From Gordionus sp. m RMFG-2023 (Eukaryota; Nematomorpha; Gordioida; Chordodea; Parachordodidae), in assembly GCF_954871325.1 (NCBI RefSeq), contig NC_088777.1:34139366-34203365 (forward strand): a stretch of 64,000 nt of DNA. Reading direction: 5' to 3'. Position numbers and translations under genes: made by a program. Numbering within the stretch: position 1 is the first letter of the stretch; the number at the start of each line of letters is the position of its first letter. Below, piece after piece: positions 1-64,000 of this stretch. The notes under the pieces were generated by a model, which was not told where the DNA came from, did not search any database, and saw only the letters and a program-made list of their open reading frames with translations.

Positions 1-699
1 TAATTCTGCTCAAGTACTAGACCGTTTATCAACAAAATTATTTATCTTACATTTATTCTTTTTCAGTAAAAATTGTTTACGATTTACATCAGTATATTTA
101 TTGGTTGAATTTTTTTTTTAAATGTTACGTATTTTTTTTAATCGTTATATTTTATAGCTGAAAAACAAAAAAAATAATACGTTTTATATTAAATTATATA
201 TATTTTAGTGCAATTCGCAAATTATCATATGAAATTTATATTTTAAAGGAATGAATGTAGAGGTAGACAATGAAAACTAGGTTAATAGTACAGGAGTTAT
301 ATGCACCATCTTGTAAAAAATTACAATTCAAATACTTTATAAAAATCCGGTTTAAAAAAATATTAGACATTTAAAAATTTATAAGCTGGTTATGTTAATA
401 TGAATTAATTTGACTTCTTACTAAAATTAAATGATTATTAATACATGTTTAATCGTTGATAGTTGTCAACACGGCTTGGCTTGAAGCTCGACAATGTGAC
501 AAGTTAAAAAGATGGAGCCGGACTAAACAATTTGTATATAATATATTTTACGGTCCGGCCAGAGATAATTACAAACCAGATGGGTCAAAAGCCCAACAAA
601 AATATTCCATAGATCGGTTATGGCAGGGCCGCGCTATTCTTGATATAACACTGCTATACATCAGGCCTTGGCCTAAACCTTGTAGCTTGGGCAAAATCA
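1..699. other. AT-rich flank, no gene recognised
   Basis: Low-complexity AT-rich DNA. Positions 456-700 are less AT-rich and hold an 89-codon open frame, but its translation matches no family I know and has no visible domain. I treat it as chance or as part of an unrecognised repeat. Confidence 0.5.
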
Positions 700-1863
700 A
701 ACAGATAAAACATAATCTTTTTTAATCGGTCAAAGTGCCAACATTTTTTATTTTGATCATAACTTATGGACGGTTTATTTTGCTGGTATACGGTTCAAAG
801 ATTCTGGAGGATCAATTAATGGGCTTCACATTGGCATTATTTTCGGTAATTGATCCTCACTTTCTAAAAATAATTCTAACTTCACGCTTTTAAACCGGAT
901 ATAACTCGGTTACGTGGGATACCGATATACGGTTTGGAGATTATTAACGTACATATTGAATACTACATAATTGCTAAGTTTCAAAACATAATCTTTTTTA
1001 TTATTGGTTTTGGTAAAGTGCCAACATTTTTTATTTTACTCATAACTCACGAACGGTTTATTCCGCTGGTATACGGTTTAAAGATTCTGGAGTATAAATT
1101 AACGGACTTCACATTGGCATTATTTTCGGTAATTGATCTTCACTTTCTAAAAATAATTCCGCTAACTTCACGTTTTTAAAACGGATATAACTCGGTTATG
1201 GTTAATGATACGGATATGCGGTTTGGAGATTATTAACGTACATATTGAATACTACATAATTGCCAAGTTTCAGAGCATGATATTTTTTATTTTCAGTTTG
1301 GGCAAAGTGACTACACTTTCATATTTTGCTCATAACTCAGTAACGGTTCATTCCGATGCTTTCCGGATAGAAGATCAATTAACGGACTACTGGTATATGT
1401 TTCGGTAATTGATCCTCAAGTCGTTCCGCCAGCTTAAATAATTCCGCCAACTTCACGTTTTTAAAACCGTTATAACTCGGTCACGGTTAATGTAACGGAT
1501 ACGTGCTTTGATTATTAACGTACATATTAAATACTACATAATTGCCAAGTTTCAGATCATTATCTTTTATATTTTCGGTTTTGGCAAAGTGCCAACACTT
1601 TCTTATTTTGCTCATAACTTAGTAACGGTTCATTCCGCTGCTTTCCGGATAGAAGATCAATTAACGGGCTATACAATGGGTTAGGTTTTAGTAATTGATC
1701 CTCAAATCGTTCCACCAGCTTCAAAATTTCACACTTTCCTTATTTTGCTTAAAACCCATTAACCTTTGATTCCGCTGATGTTTAGTTTGAAGATCAATTA
1801 AGACTCTAAATATTGGCATAGGTTTTGTTAATTGATCCTCACATCGTTCCGCCAACTTCACGG
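700..1863. repeat. Tandem satellite, ~285-bp period, about four copies
   Basis: The block GATTATTAACGTACATAT recurs at about 939, 1228 and 1510 (spacings 289 and 282). Between these anchors the same order of landmarks repeats: AAAGTGCCAACA, then TCATAACT..ACGGTT, then ATTCCG, then GATCAATTAA, then GGTAATTGATCCTCA, then AACTTCACG. A partial copy starts near 700 and a decayed one ends near 1863. Open frames inside it are products of the repeat, not genes. Confidence 0.8.
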
Positions 1864-3088
1864 ACCTAATACATTCAGAGCAAAAAATATGTTATAAAGG
1901 GTTCGCGGAAATGAATTTGCGATATTGTCTTTATTTTAAATTTTCTGCAAAATTATTGTAGTTTCATAATATTACCTTTGAGATTAAACTTTAGTTAAAA
2001 ATTGTTTCGCGTTAAAAATCTCGCTGAATTGGCTTGTTATGGCTTAAAGATAAATGTTTATCAGATTACAATTATATTATTAATATTTCAAGCATTACAA
2101 TTATAAAAAACTGATATCTACTTTTTAGTGTAATTATTGATATTCACATTTTGCTATTTGTATAATAAATATATATCAATTGATAAAATACAAAGGGTCG
2201 TTTTATAGCAACGTGCAACGTTTTGGTAACGATCTACTTTGCTAATGTGCCCTATCTAACAATAAGGTCAATTTAATGATGTTACTATTGAGTAAAGTAA
2301 AATGTAATAGTTACTTTCTAGAATAACTTCTTATATATAAAATAATTATAAGTTAATAAATATAAAATAATTCCAGAATCTGTATCCCAAACTTTCTTAA
2401 AGGAGGCTTATTACAATCACGAATAAATGTTTTAAGGTTTTCAACGTTAATATTGAAAGTTTTATGCTTTCAAAATATATTATCGTGTATTGCCATAAAT
2501 TTTTTTTACTCATAAATGATAATTGAAAAGGTTATCATCTTTGTATTTTTAGCATTAAGTTTTATTTTTAAATTATTTTGGGGTTTTTGGTAACACCGAA
2601 TTTTAAAAAAATTAAATTTCACGAAAAGAAATATTATTAAAAAAGTTTAGTAAATCCTCAGCTCATTGAGCTTTTATTAATTATTTTGTTAGAAAAAGAC
2701 ACTATATTTAAATACAATATCATATATATGTTCATAATCATATTAATAAAATGTTATATGAAAAATAAAAAATTACTAAAATAACAATAATAAATTAATA
2801 TATCTAAACCGACTACCATATAGAGATGATAAACTTTGGTATAAAAGATAAAGAACTATTTTTAAAGAAGTTTTTCTAATACATACACGCATGTTATAAA
2901 AAAAGAAAAACTTAGAAATAATGGTTAATATATATGTAATGTATATAAACCAATCAATTAGTTAATTGTTTGGGTAATATATTAAAAAATTTGTTTAAAA
3001 TAATTACTTCAATAATTTTACATTTATTTAAGCGTGAAATATAAAAGCATTTTTATATAACACAAATATTATTCCTTTTGAATTAAAC
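1864..3088. other. AT-rich spacer, nothing recognised
   Basis: Poly-A/T runs and short AT repeats only. No conserved coding, RNA or mobile-element signal seen. This lies downstream of the SGTA gene. Confidence 0.5.
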
Positions 3089-3094
3089 TTTATT
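3089..3094 (-). terminator. Probable SGTA polyadenylation signal
   Basis: On the minus strand this reads AATAAA, 23 nt past the SGTA stop codon. It is canonical in sequence. Such hexamers are common by chance in AT-rich DNA, so only its position supports it. Confidence 0.5.
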
Positions 3095-3117
3095 ATGTAA
3101 CATAATCTTTTTAAATA

Positions 3118-6100
3118 TTATTGATTCTTCTTATTTTCAGCCTCGCCATCGCCCTTATTGTTACCATCTGCATTCTTAGGCTTCGGATCAAGCGGTGTTT
3201 CGTTTGATGAGGAATTGTGATGATTGATGTTTGTAATGTTCTCGGCGCTTTGAGGGTCATGAGGTGGTGGATTTAGGCTGGTGAATTGATTCCTTAATTG
3301 ACTTATCAATTCTGGATTCCTATTTTGAATCTGAGAGGCCAGCTGTTGACCACTTTGTGAAAGGTAATGTGGCAAGTAGAGTAAAATTAAAAATACTATA
3401 AAATAATTTGTAAATTTAAAATAGAATAGTTATGGATGATCTTTTTCAACTATTAAAATATATGTTAGCTAAACATTAAATGCTTTAGAAAAAATAAATA
3501 ATTATAGTTTAATCAATTATATAAATAAGTCACTAACTTTACGATCAGATAACATTAAATTTCTTGCAAAAATTGAGTGCCCTGTAAAATGTTTAACCCT
3601 ATTCTTTTCCCTATGCTTAAAAAATGGTGCCCAAATCATGGTCCAGTATGATAGAAATTACCAAAAGTTAAATTAAAAAATAAACAAATTTTAAAAATAT
3701 GCTTTTAGTCTCAAATAAAATAGTTTTTGTTTATATACTTCAAAGAACTTACATATTTAGAAATGCGTCCAAATTGCCAGGTGAGTTAGAGGTAGTAGTA
3801 GTAGTATTATTTAACATACCTGATAAACTATTATAAAAAATATAAATTTTATAAAATTTTAAAATTATATCTATTTAATTTATCCCCAAAATCCTAACTT
3901 CAGCCTTATCATGGCGGGGGAGTGGCAAAGTCTTTTGGCGGCTAATGGAGGTCTAAAAGATTCCCTGTGGTCTGGATCTAGAATAGGATCATTATCTCCT
4001 AGACGGAGTGTAAAAACCACTTAAAGGGGTTGACTTCAGGAAAGGCATCCGATTATGAAAACGTTGCTATAAAATGTAGCAACGTTTGCAATAAAGAATG
4101 GGCGGGGAATAGCCCAAAGTACCCCGTGGGCCTTCTTATCCGCCTACGATAAAAAGAAGGGTGGTAAACCTGGTGGAACCACGATTCGTGAAAATGAAAC
4201 ATATGACGGCCATAAACGACCTGATAATAAGTGGAGAAGCCAGTTTAAGGGGGATGGAGTAAGAGTTGAACATGGAATGTTGGGAGAATGACGGGAAGAG
4301 CGGGAGACGTGGTCGATGTATTGCATAGAAGGCATATAGATGTGTGGGCGTTGGGGTATTGGTTGCAAGAAATGGGTAAACAAAGTAATCGAGGCTAGAT
4401 AACCAGATAATGATTATCAAGATGATTTTTGGTAGAAAGCTATACAATATTATTTCGGCATATGTTCCTAAGGTTAGAAGAAGTGAAAGATAGATTTTGG
4501 GACAGTATATTGGAGATGACATCGAGACTGGCAAATGATGAGGGGATTATCCTGGCTGGTGATCTGAATGGACCTGTGGGAGGGAGTAGTGAGGTTATGA
4601 AGGAGTAACGGAATGAGAAATCGGGAAGGGGAGAGGATTTTAGTGATGCCATGGATATGACTGTTTGTAATACAATGTTTAAGAAATAATCAGAGAAGCT
4701 GGTGACTTACAAGTCGGGTAGTGCTAAAAGTGCAGTGAATTATTTGTAGTAAGGAGATGTGATAGGAGCATAGTAAAAAATGTGAAAGTGATACCGGGAG
4801 AGGAGTGTATTAATCAGCCCCGACTAGTTATAGGAGATCTCACTTTTAAAGGCGCCAGAATCACTTAAAGAAAGTTTGTGCCAAGGCTGAAGGTTTGGAA
4901 ATTGAAGGAGAGTGCTAGACGTCAATTCAATATGACCTTGGCGATATCAGAGCCGAAGGTGGCACAAGCATGGGAGAAGCCATAAGGAGAACATGGGTGA
5001 GGACAACTGAGGAAGTATGTGAATGGACATAAGGGCCGCCTAGACATAAGGAGACATGGGGGTAGAATCAGGAGGTAGCGAAAGCTGTGGGCGAGAAACG
5101 GAAGTGCTTAAGAGTGGTGTAATAGTAAAGGAAATAGTGATAATAATATTTACAAGGAAGCGAAAAGAAATGCTAAGAAAATAATAGCGAAAGTGCAAGA
5201 AGAAAAACGGCAGAAGAAATGGAATGGGGGGAAGGAATGGGATCTGTGGTCCGAATGGCAAAAAAGAGGCAGGATGTGGTTGTTAAGTGTTTGAAAAATA
5301 TGGAAGGAAAAATGGTGATTGATAGTAGTTGTATTAAGAACACCTGGAAAATCTACATAGAAGGACTTTTGAATAAAGAAAATGAATGAGATATTGATGT
5401 TAGTTGTACAAAGGTAGAAGGTCCAGGGTGTAAATTTGGCAAGGGCGAAATTAAGAAAGCAGTAAAAAAGATGAAAAAAGGAAAGACCGCGGGTTTAACA
5501 AGGGTGGTTGGTATTAGAGATGTTTAAAGGTTCTAATGACTTCGGGATTGAATGGTTAATGTATTTAGCCAATCAAATTGTCACAGAAGAAACTATTCTT
5601 TCTTTGTGGGTCTTACAGAGATATCAAACTTTGGAATACAATGAAAGTTTTTGAGAGGGTGATAGGGAAGCGGATAAGGGAACAAACTAAAATTAATGAA
5701 ATGCAGTTTGGGGTCACATCGGGATTGGAGAAAAGCACGACAAATGCAATTTTTGTGATGAGACAAACAATATAGAAGTATCTACGAAGGAAGAGTAACT
5801 GTATTATGCGTTTGCTGATTTGGAGAAAGCATTTGGTTGGGTCATACGCAAGGTTACTAGATAGGCCTTGGGAAAATCAGGTGGAAGAATGGTTGGTTAT
5901 GGCAGTTAAGGCGATGTATGTGGGAGCACAAACTCCAGTACGGGTGGATGATGAGATAGTGAAAATTGAAGTGAAGGTAGGACTTAATCAGGGATCCATG
6001 CTAAGTTCATTATTATTTATCTTAGTAATGGATGTGGTGGCTAGATAAATGCGTGAAGGACTTCCCTGCGAGCTATTATATGCAGATGACCTTGTAATAA

Positions 6101-9100
6101 TGGCAAACAGTGAAAAAAAATTAAGGGATTAAATTAGTAAATGGAAGATGGCTATGGAAGCAAAAAGCCTGAAAATGAATGCGTAAAGAAGGTGATGATT
6201 AGTGGGGAAAATCTGAAGACGGAGGAATCCGGCAACCAGCCATGTGATGTATGAGGGAAAGAAGTTTCTAGAAATTCAAGCACCAGATACCAGAAATGGG
6301 TGCAAAAGATGTAGCGTGATAAAAGGAAGTCTGATGTTAGCAAGAATGACCTTTAGTTGTAGAACACACATAATAGGGGTACTTAATACTGATAATGTAG
6401 AAAATGGTGGTTTGGATATTAGCAATGAGTTAACTGTGGAAAAAGTGGGAAAATTTTGTTTGGGTGATATAGCTGCTTTCAGACAAGCATGTAAGAAGTT
6501 CAAAGAGATGTCATCTATTTAAACAAATAAAAGCGTCTCTCTGAAGTTAAAGGGGAAAGTTTATGTAAACTGTGTAAGGAGTTGTTTAGTGTTATAGCGG
6601 TAAAACATGGGCAATAAATGCGACCCACAAAATCAAATTAGAAAGATCAGAGATGAGGATGATTATATGGATGTGTGGGGTATCTCTGAGAGAAAGAAAA
6701 ACTAGCATTGGGTATAGAAATATTTTGAGTGGTAATGCGAAGAAATAGACTTAGATGATTTGGGCATGTGGAACGTAAGGCAAAAGATGACTGGGTAAAG
6801 AGATGCATCTTGATGGAAATAGGAGGACCAAGATGACGTGGATAAATATGATAGGGGCAGATATGAGAAAAATGAATCTTACAAAATGCTGAGGCCCAAC
6901 AAAAATGGAAAAAAAAATCAGAGGGAAAACTGGCCTACCTGGAAATCGTCATTAAAAGGAGATGATATCAACTTATCTATTTCTTTTCTTTCTACCCTTC
7001 TCATTTCCTTACTCTCTATTATCTCCATTTCCCTTCTTTCAGATTCCCCAATCAAAAAATCTATATCTGGATGCTTTTTATGGTGTGTATTTCAATAGAT
7101 TATATCTTCTTGAAAAGGTATTTACTCCTCAAAAACCAAAATCGAGTAATTTTAACTTTCTTGGTTCCCTCACTGAAATCACACATTACTTAAAGTACTT
7201 AAGTATTACCCAATACTTTTAATAATAAATATCAGAGCCCTGCAGGCCCAGCCAGGTACACAGGATGGGCCTTATCTTAAATTTTTTAATCGCTATCATT
7301 ATATTATCTATAAAATAAATTTCCTATATTTAAAAAAAATCCTGATCAGGACAAAATAATTTTTTTTTAAATCCAAGCCTGAAAATATAAAATGAGGGCC
7401 AGGACAGGCCGAAAAAATTTTAAAAAAGCCTGTGCTGAAATTTTTTTGAATCCGGGCCGGGCCGCCGAAATGGTACCTCTACAGATCTCTGATAAATATA
7501 CTAGAACATTTAATTATTAACGAAAAATTGTGGTTAAAAGTAAGAGGTGATCATAATAAAATAATGAGAGGAATGTTTTAAAGCTTACAATAATCAAAGT
7601 AAATCAATGTGAAAGATCAAGATGAATCGATAATCCCATGAACATGTCTACTCTGAGCCGAATTATTCAACCATTCTAACCCCGATTATGGACATCATAG
7701 ACATCAACCTGAATGACTTATTTCCACAGGCACTTAAATAATGGACGTCAAACACTGCCTCAATCTTTTTAGCAAGCACCTTGTGCACAAACATCTCCAA
7801 CAGAAATAACTGTCTAACCCCTACTATTTGACATGATTTGACTAGCACCCTTGCCCCCTCCCCTCTAGGACTGTTAGGGATTTTTCCCCTAAATGATTAC
7901 AAGCCACTTTTTTTATTCACAAAAAAATATCAATATCACCACATTTACTGATATTAATATTTCCTGCAAATTCACCTATAATTAAATAGGTTCGCCATAT
8001 TTTAATCATAAATTATTGAAGTTCGTTTTTTTGAAAAAAATGATGAACGGCGTTCCTTTTATTTTTGATGAACTTTGAACGTGAACGCGTTCCTTTTTTT
8101 ATGATGAACGCGTTCGAATTTAACGTTCGTTCAATTGTAAAAATACTTTTATTTTTATTTATTTGAAAAATTTAATATTTCCAAATTTTTTATCGGCTGT
8201 GTATTTCCTTTTCACATTTCAATTTTTTTAACACACCATTATTATAGTTTATTAGTTTAAATTTTATTGTTTATATTTTAATTTAATAGATTAGCATAAG
8301 CATGGATATTATTATTTAATCCTCATCATCTGATTCAGAAAATCCAAAATCAGATGAATTATCATTACTATGGCCAAATATGATAAATGTTTTACATTAA
8401 CATCCTATATTAAAGGAACTAATCCAATGCTTACCAAGTGTAAAATGTGGCCAAAAAGTATTATATTGTCAAAATCTTCAGGTTCTTAAAACGACATTTG
8501 ATTTTAATATTAATTATTTGATTTTATATGATATAACTAAGTTAAATCATTAAATTTGAAGAAATAATGCATTTGGGATATTTGACCCCAACAAAAACGA
8601 TAGTTATTTTAAAATTAAAAAAATTAGTGGCCTCAAATATGGTCAACCATTGATAGACGCCGTATTAAATGGGATTAATAAAAGGTATTAAACCTATCAC
8701 TCTCAATTAATTACATTATTTTATATTTTTTAAAGATTTGAACATATATATAAGGATCAATATGTTCTTTCTGCAATTATACATCCAGAATTCAAACTTC
8801 AATGGCCATGGATAAAACTTCCACAGAACGAACCTATTAAAATAAAACTTATAGCGTTATTGAAAAAAATGCTTTGAAAACCCTAGAGAACTGTTAATTT
8901 CGAGATATCCTTTTTTTGTCGAGAGTAGAGAATGGATTGGAGGAGATAACTTATCTCAATTTTTTGCAAATAACAAAACAATATGTTTTTAATTAATTCT
9001 CCACGTTAAAAGAGCTGTTTATTAAGTATAATACCTAAATCCCCTCATCTTCCCCTGTAGAGCGCGTTTAGGCTAATGCCGTATTAACTGCCAGTGTTCC

Positions 9101-12100
9101 TGTCTATCAGATAAATATTTTGAAAACAATTGTTATTAAAATTTAATAAGAAAAATTTTTTATAAATAAAAATATCTTTTTATTCGCTATATTATATTAT
9201 ATTATCAAAATATAACTATATTATTTTTTAACATGGCTAAAATATATTGTAGTAAAAAATATAAGTTTATTTATATTAAATTTAATTTAATAAAAATTAA
9301 TCATAAAATTTTGAACGGTTTTATGAACGTGAACGCGTTCGTGAACGTGAACGCGTTCGTGAACGTGAAGCGTTCGTGAACGTGAACGCGTTCGTGAACG
9401 TGTTCCTTTTTTTGAACATGAACTTGATCATGAACGCGTTCGATTTTTTTAGAAATGTTTACAGCACTATAAATTATTATATTTTATGAGTGTTTACCAT
9501 GAAAACTTAAATTTTATTAAGACAAAACAAATATGGTTTTCATTATATTTTCTAAAATTCATTCTTATTTTTGTTAAGAAATAATCCCTTTTGACACAAA
9601 ATTTGGCGAAAATTTATATTTTGATAAATTTTTAATAACAACTTAATTCTATTCGCACATAAGCTCCCATATTTTATGGAAATACAGATTCCCCCCTTTT
9701 GAATTTTATTTAACTCACGATTTAATTATTAATTTGAGCGTTTTATTTAATAAACTTATTCTTAATATTCTTCAATATAATAAAGCCTCTATCAAAATGT
9801 TAGCTTACTTTTACTGTGCTAAAAACTTTTATGAAGATCGTTTATATTAAAAAGGAAAGGAAGCGTTTTAAAAATTTAATGGTTTTTTACGCCTTTTGAA
9901 TATTATGGTCTGCCATAAGATTAGTGGCCATATTGATCAGTGCTGGATTGTTTAACATGGCACCGAAATCTAGATTATTGGCACAATTAGTGCTTCCGCC
10001 TCCGACACCGCCGGCCCCCGAAATCCCAAATATGTTTCCTAAACAGCCCATCCCACCAGGAATGGATTGGGCGGTTCCCGATTTGTCTGTTGTCATGTGT
10101 GCGTCGGCCAATTTGTCAATTACTATCTTTATGCATACAGTAAAAAAGTCACATTAGTATAAAAATGATTGTAAATTCATGGGGAAAATTCTTGGAATAT
10201 GAAAATTAAGCATTTTTCCTAGAGTACATGTACTGATTATACAGTATTTAGAATTAATATATCATACCTTCCTTTTCAGTAAATAGTGTTTGAATTTATG
10301 GCTTTCTTATCAATTTTATAATAAAGAGGAAACTTATTAAAGTTTATAGGTTTAAAAAAACATTAGGATTTTAAAAAATATTGTTTCAACTAAATATTTT
10401 TTTTGCCTTTTCATACTTTTAAGTTATTTTGGTAGCTCTCATTGGAAGGTTCTAGCGAGAGAGCTTTTTCGTAACAGGATTTGGCTTCCGTAAATTTTTC
10501 AGCAGCTATATAGGCTAAGCTAGATATAATAAAGAAAAAGTTACTCTATTTTTTTTATTGTTCATTCATACTATTTTCTCTTATTTGTATCCTTTAAAAA
10601 AAATTTAACATACAAATTAAATTTTTTGTTCTACTTTTAGGATATAGCATTATTTTTAATATCTAAAAATATTGCAATGAAGATAAGAGAAATTACAAAG
10701 TAAGATTGAAAAAGTAAAAAAAATTACAAGTTAAGATTTCAAAAAATAAGTATGTATATATATATATATATATATTTTAATCAAGTATATCCATTTTTTT
10801 AGAAAAGGTAAATTCTATTCCCAAAAAAATCATTAAATTTAAAAAATGTAGTCAATCATAAAAAAAATTTAGTGGCTGCAAAAAGTTTTTCAAGTTTATT
10901 TAAGGTAAAATGAGAGGTTTGACATCCCCAACTTTAAATTGCATATATCTTAATAAGTGCACATACTTACATACTCACAACATCTTAAGAGTTTAATATA
11001 AAATAAAATTCTAAATTTTCTTAGGATAACAAAATTTTTATGATTTTTGTAAAAATGGTGATTTCTGAAAATTAAAAAATTAGCCTTTTTAAAAAAATCA
11101 TAATGATGAGAAAATTATTAGAAAATAACGTTGTTTATTTTTTTATTTTTCAATCTATAAATATTTACTAAAACTTTGTTTAAAATTTTTTTTTATAACC
11201 TTACCTTGGCAATTTAAATGACTCGTTGACCAAAATTTTAAGCTCAGCATGCATGCTTAAATAACATTACACACAAAATAAGGTTCTAACAAATCTGATG
11301 ATTATGTTTTTTTTATGAAACCATATCATCATAAAATGATGTTTATTATATAATTCGGTTTATAATAATCTTTCAAGCATAATTTTAATGATAAATTGAA
11401 ATCAAATTTTTTTACCCCAATCTGCCATATGCTTTGCCATATGATGGGTTAAGCTGGAGAGCTTTTTGACAATCCTTTATAGCATTATTCACATCGTTCA
11501 ACTTCAAATAAGCTGCGGCTCTTGGAAATAAATATATATGAAAAATAAATTAATTAAAAAATAATCGATGGAGAGTTTCACCCCCCTCAAAAATATTATT
11601 TTCTGGCTATAGTAATTATTCTTAAAATTTATTTAAAATTTGTTTATTCTTATTTTATTTATTTCTTCTTGTTTTGTATATTTACTTATTGGAAGGAGAG
11701 GGAGTTATCAAATTTTATTTATTAGAATGATATTTACAAAACTTTGCAAATTTGCCAATATGAGGGGTCCTCTGGTTATGCCATATTAGGGTCATTTCAT
11801 GAAAGATTGATCAAAAAAACATGATTTTAAGACATTTCTCAGTTTTTATATATTTAAAGCAAAATTTCCACCTTCTAAAACTTTTTAAGATATCAGGGGT
11901 AGAAGCATTTTTTATGAATGTCGGTTTTCATTTAATTGATAATTAATTAAAAACCACAAGCATGAAAATAATAAATTTAGTATTAAAATAAAGGAAAGGA
12001 GTCGCTTTGATCTTAATAAAATTTTAAACAAACATTACTATATACATTAATAAAAAACAAATTAGAGATGAGATTTTACGACATCATAAGTAAAATCCAT

Positions 12101-15100
12101 AAAACTAATATAAAATGAGCAAATTAATCTTTTATTTATACTATAGATGGCATATTTTCGTTCCATAAATGATCAATGTTTCCATAAAAAAAATATTTTA
12201 AATAATGATCTAAAAGGTTCATATCATATAATTTTCAATGCGTGGTCCGTGGATGAAGTTTTGGGTTGGGGTGTTCAGATCCCCAACATAATATTGTATA
12301 AGTTTTTTTTATTGATTGACTTCTTTCAATTATCAATCTATAAAAGATTTCTGCAGTTTTTTTATATTATAAATCTGCCTCAGCCAACAAACCTAACCGG
12401 GCTAAAAATTAGCCAGACAACTCATGCAAAATATTTTACAGAATTTTATATAAAATTTAAAATATTTCATTCACATTTTCTTTAAATAAATATTAATCTT
12501 TATAAAATCTTCAGGCCAATTCAAGCTCAGCAAATCTACATATTGCATAGCTTATTTATTTTATTTATAAAAAATTTATTTTATGACATAAACATAAAGC
12601 TTATGCTTTGACAATTTTGGACTATTAAAATACCATATGTTATAAGCTCCCTCGTTGAAAGAGTATTGTAATTGACATAAATTTATTTCTTATAGATGTC
12701 TTAGCCTATTCTAATTAATTTTGGCCCATCATATCTATTCTCGAACTTATAATCATATGTTTTTTACTATACCATTTATGCAACGATGACCACATAAGGG
12801 TTCAAAAAAAGTAATTTTTCTAAAAAAAATTTGGCAAAATATTTTATAATAAATTTTAGTTTATATTCTTACTAAACAAAAATACTATTTTTTCTTCATA
12901 ATATTTTTATTATTTATATAAAAATTCCAGAAAATTAAAAATTTTATTGTTATTATCATTATATTTTTTCATTTGAATATAAAAATTATTTATAATCATT
13001 TTATATTTACCAAATTTTTAAATAATAATAGAATATTATTAAGACAAAACAATTTCTAACAGTTGATGAAGCCCTATCCATGTTTTTAGATGAAGGCTCT
13101 GGTGATGAAGCAGATGTTGTAATTATACCTCATAATGCTGGTTTAGTTAGAGATGAAGAAGATTTCGATGAAAACGATCACACCGACACATCTAATCTTC
13201 CATTAGATACTGCAGGGGAGATCGAAATCCATAATCCAGCAGACATTGATATTGTTTCAAAATCCTCAATACCTAAAAATCAAGAGAGCAAATTAAATTT
13301 TCGAAATAATTTAAAATGGAGAAAAATTGATCCAATTTACACATCTAGATCTACTGATAATGATAAGGAATTATAATCAAATCTTCAATTTGATTTGATC
13401 GGAAAAACTCCATTTTTGATTAAGATATGTATTCACTGCTTGTGAATCAATCACATATTTATTCCAAACAAAACAATAGAACAAATTTTATTACAACCGA
13501 GTCAGAGATAAAAAAATTTATAGGAATTCTTTTGCTATCAGGATACCATTCCTTATCGCAAGAAAGAATGTATTGGTCGAATGACAATGATATTATTATA
13601 CCAATCGTTAGGAATTCAATGACACAACATACATTTTGCGATATCAAAAAAATATCTACATTTATTTAATAACTAGTTGATAACCCGTCAAGAATGACGG
13701 GAATAATAAAATCTTGAACTATTATATGAAATTTTTTTTTAAATACATTTTTTTATATAAAATAGACAAATTTTAGTGATTATTTTTTCATTTTATTAAA
13801 TTTGGCGTAAAATATATGAAATTGTAATTAAAAATGTAGGGTAGATATTGATAAATTCGTATTGTATGTCATTTCCAGGGTTCAAATATTGTTGTTGAGA
13901 TAAAATTTTTATACTGGCCTATTTTGGGATGGTAATATGAGATAAATGTTTATTTTTCAATTGGCTAAATATAATCTAAATTTATTTGTTAAATCTAAAT
14001 TATAATAAGTACTTAAGATTAGTGAGGGAGGTTAATTTTCTGGCATGGGAAGATATTGATAAATAGGTATTTTATACTATTTGCAGAGCTCCCATATTGT
14101 GGTTGAGATAAAAAAAAATTTACTGCCATATTTTGGGGTGATAAATAATTTAAATTTATTTTTTAAATCTAAATAGTAATATAAAAATAATTTTATAAAA
14201 ATTAATAAATTTTACTTTGATTGAATATAAATACTTACGCTAAAATTAATATGAGATAAATGTTTATTTTTCAATTGGCAAAATATAATTTAATTTGCTA
14301 TTTTAAATTTAATAATATTCATTCTTACCATAATGAGGTGAGGTTAGTATTCTTTTTAATATAACACAATAAGATCTAAATTATATAAATTAATTAAAAA
14401 TATGTTAATAGCAAAATAATAACATATATAAGAAAGATTATATTACAAAATTTAATATTGAAGGTGGCTGAGTGGAAGAATATTTGCCTTTAAAACGTTA
14501 AGTCATATGTTCGAATCCCGTGATGTACAAAAAATTTTCTTAAAATTTAACATTAGATATATATAGTCTCCATCGATTTATTTAACATTAAGAGAATAGG
14601 AAAGTTGATAGAAAAAATAAAAATTAACATTAAGATTATACGAAAACGTTCATTTCTTGATTACGGTGATTATATATATAGATTCAACACTTAATGAAGA
14701 GGATAATCTTTATTAAGTACATCCATATTCAAATTCACTAAATAAAAAGTTTCAACAATTTGGTATATTTTTATATAATTTAAGGATATATGAGCAAATG
14801 ATACCGTATCGAGGAAGAAATCCCAGTAAAATGTTTGGTAAGCCATTCGATTTGGATATAAATCATGCACCCTTGCTTCCTCCAATGGATATACACTTGC
14901 ATTTAATATATATCAAGGTAAAAATAAAAGTCCAATAGCTTCGAATCTTGGATTAGGAAATATGGTTGTTACAAATTTTACATTCTATTTACTTCAATAA
15001 TTTTTTATATCTCCTAAGGCTTTTATCACATTTGATGCATCTTGAATTTTTCGCAACTGAGACTATAAGAGAAAATAGACTTGAAAATTCTTCCCTAAAA

Positions 15101-18100
15101 ACAATTAAAGTTATGGCAAAAAAAGAGAGGGGCTAATACGACTACCGATTTGAAAAGATATAAGAAATATTTGTAGTTCGATAAAATGATAGTTCAGTGG
15201 TGACAGTTGCCTCAACATGTAAAGTTTTTAGCCCTCTATGCAACGTATCAAGATTCTATCGAAAGATTTTCTCAAAAACAAAATTACACAACCAAAACTT
15301 TTAAATTCATATAATTGTAATATGGGTGGCTTTGATATGTGCGATAACCTAGTGTCAACATACAGAATAAATATACGAGGTAAAAATAGTGGTGATCTAT
15401 TTTTAGCAATTTTATTGACGTAGCAGTAGTAAATTCATGGAAGTTATGGAATCGAGTGAATCCTGATGATAAAAAATCATTACTAACATTTTGGCGGGAA
15501 ATAACTATGACACATTTGAAAACTCCCGTTAAAAAAAAGATGAGTGTACAAATAGAGGCCATTCTAGTCAATTTTCTCAAAAAACCTGAAAATTCTTATG
15601 GTCATTATGTTAAAACTTATCGATAACAAAAGGCGACGTTGTAAGCTTTGTCATAGTCAGACAAGATATATATGTAACATGTGTCAAATACCAATACATA
15701 TTGATTGTTTTCAAAAATTTCATAAAATATTAAAATTATAAAATATTATCTTATAAATGCAAAAAATAAATTTTGGAATTATCTATCATATTTCGATTTT
15801 TTGCAATAATATAATTTTATCTTATTTTTATACCCCTAATGGTCAACGTTGCAGATATGCGACGGTTCAGATTTTCTATTTAGGATGATTTTTTCGTTCC
15901 GATTTTAAATGATTTCTTAGATAAACTAAAATAAATAAAATTTGAAAAAATCAAGAATTTTACCGGCTGGAAAAAGCGTGATCATAAATAGGTTAATATA
16001 AATTCATTCATTAATTTTTTAACTTTTGAATGATAATAGAAAAAAAATCAATCTATAAAATAACTTACGCCATATTTTAATGTTAGAGATATGCACAGCT
16101 CAGTCAAACTCAAAGCCTCTTTCAGGCCAGACATAGAAAATGGTGATAGTAACTTTTAGATAATTTATTATTTAAAAAATATCATATAGAAAGTAAAGGT
16201 GGGCGAAAACTGGCCTAGCAAAGATAATTTTTTGGCCCAGCCCATAATAACTTTTTATGAATAAAAGCGACATAAACTTGTCTTATCAGCTACACTTTCA
16301 AAACCTTGGTCTGGCCCATAAAAAAAATTGAACAATTGTCCAGCCCAGCCCAGTAAAAGACAAATATCAAACCAAGTGGAAGTTGAAGGGTATGATAATG
16401 ACATGACTAATGATTGTTATTTTATTTATGTAAGAGATTACTAAAGGTCGTCCATGTATTAATTTTTAGAAATGAATTGAAGAGCGTGATTATGTTTTAA
16501 GTTTGTCATAGACTCAACTAGTTGCTTTGTGACACCTAAGATTTTTGACTATTGAGAATTTTTATGGTATTGTAAAGTGTATATATGTATTATATTTTCT
16601 GCCATTATATAAATAGTTTACATTGAATCCGTTAGCGAAAAACAGAAGGGAAAAATTAAAAAATCTAAAAGCGATATTTGGTAATATTTACGACCGTTTG
16701 TTGGATGTTTTAGAAACAAAGACCCAAAATGAAGCATGGAGAGGGTTTCATCAAAAGAATAAACAATTTTCTCGTTTTTGGTTACTAGTTAACTAGTATG
16801 ATGCTCTGGCATAAGCGAATCTTGTAAACAGGATTATATAAAGAGACAATATCAAATGCAGTTATGCTTATAAAATAGATAAATTTTTAGATCGCTAAGA
16901 AGAATGGTCAAAGATATTCTTCCTAGTTTGCCAAAAAAATATTAATCAGCAATAAAGTCAATTCATCAAAAGAAAACTTAAAAGAATTTTTCCATGAAGT
17001 TGAGGATGAACCTATATATAATCTTGAGGAAAAATATAATATTGATTCTTCAGTGTTTTGTTCCATCTGGCTGTGATGATGTCATTACAAGAACGCTTTC
17101 AAATGTTTTCAATGTTTATGTTTAAATATTTAAGAACAATTTTAGCTTCCTCTTTGATATATCTGATTTATCAAACCATCCGAAGCTGATTTAAGATCAT
17201 ATGCAATAAATAAAATATTTTTCTTACAGACCAAGGATTCACTGGAAAGCGGTATTAATGAATTAAATCTAATAATAGAACTAAAAACGCTAATTAATAT
17301 ATTATCCACACATACCATGAATACTCTAAAACAAATTTTAAGCTTTATCCATAGGAATAAGTTAGGAGAGGCGTTAAAAAATATTTAAATTGTTTTAAAA
17401 ATTTTACTAACAATTCTGATCACTGTGGTTTGTAGTGATAATTTTAAGCTTAAATTAATCAAGACCTACCTGAAGTTTGCATGATTAACTCATTGCCCTA
17501 TCCCTAATTTCCATAAAAAATAATATTGGTACTTAAATTGATTGCGTAGATAATATATTATATCACACATTATATTACCCTTTACGAAAAGCAATGAAGT
17601 TATAAATATAACTGTTTAGTACAATAATATAGTTAATAATGTTTAAAATCATTATACAATTTGGTTATGAATAATCATTTCTAACCTGTTAAATTTAGTG
17701 TATTTTGTAATTACGCCTATTTTTAATTAAATTAACCATTTATGTGATAACTCAAAAAAGCTTTTGTTTTTTTAGTAATAAAATATAGAGGAAATTTTGA
17801 TATAAATCTAGACAAACTGAATTTTAATTAGGCCATTTTTGCCCTAAACCACCAAAAGATACAGCCCAAATTATATTGGATAAAAAATTATATTTACATG
17901 ATGTCATTTCATGATTAATATTAGGTTTAAAACCAATATAAACATACCTGTTACAATAATATATTGGATCCGAATCATCAATCAAAATAGCTTTGTTATA
18001 ATGTTCTAAAGCTTCTTGAGCATTTTCTAGTTTTATCAAATCATTCCCTAATATAATATATTTAAAATTATATTGCATTTTAAAAAAAAACCTTTATTTT

Positions 18101-21100
18101 TATGATCATCTGCTTCTGTCTTTTGCTCTGGTGATATTAATTTTATATCCTATCAAAAACATTATTAAAATTTTTGTATAAATTTAATGTCATAATTAGG
18201 GTTGCCAGTCCTCCTGATTTTAGCTACCCTTCCTTTTTGGATTGAAATGTTTGAAGTTAGAAATTTCATAATAAAAAGGTAAATAAATTTCTCCCCTTTA
18301 TAAATTCTTGAGAACAAATGGGATTAGAATCCAAACTATATTCAAATCTTTTATATTAAATAGACTTCTTGAAATCATAAAAAAAGTGGTTATAAAAAAA
18401 TTCAAAAAGAAATTGAATCTAATAGATGCTTCTCAATTATTACTAAATTAGAAACAATAATGTTGTAAGATGTATTGACAATAGTTAAACACCAAAGTCA
18501 CATTGATAAATATTGTAAAGTAACATGACTGGTGTTGGATATTTATAAAAAAATTTTAATTCCATGAATGTACCCCTGGAATACTTAGTTGGGCAAAGCT
18601 ATGATGGTGCTTCAAAGTGAGTAGAAGGAACAGAGTACAGGCTTGGAAGCTGAGACCAAAAAGGAGGCTTTGGTGTGGTGCTATTGTCATTAAATTCAAT
18701 CATTGTTCAATTATGCCAATCTGTATTAGGCCTTAGAAATGTTATAGGGATCTTAGATGATATTCATGTTTATTTATGTGAGGTTAAAAGATATGCAGTG
18801 TATATAGTATATCCGAGTGGTAACAAAATCGTAATAAATTATAAGTATCAATAATATCACTCAATATTATTAACTTATTTGTTTAGATTTAACATATTTA
18901 TTTTATATATTTATAGAAGCTGGTTATTAGCTTATAAAGCTAAAATAATTATACTTTATGATGGCCTGAGAACAGCTTTGTCATAGATTTCCAAAGATCC
19001 TGCCATTTCCAAGACTAGTGCTATAATTTTTAAAACATATTAGGGTCATTCCACATCAAATGAGCAAAAAAATGAGATTTTCGGCCGACCCCTTTCGATT
19101 TTTTTAAAATTTGGTAAGCAAAGAAAGGTCAATGTAACTAAGAAATAGCCAAAATTTTAGCCTCCTAACATTTATATTTTTGAAGATATTAGGGTTTAAG
19201 GTGGCAAAAATGACTTACTTTTACCATTATCTGCCTTCATTCAATTAAGCATATCTTAAAAACTACATAATTGTAAATAACGAATTTAATATCAAAATTA
19301 CGTACAAAGATTCTACTTTTAGATAAAAAAATTTTTTTATTTTTTTTACCAATTTCTGGCCATTTTATTTAATATATAAAGACTAAAAACGATTTTTTGG
19401 AAATAATACGGCCTTCAATTTTTTTAAAAAATTTCGTAGACATTATTAAACTCTTCCTTTATATTTATATAAAAAAATTGGTTTAGCAGCGGCCATCTTC
19501 ATTCTCAAAATCGATAAAAATGTTTAGAAAAGTGTATAAATATTTTCCCGAAATGGGGCGTCTTTGTATAAAATTATATATTAATCAGTTTTTAATGGTT
19601 TTTCTTGGACTATTTGATATAATTTAAAGGATTATTCATCTTATAGTGAAAATAACAATAAATGGGGCTTTCGTTCAATTATAGAAATTGTATATCGATA
19701 AAAGAAATTCAATTTATTACTTTATTTATAATTTATAAAAATTTTGCCCATATAGCATATATTTAATGAATATTAATATATTTAACCAAGTTTATAGTTC
19801 TTGAATATATGAATCAGAATCTTGTGCATTTCATAGACGCCAAAAAATAATATCAAAATTTTCTCTACTCAATTTTTTAAAATAATTTGATATTTTTAAA
19901 ATATTACAAATATTAATTTATTATTATTATGAAATTATAAACAAAATAAAAGTATTATCATAAAATAACCCAAAACAATATAAATATTGGATCGGATTTT
20001 CTTAAATCAGCATAGCCTTACTAAATTAGAATAACAATAAATAAGTGTTTCAATCAATAAAATAAATAAAAATTTTAAAATTGATTAATCATTCAAAATA
20101 CATGCTCACTATATTAATTCATTTTTTAATTAATTTATTGGTATTTTGATTTCTATCAACACCTAACCCCAAGCCTGGAAAAACTATAGACGAATATACA
20201 GCTAAAATTGTACAAGAATTTTATTGTATGGACGAAATAAGCAGAATCATGCCAGGCAAGAAAGATTGCGTTTAGATTTTGACCAAAGACGGAAAAAGAA
20301 TACCATGCATAAGAGATTAATTTTAGATAATTTGAAAGAAATTCATATATTTTTTAAAGAAATGAGGCCTGATGTTAAAATTGGTTTTTCGAAATTTGCA
20401 AGCATTCGCTCAAAAATTGTATACTCGTTGGAGGTAGTGGTACACATGTATGTGATTGCAGCTACCGCCAAAATTTTAAATTAATGATCATTGGATCAAA
20501 TTTAACCAATGATATGTTGCCCTTTAAAACATACAAACATATTTTACACTTAATAATTTGTAATTCGCCTCAACAATCCAGTTTATATGGGCAAATGTGA
20601 TAATTGTCCAGGGTCAACACATTACGCGATCAAATAGAAATATTGTTTCGTTCTAAGGACATCGAATTTATAACATACAAACAATGGCTATCCGTAGATA
20701 GAACCACTCTTGAAACAATAACCAAACCAGTAGGTGAATTTATCAATGCCTTTTTTGAAAAAATGGAATCTTTATTACTCCATTTTTTTATTTCAACGCA
20801 ACAATCGTTGTATCAAGACAATCTAAAATTGAACTTAGACGAAGACCAATATTTAATTTTATGTGATTTTTAAGAAAACTATAGCTTTATCCACTGCTCA
20901 CCCTTTTGTTATATATTATAAAGATAATTTTGCCAATATTTGTTGCCTAAATTACGTAATGATATCCGAATCTTTGCAACACAATACAATAGCAGTACAT
21001 AATTTCAAAAAAACATTAGTAAATTTTTTAATTAATAAAATTTATAGGCCAAATAAAATTTTTTATTTTTCCGATGATAAAAATCATAAAAATTTTATTA

Positions 21101-24100
21101 ATATTTGCCATCATGAGATGGATTTCGGGGTACAGGCGAAATGGCATTTTTCTGCTTAGCACACGGGGAAAATGTTTGTGATGGGATTGGTGGCACTGTT
21201 AAAAGATTAGCCGCTAGAGCTAGTTTACAAGGCCTTACTCAAAGTTAATAACCTTATCATATGATATGAATTGTACGAGTTAAATAAAGAAAATATTAAT
21301 GTCATATATTTTGAATAGATGACCAAAATAAATTATGATTAAGAAGATCTATTACTCAAGAAAAGATTTTCAAAAACTAGATCTATACCTGGAACACACA
21401 AAATACACACCTTGATTCCAACATATCTACATTAATTTAAAAGTAAAATGTATTCCAATTCAATAGAAAGTACTATAGAATAGTTATCATATAATGATGA
21501 AAGTATAATTATTGAAGAAATATCAGGATACCTAACGTATTTTGTTTTAGTGAAAAATTAAAAGCAGGAAGAAATATATATAAAGTTTTTAACCCATCCG
21601 GACCTTCTAATTCCTTTACATTTTCAAATATAGACGACACTCTTTACTTGTCCAAATGTCATATCTTAACATTAGTTTCACTGTTAACTGCTACTGGCCG
21701 TAGTTATACATTGTTGTCACAAGAAAGTAAATGCGATACCAAAAAATTAGAATCTTTTAAAGGTGAGTTGTTTATTAGATTTTTAAATTTAAATTATATC
21801 AATTTTTTGGCGCCATATATGAAATGCACAAGATTCTGATTCATATATTCAAGAACTCGAAACTTAATTGAACATATTTTATTAATATTCATTAAATATA
21901 TGTTATATGCGCAAAAAATTTTATAATAAATTATAAATAAAGTAATAAATTAATTGAATTTCTTTTATCGATAGACAATTTCTATAATTGAATGAAAGCC
22001 CCATTTATTGTTATTTTCACTTACAAGATGAATAATCCTTTAAATTATATAAAATAGTCCAAGAAAAACCATTAAAAACTGATTAATATATAATTTTATA
22101 CAAAGACGCCCCCTTTTGGGACAATATTTATACACTTTTCTAAACATTTTTATCGATTTTGAGAATGAAGATGGCCGCGTCCCAGATTAATTTTTTTTAT
22201 AAATATAAAGAAAGAGTTTAATAACTACTAAATTTTTTTAAAAAATTGAAGGTCGTATTATTTCCAAAAAATTGTTTTTAGTCCTTTTATATTAAATAAA
22301 ATGACCGGAAATTTTTTATCTAAAAGTAGAATCTTTCTACGCAATTTTGATATTAAATTTGTTATTTACAATTATGTAGTTTTTAAGATATGCTTAAATG
22401 AATGAAGGCAGATAATGGTAAAAATACGTCATTTTTGCCACTTTGAACCCTAATATCTCCAAAAATATAAATGATACGAGGCTAAAATTTTGGCTATTTC
22501 TTAACTACACTACCCTTTCTTTGCTTACCAAATTTTAAAAAAATCGAAGGGGTCGGTAGAATCGTGGTGGATTTGTCATGGAATGACCAATTATTTTATC
22601 ACTTTGCATTTTGGGCAAAATATTATTAACAACAAGCTTGGCTTGCAGACTATGTCAAAGGATATAGGGTTTGCAATGAATCATATTCAATTAGCAAAAA
22701 ATCTTCTGAATTAGTTGTTGTATCATTAATTAATCTTATTGGATCATACTATTAAATTTTTGAATCTTTTTCTAACTTTTATTAAGAGGAGAATTTTATT
22801 TTTTGATTTTGAAGGTTCTAGGCTTCAAACATTTCAATCCAAAAAGAAGGGTATATATACTTCATTATTAATATTTTATTTTTTATGTTGCACTATTTGA
22901 TAACAATGTAGTTTATTGAAAGATTTAATGATGAATCCATTAAATTTTTAAATCAATCCTCGTTTTTCACACCAAGGAGAATTGGTGATGAGAAACTTTT
23001 TAAATATGATATGGATATCTGAGAATTTTACCATTTGAATTCGAAACAAGTTTTTGATGAAATGTCTAAATTTTGAAATATTTAAAAAGGGGGAATGTAA
23101 ATATTACAGATGATCCCTAAGTTAAACAAAAAACTCATCATTCTGAGAATTATAAATTTATTTTATTAAAATATTTGTAGATTATTCAGCTTATTGTTCA
23201 TGATTCTGAGACTTGTTAAGATTAAAACTGGAAAAACTATTCATTTATTATACCTTATCATTTACAAATTTTACTGACTCCCTAATTTAATTTTATATAA
23301 ATATTTATTAACTATTGCTACAACTTGTGTTGGTGCCAAAAGGGTTATGACTTTGGAGTATTATGAATCTGTTTCCTAATAATTTAATCATTTTATCAAT
23401 GGAACAAAATTTATTTAAAAAATTAAATATTGTAGTATAAATTATTTTAACATTACTATTTTTTTAAAAAATATTTTAAATCTCTTTGCTTACAATTTTA
23501 AATATCTTTATATTTTAATATTTTTATTTATAATATATTGAATAATGCAATAAAAATTATTTTATATATTATTTTTTAAATTTATAATCAAGAGTAAGAG
23601 TCAAAAAAATGTAACTGCTTCTCTTGGATGGAAGTATTTATTTTTCATCAGGTTATTCTATTTTCCTAGCTCAAAGGTATAGAGCCCACTAGATGGGTGT
23701 AGTAAAGCAATAAATAAAATTTTAAATAGTTTTTTGTAAAAATCATAAAAATTCAAAAAATACTCTAATCAACATGGGGGGATATATTTCTATAAAGCAA
23801 TTGCTTCAAAGGTCTGTACCCCATTTTAGAAAGCAGTTGTTTAATCTCCCCTTCCAATAAAAATAAATCAAGTTAATAATTTTTATAATAATAATTTAAT
23901 TTCAACGAATTTTTTTATAAAAAATAGTAAAAACCCAAAATCATTATTTTTTAAATACAACATATCTAAATGCCCATAATAAGTGGACCTAAATACCTAC
24001 AATAAATTCTATGTAGAAAAAACTATGAAATGGTGCTTAGGCAAAATTCTATCTACTGATTTTTCAAATATATATATACATATATATATGTAAAATTAAT

Positions 24101-24405
24101 TTAACCTTGTCAATATTTTTTTTATATATATCTAGGATTTTCGTAGACCCACATTTCATGTAATCAGTAGATTCATTTGCCGTAACCCCAAACGCATTTT
24201 CCAAACACTGTATGGCAACTATATTTTAGATTTTAAAAAAATATATTTTACAATAAAAAAATGAATATATTTACATAAAGAAAGTGTAAATTTAAACGAA
24301 ACCTTCTAAACTTTCAACAGAATCTGGTGAAGATTTATTTACCACTATTTGATCCTTTAAAAAATCAATAAAGCTTAAAACGAGTTTCTTTTCTGTTGTC
24401 ATCAT
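3118..24405 (-). CDS. SGTA: SGTA / SGT small glutamine-rich TPR co-chaperone, nine coding exons
   Basis: Minus-strand exons in order: 24303-24405, 24106-24218, 18092-18149, 17948-18047, 11416-11520, 10417-10519, 9891-10126, 3753-3827, 3118-3352. All introns are GT-AG, phases match, and the coding total is 1128 nt (375 aa; the human protein is 313 aa). Residues 1-70 match the SGTA N-terminal dimerisation domain (VAIQCLENAFGVT). Three TPRs lie at about 84-117, 118-151 and 152-185. The carboxylate-clamp residues K89, N93, N124, K154 and R158 are all present, so binding of Hsp70/Hsp90 EEVD tails is expected. Next come a Gly-rich linker, the NNPALINMATNLM segment, and a Gln-rich NPELISQLRNQ motif. 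The last ~50 residues are a divergent Asn-rich tail. In animals SGTA works with BAG6/UBL4A in cytosolic triage of tail-anchored and mislocalised proteins. Three introns are about 6 kb and full of transposons. The start is the first of two adjacent ATGs; the second is equally possible. The weakest splice call is the exon-2 donor (GTTAAA). Confidence 0.93.
3353..3752 (-). other. SGTA intron 8
   Basis: 400-nt AT-rich intron. I chose acceptor CACAAAG|TGG because only it keeps the frame from exon 8 (split codon AT|T) and restores the family pattern just before GQQLASQIQ. An upstream TATAG acceptor gives the wrong phase. Confidence 0.75.
3885..6970 (+). mobile_element. Decayed LINE with endonuclease and reverse transcriptase, in SGTA intron 7
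   Basis: A non-LTR retrotransposon lying antisense to SGTA. From about 4140 to 4740 the frames show pieces of an apurinic-type endonuclease (for example the LAGDLNG-like region near 4555 and a YKSG motif near 4710). A linker with RHKETWG follows near 5043. Reverse transcriptase blocks then follow: FERVIGKRIRE..QFG (5650-5710), GLNQGSMLSSLLFILVMD (5980-6035) and the catalytic LLYADDLVIMA (about 6075-6105). After the RT is a cysteine-bearing segment (NGCKRCSVIKGSL, about 6297-6335), then RGRYEK. Many stops and frameshifts make it a pseudogene. I cannot assign the clade safely. Confidence 0.85.
7233..7491. mobile_element. hAT-type MITE with GC-rich GGGCCGGGCC core
   Basis: Ends CAGAG..CTGCAG and CTGTAG..CTCTG are imperfect inverted repeats. 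They are flanked by a perfect 8-bp direct repeat, ATAAATAT, at 7225-7232 and 7492-7499. An 8-bp duplication with a CAG.G terminus is typical of hAT. The core has GC-rich words (GGGCCGGGCC) separated by poly-A/T. Related copies lie at 53157-53470 and 54217-54598. It has no coding capacity. Confidence 0.85.
7500..8029. other. Intron sequence, no confident feature
   Basis: AT-rich stretch of SGTA intron 7. A 61-codon minus-strand frame at 7663-7848 faintly recalls reverse-transcriptase block 2 (LLEMFVHKVLAKKIEAVF), but this is too weak to call. Confidence 0.35.
8030..9450 (+). mobile_element. hAT transposon remnant flanked by AACG repeats
   Basis: Both edges carry GAACG/CGTTC iterations (8040-8135 and 9312-9440). 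Between them are broken pieces of a hAT transposase: GLKYGQPLIDAVLNGINKR (about 8630-8684), a likely 51-nt GT-AG intron at 8685-8735, then FEHIYKDQYVLSAIIHPEF (about 8737-8795), RYPFFVESREWIG, and a C-terminal dimerisation-domain remnant ELFIKYNT near 9012. No N-terminal zinc finger was found and stops are frequent, so this is a dead copy. Confidence 0.75.
9322..9440. repeat. 18-bp tandem repeat built on GAACGCGTTC
   Basis: About four units of GTGAACGTGAACGCGTTC. The core GAACGCGTTC is a perfect 10-bp palindrome. A shorter, diverged version lies at the other edge of the hAT remnant (8080-8120), so these are probably subterminal transposase-binding repeats. Confidence 0.75.
10520..11415 (-). 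other. SGTA intron 5, AT-rich
   Basis: Contains a TA microsatellite at about 10750-10775 and no recognised element. The acceptor TATCTAG|CTTAGCC and donor GGG|GTAAAA keep the frame of TPR3. Confidence 0.8.
11786..11835. repeat. Solo terminus of the long-TIR family
   Basis: ATTAGGGTCATTTCATG resembles the outer tip of the long-TIR element at 19037-22590 (ATTAGGGTCATTCCACATC). No partner end is seen nearby. Confidence 0.4.
11840..13040. other. SGTA intron 4 sequence, nothing recognised
   Basis: AT-rich. A 112-codon frame at 12147-12485 has a composition typical of AT noise and matches no family I know. Confidence 0.45.
13672..14682 (-). mobile_element. Non-autonomous Helitron inserted in the piggyBac gene
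   Basis: On the minus strand it begins TCTATATATATAATC and ends with hairpin CCCGTCATTCTTGACGGG, a 9-nt spacer and CTAGT. These are the textbook 5'-TC, 3'-hairpin and CTAGT ends of Helitrons. The host dinucleotide is A|T. Removing 13672-14682 joins the two piggyBac halves in the same frame, which fixes both borders. The interior has a two-copy ~205-bp tandem duplication (about 13842 and 14048) and a tRNA-like segment, with no Rep/helicase ORF. Confidence 0.85.
14460..14530 (+). other. tRNA-like sequence (SINE head or tRNA pseudogene)
   Basis: Contains a Pol III A-box-like GTGGCTGAGTGG and, 38 nt later, a B-box-like ATGTTCGAATCCCGT. The spacing suits a tRNA with a variable arm (Leu or Ser type). 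The acceptor and anticodon stems do not pair convincingly, so I call it tRNA-derived, not a working tRNA gene. It lies inside the Helitron. Confidence 0.45.
15746..16620. other. Intron sequence with a GGCCCAGCCC short repeat
   Basis: AT-rich. Around 16195-16370 the words GGCCCAGCCC and CAGCCCAGCCCAG recur in AT-rich DNA. This is reminiscent of the GC-core MITEs elsewhere, but I found no TIR or target duplication. Confidence 0.35.
16625..17400 (+). pseudogene. hAT transposase remnant (ZMYM/DUF4371-like)
   Basis: Broken frames read SLETK-like, ETKTQNEAWRGF (about 16715-16755) and FSRFWLLV.WYDALA (about 16770-16810), then NLVNRI and, later, VFCSIWL/FVPSGCDD pieces (about 17055-17085). The LLV.WYD.L..NLV pattern is typical of the central part of ZMYM-type hAT transposases. 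Weak, but several blocks are in the right order. Confidence 0.4.
18048..18091 (-). other. 44-nt SGTA micro-intron 3
   Basis: AAAG|GTTTTTTTTT...TATTAG|GGAATG. Removing it joins K-G-N-D inside TPR1, at the clamp residue N93. Splitting there restores the conserved K...N spacing, so the borders are well supported. Confidence 0.85.
19037..22590. mobile_element. Long-TIR (~790 bp) DNA transposon inside the hAT
   Basis: Left arm 19037-19855 and right arm 21805-22590 are inverted copies over nearly 800 bp. For example, CGACCCCTTTCGATTTTTTT at 19085 pairs with AAAAAAATCGAAGGGGTCGG at 22537. Likewise TTCTTGAATATATGAATCAG at 19800 pairs with CTGATTCATATATTCAAGAA at 21836. The tips read GGGTCATTCCA/TGGAATGACC. 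The target duplication is unclear. It interrupts the hAT at 18190-23720, so it is younger than that element. It carries the ORF below. Confidence 0.85.
20160..21835 (+). pseudogene. Transposase-like ORF with CDGIGGTVKR motif
   Basis: A broken reading frame between the long TIRs. Blocks in order: NPKPGKTIDEYTAKIVQEFY and RIMPGKKD (20168-20270), NLKEIHIFFKEMRPDVKIGF (20329-20388), a +1 shift to VGGSGTHVCDCSYRQNFKLM (20420-20485), RSKDIEFITYKQWLSVDR (20650-20705), LDEDQYLILCDF (20838-20873), HPFVIYYKDNFANICCLNYV (20900-20960), IFYFSDD (21058-21078), NFINICHHEMDFGVQAKWHF (21093-21150) and CDGIGGTVKRLAARASLQ (21178-21231). Spaced acidic residues (CDF, FSDD, CDG) suit a DDE-type nuclease. From memory, similar proteins are widespread in cnidarian and aphid repeats, but I cannot name the superfamily. 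Several frameshifts and stops. Confidence 0.7.
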
Positions 24406-24846
24406 TGTGTTAGATTATTTATAAAAACCTTGCTATAAAATAGCGAGTATCTTGGTATCTGTCAAATTGACATGACAAAGACTGTTGATTTCTAAAATAC
24501 GACAATTATTTTAATCCAACTATAGATAAATTTGTTTAGCTATGAAAAATTAAAACATATTTAATGAAACAATATTTAGAAGTTAATTAATTTTATTTCC
24601 AAATAAATTAAAATATATAAAAATGCTTTCTACAAATCAACCCTATACTATATATAAAGAACCTTATAAAACATTTCCAATATGAAAAGTATTATTATGA
24701 TTCCAGGTGCCTAAAAAATGCTCAAAGCCAAATAATCTCTATTAAAAATATGATCCTAATGCTCACTTCTTTTACCAAATTAAATATTTTTCTTAGTAAA
24801 TAGCTGTTTAAACAATTTTTCTTACAAATTATAATAAGATTCATGA
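24406..24846. other. SGTA upstream region
   Basis: AT-rich sequence 5' of the SGTA start. A TATA-like run lies near 24430-24440 but nothing decisive. No other gene is seen. Confidence 0.4.
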
Positions 24847-25014
24847 TAGTGTTGTCATAAAGTACGATTTAGTCCTAATTTTAAAAACGGCCGGATTGTT
24901 AGGCAAACCTTGAGATTTAACAAATAAATGTCAATTACATAATATTAATTTGATTATGATATTAATCGGGTCATTTTTAAAAATCGACCCGAATCGAGCT
25001 TTTTAACAACACTA
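24847..25014. mobile_element. Foldback MITE, TAGTGTTGT family
   Basis: Begins TAGTGTTGT and ends TTAACAACACTA. The inner parts (TTTTAAAAACGG and the TTTTTAAAAATCGACCC side) resemble the MITEs at 27654 and 55785. Flanks ATTCATGA and ATTCGTTT match only in part, so the copy is old. Confidence 0.6.
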
Positions 25015-27653
25015 ATTCGTTTCACCTCTGAATATGATTAATCAATAATTTTTATTGAAAATATTTTTTTTTATTATAATATATTATATTTCACTATGGT
25101 TTGTATTATAGGTTATTGTATAAATTAAAATAATTTTTAAACTCAAATATAAAAAGATACAAAATTATATTAAAACAAGACATAATCAGCTTAGATAGTA
25201 AAAAGAAAATATAAAGGAAGAATATTATAACATTTAAAATTGATTCTAATTCATATTATAAATATTTCATTATTCTAATTTTGTCAAAGTTTGGAAAAAA
25301 TCTTTTAGGCAAAAATCTTTAAAAATAATTTTAAAGAGAAAGATTTTTGAACAAATTTTACCTAAAATTCCAAATTCTTTAGTAAAAAAAGATCTTAAGT
25401 AAATCATTTCTAATTTTCATGCATAACAAATCTTTCAAGATGTTATCAAAAACTTTTTAAAAATATTTAAAGATCTATTCCAAAAAATTTTGAAGATTTT
25501 TTTATACTACAATTTTTTCCTTTTTAAAATACTATTGAAAAAATCGAATCAAATTGAATAAGGTTTTTATTATTCGTACGATTACTAATATGGAATAATT
25601 CGATTCCTACGAATACGAAAAATACAATTATTCGATTCAAACCAAATAATGCAAATCATGGGCGTCACTAGTTACAATCCCAGGAGAGTCAACTAATAAT
25701 TTTTATGGAGGGGGGGGGGGGTGTAGTGACTAGCTACCAAACACTGGGTTGGATATCTAAGATTCATCAATCAAGATCATGTGGTTATCGGAAATAGAGT
25801 AACGTTCTAGAATAATGGCTGGTGTTTTGAATTTCATATTTATTATTATGATGTTGTTATTGGAATATATATAATTAGTATTATTTGTATAAATAGTTTA
25901 TTTGATTGCAATAAAGAATTACATAAATCCTAGGGATATATATTTATATGCTACCAAATGAAATATATTAATAAATCGTATTGAAGTATGAACTATTTTT
26001 TATATATGATATTATGCTGGGCAATATGAATAAATTATGGTTGATAATGAAGAATGAATTATGATTATATAATGATTCTAATATTTAATCATTACATAAT
26101 TGTTGACAAAGTAAAATTAGGTGACGTATGAATTTGCAAAAGAAAAAAAAATAATAAATCAGAAATAGTTGATTAAGTACAAATCAAAATGTTCATGCTG
26201 AATAAATCTAATGAAATTGCAGAAGCCCCTCCCCTATCAGGTCAAATCTGATATTTTTTAACAAAATAATTATAATTTTATTGATAAATCTTAATTTGTC
26301 ATTTTCTATTACAAACTTATAAATAATGGAAAAATTATTTGCCATACCAAATTTCTCAGAAATGAGGTAAATTTTTAAAATATAGGCAGCATTAAATCCT
26401 ATTATAATTTTATATTCTTTAACATTTCAAATCATAATTGTAAACTAGTTTAAATTAGTTTCCTTTAATATTCCATATGTTTCATATTTATTTATATATC
26501 ATATTTTATAATAAAATATTTTAATATCTGTTAATAGTATATTTCTATTTCAAATTTACATTTTAACAATTAAATATTATACATATAATATATACTATAA
26601 AAAACAATATAAAATATAAAATAATTTTTAAAAAAGGAAGGGAGAATGGAGGGGAGGGGGTGGATATTATGAAAAACATAATTGAAACACATTGATATAT
26701 GTAAATATTTCTATTTGTAGAAAAAGAATTCTTTGACATCCAATGTGTGGATGTACAAAATTTTTTAAAAAAGGAAGAAATTTTAATATAATTACTGCCC
26801 CACCCCCTTAAAATAATTTAGCATTTTATATCGTTATATATATATATATATATAATAAAGATGATATAAGATATTGATACATCATCAAATTATCTAAGTA
26901 ATTGTAAAAATGGATTTTCAAAATTATTAATCATAAAAATATATTATAATTATTAATTCTAAAATAAATAATTCAAGCTCAGAAGTCTGTCACGCTAGTC
27001 TGCTCATGCTAATTAATAGGTGATTCAATCCTGAGACGTACTCTGGTTTGAGTTTCAGAGTATCAAATATAAATGATGAGAGATAATAGATGCCAATGAT
27101 CTCTTTTTATTCTACATTAGAAAAATTTTTATAAAAAAGGAATACAATGCAAAATTAATAATAAATAGATATAATATTATTATTACAAAAATAGGTTTTT
27201 TAAATTCTAAAATAACTAATATATGAAATAGATCTAAATGGCAAGTTAGTATTCCATATCTACCATTAATCGTAACCTTCTCCTGTGATGGGATTATACA
27301 TACCTATTTTTTTTCAATATAAAATAAAAATAGTAAATCAATGTAGATAATCAAAAATATATTTTAAAAAATTTAAAGAGAGAAGGGCGTATTATAATGC
27401 AATGCAACAAAAAATCTTTCTAATAAACTGACCATTCAGTTGTTTAACCTAAACATCAGAATCTATTTATATTGGCTAATTATTTTAATGTCACTTAAAA
27501 TGGACTAAAATTATTTTTTAAATTATATTTGAACTTGAGCTTATTATATCAATTTTTTAGATAAAAGATTTTGAATTGTATGCTTCTTTTAATAACTGAA
27601 GATAAGTAGTGGAGATATGCCATAAATGACCATGTTTGATGACAAGCCACCAC
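25015..27653. other. AT-rich spacer with worn hAT ends
   Basis: At 25657 CATGGGCGTCACTAG starts about 70 bp similar to the left end of the hAT at 47161 (ACAATC..AG..TCAACTAA..TTTTATGG..GGGG), then similarity stops. Poly-G runs near 25710 and 26645, and a TA microsatellite at 26832-26855. No gene recognised. Confidence 0.5.
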
Positions 27654-27872
27654 TAGTGTTGTAAAACGGCTTGTTTTGAGCCGATTTTAAAAACGGCTAA
27701 CTTAATGTTTTATCCAGAAAAATATTACGCAAGCCTGAAGATTTTGCTCATAGAAGACAAAGGTCTATACATATATTACCAAAATCTCGTGGCTTAGGCA
27801 ATACTTTTCTGGCTAAATTTTGAGTTATCCGTTTTAAAAAATCGGCTCAAAATGAGCCGTTTAACAACACTG
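27654..27872. mobile_element. Foldback MITE, TAGTGTTGT family, 8-bp duplication
   Basis: TAGTGTTGTAAAACGGC at the left and GCCGTTTAACAACACTG at the right form an inverted repeat. Perfect 8-bp flanking duplication GCCACCAC at 27646-27653 and 27873-27880. The interior is shared with 55785-56006 (TATCCAGAAAAATATTA.GCAAGCCT). Confidence 0.9.
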
Positions 27873-28154
27873 GCCACCACCCTTTAACACTTTTATCTAT
27901 TAGACAGATTTATCTCAAAAGTGGTCAAAGTATGTATATTTATGATATGTACCTTACCTAAGATCATTTAATAAATATAGCTCTAATAAAAAATATACCT
28001 CTATCTAGAAAAATCACGTTACACAATTTTATTGTTTGGTGAAATAATACAATTTAGATTACTGAGGCATTTAACATTATTCACACAAAAAATTAGAGCT
28101 TACAAGTTTTATTTAATAGACAAGGCGCTGAATAATATTCAGAGTGAGTATTGT

Positions 28155-28505
28155 CGGGTCATGTATTGACTGGCCACTATTTATACATTCATATATTCAT
28201 ATAGAAATGAAAAGCTCGTGCAAAACAACATTTATTAAATGATGAATAAACTTAAGAATGATTAACAAAAAGATAATTAAGTTATTAATTTATAATATTA
28301 TCATTAAATAGATTATGAAAAATTAAGATGATAATTAATTTTTTATACACCTAACTAAAAAATGAATAAATATTAATATAGGTCTTTTACAAGTATTTCA
28401 TTTCATATTTCATATTGTAATATTTAATATTTATAATAAAATTTTTAAACAATACATTATGGCTAATTAACTCATAGTATATGGCCAGTCAACACATACC
28501 ATGTT
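28155..28505. mobile_element. MITE with TTGACTGGCCA inverted ends
   Basis: ATGTATTGACTGGCCACTAT near 28160 pairs with ATATGGCCAGTCAACACATA near 28480. The interior is AT-rich with no coding. Target duplication not found. Confidence 0.6.
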
Positions 28506-29532
28506 TTGAGTGGCCAGAAAAACAACTTCACATAACCTCAGCTAGCTCATAAACTATTATACATAGGGCTAGGCTATGATACAAATTTGATTTTAAAGAT
28601 TAAGGATTGGGCTACACATTGATATAAAATTTGTTAAACCCAAAATGCCTTTATTTGAAAAAAGTAAAAACAAGGCCATTTTAGCACATCTCCCCTACTA
28701 TTCAATAAAAAACATTCCACTTCTATATTGATACATGTGTAGAGTATATAATATACGAATATCCCGATTCACTTGTTAGACTATCCTTCAAAATTTAAAT
28801 GTTAAAATTTCAAAAAATATATATCTTTTATCCTATTTATATAAAAATATTTTATAAAATAATAATGTATATTATATTTATTAGATAACAGTCTTCTTAA
28901 GGATTAATAAAGATAATGTGGCCCAACTATTACATGTTAAATTACAAATTTGAGATAGGCATCTAACATTGAAGGGTGTTCCCATCTTAAGTTTATGGCA
29001 AATTATTTCTTATTTTGGTTTCAGATTATTGATATCTTGTGCACATTCTATGTCAGGATAAATGCTGAAGGAGTTTAAAAATGTATAACAATTCGTATAA
29101 TACTCCTACAGAATATGCGTGAGGCTCATGAACGTCATTTGACAGATTCACTTGTGAAGACTTAGAGTAAAGCATATGGTTCAATAAATTATTGACCAAC
29201 AACAACAGGCCTCTTTTTAATCGACTGAATTCTTCTACTTATAAAATGTCTAGTGAGCTATCGCTAACATAGTCAGGGAAGAGGTAGATAAAAAAAATAT
29301 ATTAAATATTGGCTAAATTGCCATTCCAATTTTTATATTATTTAGCTATTCAATAATAATAATATCAATATTAATAATAATAATAATCCTTTTGCACTCA
29401 TTTTAAGGTGTCCCAACCTATTTATTTTTTGACTAATAGCTTGCTTAAGGCAAATTTTATATCATAGAATGGTTGTAGTTTCTTGTTAATATGCATTAAT
29501 TTTATGACATGTAATTTTTAATCGTATCAGTT
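28506..29532. other. AT-rich spacer, nothing recognised
   Basis: No ORF of interest, RNA gene or element ends seen. Confidence 0.45.
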
Positions 29533-29830
29533 CAATTCAGCGAAACTTTTATCGCGAAACACTTTTTCGCGAATGTCGTTTATCGCGAAAATTTTTTATA
29601 GCGAAACCAATTCTGCGAATATATCTCCGCGAAACATTTATAGCGAAGACAATTTCGCGAAGCCATTGTCGCGAATTCCGCGAAACCTTAACCTCGAATT
29701 CCGCGAAACCTTAACCTCGAATTTATTAGAGCGAATACATTTTAGCGAAACATTTTACGTGCACTTTATGGGGAATTTTTTATCGCTAATTTGAGCGAAG
29801 TCATTATCGCGAGCACATTACCGCTAAACA
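29533..29830. repeat. GCGAAA-type iterated terminal repeat, left
   Basis: About twenty short units of the form GCGAAA.n.TTTTAT.GCGAA, spaced 13-20 bp. Units CCGCGAAACCTTAACCTCGAATT occur twice in tandem (29685-29720 area). The 73-codon frame across it is a repeat artefact. Confidence 0.85.
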
Positions 29831-30139
29831 ATAAATATATTGCGAATGCATTTATACAAATGAAAAGAACATATTATTTATTATTTGATGTTTTTTAACC
29901 CTTTCGCGCCCGAAATATTTCCCGTGAACAAAATTTTTTTTAAAAAACTGAGTTAAACAAGACACAAATAACATATTTTCAACGTTTTTATTTAAAAAAG
30001 TGTATATATATAAAATTATGAAATGTAACCAATTGTCGTCATTGGGATATTCATATGTAAAGAAATATACAATTTATTTTGAATGATAAGAAATAAAACA
30101 ATTGCGATTTTTATTTAAACATCTAGATATTTTATAATT

Positions 30140-31060
30140 TATTCAAATCTTGAACAACCATTTTTGCAGTTCTTGCATCTTTGTCTGCTATCCGCCGATG
30201 GCTGTTTTATCTAATCTAATCTCTGTGATTGGATGAAAACTATTCAATTTCCTCCTTTCAATCTTCAAAGTAGGTCTACCTTCTATTTTACCATTTTCCT
30301 TTCCAACCATAATCAATCATTTAGCTATCGGAGCTTTAAATACTAAAAGAGATATATGTTTACTATTTTTCTGTTATGTGACATCTATAGAGCAACCATG
30401 AATTTACTACAACAGGAATCTAATAAATGAAAGAAAACTCGCATATAAAAACGTGTCCATTTTATGTCAGTTCTGTAGAGTTCAAATAACATATCATGGA
30501 GATCCACCCCGCCCATACCTCCGTTATAGTCTTGAATTATGGCCGGAATTTCAACATTGAAAAAAAGACTTATAAGATGCCGACCATCTCGTTCTTGATT
30601 TTGGATTTATTCCCATAAATGATGATATGGTGATAATCCATTTGTTATCAACGGTTTGCAAATTATAATATTATTAGAATCTTATAATCAAGGGACCCTC
30701 TTCCTTTTTTCTTTAGGATTCTATCATCATACAGGTTTCATCCCGATAATCAATTAGATATAAGGGTCCCCGACACGATAAAGCCATTATCTTTGAGAGC
30801 AACTGCTAAATTATACGAAGAAAAAAAGTTATCGATGTAAATTTTATTATTTTTATGTGGGGGAACAGTTTTTAATAGTTGTATAACAATATTTCCGCTA
30901 ATTCCCTTCTATGTTTTTTTTATGTTTGTGGATTTTTCTAAATATATTTCGAAATCATATAGCACTCCAGATGATCCACATTTATGCGGTTTTGAGCTAA
31001 TATATTGTTTAAACCCATCTCCCTCTGGTTTAATATATGTTGAGGTAATCTAAAAATTAT
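30140..31060 (-). pseudogene. piggyBac transposase, C-terminal two thirds, broken
   Basis: Minus-strand blocks in order: IKPEGDGFKQYISSKPHKCG (about 31045-30985), LYDFEIYLEKS (30970-30935), GISGNIVIQLLKTVPPHKNN (30900-30850), KIYIDNFFSSYNLAVALKDN (30848-30785), GGMGGVDLHDMLFELYRTDI (30525-30465), FYMRVFFHLLDS (30455-30415), and a C-terminal cysteine motif CKNCKNGCSRFE near 30165-30145. A stop splits the second and third blocks. The segment between the GDGFKQY and CGSSG motifs is short compared with active piggyBac proteins. The N-terminal part is missing, probably lost around the hAT insertion. Confidence 0.85.
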
Positions 31061-31355
31061 TTATAAAAATTTTAAAAAAAGTATAATAAAAAAAAATTCC
31101 CACTCCTAACTTTTTGCAAATATTATAGTGGCTTTCTAAATGGAAAATAACCTATATTCAATTCTTACTATATCATATTTTTAATATTTAATTTTAAAAA
31201 ATTTATAGAAAAAATTACATTATAAAATCCCAATGTTACCAATTTGGATTTCCTTCAAAAAATCATATAAATAATAGTTATTGTTAAAAATTTTTTTACT
31301 AAATATGAAATACTAGTAAAAATCTATTTTTATATATATTTATATAGAATGGTTA

Positions 31356-33356
31356 CAGGGGCGTCGCTAACCTTTACAATCTCAAGAGGCTCAACTAAAA
31401 AAAAAAATGGTGGCTTCGCCCCCATGCCTCTCATTTGCGGGGCTTCGGCCCGCTTTTGCCTGGTCTTCGGCCGGGTTTTATATTAATATATTATACTTTT
31501 TAAAAATTTGCTAACTCTGAATTCTGAATTTCATATTTTGATTATTTATTACATTATGCATACAAAATAAACTGGCATATAAATAATTAAAACAATATGA
31601 CATTTCTAAAAATATTATTTTTTAATACAAAATCTATTTATTACAGTATAAAATATCTTTGATTGCTGATATAAAAAATTTGGGTCTAAAGAATTACAAG
31701 TGATAAAAGAGGTTAATTATTTCATACATATGCCTCAATTGATAATGGTTTTTAAAAACTATATATTATAAAATTAGCAACTTACATTGACAAAAGGTCA
31801 AGAAACTAATATAACACTCTGTTGCCATTTTTAGATAGAATGGATTAATAAGGAAAATTTTATAGGCCAACCAAATCAAAAATTCTTGGAGAAGAGAATA
31901 TTTACGACCAATCCAAATCATAAAACTATATGGTGGTTAGAGCTTCCTCTTAAATGACATGATGAAAGCTAGATAAGTAATTGAGAAAAAAATTGTGAGA
32001 TATTAAATTTCTAAGAGATTATCTTCCATTTTTAATGACATAAACAACTACACAGTTGACCATTATTGCTTATAAAATATGCAATCATATGCTCTCAGCA
32101 GCTGTAATTAATAACATACCCACACAAATAATAGATGCTGGTTAATTTGCTGTCATAGCCATGACACTCACTATATTATCTTATGTCAGTATTTATTATG
32201 ATAGATAAATTGATAAAACAAATACACTAAATTCTTTAGTAGAAATTATGCAAATGTATTGAAGCCTTAAGTTATTTACAAGGCAGGGATGCCATATTAG
32301 AAATGAAACATTTTACAACTATAAAATAAGAACCAGAGGGATATGATATGATAAAAGAAATTAATTAAGATTTTATATATTATTATCGCACCACCTCTAG
32401 TTGGTATATTATATCTTAAAATAGTAGTAGTTTGTATTAATATCAAAAATATACTAGTATTAAAAATTTAACTCAAAACTGTTTTACAAATAAGAAAAAA
32501 ATAGCTTTCCTAATAACACGTAAAAAAGATAAGAAAAGTTATCTAATTATTACATCCATTCTGGGATAAATAATAAGATATTAAATTTTAGATGGCGTTA
32601 AATATTTTAAAGCAATTTATTACTTATATTTATTATCAATAGCATTTATTAGTAAAATTTATTAAAATATTAGGAATATATTATATAACTGTCAAATACG
32701 TCTGTAAAAGGGGTATTTAACCTAATCTTTTATAACCAATTTTATCTAATAGAGGATTATAAACTATATGTTTACTTACTTTTTATAAATAAATCTCTTA
32801 TACTTATTTGGATTTGGACCTTGAAAATAATTTTAAGAAGAGGCATGGTAATTAAATTTAAATATCAATGATATAGTTGATTCATAATTTTGAACTCGGC
32901 TAATTACAATATTAAATTTGTTAATTTTCAATTAATATTTATTTAATTAGGGTACATAATAATTTAAATAATAAAAGTCAATAAAGCTTCAACTGTTAAT
33001 GCTAAATTAATATTTTGTGAGTGATATTAATATTCTATTTTTAACACAGAATTTGATTGCAAGCTGACATAGTGAAAATATAATTTATAAGTATTAATCT
33101 AATCTAATAATTAAAATAGTATTCATTTAAGAATAATTTAGATAGACTTATTGATTTGTAAATTATAAAATTAAATCTATAAATTACTCAATAAAATTAT
33201 AAAAGAAATCATTCAGTGAGCGATCAAAAAAATTTATTCTTAGTTCAAGGGGATATTAAGGAGCCAATAAAAAAAAAATTATTTTGCTTCAGGGGGCTAT
33301 TCAAATTATTCAGGGAGCTCGAGCTCCCGCGCGCCCCCTCCATAGCGACGTTACTG
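31356..33356. mobile_element. Non-autonomous hAT, CAGGGGCGTCGCT family, copy 1
   Basis: Ends CAGGGGCGTCGCTA and AGCGACGTTACTG. Flanks AATGGTTA (31348-31355) and AATGATTA (33357-33364) are an 8-bp duplication with one mismatch. GC-rich subterminal words (CTTCGGCCCGC, CTTCGGCCGGG) lie near 31440-31475. It shares long stretches with 47161-48997 and has no ORF over 75 codons that looks real. Confidence 0.9.
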
Positions 33357-33599
33357 AATGATTATCGATGTAAAAGTGTAAAAATTTTGGCGCGTAAAAT
33401 ACCTAACTTTGAACTTGTATTACGTGATACATGATATAGAACGTTTTCGCCCCCTAGTTGTGGATACAACAGAGCTACGTTAGGTTTTCCTGATAATCCA
33501 TCTGAATGGACAAATTAAAATGGGGATAAAAAATGAGGAGCCCTTCACACGTTTGTGGGCAAGCCGCACGTACTTGTACGCGTAATAGTCCAAGTGGGC

Positions 33600-34987
33600 T
33601 GATGAGGAATGGACAAAAATAAGCTCAGCCCACACCCATAAGATGCTTATATACATAATAAATTATAAAGGCAAATAGGGACCTAACTTTAATAACACGG
33701 TTCATACGGCATAAGATGGGAAATTTGATAGCAAATAATAGATGAAAAGGAAAAAAGTTGGATACAGAATGAGAAGAGAGAAAAGGCAGCGAAAGTAAAA
33801 TAAAGGAAGATAAAACAAAAGTAAAAATAACCTGTGTCAAAAAGGAGTTTATGGAGATTCAAATAATATGATTTGATCCTCAACAGTTTCTTTATTGATT
33901 TCTTATATTTATTCAACCTTAAAAACTGTTTCGTGTTAAGGTTTAAATCCATGATATCCTTTACTGCCCTATAGAACCATAAAGTTTTATATTTCCTATA
34001 GGTTTTGCCGTTGAATGAGTATAACCAATTTATCGCCTCCAGGACCAGGCTATTATTTGTGTAATTCCTCAGAATATGTGCAAAAAAGGTAAGACGTTTC
34101 TTTTTCACACATGCACTTGAGTGTGACGTGACCTCAGCCAAAGGTTAACATTAGAGATAATGTTGGGGTAAAAAATGCCATTTATTATCCTAAGACATTT
34201 GTTGACAAACGCCTGTAATCTCCTGGTCTCTCTCTTCGTAATCTCCCATATATCACCGCCGTAAAGGAGAATTGGGATGATGGTGGAATTGAATATACGT
34301 AGCCTAGTGTAAACCGATATCTCCCTGGATTTCCACAGTTTGGAATATTTAAAAAAGCAGCCTTGCGTTATGAAATCTGATTTTTAGTTCTTCATGGCAG
34401 CTACCCCTATTATCTATGTTTACCCCAAGATATTTATAAAAGGACACCACCCTAACCAACTCCCCCCTCCCCTACCATCCAATCAACCAAAGGGGGCGCA
34501 TGAGATGATGGCATAATTACCGTCTTATCGAAGTTAATATCCAATCCAACCTTTAGGCTGAAGGAATTAAGTATCAAGACTAAATTATGGGCCTCCTCCA
34601 AGCTCTTGGCAATCATCACGTCATCTGCATAACAAATCACTCTATTTTCCAAAAACCATGTCTGATTAAATCCAAGTTCCAGAAGATTTGCGGCTCCCAG
34701 CTAATCAGTAATTATTTTATTCATAACTAAATTGAACAACAGAGGGGAGACAACACACTCTTGCTTTACTCCTTTTTTTGTTCTAAAGTGGGGAGAAACT
34801 TTATTAATGATTTTAAACGAGGCGAAGAGATTACTATAATGTGTCCTAAGAATCTTAATGATATTCCCGTCAATGCCACATCCTTCTAGGATTGCCCACA
34901 GAGTATCGTGAATAACGCTGTCAAAAGCGCGCTTAAAATCAACGAAGATAAAGTAAAATGGTAATTTATACTTCTCATACTTCTCTG
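33600..34987 (-). pseudogene. LINE A fragment: reverse transcriptase and C-terminus, 5' truncated
   Basis: Minus strand. HLSEKYEKYKLPFYFIFVDFKR.AFDSV (from 34985), GVKQECVVSPLLFNLVM (about 34770-34720), and the catalytic CYADDVMIAKSL (about 34640-34600). The C-terminal RLTFFAHILRNYTNNSLVLEAI then follows (34105-34040). A normal QGC is QEC here. A different LINE lineage from its plus-strand neighbour, joined to it at about 34985-34990 with shared CTGACAGATGC. Confidence 0.8.
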
Positions 34988-36520
34988 ACAGATGCCTTTG
35001 CATTCAATGCAAACATTGAAACAATAAATTGCTCACAAGTCAGTGAAAAAATCTGGACAGACCTTTCATCCAGATTAATAGACACTGCAAAATCGACGCT
35101 AGGCTTGACAAGAGGAGGCAACAAATCACACAAAGAACTATGGTGGTGGAATCAAGAGGTACAAACCACTATACAGGAGAAAAAAGCCCTTTATAAAATA
35201 TGGTACAAATCCAAAAATGCAGATGACCAGGAGCTTCTCAACTTTAATTCCCACATATTGCATCTCGACGAACACTCCCCTTGTCAAAACCTTGTACAAC
35301 CTATAACAGAACAAGTAATCACATGCCTCAAGCATATGAAAAACAACAAAGCTAGGGGTCCAGACGATATTCCAATAGAAAGCCTTAAAGCACTAGGAGA
35401 TGATGGAATACATCTCCTCACAAATCTGTACAATAAAATACTTGGAAATGAAGAGGTTCCCCAAAAATGGAGGCAGAGCTATCTAGTTCCTATCTTCAAA
35501 AATAAAGGGGATCCACACAATTGTCAAAATTACAGGGGCATAAAACTAATGTCACACTGTCTAAAACTATACGAAAAAATAATAGAAAAAAGATTAAGAG
35601 ATATAATCGAAATAGGAGAGACACAGTTTGGCTTTATGCCTGGAAGATCAACAACCGATGCTATCCATTCAATTAGGCAAATGAGTGAAAAATACAGGGA
35701 AAAGAACAAAAAGCTACAATGGTCTTTCTCGATCTAGAAAAGGCCTTCGATAGAATCACAAGAAAACTTATCTGGTGGGCGCTACGTCACAAAAAAGTTC
35801 CCGAAAAATATATAAGAATAATACAGGATATGTGTATGAGACATACAACAATGGTCCGTAACACAGCAGGTACTTCAGCAGGCTTCACAATAGCCGAATG
35901 AGTTCATCAAGGGTCGGCTCTCAGCCCACTTCTCTTCATTACAGTAATAGATGTATTAGCACAGTCTATACCTCAAACAGTCCCGTGGAATATGATATTT
36001 GCAGATGATATTGTGATACTTGCCGAATCCAAGGATGAAATGAAAGAAAGGTTAGTGAATTGGATAAATATCCTAGAAATGCACGGATTAAAAGTAAATA
36101 GAGAAAAGACGGAGTATATGGTGATAGGAGGAGATGAAACGGAGAGTATTGATATAAATGATTGGCAGATATCCGCAATTGAAAGCTGCAAATATTTGGG
36201 CTCCACTATACAAACAAACGGCACAATAGAAAAAGAGATAAAGAGTAAGATTAATCAAGGGTAGTTAAAGTGGAGATCTTTATCTGGAGTGCTATTTGAC
36301 AAAAGAATCCCACACAAATTAAAGGGAAAAATTTACAGTTCCATAGTACAACCAACTATTCTATATAGTTCAGAAACATGGCCAACCAAAGAATCAGACG
36401 AGAGAAGTCTACAAACTATGGAGATGAGAATTCTGAGGATGATTGCTGGGGTAACAAGAAAGGATAAGGTGCGCAGTACAAGAATACTAAATAGTTTAAA
36501 GGTAGTGCCCATAAGCTAAA
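34988..36520 (+). pseudogene. RTE-like LINE B fragment: reverse transcriptase, 5' truncated
   Basis: Starts inside the endonuclease-RT linker (TDAFAFNANIETINCSQVSE). Next come KELWWWNQEVQ (about 35136-35170), KARGPDDIPIESLKAL (about 35350-35395), SYLVPIFKNKGDPHNCQNYR (35478-35537), TQFGFMPGRSTTDAI (35620-35665), a frameshift, FLDLEKAFDRI (35723-35756), a stop before VHQGSALSPLLF (35900-35940), and the catalytic FADDIVILAES (35998-36030). YLGSTIQTNG, LYSSETWPTKES and RILRMIAGVTRKD complete it (36195-36465). The 3' end is missing. Same family as the minus-strand copy at 45318-51090. Confidence 0.88.
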
Positions 36521-36584
36521 GAGAAAAAAAAATTGATTAAAAATTTTGATGACAAATGATCTCGCTGGGCGCGAAAGGGTTAAT

Positions 36585-38770
36585 AAAAAATGATATGCTA
36601 TTATTGTAATATTATTTTTGTTACAATTTAGTGATTTTCACGCCCAAGATTCTAAGTAAAAAATATTTCTTGAAGTTCAATTTTGATAAAAATTTTAAAT
36701 CTTCTTTGTAAATGTATTTTTTTTGAGGTATTATTTTGTGAAATTTATTATAAATATACAATTTTTAAGTGAAATCTTTTATAGTTTTTTATCATTTTTG
36801 TAAAATTATCTATTTCTTAATTATATTAAAAGAGGTGGGTTTTCTAAATAATTTTTTTTTAAATATTTATATTCAACTTATTTATGTTATTTGATATGAT
36901 CTTTGGAAAATAATTTAATGTGACAATTGTCATATTCGTTATTTCTTAAAATTTTTGAAAATTATTGACTCAAAAGGGTAAAAATATTATTTATATTGTA
37001 TAGATGTTAAATTATAGATTTAATGAAGATGTTCCTTGGAAATATGGCAATTATCATAATCGGTATTTTTAAACATATTAGATTTTTTTAACGCTAATGG
37101 GCTAAAATATGTATTTTTAACATGTTAAATTTTAATTTCAATTAGGATGTACCATATAAAAGCGACAATTGTCATAATCATTATTTTTAAAGTTTTTTTA
37201 CAATTTTTTGACGTAAATGGGCAAAAATATAAATTGTTACATGTTAAAATAAAATTTCAGAGAAGATGTACCATAGATATAAGTTACAATTGTCATAATC
37301 GTTGTTTATAAAGTTTTTTGAATTTCTTTGTTGCAAATGGGTAAAAATATAAATTGTAAATATGCTTAATTAAAATTTCATGAAGATCAACCATTGAAAA
37401 GTGACAATTGTCATAATCTTTGTATATAAAGTTTTTTGAATTTTTTTGTTGCAAATGGGTAAAAATATAGATTGTAAACATGCTAAATTAAAATTTCATG
37501 AAGATCTACCATTGAAAAGTGACAATTGTCATAATCGTTATTTTTAAAGTTTTCATAATCGTTATTTTTAAAGTTTTTTGAATTGTTTTGACCAAAATGC
37601 GTTAATATAAGTATTGCTAATATGTTTAAATAAAACTTCAGTGAAGATGTACTATAGAGAAGTGACAATTATCATAATCATTATTTTTAAACTTTTTTAA
37701 AATTTTTTAACGTAAATGGGTAAAAATATAGATTGTAAACATGTTAAATTAAAATTTCATGAAGATGTACCATAGAAAAGTGACAATTGTCATAATCGTT
37801 ATTTTATAAATTTTTTTGACGTAAATGGGCATAAAATAAGTATTGCAAACATGTTTAAATAAAATTTCAGTGAAGATGTACCATAGAAAAGTGACAATTG
37901 TCATAATCATTATTTTATAAATTTTTTTGTTGCAAATGGGTAAAAATATAGATTGTAAACATGCTAAATTAAAATTTCATGAAGATGTACCATTGAAAAT
38001 TGACAACTGTCATAATCGTTATTTTTAAAGTTTTTTGAATTTTTTTGACCAAAATGGTTTAAAATAAGTATTGATGACATATTTAAATAAAACTTTAGTG
38101 AAGATGTACCCTAGATAAGTGACAATTGTCAAAATCGTTATTTTTAAAGTTTTTTGTATTTTTTTAACGCAAATGGGTAAGGATGGTAAACATGTTAAAT
38201 TAGAATTTCATGAAGATATACCATAAAAAAGTGACAATTGTCATAATCGTTATTTTATAACTTTTTAAAATTTTTTTGACGTAAATGGGCTAAAATAAGT
38301 ATTGCTAATATGTTAAAATAAAATTTCAATGAAAATGTACCCTAGATAAGTGACAATTGTTATAATCGTTATTTTTAAAGTTTTTTTGAATATTTTGACG
38401 CAAATGGATAAAAATATAGATTATAAACATGTTAAATTAAAATTTCATGAAGATGTACCATAGAAAAGTGACAATTGTCATAATCGTTATTTTATAACTT
38501 TTTGAATTTTTTAGAAGCAAATGGGCAAAAATATTAATTGCTTACATGTTAAAATAAAATTTCAGTGAAGATGTAACATAGATAAGTTACAATTGTCATC
38601 GTTGTTAATAAAGTTTTTTTGATTTTTTTTGTTGCAAATGGTAAAAATATAGATTGTAATCATGCTTAATTAAAATTTCATGATGATATACCATTGAAAA
38701 GTGATAATTGTTATAATCGTTATTTTTAAAGTTCTTTGATGTAAATAAATTAAAATATAGATTGTAATCC
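36585..38770. repeat. Left array of ~120-bp repeats with TGACAATTGTCA
   Basis: About 16 units, typical spacing 110-125 bp. Each has GAAGATGTACCATAGAAAAG, then TGACAATTGTCATAATCGTT, then poly-T, then an AAATGGGTAAAAATATAG-type segment. TGACAATTGTCA is its own reverse complement. The first 300 bp (36600-36900) is unique arm sequence that pairs with 40230-40520. Short minus-strand frames here are repeat artefacts. Confidence 0.9.
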
Positions 38771-39064
38771 ATCTTAACCAAATATTTATAAAAATAAAAT
38801 CTTAACATAAAATTTATAGGATATTGATTGTATCATATTACTAATATTATTCATATGGTTTTTAAGTTCTTTCTATAAAAATCCTACCCTGAATTCAGAC
38901 TCAGCACTATTTTGCCACGAATTTGCTAACTGTGAATGCAAGGTTATACATTTTTATAATGTAAAATTAAAATTTATTAATTAAAGGAATAAGATTGTGA
39001 ATCCATATCAAAAGTTTAGAATTTAACATAGGTTACAACTATCTTTAATAATCACTTTGTATAT
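38771..39064. other. Centre (loop) of the foldback element
   Basis: About 290 bp of AT-rich single-copy sequence between the mirrored arrays. No ORF. Confidence 0.7.
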
Positions 39065-40520
39065 TTTTATCAAATTTTAAGCAGGATAAAAGGAACAACG
39101 ATTATGAGCATGAAAATATCGATTTGATTTTTGTTTCGACTGAAATTTTATTTCAACATGTTAACAATTTATATTTTTGTCCAATTTAGTCAAACAATTC
39201 AAAAACTATAAAAATAACGATTATGACTATTGTCACTAATCTAGGGTGCATCTTCACTGAAATACATGTTAGCAATTTATATTTTAGCCCATTTGCTTCA
39301 AAAATATTTAAAAACATTTAAAAATAACGATTATGACAATTGTCACTTTTATATGGTACATCTTCATGAAATTTTAATTTGACATTTTTACAATCTATAT
39401 TTTTATCCATTTATATCAAAAAAATTCAAAAAACTTTAAAAACAACGATTATGACAATTGTCACTTATCTATGGTACATCTTCATTGATATTTTATTTTA
39501 ACATGTTAGCAATTCCTATTTTTGCCCATTTGCGTCAAAAAAATTCCAAAAACTTTAAAAATAACGATTATGACAATTGTCACTTATCTAGGGTAAATCT
39601 TCACTGAAGTTTTATTTAAACATGTTGGCAATTTATTTTTTGCCCATTTGCGTCAAAAAAATCCAAAACCTTTAAAAATGATTATCAATTGTCACTTATC
39701 TTGGGTACATCTTCACTGAAGTTTTATTTAACCATATTATCAATACTTATTTTGGCCCATTTACGTCAAAAAAAGTTTAAAAATAACGATTATTTATTAC
39801 AATTGTCACTTTTCTCTGGTACATCTTCATGAAATTTTAATTTAACAAGTTTACAATCTATATTTTTACCATTTGCATCAAAAAAATTCAAAAAACTTTA
39901 AAAATAAGGATTATGACAATTTTCATTTATCTAGGGTACATCTTCACTGAAGTTTTATTAATACATGTTAACAATACTTATTTTAGCCGATTTACGTCAA
40001 AAAAATTTAAAAAACTTTAAAAATAACGATTATGATAATTGTCACTTTTATATGGTGCATCTTAATTGAAATTTTAATTTAACATGTTAAAAATACATAT
40101 TTTACCGTAAAAAAAATCTAATATGTTTAAAAATACCGGTTATGATAATTGTCATTTTTCCAAGGAACATCTTCAATAACGGATATAAAAGTTGTCAGAT
40201 TAAATTATTTTCCTTAAAAAGATTATATAAAATAACATAAATAAGTTAAATAAAAATATTTTTAATAAATATTATTTAGAAAACCCACCTCTTTTAATAA
40301 ACTTAAAAAATAGATAATTTTACAAAAATGATAAAAAAAACTAAAAGATTTCACCTAAAAGATTGTTTATTTATAATAAAATTCATAAAAGAATTCCTCA
40401 AAAAAGATTTAAAATTTATATCAAAATATGTTCAAAAATCTTTTTGAACTTCAAAAAATATTTTTTGTTTAAAATTTTGGTCGTGAAAATCACTAATAAA
40501 TTGTAATAAAATCATTATTT
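39065..40520. repeat. Right array, inverted copy of the ~120-bp repeats
   Basis: About nine or ten units in the opposite orientation: AACGATTATGACAATTGTCA followed by GGTACATCTTCATGAAATTT. Several centres are damaged (for example GATTATCAATTGTCAC near 39680). The outer arm after 40190 mirrors 36600-36900 (AGAAAACCCACCTCTTTTAA pairs with TTAAAAGAGGTGGGTTTTCT). Confidence 0.88.
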
Positions 40521-40689
40521 TTATTAAAAACCATCAAATAAAAGAAATCCATTTTTCATTTCATAATATAATAATATAAATAAAAAATATATATCATATA
40601 ATATGTTTATTTGTTGATAAATAAAATATTAACATTAAATATAAATATAAATAAAATAAATTATTTTAATAAAAAAAAAAATAATAATA

Positions 40690-41013
40690 GGCCGTGTTAT
40701 ATTTCGCGAAATAGTTTTCGCTATATTGTCTTCGCGATTTATGTTTCGCGATATTGCCTTTGCTATAAAATTTTCGCTCTAATGTATTCGCTTTAAAGGT
40801 TTCGCGATAAGAGTTTTGCGATAAGAGTTTCGCGATAAGAGTTTCGCTATAAAAAATTCGCCATATTTGTTTCGCTATATTGTTTTCGCAGGAAAGTATT
40901 CGCTAATGTGGATTCGCGATAAAAGTTTCGTTATAAAATTCATTCGCGATAAACGACATTCGCGATGAAAGTTTCGCGAAAAAGTGTTTTGCGATAAAAG
41001 TTTCGCTGAATTG
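40690..41013. repeat. GCGAAA-type iterated terminal repeat, right
   Basis: Inverse of the left terminal block: TTCGCGATAAGAG, TTCGCTATA and similar units. Unit GTTTCGCGATAAGA is tandemly copied at 40800-40850. Internal unit order differs from the left arm, so units have been gained, lost or shuffled since the arms diverged. Confidence 0.85.
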
Positions 41014-41213
41014 CATGGAACCATTTTTAATACATGTTTGGGCAACATGTGAATCCATAATTATATCTAATCTTATAAATTGATTTCACTTTTGTTATAT
41101 TTAGCAGACTAAAATATATTTCAATTAATTCTTATATGCTTAATTTGAATTTAAAACTTGGCCCTCAAGCCTAAGATAATTAAATTGGAGTGTTAATTTT
41201 AATTATTGAATTA

Positions 41214-41429
41214 TTATGGTTTTAGAAATCGACGAATGACAGAGTTCTCTATAGATGTTACTTATAGAGGTTTTCAATTAGTTAAATGTTTGTTCAATAT
41301 ATTATATTTAAAAAAATTACCTCTCTGATTTTTTATATAGTTTGTCTCGGATGCGGCTCCACCTCTGTTGACGTACTTAGACGATGTCATGCTAGTAAAA
41401 GAATCAATTCCCTCATGCGGATCTCCTTC
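41214..41429 (-). CDS. Two possible 3'-terminal exons of an unknown gene
   Basis: Minus strand. Exon 41321-41429 follows TTTAAAG and ends CAGAGAG|GTAATT, giving 36 open codons (EGDPHEGIDSFTSM...NRGGAASETNYIKNQR). Intron 41249-41320 (72 nt) ends ATCTATAG. Exon 41214-41248 adds ENSVIRRFLKP and a TAA stop, in phase. Base composition is richer than the flanks. I do not recognise the protein and could not find the upstream exons between 41.45 and 45 kb. It could be a real gene whose 5' part is dispersed by insertions, or chance. Confidence 0.35.
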
Positions 41430-41611
41430 CTTTAAAATTATAAATTACTATATTAATATTATACACAATAAGAAATGTATTGTGAAATAAATGTTTTTTA
41501 GAACGAGGTCATTTTTATAAAGAAAATGAATGAAATTGTTTAATTATAGGTATTCTGATTGATTTACCTTTTCATTGAATTAAATGGCCTAATTAATCGG
41601 TTATGTCGGGG

Positions 41612-41992
41612 CATAGGCGGAGCCAATAATTTGGTAAAGGGAGGGGGGCATCTACTAAGTGGGTGTTTCCCCATAAATTTATTGGAGGTCTTTAGTCCCA
41701 CTTATTATGGCTTTTGGTTATATTAGATTTTTCTAAAAATAATCTTGGTTCTTAAGTTTTTTTTATACAAATGCCTTTTTATAAAGATTTTGAATTATAG
41801 TCGTTATTTTAAAAATTATTAACTTTTACTTTCCTTTGAATTCTTCTTTATAGTAATATATTGTATACACTTTTTGGGGAGAGGGAGTTAGTGGTATTTG
41901 GGGGGGAGGGGGTTATTAGCTTAAATTGATATTTACGAGAACATGCAAATTACCGAAGGGGGAATTTCCCCTTGCTGACCCCTAAGCCTATC
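41612..41992. mobile_element. Short hAT-like element, CATAGGCG family
   Basis: Starts CATAGGCGGAGCC and ends with a worn complement (CTTAAGCCTATC region, 41980-41992). The right part (TTATTAGCTTAAATTGATATT, then GGGGGAATTTCCCCTTG) matches the right end of the hAT at 49170-50257. Flanking duplication not recognisable. Confidence 0.6.
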
Positions 41993-43469
41993 GCTTAAAC
42001 ACATAAAGCCATAGCTCATATCCCTCTTGAACCAATAAATCCACCCCTTTCCCCACTGAAAAAGTACCAACATATAAATGAAACAGGGTGAAATGGAAAG
42101 TAGTTTTAAAGACAAAAAATGAAGGCAATATAATGTCTAATATTATATTGAATATGATTTATTTACCTATTTAAAAAATATATAGTATATTATATACTCT
42201 TACGAAATATTATTCGCCAAATGACGTTAAATCTACAATGTAACTATAAAGTATAGATAAAATATTTATGTCTTAAATTTAAGAAATTCAAGGATATTTT
42301 TTAAATTTGAACAATCTAATTTCTTCGGAAATATATTCCAACACGTGTAGAATACCTATCCAATAAATTTCAGATAATTGTATACGATATTACGGGATTT
42401 TGTAAGGTAATATCGTATTGATGATTGATTACTTGATTTGACTCAAATATATATCATAGTAAATTTTACAATGGAGCCTGTCTAAGTATAATACTACTGA
42501 TAATCATGTATTTATCCTTTATTAAAAATTATCTCTGACTGTGAATTAAGTTGTAAATATTGTTGAAAGAGAATAAAAAATTCAAACAACCTTAGTTCCC
42601 ATAAACAATTATTTTTGAAAACAGGTTACTTAGTAACTAAGAAGTGAAACAAATTATCACGCAAAATGATATGTGTGATGGGTCACGGCTTATAAATAGA
42701 ATATCTCTAGGAAAAGATTTTCAGGCTAATCTCATTGAAAATGGCATTATCTCAGAACAAAAAATAATACTGCTTATGTATATCTAGTAATGTTAATGTA
42801 ACTAGTTATTACCTTTTTAGGAGCTTAAACTGTAACATTAGTTACATCTTGAAAATTGCAGCTTTCGCCTATAAATAATACTAATAATTTTATTTTATTA
42901 TATATCAGATAAAAATTGTAAGATTACTCTTATAAATGTGTGCTAATTTTTAAATTAAAATTCAAAAGAAATCTTGTTTATAGTCTTTCCAGCCAATTGA
43001 AAATAAAAATTGTGACTAAGTTTTTTAGATTTAAGTTTATTAAACTTCTTGTATATGTTTTGTAAATTAATTTATCTAAACAATTTAAATCTAATCTAAT
43101 TTAATGAATATGAATAGATATTGTTTGTTTTTAGTTATACTAAATAACAGTGACGAAAGGTAAAGTTTACTATTAGGGAGGAAATTGACCATTAATTTTT
43201 ATCCTAACCAAACAAAATATTAAGATTTATAAATGATCGTAATACGTCTTTGTTTTTGAGAATTCTTAAACTATAATTGATTATTGAGTATTTTCATAAA
43301 GTAACACATTAAATAACTTTTACTTTTTATTGTGTTTCCCTTTTTTTCTTTAGTCTTTTATTGTTCATATATTTTTTTTACTCTTTAAAATGTATTATTT
43401 ATTACTTATTTTTCTCACGACAATTATCATTTGTGAACTGGTTAAACCAGATTCCATATGAAAGATTTA
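41993..43469. other. AT-rich spacer
   Basis: Nothing recognised beyond a short hairpin (ACGATATTAC / GTAATATCGT, 42387-42419). No supported gene. Confidence 0.45.
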
Positions 43470-43870
43470 TATATGTTAGCGTCAATGTGTTTTTCTGGTA
43501 ATGTGTTATTTTTTCAACTTTAAATTATTTTTTGAGCGCGTTTTTCTAAATTTAAAAATTTGATTTTACCGAAAATGTATTAACATGTTTGGAATATCTA
43601 CCCTATAAATTTAAAACAATTTCGCTATGAACTTTTGAACTTAATATATTTATATTTGTTTTTCCATAGATTTTTGATATAAATTATAAATGACTTAAAG
43701 GTTAACGGCAAAATTATTTACAATTTTTTAAATAGGTATTCTAAACATGCTGGAATACATTTCCGGTAATATCCAATTTATAAATTTAATAAAAGGCGCT
43801 CAAAAATGATTTAAAGTTGAAAAAATAACACTTTGTCGGAAAAAACACATTGACGCTGACATATATATAT
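43470..43870. mobile_element. MITE with GTYAGCGTCAATGTG inverted ends
   Basis: Left GTTAGCGTCAATGTGTTTTT and right AAAACACATTGACGCTGAC are inverted. They continue inward for about 85 bp (TGTTATTTTTTCAACTTTAAA ... GAGCGC on each arm). Both tips abut TATATA, so a TA duplication (Tc1/mariner type) is possible but cannot be proved in TA-rich DNA. Confidence 0.75.
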
Positions 43871-45317
43871 AATGATAAAATTTTATGCCTGATCTATTTT
43901 TATTTTGTTTTTCCTTTTTGATTTTAACGATATGATTTGATAAAGACAACGATTTGATTTTGATATAATAGAAGATTGATTTATTCCCTATTTATTTTCG
44001 TATATGATGATTCACTTTTCCCCATGGTGTGACCCAGGCCACGCATTGCAAATAACCCCCTAATTCCCCATTGATTTTTCCCTTTATTTGTGAATGATGA
44101 TTAACTTAATTAAAAGCCACGGGCTGCTCCGTTAAGTGGCCCTGACTGCGCCTTGCAAATTAACCCAATATTCTCTTTTATTTTAGTTGGCATTTATAAA
44201 TTTTTTCTAGATGCTGGTTAAAACACCGTCACTAAAGCCGGGTCCCCAAGCCCTCTCCACTGAAAATCTTAATATTTCGAACCATCATCCCATCTTTGGC
44301 CCTTCTTTACTTTTGAAGAGTAACCTTAACAACCCTAGCTATTTATGACATTTTTATTATTCCTATATTAGCATATAAATGAAATTATTTTGTTTTATAT
44401 AGATATTTAAAACCAAGAAAACACGGTTCGGTTGAATCTTTAAATGTGTTCGCCTTGGCCTTAAGAAACAATTTCATAATTAGGTTCGATCTATGAAAAT
44501 CAGCTCCAAACCGAACCAACCATGAACATTTGTCCTTTTTTAGATAAATAAATAATGAAAATAAAATAATAAATTTTTTTAATTGAACAAAAAAATGGGA
44601 ATAAGAAGAAAAGATAAATAAGGCTATCCACAATATAATTAAAAGTAACTTCGAACTTTCCTTCCGTTCCCTTTGAATCAATTAATTCTTCTTTTCCCAC
44701 TTGTTCCATATGATCTGAATCTATTGATGGAATATTATATTAATACATTGAAGTTTATAAAGAAAATAAAAAAGTTTATTATTTACTTTAAATTTATTAT
44801 CAATATATATATATGTCGTGTTCAGATATGGAATCTATGGAAATTCGGAATCTTTACTGAAAATAATCTTTAAATTTATTCTGATGTGTTAGTAGTACCT
44901 CTAGAATACCTTCCCTGTGAATTACAAATACTATAAACTTTTATATATTTTTTAATTTCAGAAAGTTCGTCGCAAAAGTATCTGAAATTCACGGTAATGG
45001 TCAGTTTTTTTTAAATTTAAAAATTTCTCTCAGTAAATAATTAGAAATTGAGAGATTTAGAATCCCTTGGATTCCATATTGTAATACGACATATATAATA
45101 GTCATTTGTTAAATTGTTACATAAAGTTGGTGTTATAGTCAATGTGTTTATACATCAAGAAAACTATATCTCCCATGTAAACTATCGGATTAACATTGGA
45201 TCCGGCCCATCTGAGTTTAATCTGGCCTGATTGGATTTGGTTTAAAATTATTAGAGGCATTTAAATATCTTTGTAAAAGTTTCACCTTAATATTATTTAA
45301 TTCAATATAATATAATT
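43871..45317. other. Spacer with unassigned moderately GC-rich stretches
   Basis: 43990-44340 and 44390-44520 are less AT-rich. Minus-strand frames at 44385-44681 and 44500-44709 overlap and show no domain I know. GGTTCGGTT and AACCGAACC near 44420 and 44505 are inverted and hint at a worn MITE. Confidence 0.35.
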
Positions 45318-47160
45318 CTTTTTTTTTTAGCTTTCACCTTTTCTGGTGGTAATCTCCTTCTATATCTCTCTCCACTTTATGTTATTCATGCTATCTCTTT
45401 TATCTAATTTATACTTCTTCATATTGGTTCTAATTTATGGCCCCCTTGAAGTTTTGGCTTTCTTATTTTACCAAACTCTCAACCTTATTTCCTATATAGT
45501 TCATAAGCCTTTTCATTGTGTGCCCATGTTTACCATTATCTTATTCTTAATGGGCACTACCTTTAAACTTCCTAGTATTCTTGTACTTCGCACCTTATCC
45601 TTTCTTGTTACCCCAGCAATCATCGTCAGCATTCTCATCTCCATAGTTTGTAGACTTCTCTCGTCTGATTCTATGGTTGGCCATGTTTACGAACGATATA
45701 GAGTAGTTATTGGTACTATGGAACTGTAAATTTTTCCCTTCAATTTGTGCCGGATTCTTTTGCCAAAGAGCACTCCAGATGATCTCCATTTCCACCCTTG
45801 ATTAATTTTATTTATCTCTTTCTCTATTGGGCCGTTTGTATAGTGGAGCCCAAATATTTGCAGCTTTCAATTGCCGATATCGCCATTCATTTATATCAAT
45901 GCTCTCTGTTTCATTTCCTCCTATCACCATATACTCCGTCTTTTCTCTGTTTACTTTTAGTCCGTGTTTTTCTGAGATATTTATCCAACTCACTAATCTT
46001 TCTTCCATTTCATCCATGGATTCGGCAAGTATCGTAATATCATCTGCAAATATCATATTTCACGAGACTGTTTGCGGTATAGACTGTGATGATACATCTA
46101 TTACTGTTATGAAGAGAATTGGGCTAGGAGCCGATCCTTGATGAACACCCTCGTGAAGCCTGAAATACCAGTTGTGCTACGGACCATTGTTGTATGGCCC
46201 ATATACATATCCTGTATTATTCTTATATAATTTAATCGGGAACCTTTTTGTGGCGTAGAACCCACCAGTTAGGTTTTCTTGGGATTCTATCGAAAGCCTT
46301 TTCTAGATCGAAAAAGACTATGTGTAGCTTTTTGTTCTTTTCCCTCTATTTTACACTCATTTGCCTAATTGAGTGGATTGCATCAGTTGGTTGATCTTCC
46401 AGGCATAAGGCCAAACTGAGTCTCTACTATTTCGATTATGTCTCTTAACCTTTTTTCTATGATTTTTTCGTAAAGTTTAAGACAGTGTGACATTAATTTT
46501 ATGACCCTGTTATTTTGACAATTGTGTGGATCCCCTTTTTTGAAGATAGGAACTAGATAGCTCTGCCTCCATTTTTGAGAAATTTCTTCGTTTCCCAGTA
46601 TTTTATTATACAGATTTGTGAGGAAGTGTATTACATCATTTCCTAATGCTTTAAGGCTTTCTATTGGAATATCATCTGGACCTCTTTTGTTGTTTTCCAT
46701 ATGCTATGTGATTATTTTTTGTCTGTTATTGATTGATTATGTTTTGACATCATAGGGAGTGTTCGTCTAGATGTAGTATGTGGGGATTGAAGTTGAGAAG
46801 CTAGAAAATATTCTTTCCATCTATTCATTATTTCTTTTTACTTTATTATCAATTTCCCATCTTTATTTTTGATTACTTTCGGAGCTCCGTTTATTTCCCT
46901 AAATTCTTTTCTCGCTGTTTGGCTAATCTGTATATTTTATTTTGCCCTTCTTTGGTTATAGTTCATCATACATCTCATCGTATACCATAGCTTTGGCCCT
47001 AGCCACAGCCTTTGTAGCTAGCTCTCTTGGATTATTTGAATCTTGTCTTGTCATTTGGGTTTTTGGGTAGGGTTTTTTTCTCCTGTATAGTGGTTTGTAC
47101 CTTTTCATTCCACCACCATAGTTCTTTGTATAATTTGTTGCCCCATCCCCTTGTCAAGCC

Positions 47161-48997
47161 CATGGGCGTCGCTAGATTTCACAATCTCAGGGGGCTCAAC
47201 TAAAAAAAATTTTATGGGGGCTTCGTCCCCATACCCCCCAATTTCCGGGCCTTCGGCCCGCTTTGGCCCGGCCTTCGCCCGGGTTTTATATGATATTATA
47301 CTTTTTTAAAATTTGTTAACTCTGAACAATTATTCTGATTTTCATATTTTGTCATTTATTATATTATGCATACAAAATAAACTAGCATATAAAATCACAT
47401 AATGCAATAATATAATTTTTAGCAACTTACATTGACAAAAGGTTATCAAACTAATATAATTCTCTCCATTTTAGACAATGTTTTATAGAATCGACTAATA
47501 AGGAAAAATTTATAGGCCTAACCCAAATCAACAATTTTTGTAAGAGAGAGTATAAACGACCAATCCAAATCATAGAACTATAGGTGGTTAGAGCTTCCTC
47601 TTAGATAGATGACATTATTGAAGCTAGATAAGTAATCGAGAAAATTATTGTGAGATATTAAATTTCTAAAAGATTATCTTCTATTTTAAATGATATATAA
47701 ACGACTACACAGTTGACCATTATTGATTATCTAAAATATGCAATTATATGCTCTCAGCCGTTATAGTAATAATCTTAAATTACATAGCAACACAAATAAT
47801 AGATGTTTGTTAATTTGGCAGTAATAGCCATGACACTCACGATTAAACTAATATCAGAATTTATTATGATGCATAAATTGATAAAATAAAAACACTAAAA
47901 ATCTTTGGAAGAAATAATTATGCAAATATATTGAAGCCTGGTTACACGACAATGCCATATTAGAAATGAAACATTTTCTAACTATAAAATAAGAACCAGA
48001 ATGATTTGATGAAACAATTAAGATTTTATATATTGTCGCACCACCTTGGTATATTATATCTTAAAATAATAGTGGTTTATAATAATATCAAAAATATGCT
48101 TGTATTAAAAATTTAACTCAAGACTGTTTTTCGAAAAAGAAAAAAATAGTCTTCCTAAAAACACGTAAAAAAAGAGAAGAAAAGATATCAAATTTATTAC
48201 ATCTATTGCAGGATGAATAATGAAATGTTTATTTTTAAAAATTATTTATAACTTAATAGATGGCGTTAAATACTTGAATCCAATTTGTTATTATATTTAT
48301 TATCAGAACCATTTATTAGTAAAATTTATTATAATATTAACTGTAATATATTATATAACTGTCAAATCTCAAATATGTTTATAAAAGTTGCATTATATCT
48401 AATATTTTATAAACAACTGTATATAGCAGAGGATTATAAACTATATGTCTACTTACTTTTTATAAAGAAATCTCTTATACTTATTTGGACATAATAAAAT
48501 TTAAAAATAAATATACAGTTGATTAGTCATTTTGAACTCGGCTAATTACAATATTAAATTTATTATTTCAAATAATATATGATTATATTTATTTAATTAG
48601 GGTTAAATAATAATTTAAATAATAAAAGTCAATTAAACTTCAACTGTTAAAGCTATATTAATATTTAGTGAGTTATTGATATTATATTTTTAATACAGAA
48701 TTTGATTGCTAGCTGACATAGTGAAAATATAATTTATATGTATTTATCTAATCTAATAATTAAAATAATATTCATTTAATAAAAATTCAAATAGTCTTGT
48801 TAATTTCTAAATAATAAAATATTATCTATATATTACTTAATGGAATTATAAAAGAAATCATAGTGGGCAATCAAAAAAACTTATTTTTAGTTCAAGGGGA
48901 TATTAAGAAGCCATTAAAAAAAAATTTTTGCTTCAGGAGGCTATTCAAATTTTTCAGGGGGCTCAAGCCCCTGCCCCCCTAGCAAGCGACGCCACTG
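47161..48997. mobile_element. Non-autonomous hAT, CAGGGGCGTCGCT family, copy 2
   Basis: Ends CATGGGCGTCGCTAG and AGCGACGCCACTG. Perfect 8-bp duplication GTCAAGCC at 47153-47160 and 48998-49005. LINE coding sequence resumes across it. 1837 bp, no transposase. Colinear with 31356-33356. Confidence 0.95.
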
Positions 48998-49169
48998 GTC
49001 AAGCCTAGTGTCGATTTGGCAGTGTCTATTAATCTGGATGAAAGGTCTGTCCACATTTTTTCACTGACTTGTGAGGAATCTATTGTTTCAATGTTTGCAT
49101 TGATTGCAAAGGCATCTGTCATTGATTTTAATCTTTGATGCATCGTTCAAGTTTTATATTGTTTTTAGT

Positions 49170-50257
49170 CATAGGCGTAGCCAAAGGGGGGGGGGAATTA
49201 AAAAATTACTGAGGGCTTCTCTCCCAGACCCCATTTTGGGCGGGTCTTCTGCCCGCTTTTGCTCGGCATTCGGCCGGGTTACTTTAGTCTATATAAAGTC
49301 ATAAAAAAATTTTACAACATAGGAGGTTAATTTTAATAAAAAAAGCCTGGATTATTAGTTTATATAAAATATAATAAATAACTTATATATACATTAATAT
49401 AAAAGCATGGTAATAATTTATTAAACAAGTATAAGAAATTTATTTATAAAAAGTAAATAAATACATAGTTGATATTCCTCTATTATATAGAATTAGTTAC
49501 AAAATCAAAATTTCCCTTTTACAAACATATTTGACAGTTAGAGAATATATTACAGTTAATATTTTAACAAATTTTTCTAATCAATGCTCTTGATAATAAA
49601 TATAGCATCAATTTGCATTCAATTATTTAACGCCATCTATTTATTTTAAATAAAAATGATATTAAAAATTATTCTTCATATTATTCATCCCACAATGTTT
49701 TTAAAAGATATTTCCTGATCTCCTTATCAATTTTTAAAGTTTTCTGTAAAATATATAATTCGCTATATTGGTAAAAATTACTTGATTGTCATATAATATT
49801 ATTTAATTTATGATTTATATCAATAGTTTTATAATTATATTTTACTTTTATTAATATAAATAAATTAAAATTACTCACTTTATAAAAAATTATATTTGAT
49901 ATATTATATTAATTTTATGGATCTATTATTAATAATTATAATACATTTCACTTTTGCCTTAAGACTTATATTTGGCTTATATTCCATTTAAAAAACATTT
50001 TTGGTTCATTTTTTTATATATAGATACTTTTTCCAAAAATGTATAAATTATGATGAATAGTTTTATAGAAAAATATCAACTTTTACATTCTTTCTTTCAA
50101 ATTATTGTTTAAGATATATGCATACATTTTTGGAGGTTAGGGAGTGGGGGGAGGACTAAGGGGGATAATTTTTATTAGCTTAAAATGATATTTACAAAAA
50201 GTGATAAATTTCTGAAGGGGGGATTTCCCCTTGTCTTCCCCCCTGGCTGCGCCTATG
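49170..50257. mobile_element. Non-autonomous hAT, CATAGGCG family
   Basis: Ends CATAGGCGTAGCCA and TGGCTGCGCCTATG. Perfect 8-bp duplication TTTTTAGT at 49162-49169 and 50258-50265. 1088 bp with GC-rich tips and an AT-rich body, no ORF. Second, separate insertion in the same LINE. Confidence 0.95.
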
Positions 50258-50289
50258 TTTTTAGTGAATTCATTTGTGAGGTGTAAATC

Positions 50290-51058
50290 CATGACTAGTA
50301 GTTTATGTTACACGGCAATATTTTATCCTGGGAAGACTTTGCAGTCTATTACATCTTTTAATCTTATGCGAGAGATAAACATGTAATCTATCTGGGTTTT
50401 CCTTGTACCACTTTCATATTTTATTAAATGACTGTCATTTTTCTTATAGTAGGTGTTGGTTAAGGCAAGAAATTTTAGTATATGTTCGCTTTCATCATTT
50501 CTTTCTCCATATCCAAAACCACCATGATGCCTTTTGTAGCTCTCTCTTGATTTTCCCACATGCGCATTTATATCACAACATATTATAACTAGGTCATCCT
50601 TAGGGATTTCAAATACAGCTTAATTTTATCTTTCTCCTCTTCTTTGCAACAAAAGGATGTGTATTATTGATTGAGCAATGAAGAGTTTTTTTTAATCTAT
50701 CAGAGATCCTAATGACTTCTACCACTGAGGAAGTTAGATCTTGACTGAGGATAATGCCGACACCGTTCCTATTGCTATAAATTCCATTATAGTACAATTT
50801 ATACCCATCTCCAATCATTAAAATCTTCTGACGATTCCATTTCGTCTCTTGTATACACGCTATATCAACTTTTCTCTTGTTCAACATTGATGCCATTTCT
50901 CTCGTTTTACCTTTAAGTGTACTAATAATCAAACTTGCCAACCTTGTTTTCTTTGCTTTGACCTTTATTATACTTTTCACAGGATTGAGGTCTACACTCT
51001 GTGCGTCGCTTGGATGGAACGCCCTAGATTTCATATTTGTATTTTTTGTATCCTTCAT
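50290..51058 (-). pseudogene. LINE apurinic-type endonuclease domain
   Basis: Part of the RTE-like LINE. TREMASMLNKRKVDIACIQETK (about 50908-50845) carries the catalytic QETKW block. NGVGIILSQDL lies near 50770-50735. After a frameshift, HHGGFGYGERNDESEHILKFL (50530-50470) and QIDYMFISR (50395-50370) are the GxxNxxG-to-DYxxxS part of the fold. The domain nicks target DNA to prime reverse transcription. The frameshift between blocks makes it non-functional. Confidence 0.85.
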
Positions 51059-51179
51059 TTGTTTATTGGGCTAGTATCCTTAGCACCCTACTGTTAAGCC
51101 TGTCGGTGACCGGGGTGTCATCTCTAAGCTCCGAAATTTATCTTATCAGTGTCTTTACACATCAGTCAACGAAGAAAAA

Positions 51180-51275
51180 CCTGAAAACCTTTACGTTCCT
51201 TACAAGTATTGAACCTGGGATGTTTCCAAGTTTCCAAGCATTTATCACAACCCACTAGGCCACCCCGGCGATTTA
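51180..51275 (-). other. tRNA-like head next to the LINE 5' end
   Basis: On the minus strand GCCGGGGTGGCCTAGTGGG (A-box-like) is followed by CCCAGGTTCAATACTTG (B-box-like). This is the layout of a tRNA-derived Pol III promoter. It lies just upstream of the first LINE coding blocks, so it is either the LINE's own 5' region or a SINE beside it. Stems are imperfect, so not a working tRNA. Confidence 0.5.
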
Positions 51276-51985
51276 AAACTTTTTTTTAGAAAAAATTATT
51301 AATTTCATAAGGAGGATAATTATATTTATGACAAAGGAGAAACACATATTAAGATACGTTTATTTTAAGTATGATTTTCATTTATTTCATAACCTAATCC
51401 ATCATCTTATATTCTTCTTTCCCACTCCAGTAGTTTACTCATTAATAATTATATTTACTTATATCCTTACTTATTTTTACATTATCCTCTAACCTGTATT
51501 TTAATTCTTTTCTATTATTTCTTCCAAACCACATATTTACTCATGAGCCACTACTATAGAACTAGCTGAATCTAGTCTTCGAAATAACATATTCAATATA
51601 TGTATATCTTAATTCCACGATATCACCTTTTAATTTGACCCATTCTTTCTATTATCTTTCACCTCCCAGTTACACGATATGCTATATAAGTATAAATAAT
51701 TATATTAATTACTAACAGATAGACCATCAAAGAATGATGAGTGCATCAGAAATTTGCCCCGTTTTTTATATAAATCAGACATTTATTTTTATTTTGAGGA
51801 GAGTTTATGTACATTACGGAAGTATTACGTACTTTCATAAAAATAAATATTTTGAATATATTTATATGAATATACTAATTTTGAGTTATCGATTTCCTAA
51901 TAACTTAAAATATTATGCATTACATTTCAACTACATTTTTATACATTTATATTTATAATTTATCCTCTAAAAAATGTAAACTTGT
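51276..51985. other. AT-rich spacer with a possible Helitron 3' end
   Basis: At about 51706-51750 the minus strand reads TTTCTGATGCACTCATCATTCTTTGATGG then CTGTTAGT. This resembles the Helitron 3' ends at 13672 and 57588 (CCCGTCATTCTT.. then CTAGT). Otherwise nothing recognised. Confidence 0.35.
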
Positions 51986-52401
51986 TAGGTGAGAATTTTG
52001 TGTTGCAGCAATAAATCGAAAATAATGCACACCTTGGAGCCCTGCAATAGCCTTGTAGCCCGGCTGTATTGTATATATTTCAACATTTTGGTCGCACTCT
52101 AAAGCGAGGCCAGATTCTTACTTGAAAAATATATAATAATTCTAAAAAATAACAGAAAGTGATATTTTTTCTTGTTTTATCAAATTAAATGGTAACTAAA
52201 ATTTATCTATGATAAGGAGGATAAAGTAATTAAGGATTTTTAATATTTTTTAATTAAAAAAACTGGGTCTTAAAAATCTATGATAAGGAGGATAAAGTAA
52301 TTAAGGATTTTTAATATTTTTTAATTAAAAAAACTGGGTCTTAAAATTTAAAAATTTACCGGACAGGCCGAAATGAAATTTGTAGCACTCTACCTCACCT
52401 A
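51986..52401. mobile_element. MITE-like element with TAGGTGAG inverted ends
   Basis: TAGGTGAG..TTGCAGCA at 51986 and CTCACCTA ending at 52401 are inverted. The terminal TAG.G suits hAT, but no 8-bp duplication is clear. It contains the 71-bp duplication below. Confidence 0.5.
52205..52346. repeat. Perfect 71-bp tandem duplication
   Basis: The unit starting ATCTATGATAAGGAGGATAA and ending GGGTCTTAAA occurs twice back to back without a visible mismatch. A recent duplication, or an assembly artefact. Confidence 0.9.
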
Positions 52402-53156
52402 GCAAGATTAAAAATATTTGGATCATAAATTACAAATACATATATATAAAAATATAGTTAAAAAGATCTTTTTTTTATTGTTCATGTAAAGACAATTTTT
52501 TGAGATATTATGAAATCGAGTATATTTATAAATGTATTCTAACTATTTCTTCATATTAATATATATTTTATAAAAATAATAGAAGCAGGCGCGTACGCAG
52601 GAATTTGGTCTGGGGGGGGGGGATAATAAACTTTTTAAAAAAATATTATTGTTTTTTAAAAATATTAAGCATAAATTTATTAGGACTAATTTTCTAATAC
52701 ACAATTTTAAATTAATGTGAATTATAAAAAAATTATATTTATAAACCAGCATATAAAAAACTATAAAATAAATGCGAATTAAAAAATATTAAACGGATAT
52801 AACTGTCGGTATATGAAAAACTATAAAATAAATGTGAATTATAAAATATAAAGTGAATATAACCACTATATGAATCACTTAAATGACCCAAAATAGAAAT
52901 TTGAATTTTATGAGCCTTTAAAATTTATATATAAAGTATAAAAAATTTAAATGTTGGAAATATAAATTAACACACAAAAAGTTTCTTAGGAATAATTTTA
53001 TTTTGTATGTTATAAATTTACAATGAAAATCCAATCTTCGTTGGGATTGAACTAATTAATTATCTCATCCTTGCTTGTCATCAAATGCCTATGAATATTC
53101 AAAAGATCCAAACCTTTCAATCTACTTTCAGAAGTTGTACTTCTTGGTATGTTTTT

Positions 53157-53470
53157 CAGAGACCTGCAGGAATTTTAAAATATACCCGGGTCGGGTCTGA
53201 ATTTTTTTTTAAAAAAACACCCCAGTCCTGAAAATTTTTTTAAAAAAATATCCGGATCGGGCTATATATTTTAAAACAGCCTATATTTGAAATCGTTATT
53301 ATTAGGTATAAAATCAAAAATAAATAAAATTTATTTTAAAAAAATCCGGGCTGAGGCCTAAAAATTTTATTTAAAAAAAACGGGCCGGGCCTGAAAATTT
53401 TTTTAAAAATAACCTGGGCCGAGCGGTAAAAAGGGTCGTGCCCTCCAAATGGTACCTCTGCAGGGCACTG
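53157..53470. mobile_element. GC-core MITE, copy 2
   Basis: CAGAGACCTGCAGG at the left and CCTCTGCAGGGCACTG at the right. The interior alternates GGGCCGGGCCTGAAAA-type words with A/T runs, as at 7233-7491. Flanks share no clear 8-bp repeat. Confidence 0.75.
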
Positions 53471-54216
53471 TTATTCTTCTTAAAAAAGAGAATGTTCTCT
53501 CATTAGTTTACTAATGGGAAGAGTTGCAATATATAAACCCTTTTAATACATTGGGAATATAATCTAAAATGTGTTTAAAATAATGCAAAGCATCCATAGC
53601 ATTTTTTGGGACTCAACCATAGTTAATTTTATAAACATGGTTATTCAGCTAATAAGTCATCATAAGATACTTTAACATCTTCATGATAAAAATCTAACAA
53701 ATATTTATTTTTTTCTATCACCATCTCAAAAAGGCTGGGAAGGTGTGGAAGTAATATTTGCAGATTGGTAAATGCTGCCATGATGAATTAAAAATCATTC
53801 ATTTATTTGGGTTAAATGTATCATAAGAGAGGGGACATTTGTTTTAATACTCTTCTATTGATCCTATATTAATGTTTTGACGATGAGCTTGCCTTGCTGC
53901 AAGTCGTGGGAGACAAATATTAAACACGTATAGCTCTGCTTTTGACTCAACAATAACATAAAATATGAAATTCTTCATCAACATTAGACCTAATTTCCTT
54001 GAGTTCTAATAAAATGTTCTCCGCTATTCTCATCTTCTTAATCAAGTCAATGTCATGTTTTTGAAAATTAATACATAAAATTTGTATAATTAAATAATAC
54101 ATTATAATGAGAAAAAAAAATTGGAATAAGCATTGAATCCAATAATTTTCTTGCTTCTGAGGAAATAATATCTTACTGTGATATTTCATGAATAGCAAAT
54201 AATCGGCTCTTCTAAC
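53471..54216. other. AT-rich segment of the outer hAT
   Basis: No recognised coding blocks. A minus-strand frame at 53947-54198 has no family resemblance I can defend. Confidence 0.4.
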
Positions 54217-54598
54217 TAGAGATCTGCAAAAGTACGGGCCTAATTTTTTGAAAAAAAATTCGGGCCGAGTCTGGTCGGGCCTTGGAATTTTTTTAAAATT
54301 TATCTAAACTTATCAATTTTATATTGAATTTTTTATGTAAAATAAAAATATTTTATTTTATTTATAGAAACTAGATGCCATATAACATATGCCTTTTATT
54401 TTGAGTAATTATAAAAATTAATTTCTATATTAAATAAATTCGGGCCGGGTCGAGCCGGTAAGTTTTTTAAAAAAATTGGGTTCGGGTCGGGCCGGCAAAA
54501 CTTTTTAAAATAAATTTTGATGCCGGGCCGACAAAACTTTTTAAAAAAAATTTTGAGCCGAGCCGGGTTTGAAAAATTAGGCTCGATGCAGATTACTA
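54217..54598. mobile_element. GC-core MITE, copy 3, 8-bp duplication
   Basis: Tips TAGAGATCTGCA and TGCAGATTACTA. Perfect 8-bp duplication CTTCTAAC at 54209-54216 and 54599-54606. The interior has repeated CGGGCCGGGTCGAGCCGG-like words spaced by TTTTTTAAAAAAA. Confidence 0.9.
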
Positions 54599-54929
54599 CT
54601 TCTAACTCCATAAAAGCTGTTACTGCTTGATAGCAGGGGCCCCTACAACGGAGGGGGGGTCCGAAGCAACTGCTTCCGTAAATTTGAGTGGGGGTAATTT
54701 TTTTTTAAAATTTTTTTATTTTAATTTTTTAAAATTTAAAAAAAATTTTTTTTTATTACATCCATCATGATCATGTGATTTCTGGTTTATAAATGTAATA
54801 ATAAGACCCCCCCCCCCCACCACTTAATATTTATTAGTAAATTTTATTTATCTCGTAACCAAGCCTTCTGGGGGAACAGGCAACAAGAAGGCAATATGAT
54901 GGCCCTTATTAAGCTTATTGCAGATTCTG

Positions 54930-57042
54930 AACCTATACTAAAAATGTATATACAGCAAAATGAAGAAAGAAAAAAGGATAAAAAAAAATAAGGGATTAAA
55001 AACGAAATTATATTCAAACCTATTATCATATAATAACTGTTATTATATGATAATAGGTTACATAAACATTCTCATTGAAACCATGAAAAATATGGTTATA
55101 AAATAAATTCAAAATGAGATTACATTTAACAGGTGCTTTTCAATCATAGTTGATGGCACATACGATGTTTCTAAATCAGAAGCAATAGCTTTGATAGTAA
55201 GATATGTTGAAAATAGTGAGACGCCGAAGCCTGTTGAAAGACTGATTGACATATATTGTACGGTAAATACCACAGGTCTCGATATAAAGCATAATATAAT
55301 ATCCAAACTTGGTTCGATGAATTTACCCCTTGAATATCTAGTTGGGCAAAGTTATGATGGCGCCTCAAACATGAGTGGAAGAATCAATGGTGTGCAAGCC
55401 TTGATTAGAGGAGAGGCGCATAAGGCATCTTTTATTTGGTGTTATTGTCATCGATTAAATTTAATCGTTGTTCAATTATGCCAATCAATTAAAGAACTTC
55501 GAAATGTTCTAGGAATACTAGATGAGATTTATGTCTATTTTAATGGTGTAAAAAGATATGAGGTACTCAAAAAATTTCAGTGTAATGATCTGAAAAAATC
55601 GCAACGATTTCTACGCGTCAAGAATACCACTAGGTAATAGTACCTTATTTATTTAGATTTAAAATGTTTTTTTATTTAGAAGCTGGTTATCCTCATATAA
55701 AGCTATTGAAAATTTTTTCTACTTTATGATGCCTTGAGGGCAGAAGGATTTTAAAGATCCTGCTACTTCCACTATGGCTAGTGCTAGTGTTGTTAAACAG
55801 CTCAATTTGAGCTGATTTTTAAAAACGGCTAACTAGATATTTATCCAGAAAAATATTATGCAAGCCTAGAGATTTTGCTCATAGATGGCACATAGGATTG
55901 AACATCTATTGGAAAAATCTCGAAGCATAGGCAATATTTTCCTGGCTATAATGTTGAGTTAGCCGTTTTTAAAAATCGGCTCAAATCGAGCCGTTTAACA
56001 ACACTAGCTAGTGCTATAGTCTTTAGAATAGAAAAATTTTATTTTATTTATCTTATCACTTTGTGTTTTGGATAAAATATTGTTGATAACAAGTTTAGCT
56101 TGTACAAAATTGCAAACCATTTCGAAGGATATAGGGTTTGCAATAAATCAAATTCAATTGGCAAAAGATTGCTTGATTAATTTGAGAAGTATAATATAAA
56201 TTATTTATTGTCTTAATTATTTTTTAATCTAATAGATAATAACACTGAATTTTTGGATATTTTTTCAAAGGCAAAAGATTTTATGAAGGAGAGAAATCTA
56301 CCTTTTGATTTTGAAAGTTCTAAACTTAAACATTACAATCCAAAAAGGAGAGGTATATATACTTTCATCATTAAATATAGAAATTTTTTTTAGCTTTAAA
56401 ATAGGTGTGTTTTATGCTGCACTCGATAATTATTGCAGTTTAACGAAAGATTTAATGATGATTCGATGAAATTTTTACATCAAACATCATTTTTTACGCC
56501 AAATAATGTGGCAGAAAAATCAATTATTAAGGAAGATATCGAGGATATCTGTTGAAGTTTAGAAATATTTATAAGATGGCCAAAATGGGGAATGTAATTA
56601 TTACTCATGACCTAGAGGTTCAAGAATCTAAAGATTTGTCAGATTCTGAGAATTGTAAATTTATTTAATTAAAATATTTTTACCAATACATTATTTAGCT
56701 TCTTCTGATGATGATGATAATTCAGGGACTTACGATTCAGATTGGAAAAACTATTCATTTATTTTACCTTATCGTTTACTTTAAAATTTTTCTGCTTTCC
56801 CTAATTTAAGAATTTTATATAAATATTTATTAACCATTCCCACAACCTCATGTACTGCCGAAAGAGTCATGAGTAAAATTAAATTAATTAAAACAAGACT
56901 GCGCAGTACCATGAAAGATTCTTTTCTCAATAATTTAACCATATTATCAATGGGAAATTTTTTATTTAAACAATTAAATACTGATGAAATTATAAATTCT
57001 TTCACTTTCTCTTCCCCTAATTTATCTAAATTATTAATTTAA
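54930..57042 (+). pseudogene. hAT transposase with micro-introns, ZMYM/DUF4371-like
   Basis: Blocks: CFSIIVDGTYDVSKSEAIAL (about 55135-55195, first catalytic Asp in VDGT), then IVRYVENSETPKPVERLIDI, LEYLVGQSYDGASNMSG (55328-55380, second Asp in YDGA), WCYCHRLNLIVVQLC (55439-55485, the CxxH), and GVKRYEVLKKF. Intron 55634-55679 (46 nt, GT-AG) joins NTTR to SWLSSYKAI. A MITE sits at 55785. Intron 56353-56438 (86 nt) follows YNPKRR. The C-terminal dimerisation domain closes it: FPNLRILYKYLLTIPTT (56795-56846), SCTAERVMSKIKLIKTRLRS (56847-56910), and a stop at 57040. Stops before 55110 and in the middle show decay, but long parts remain readable, so loss is fairly recent. Confidence 0.88.
55785..56006. 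mobile_element. Foldback MITE, TAGTGTTGT family, inside the hAT gene
   Basis: TAGTGTTGTTAAAC at the left and GTTTAACAACACTA at the right, exact complements. The arms continue with CAATTTGAGC..GATTTTTAAAAACGGCTAAC. Perfect 8-bp duplication GCTAGTGC at 55777-55784 and 56007-56014. 222 bp. Confidence 0.95.
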
Positions 57043-57451
57043 AAATAATATTTATAAAGTTATATTTTTTGCATTTTATTTATATTATATATTAAAAAGT
57101 GATGCAATAAAAATTATTTTTGAAATTTATGGGTGTCATAATTATCATTTTTTCGAAGGGGGGGGGATACTTTTCAAGGGGGTACTTTTCATGGGGGTAT
57201 TCTGCTTCATTCGCTCAAAAAGTGTAGGGGCCACTGCTTGATGGTGGAGATTCTATCTTGTTGGACAAGCTTGCAATTTCTCTCTCCCTGTTGGACAAGG
57301 AGTTATTTGACTAGAAATTTGAAAATAATGGTAGAAAAATCCACTAAAAATTCTAAAATAATAAGTAAATATTACGCCGGAAAACTTGAAATCTAAATTA
57401 ATTGATAAAATAACTTTCCCTGCTCCCGCTGCGTACGCGCCTGAATAGAAG

Positions 57452-57588
57452 ATTTCTGAATAAACTCTCATCAAAATAACGATAAATTTTCTGATTCATA
57501 ACTGATAAAAAAGGTAAATTCTGACAAGCTTTATCAAATAAAGGAGAAATTTCTGATTCACCCGTCATTCTTTACCTGGATATCTAGT
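57452..57588 (+). mobile_element. Helitron-like 3' end
   Basis: Repeated TTTCTGATTCA words lead to CACCCGTCATTCTTTACCTGG and then CTAGT at 57584-57588, followed by T. This matches the 3' end of the Helitron at 13672-14682 except for a damaged hairpin. The outer hAT has inserted just before this segment, so it probably split a Helitron whose 5' part lies left of 52578. Confidence 0.55.
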
Positions 57589-58780
57589 TATATAATAATA
57601 ATGCTGATTCAAAAATTTTAATATTTCCTTTTGTTGGTATACTATATAATTATAGTTAATCTCTTACTTATATTACAATTATACAATATTTTATTCATTA
57701 TTTTTTTGGAAGGGAGGAGGGATGGGGATAGCCCGCAGTTTAGTTTAAGAGCCTGAATTATATAAAAAAATTTAATTACGAAGTAGGTTAGGCTAATGAA
57801 TTATTTTTATTAATGATGACTAATAATATTTATAGAAAAAGATGTAATATTTTTAAAAGTCGTACCATATTAACATATATGCGACTTCTTTTTTAAAAAA
57901 TATTTATTTGAAATGTTTCATATATATTTTTTTAAATAAATTGTATATTTATAATGAAAACATAATAAGTGACTAATGATTTAAAAAACATCATATGAGA
58001 TAGACCGGCGTTATATTGCAAATGTTTTGCTTTGTTGCGATAAAAATTTTATTTGAATTTTTGAGCTTAAACTAATTTAATTATTGGATATCCTCCTCAT
58101 AAGGATAAAAAAAGTATAAAACCGAACTTTCTACCTGTCATAAACTGTCAATAATAATATTTTCGCATATACATTATTTAACCATTAGATGCCATTCAAA
58201 GATAATTTTGATTGGACATGATATTAGGATTATTATTATAATTTTATTTATAAAAAATATAGACACTTTGTGATACTTAGTAATTTGTAAAAAATATAAT
58301 TTTTTTTCTAATTTATTGAGAAATTAGCATTATGATTAATAAAATGAGAATATAAAATAATGGTGCCATGACAAGGATTTGAATTCTGATAATTGCAAAT
58401 ATTCTTCAAATAATATTGGACCTAATTCTGTGACATAGTTATTAACAGAGGATTCATAGAGAAATATCTATCATGCAAGTAAGTACTATTTTTATGAATA
58501 AATTTTTTCGAATTAAGTTTTTATTAATTAATATATTACGAATTTTTGGAGATGATTTGTATTTTGATATATAATTAAATTGTACTCATAATTAAAATTT
58601 GTCTTAAATTTAATATTTATTTTATATAAAATAAATGAAGGTATGGCTATATATTTTGTTAATTTTCATAGGAATTCTCCTCCTAAAAAATTTTCATTTT
58701 TAAGAGTGATATTTAATGTTTAATAAGAAATTTACTGAAGCTGATTTAAAGAATGACTGTATAGTGGTTTTTATTCTTTA
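57589..58780. other. AT-rich spacer, nothing recognised
   Basis: No conserved coding or RNA signal seen. Confidence 0.45.
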
Positions 58781-59730
58781 GATTCTATATATTATTTACA
58801 TTTGTTAAATTTTAAATTAAGAAGAATAGTAAGACACGCTCTATTAATGAAGAGTGGAGTGAGATAGTTTTACCTATTAAGCACATAGACAAGCAAAATA
58901 TTATCATGTCTGTGCAGCTTGACCACACCGGGAATATATTCGAGGATATCAGAAATATTATTATTTGAAAGAATTAAAAGAATCCCATAGGAATAAACAA
59001 ATGCAACAAATGGGTATGAAGAAGCCAGTACAAGTGAAGTACCATTTAATTGTAAAAAGGCGGTGAAGAGATAACTGAGAGTTTAAATTTAATTTTGAAA
59101 GAAATTAAAGAACAAATACTTGTGTCTATAATTGAGGAACCCTTAGTGGTTAATAAAATCAATAATTCAAATGAAATTCATCAAATGGAAAATGATGAAA
59201 GATTAAATTTTATTTTACGAAAAATAAGAGAAATTAAAGGGGTTTTAAAAATTTATAGTGAGAAGTATATATTAAAAAATAAAATTAATAATGTCAGTGA
59301 TAACTGTACTATTTGTGGCCGATAAGGTCATACTAAAAAAATTTGTTTTTCTAGGGATCGAAAAATTAATAAAAATTTTACTGTACAAACATGTGATAAA
59401 AATAATACGATTTCTCATCGATGCGGCTTCTTAGGTCATATTAAAAGAAATTTATTCTTGAAAGAATAAATTTTAAAAATGGTTTTCTGCAGAGGCCAAT
59501 AGTATTGATAAACCAGGTAGTTGAAAATATAAAAAATCCTATTATCTCGTATATAAGTGAAATAGATATGTATTATATAGATAGTTCCCGAATGTGCTTC
59601 AGATGTGAGCATATAGGTCATACGTTGAATTGTGTTCAATCCATGAGTGGATTGCAGTGACTATTTTGTGAGAAAATCATTTAAAGGTTGCCATATATTT
59701 ATAATAATAAATTTTGTAATACATATAGTT
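58781..59730 (+). pseudogene. Retroelement gag-like region with CCHC zinc knuckles
   Basis: Frames from about 58800 contain a lysine-rich segment, then CTICGR.GHTKKIC (59307-59346, with a stop inside), a worn RCGFLGHIKRN (about 59421-59451), and CFRCEHIGHTLNC (59596-59634). The C-x2-C-x4-H-x4-C spacing is that of nucleic-acid-binding knuckles in retroelement nucleocapsids. Decayed and interrupted by the element at 59731. I cannot say which retroelement family. Confidence 0.6.
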
Positions 59731-60089
59731 AGTGTTGTTAATTGGTTGGTTGTGTTAAACCCAGACCAGGGATTTGGGTCTAAAAATCTACTAAACCAGC
59801 TCTGAGTACGAACCCCAAGCACAGACCTAGGGTTCAGACCCGTGATTTAGACTCATGGTGACCCGGGGTTCAGATAAACCACAACTAAGAAAAAATAAAT
59901 CTCATTTACTAATCTTAAATCTTATAATACATTCTAATTATAAATTAAAGCTTTGTTTATTATTTTATTCTACATTAATCTCATTTTCTAACTATTTAAA
60001 TATTTGTTTTAATTGGGGTGCTTTTGATTGGAGTCAATTTGTCTTAGCCATTTTATCTCTTCCAGATTATGTTAAAACATAAGAAAAAA

Positions 60090-60764
60090 ATGGCCAACAA
60101 TACATTAACTATTAAAAATATTATAGAAAATTTGCCTCTAGGATTTCTTAAAAATAAAGGAACCATAAGGAAATATATTTAAAAAATAGGATGGTCCAAA
60201 AAACGTGCAGGAAAGGAACCTGGTAGGAGGAACACACCGGGCACAGTCAATATATGCCAAATTTATTGTATAAAAATATTGAATATAACCAGAGAAAAAA
60301 TATTTTTCTTTAACGAGACAGGCATAAATTTACCTGTTGTACCTGTTTACGCCTGGGCACCATACAATGTTACGCCAACTGTTAAACTCTTACTATCTAA
60401 TGGTAAAAATTTAAGTATATTATGTACTATGGAAATCGAAGGTATAATACTTTATCGCATCATCGAGGGAGCTTATAATAATCTAATATTTCGAGAATAT
60501 ATGATAGAACTAATTAATATCATACCTGATGCAGTTATTGTTATGGACAATGCATCGATCCATAAAAGCCACCTCATTGATAGTTTTAAAGAGCGAATAG
60601 AATATTTGCCACCCTATTCGCCGCAACTAAATCCAATAGAAAATTTCTTTGGGGTATTAAAAAACAAATATAGGTTAATCAATCCCCGACCAAATATAAA
60701 AAACGAAATCGTTCATAATGTATCATCAATTCTTAATGAATTTACTATTCCTTATGACTTATAA
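60090..60764 (+). pseudogene. IS630/Tc1-like DDE transposase, one in-frame stop
   Basis: A 225-codon frame from ATG at 60090 with a single internal TAA (60180 region). Helix-turn-helix-like GTIRKYI.KIGWSKKRAGK comes first. The DDE domain follows: FFFNETGINLPVVPVYAWAP (about 60306-60365), KNLSILCTMEIEGI, VIVMDNASIHKSHLIDSF (60534-60590), and YLPPYSPQLNPIENFFGVLK (60603-60662). The second Asp (MDNASIH) and the final Glu (PIENFF) are present. The first position, normally Asp in DE(T/S), is Asn in FNETG, so this copy is probably catalytically dead. The N-terminal DNA-binding part looks short for the family; more may lie within the TIR. Such enzymes normally insert at TA, unlike the 8-bp duplication here. 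Confidence 0.88.
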
Positions 60765-61165
60765 AGTTATTATAATAAGATGAACAATATTGGAGATTGG
60801 TTATCGAGGACAAAGGTAAATTTTTAATATAATTTATTTTTAATATATTTTAAAGGAATATAGAAAATCATACATAAAGAAAAAACGAAAAATAAAATTA
60901 AAATATCCAATTTTTTATATTTTAATGCATTTTTTAAATCTGTTTTGTCATATATTATATATTTGATCGTCATTTATTTTTTGAGTATTATGTAAAAATA
61001 AAAAACATTTTGTTAAATCTTTTTAATTTTTGGCTTTTATTATATTAATTTACCCTAAATTATTACAACAATGAAAAATAATAATTAATAAACTTAACTT
61101 CAAAAATGTAAAAAAAACACAAATTTTATTTTTAATAATTCATTTTTAAAATTATAGTGAAAGTT

Positions 61166-61350
61166 ACAGTGTTGTGCAGATTTAATTCAAAACATTTCCA
61201 TATTTTTTAATTCGTTTGTAAATAAAATTATTTAACTTGTAAAAATTATAAGAATATATTTAACAATTTTTTGCTAGTCAAATAATTTTATTTTCAAATA
61301 AATTAATAAATATGGAAATGTTTTGAATTAAATCTGCACAACACTTGATT
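61166..61350. mobile_element. Small MITE with GTGTTGTGCAGATTTAATTC ends
   Basis: AGTGTTGTGCAGATTTAATT followed by CAAAACATTTCCATAT at the left is matched by its complement at 61302-61347 (ATATGGAAATGTTTTGAATT, then AAATCTGCACAACACT). About 46-bp near-perfect arms. A preceding TA suggests Tc1/mariner type. Sits inside the element at 59731-61877. Confidence 0.75.
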
Positions 61351-61885
61351 TAATAAAAAAAATATTTTAAAAAAAAATTTCTATATATAAATAACTAAAA
61401 AAATAATTAACTTAATAAATATTAATAAATCGCATGCTGATTGTTTAGGATAATTATGGCAAAGTTTGTTCAAGAAATAATTGTCAATATCATAATTAAG
61501 AAATTTTGTAAAGTTGTGGGTTGTAGATATCCTATAAATCCCACAAAAGTTTTGAAGAAGGTTAACTATATATAAACTACTAATTATATATGTGAATTTA
61601 TAGTCTTGAAGAGAAAAAATGGGCACTAGGTTAGATTGACTCCAATCAAAAGTACCCCAATTTAAACAAATAATTAAATGGTAAGAAAATGAGTTTAATG
61701 TATAATAAAATAATCAAAGCTTTAATTTATAATTAGAATGTATAATCAGATTTAAGAGTAAATAAGATTTATATTTTATTAGTTTTCGTTTATCTGAACC
61801 ATGGGACCCCGGGTTTGCTCTAGAGCAAGCCTGACCACAAAATTGTGTCGTAAATTTTACGACCAATTAACAACACTACATATAG

Positions 61886-62171
61886 TTTTGTAAAGAATTC
61901 TTTTGTTATATTTAATAAAAAGGACAATTGTCATGGGAATGATAGTTGTAAATCGAATTTTAACTCGAATAAAAAGAATTGTAGTGTTGGAAATTTTGAA
62001 TGTCATTTTGATGAAATAAAAAAATTTAAATTGATCAATAATCTTAAAAAAAGGATTACAATAAAAAAAAAAGGTGAGAAATATCCATTGGAAATTTATA
62101 ATAAAAAAATTAGTGATATTCAGAGGCAGTTAAATATAGGGACGAATTTGGGCATGAGTATTAATTATATT
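61886..62171 (+). pseudogene. Continuation of the gag-like region
   Basis: Lysine-rich open sequence (for example KKRITIKKKGEKYPLEIYNK, about 62050-62108, then ISDIQRQLNIGTNLGM to 62160). It resumes directly after the target duplication of the 59731 element and stops at a hAT fragment. No enzyme domain is seen. Confidence 0.45.
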
Positions 62172-62395
62172 CAGTGGCGTCGGCTCGAGCCCCCTAAAAA
62201 ATTTGAATAGCCCCCTGAAGCAAAAATTTTTTTTTTAATTTCTCCTTAATATCCCCTTGAACTAAAAATAAATTTTTTTAATTGCCCCCTGAACGATTTC
62301 TTTTATAAATTGAGTAATATATTGATTTAATTTTATTATTTAAAAATTAATAAAACTATCTAAATTTTTATTAAATGAATACTATTTTAATTATT
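62172..62395. mobile_element. Truncated hAT end, CAGGGGCGTCGCT family
   Basis: CAGTGGCGTCGGCTCGAGCC, then GAATAGCCCCCTGAAGC and TTAATATCCCCTTGAACTAA, is the complement of the right ends of the copies at 31356 and 47161. Similarity fades near 62395 and no second terminus is found. Confidence 0.75.
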
Positions 62396-62532
62396 GTTAT
62401 AAATGAGATATATTATATATATTATTAATGTTATAAATGTTATAAATGTCATATACAAATCAATCATACATATATATACCAATTGTCATGTGATAGAATA
62501 CTTGATTTACATATACATATTAAATAAAGAAA
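62396..62532. other. AT-rich junction
   Basis: Short TA-rich stretch between the hAT fragment and the Gypsy gag. No LTR recognised here. Confidence 0.4.
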
Positions 62533-63238
62533 TTGTATATTGGCGACGTTCTTATTATGAATAAAGAAGCTAAACCAATTACTAGTGGTGAATTGAATAT
62601 ATCAAATGAAAGGAATAATATTAATCAAGTAAATAATATTATACAAATGAAATTTAAAATTTATGATAAACAAAACAACTTTCAAGATTATATTGAATAT
62701 ATAGATGATGTGTTGGAGGTAAGAGGTATATTAATAAATATGAAACCAAGAAAAAAATATTATTTGCATATATGGGGATTAGTAATTTGGCAGAGATGAG
62801 GTCTTTTGTAAAATTTTGAAAGAACTTAATTATGAGGAGATAATTAATGTGGGTAAAAAGGTATTTAAGCCTATTTCAACGTTATTCAGCTCGAGAATTA
62901 AGTTTATTCGGATAAAAAGAGGGGTTGGTGAAGCAGTTGCTGAGTTTGCAAACCGACTTAAAAAATTGGCACAAGAGTGTAAATTTGAATCTGACCTTGA
63001 TGAGAGATTGAGGGATCAGATGGTGGCTGGAATCAAAATGGGTGCATTGGAGAAAGATATTCGCACCAGATTTCCTGATGGAATAAATGACATGGGAGAA
63101 AGGGTGAGTTTTCAACAGGCTTTAAATATGGCTTTGGCAATGGAAAGGGTTGAGGATGACGTGACAAATATGATGGTAAAAAAAGTCAACAAACCTAAGG
63201 AGCAGATAGAGAATAATCAAGGAAATTTTTCTAAATAA
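62533..63238 (+). pseudogene. Ty3/Gypsy gag (capsid) region, frameshifted
   Basis: A first frame (62533-62799) covers the N-terminal gag part (NFQDYIEYIDDVLEVRGI). A shift at about 62770-62815 moves to the second frame, which has the retrotransposon gag core: GVGEAVAEFANRLKKLAQEC (62924-62983) and DERLRDQMVAGIKMGALE (62998-63051). This domain forms the capsid of the particle. A stop at 63236-63238 separates it from the knuckle/protease frame. Degraded, so not productive. Confidence 0.82.
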
Positions 63239-63342
63239 AAGTATCCATATAATAATAATAAAGAAAAAGGAAATTTTAATTATTACAATAATATAATAAT
63301 AATTTTAAGTTCAGAGATAACAGTAAGTTTAACAATAAGGAT

Positions 63343-64000
63343 ATGTGTAAGTACAATGAATGCTCAAAATGTGGAAGAACTAACCCCCCTTTTCAATGTT
63401 TTGCATCAAGGGTGAAATGTTATAATTGTCAAAAGGTAGGGCATTATGCTAAATATTGTAAGGGACGGAAGTTACATGCTATGCATCAAGATGACAATGA
63501 CTCATCAGATTCATTTAATAATATTTCCCAAATTGCTAGAAATAGTGCGAAGATATCTGTTAGGATAAATGGAGTACCTATAGAATTTGACTATGATACG
63601 GGGGCACAGGTATCGGTGATTGGGAAACAATATTGGGATGAAATTGGCCGACGCAAACTTGGACCAACCAAACCTTTGTCAGTATATGGTAACCGACCGC
63701 TGGATGTACTTGGTTCGTCTTGAAAAGATAAGCAGATCACTAACGATTGTGGTGACCCGTTCAAATGACATACCATTATTTGGACAACCATGGATACTGG
63801 CATTTAATATGTTTATCCCACGACATGTTACTATACGTAGTATCACAAGTAAAAAGGTTATGACAACCGATAAACAAATTGCTGACATGACGACTAAATT
63901 TTTCAGTGTTTTTGATGACAAGACAGGACGGGTGAGTGATATAATAGAAGTTAGCATACATCTGAGTGAGGCAGCAAGGCCGAAATCATGGTCAGCTCGT
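63343..64000 (+). pseudogene. Ty3/Gypsy zinc knuckle and aspartic protease, runs off the window
   Basis: CYNCQKVGHYAKYC (63418-63459) is a CCHC knuckle. The retropepsin follows: IEFDYDTGAQVSVIGKQYWD (63583-63642) has DTGA as the catalytic Asp block. LDVLG (63700-63714) is the flap-side segment. A stop at 63721 is followed, in another frame, by IPLFGQPWILAFNMF (63769-63812), and that frame stays open to the window edge. Pol (RT, RNase H, integrase) would lie beyond 64000. Confidence 0.85.

What the first reader, a model, noticed from the sequence alone, without database searches (positions are those of the whole stretch)
29533..41013. Giant foldback element with three-layer inverted arms and no gene
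Seen directly: exact inverted tips, then GCGAAA-type iterations, then unique arm sequence, then mirrored arrays of a ~120-bp repeat around a ~290-bp centre. With the inserted piggyBac removed it is about 4.8 kb, nearly all palindromic at arm scale. Foldback and Galileo elements of Drosophila have tandem-repeat TIRs (known), but I know of none with this two-tier design. It may be a new non-autonomous family or a structural locus.
Basis: partly seen in the sequence, partly recalled or inferred. Interest (0 to 1): 0.85.

Follow-up and report, generated by a model that had tools for sequence, protein, structure and literature searches.

The report
Gene-less foldback transposon in a hairworm
This stretch of hairworm DNA is a copy of a parasitic mobile element that carries no gene of its own, folds back on itself, and has the same ends as a larger jumping element in the same genome that does encode the cutting enzyme; it is a new family of a known kind.

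Summary
The element spans 29523-41022 and has a 9-bp target-site duplication, ATTTTTAAT. A degenerate piggyBac (29895-36583) sits inside it. The remaining ~4.8 kb has three-layer inverted arms: 14-bp GCGAAA iterations, a single-copy arm, and ~118-bp arrays mirrored around a single-copy centre. The outermost bases are not inverted: one end is CGTATCAGG (A), the other GGTTCCATG (B).

It is neither a local palindrome nor an assembly error. The host assembly (a hairworm, Gordionus sp.) holds 352 A ends and 434 B ends, and at least 40 centres. On contig C1, 39 of 40 convergent end pairs are A with B. Of 18 elements tested, 16 have 8-9 bp duplications (two with one mismatch). Paralogous empty sites exist.

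An ~11-kb family with the same terminal 34 bp carries a FLYWCH + MULE (DDE) transposase. The finding is therefore most likely a non-autonomous Foldback-type Mutator (Phantom-like) element mobilised in trans. Arms and repeat units are inherited side by side across copies, so the two-tier arm was built before the family spread. Tm1 (14-bp tier, unequal tips, 9-bp duplication) and Tetris (220-bp tier) are close precedents. New family, known kind; the role of the second tier is unknown.

The parts
29514..29522 (.). left target-site duplication ATTTTTAAT
   Evidence: perfect 9-bp match to 41023-41031
29523..29571 (+). A end: CGTATCAG(G/T)TCAATTCAGCGAAACTTTTATCGCGAAACACTTTTTCGCG
   Evidence: 1 mismatch in the first 34 bp to the common A end; 352 A-end 20-mers in the genome with up to 2 mismatches, reversed-pattern control 0
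29536..29850 (+). first tier, left: GCGAAA iterations, often 14 bp apart
29851..29894 (+). start of left single-copy arm, cut by the piggyBac
   Evidence: continuous with 36584 onward in L011, L014, L024 and L051
29895..36583 (.). secondary insertion: degenerate piggyBac (TTAA...TTAA, CCCTTTCGCGCCC tips) that itself holds other repeats; not part of the element
36584..36919 (+). left (A-side) single-copy arm
   Evidence: near full-length BLAST matches in 5 loci (L004, L011, L014, L023, L024), 79-89%; the A arms of 10 elements lie on one side of a 100/100 branch
36920..38737 (+). second tier, A side: ~15 forward units of ~118 bp
38738..39206 (+). single-copy centre, no ORF of 120 aa or more, no Rfam match
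   Evidence: 40 places in the genome, this one included, with 40 scored of 404 candidates; Rfam 0 matches; ORF list
39207..40175 (-). second tier, B side: ~7 reverse units
40176..40695 (-). right (B-side) single-copy arm
40696..41009 (-). first tier, right: TTCGC iterations
40974..41022 (-). B end (read inward: GGTTCCATG[T]CAATTCAGCGAAAC...; one base lost in this copy)
   Evidence: 434 B-end 20-mers in the genome with up to 2 mismatches, control 0
41023..41031 (.). right target-site duplication ATTTTTAAT

Best explanation
The element ('class B') is a non-autonomous, Foldback-type member of the Mutator (MULE) superfamily, Phantom-like by the domains of its partner's transposase. It has no gene. 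An ~11-kb family in the same genome ('class A') with the same terminal 34 bp encodes a FLYWCH zinc-finger + MULE DDE transposase. The proposed mechanism: the FLYWCH domain reads the tip and the 14-bp GCGAAA iterations; the enzyme pairs one A end with one B end, cuts the element out and inserts it into a staggered 9-bp target. SHOWN: shared ends, the A+B rule, target-site duplications, empty sites, and that the partner gene exists. INFERRED: which bases the protein binds, cut-and-paste chemistry, trans-mobilisation, present activity. The ~118-bp second tier existed before the family spread and is copied en bloc; it is probably tolerated, or an auxiliary binding or spacing region, not the basic transposition signal, because class A lacks it.
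For: Ends: 352 A and 434 B 20-mers with up to 2 mismatches, reversed-pattern controls 0. On contig C1 (exact matches only: 76 A, 81 B) 40 of 43 neighbours within 25 kb are convergent and 39 of those 40 are A with B; label shuffles average 20.1 and 0 of 2000 reach 39. Duplications: of 18 elements tested (one of them a nested sister-family element in L011), 12 perfect 9-bp, 2 nine-bp with one mismatch, 2 perfect 8-bp, 2 none; unrelated pairings 0 of 306. Empty sites: two for class A copies; for class B copy L014, 12 of 14 genome matches to the joined flanks run across the junction, the other 2 being its own flanks. Partner: MULE hits lie inside A/B-bounded elements (read with 18, 39); 10 of the 12 class A elements held match the transposase pieces; Pfam MULE and FLYWCH over the curated cut-offs; D184, D245, E380 invariant in 14 sequences; NCBI model P0001, 465 aa, from a Gordionus contig of the same length as C1. 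Shared outer 34 bp: 0-1 mismatch in 24 of 24 class A ends and 13 of 16 class B ends.
Against: No transposition was observed. Class B shares only the terminal few hundred bp with class A, none of the arm, array or centre, so it is not a simple deletion derivative. A-side arms of class B differ by ~6% between copies while many class A genes are 98-100% alike, so class B may be older and now inactive. Three of 16 class B ends depart from the common 34 bp: window B (one base lost), L051 A (9 mismatches), L052 B (3). Elements were chosen from paired tips on C1 or from centres, not at random; L015 and L023/L024 have no matching duplication. Of six class B copies fetched by their A end, a B end was recognised within the stretch in one, L052; for L049, L050 and L051 one is listed further out, for L053 and L054 I did not find it. 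Only one class B copy (L014) was tested for an empty site. Phantom membership rests on domain content and on papers, not on a transposase tree.
Confidence: 0.92

Rival explanations
1. A local rearrangement, or an assembly-made palindrome, at this one place.
For: Long inverted structure. A near-perfect inverted duplication does exist elsewhere in this assembly, around C3:26.575-26.608 Mb. Raw reads were not available.
Against: 40 places with the centre; target-site duplications; empty sites. The two arms form two separate 100/100 groups (10 A arms, 13 B arms), and within one element they are about 90% alike (7 elements), not identical as a chimeric read would make them.
Confidence: 0.01
2. A satellite or structural locus: the 118-bp arrays are the real entity (chromosomal satellite) and the ends are incidental.
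For: Units are abundant (262 matches from 40 scored of 2178 candidates); locally homogeneous back-to-back arrays in L057; Tetris repeats did seed satellites in Drosophila virilis (passages). I did not map all units against all ends.
Against: In the 9 class B copies analysed, 150 of 157 units match best a unit on the same side of ANOTHER element, and only 7 a unit of their own element, the opposite of satellite homogenisation; the same arms and centre flank the arrays.
Confidence: 0.04
3. A member of the P/Galileo group rather than MULE, with the class A MULE gene a passenger.
For: Galileo has long, internally repetitive arms and is called Foldback-like (passages of PMC3688188 and PMC3573991).
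Against: Duplications here are 9 (8) bp, none a perfect 7 bp of 18, against Galileo's 7 bp; the gene recurs at about the same place in many A/B-bounded elements; FLYWCH + MULE, no THAP match in the Pfam scan of P0001.
Confidence: 0.02

Closest known systems
Tm1 (Mutator/Foldback, Meloidogyne; PMC3169594, passages read)
   Same: 9-bp duplications; short unequal motifs (A1/A2) outside the inverted repeat, generally one of each per element; variable number of mostly 14-bp tandem repeats as the largest part of the arm; non-autonomous groups beside a group with a FLYWCH + MULE (Phantom) transposase.
   Different: Different end and repeat sequences; no second tier of long repeats in the passages read; some Tm1 interiors hold a histone hairpin, and Rfam found no match in L014 or the window.
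Tetris (Drosophila virilis; PMC4079207, passages read)
   Same: Non-autonomous foldback with an outer flanking domain, an array of ~220-bp repeats in each arm, inner domain and middle; 8-10 bp duplications; variable repeat number.
   Different: Only three structurally complete copies, autonomous partner not found, repeats expanded into satellite arrays. Here a likely partner is identified and units are inherited side by side across copies.
Muta1 (Aedes aegypti MULE; PMC5225508, passages read)
   Same: FLYWCH + DDE transposase, 8-9 bp duplications, short subterminal tandem repeats (12 bp), derivatives that share the ends but have diverse interiors; shown to transpose in yeast; called a type 2 Foldback.
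   Different: 3.2 kb with 145-bp arms; no long-repeat tier in the passages read.
Galileo (P superfamily, Drosophila; PMC3688188 and PMC3573991, passages read)
   Same: Very long, internally repetitive arms; transposase-binding sites shown inside the tandem repeats.
   Different: P-type THAP transposase, 7-bp duplications.
Foldback/FB-NOF (Drosophila melanogaster; recalled, and cited in the papers above)
   Same: Long arms made of tandem repeats; some Foldback elements were grouped with Mutator by transposase similarity according to Tm1's authors.
   Different: Not compared by sequence here.

Membership tests
Mutator (MULE) superfamily | 8-11 bp (mostly 9 bp) target-site duplication (range recalled; 8-10 bp, 8-9 bp) | tested here: met
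   16 of 18 elements with 8-9 bp (12 perfect 9, 2 nine with one mismatch, 2 perfect 8), 2 without; control 0 of 306
Mutator (MULE) superfamily | MULE DDE transposase between the ends of an autonomous partner | tested here: met
   PF10551 53.6 bits against cut-off 27.6 in P0001; hits inside A/B-bounded elements; D184, D245, E380 invariant in 14 sequences. The window element itself has no gene.
Phantom-type MULE | N-terminal FLYWCH finger + MULE domain | tested here: met
   PF04500 33.8 bits against cut-off 23.6; definition as given in PMC3169594
Phantom-type MULE | transposase falls in the Phantom clade | not tested
   no tree with reference Phantom and FB-NOF proteins was built
Foldback-type architecture | long inverted arms made largely of tandem repeats | tested here: met
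non-autonomous partner of class A | same terminal sequences, including the unequal outer bases | tested here: met
   0-1 mismatch over 34 bp in 13 of 16 class B ends and 24 of 24 class A ends
non-autonomous partner of class A | mobilisation by the class A transposase | not testable with these tools
   needs an excision assay
Galileo / P superfamily | 7-bp (Galileo) duplication and THAP/P-type transposase | tested here: not met
   0 of 18 with a perfect 7-bp repeat; FLYWCH + MULE instead

The most novel reading that the evidence does not exclude
The second tier works: the mirrored ~118-bp arrays, kept en bloc across the family, are a functional auxiliary platform (for transposase, a host architectural protein, or controlled hairpin extrusion), so that class B is a distinct design of transposase parasite with two kinds of repeat signal, the outer one shared with its autonomous partner and the inner one its own.
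Probability: 0.15. Interest if true: 0.55.

Novelty: new member of a known kind. Interest (0 to 1): 0.36.

Why it matters
It adds a foldback/MULE pair in Nematomorpha; I saw no paper on hairworm transposons in the listings (open-licence library only). It ties a long-armed foldback element to its likely transposase, whereas for Tetris the partner was not found. The A+B end rule and the 14-bp tier resemble Tm1 and, with a shorter 12-bp tier, Muta1, which suggests one recognition design across nematodes, insects and hairworms, testable by binding and yeast excision assays. Because class A lacks the long-repeat tier, the pair separates what the transposase needs from what long arms add, a question the Galileo and Tetris papers leave open.

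Tried and rejected

A hidden gene or RNA in class B: no ORF of 120 aa or more in the window element outside the piggyBac, no Rfam match at gathering score in window or L014.

Class B as a deletion derivative of class A: rejected, only the ends are shared. L009 and L010, in which the transposase pieces have no match but much of the rest of class A does, are such derivatives of class A.

An autonomous class B: L034 has a degraded class B arm next to a different MULE gene, but a CGACTC repeat tract lies between them and no A or B end was found there, so I do not read it as one.

Arm homogenisation by gene conversion: rejected; A arms and B arms are separate 100/100 groups, and the arms of one element are no more alike (mean 0.904, n=7) than an A and a B arm of different elements (0.914, n=123).

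Solved structures: one distinct sequence matched, the FLYWCH part (2rpr). No fold was predicted.

Rows dropped: one search leaves out L049, L050, L051, L053 and L054, whose second end was not recognised in the fetched stretch. One search leaves out the last unit of each run and units outside 95-130 bp. One search uses 10 A arms and 13 B arms; left out are L042 (identical to L041) and partial arms in L040, L043, L045, L048 and L050. One search uses only exact ends on C1, since the listings stop at 100 places each.

Full report
What is there. The window element runs from 29523 to 41022 and is flanked by a perfect 9-bp repeat, ATTTTTAAT. Reading inward from the left: the A end, a tier of GCGAAA iterations (137 of 181 spacings are 14 bp, six arms pooled: both of the window and one each of L013, L014, L018, L027), a single-copy arm, then ~15 forward units of ~118 bp. 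A single-copy centre of ~0.4 kb follows, then ~7 reverse units, the mirror arm, the mirror iterations and the B end. A degenerate piggyBac, 29895-36583, was inserted later: it is bounded by TTAA, two fragments match its transposase family (PF13843), its left end matches at 40 scored places of 145 candidates, and the four sister copies examined (L011, L014, L024, L051) run through the site without it.

It is a dispersed family. The genome in which the window lies (287 Mb, 267 contigs) has 352 A-end and 434 B-end 20-mers with up to two mismatches; the reversed patterns give 0. The 21-mer tip count of 1390 is larger because near-copies of the tip recur inside the iterations. The centre matches at 40 places, the window included (40 scored of 404 candidates, so a lower bound). 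On contig C1, using exact ends only, 40 of 43 neighbours within 25 kb point at each other, and 39 of these 40 join one A with one B end; with labels shuffled the mean is 20.1 and 0 of 2000 reach 39. The one A-A pair spans L016, whose B end carries one mismatch and so was not in the list. So an element seems to need one end of each kind, as is general in Tm1.

It moved. Among 18 elements whose both ends were held (one of them a nested sister-family element in L011), 12 have a perfect 9-bp duplication, 2 a 9-bp one with one mismatch, 2 a perfect 8-bp one and 2 none (L015, L023/L024); 0 of 306 unrelated pairings match at 9 bp with up to one mismatch. Two class A insertions, L017 and L018, have a paralogous empty copy of their target among the sequences held, that of L017 in this very window at ~8271-8460; that of L018 has one extra base at the junction. 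For the class B copy L014, 12 of the 14 genome matches to its joined flanks run straight across the insertion point at 68-80% identity; the other two are its own flanks. No other class B copy was tested this way.

The autonomous partner. Elements with the same A and B ends (10 of the 39 A-B pairs on C1 are 10.7-11.6 kb long) carry a gene whose product has a FLYWCH finger and a MULE domain; 10 of the 12 class A elements held match it. In ten copies where both positions are listed, the MULE ORF begins 2.4-2.7 kb from the B end. The best-matching annotated protein, P0001 (465 aa), is an NCBI model from Gordionus sp. m RMFG-2023 on a contig of exactly the length of C1, which identifies the host as a hairworm. 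The search gave 358 relatives, 120 listed; the named ones include aphid, firefly, wasp, ant, mite, spider, shrimp, newt and rotifer, and most are unnamed. Thirteen of them, aligned, are 30-45% identical to P0001, with D184, D245 and E380 invariant; the spacing resembles that of the Muta1 triad D214, D283, E419 (passages of PMC5225508). Of 145 genome matches to the MULE ORF, 16 (the query's own place included) are 98-100% identical over nearly the whole query, 12 of these without a stop, which points to recent class A activity. The outer 34 bp of class A and class B agree: 24 of 24 class A ends and 13 of 16 class B ends have 0-1 mismatch.

How class B is built and inherited. Beyond the ends, class B shares nothing long with class A. 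In a tree of 10 A-side and 13 B-side single-copy arms the two sides separate at 100/100; A arms are 93.8% alike across elements, B arms 94.3%, while the two arms of one element are 90.4% alike (7 elements; gaps not counted). Of 157 units from nine copies, 150 match best a unit on the same side of another element, in some pairs at nearly the same rank throughout (window and L054) and in others shifted or scattered. The double-tier arm, with its two sides already diverged, therefore existed before the family spread; later change is mainly loss or gain of unit blocks. Core-motif counts on the A side range from 5 (L040) to 18 (L050), on the B side up to 9 (L040); the A side is often but not always the longer.

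Mechanism. Shown: ends, pairing rule, duplications, empty sites, partner gene. Inferred: recognition of tip and 14-bp tier by FLYWCH, A+B synapsis, cut-and-paste, trans-mobilisation. Binding sites in repeated arms have been shown for Galileo; for Foldback and Phantom elements they were untested when that paper was written (passages of PMC3688188). Since class A lacks the second tier, it cannot be the basic transposition signal.

Comparison with the known. The terminal design equals that of Tm1 in layout (unequal short end motifs, ~14-bp repeats, 9-bp duplication, FLYWCH + MULE; passages of PMC3169594). The long-repeat tier has its counterpart in Tetris (passages of PMC4079207) and in Galileo F (passages of PMC3573991). 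I judge it a new family of a known kind, with a combination of the two tiers that I did not see in the passages read. In the listings of my searches I saw no paper on hairworm transposons; the library holds open-licence papers only, and one search listed 10 of 700.

Noticed in passing
L041, L042, L056-L058 (C3:26,574,500-26,608,300): Two class B copies ~24 kb apart lie in an inverted duplication: 3,483 of 3,483 bases identical around the centres and 3,158 of 3,159 further out, while the middle is not mirrored (1,526 of 4,959). Recent inverted duplication or assembly fold; undecided.
   Followed up: partly
L057:1538-3201: Back-to-back arrays of the 119-bp unit, 94-96% homogeneous, unlike the ~80% mean identity within ordinary class B arrays: a satellite-like local amplification.
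   Followed up: no
L011:1117-3038: A 1.9-kb nested element with related but different ends (GGTATCACGTCAATTCGGCG / GGTTCCACGTCAATTCGGCG) and a 9-bp duplication AAATAATTT: a sister family with the same unequal-end design.
   Followed up: partly
L034:1-1500; L057:892-1380: Tracts of CGACTC/CGACCC repeats abut or interrupt class B arms and arrays; in L034 a different MULE gene follows. Possibly another foldback-type family.
   Followed up: partly
window:34952-36261: Broken reverse transcriptase (RVT_1) pieces inside the piggyBac insert.
   Followed up: no
window:8212-8623: An unoccupied copy of the repeat into which class A element L017 inserted.
   Followed up: yes
window:60183-60761; 55107-55634; 63292-63720; 50609-51070: Other likely mobile-element remains: DDE_3 endonuclease, DUF4371 protein, zinc knuckle with aspartyl protease matches near cut-off, endonuclease/exonuclease domain just under cut-off.
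   Followed up: no
window:52205-52346: A 71-bp unit repeated twice without a mismatch.
   Followed up: no
window:37529-37577: Perfect 24-bp tandem duplication inside the 118-bp array, a recent local slippage.
   Followed up: no
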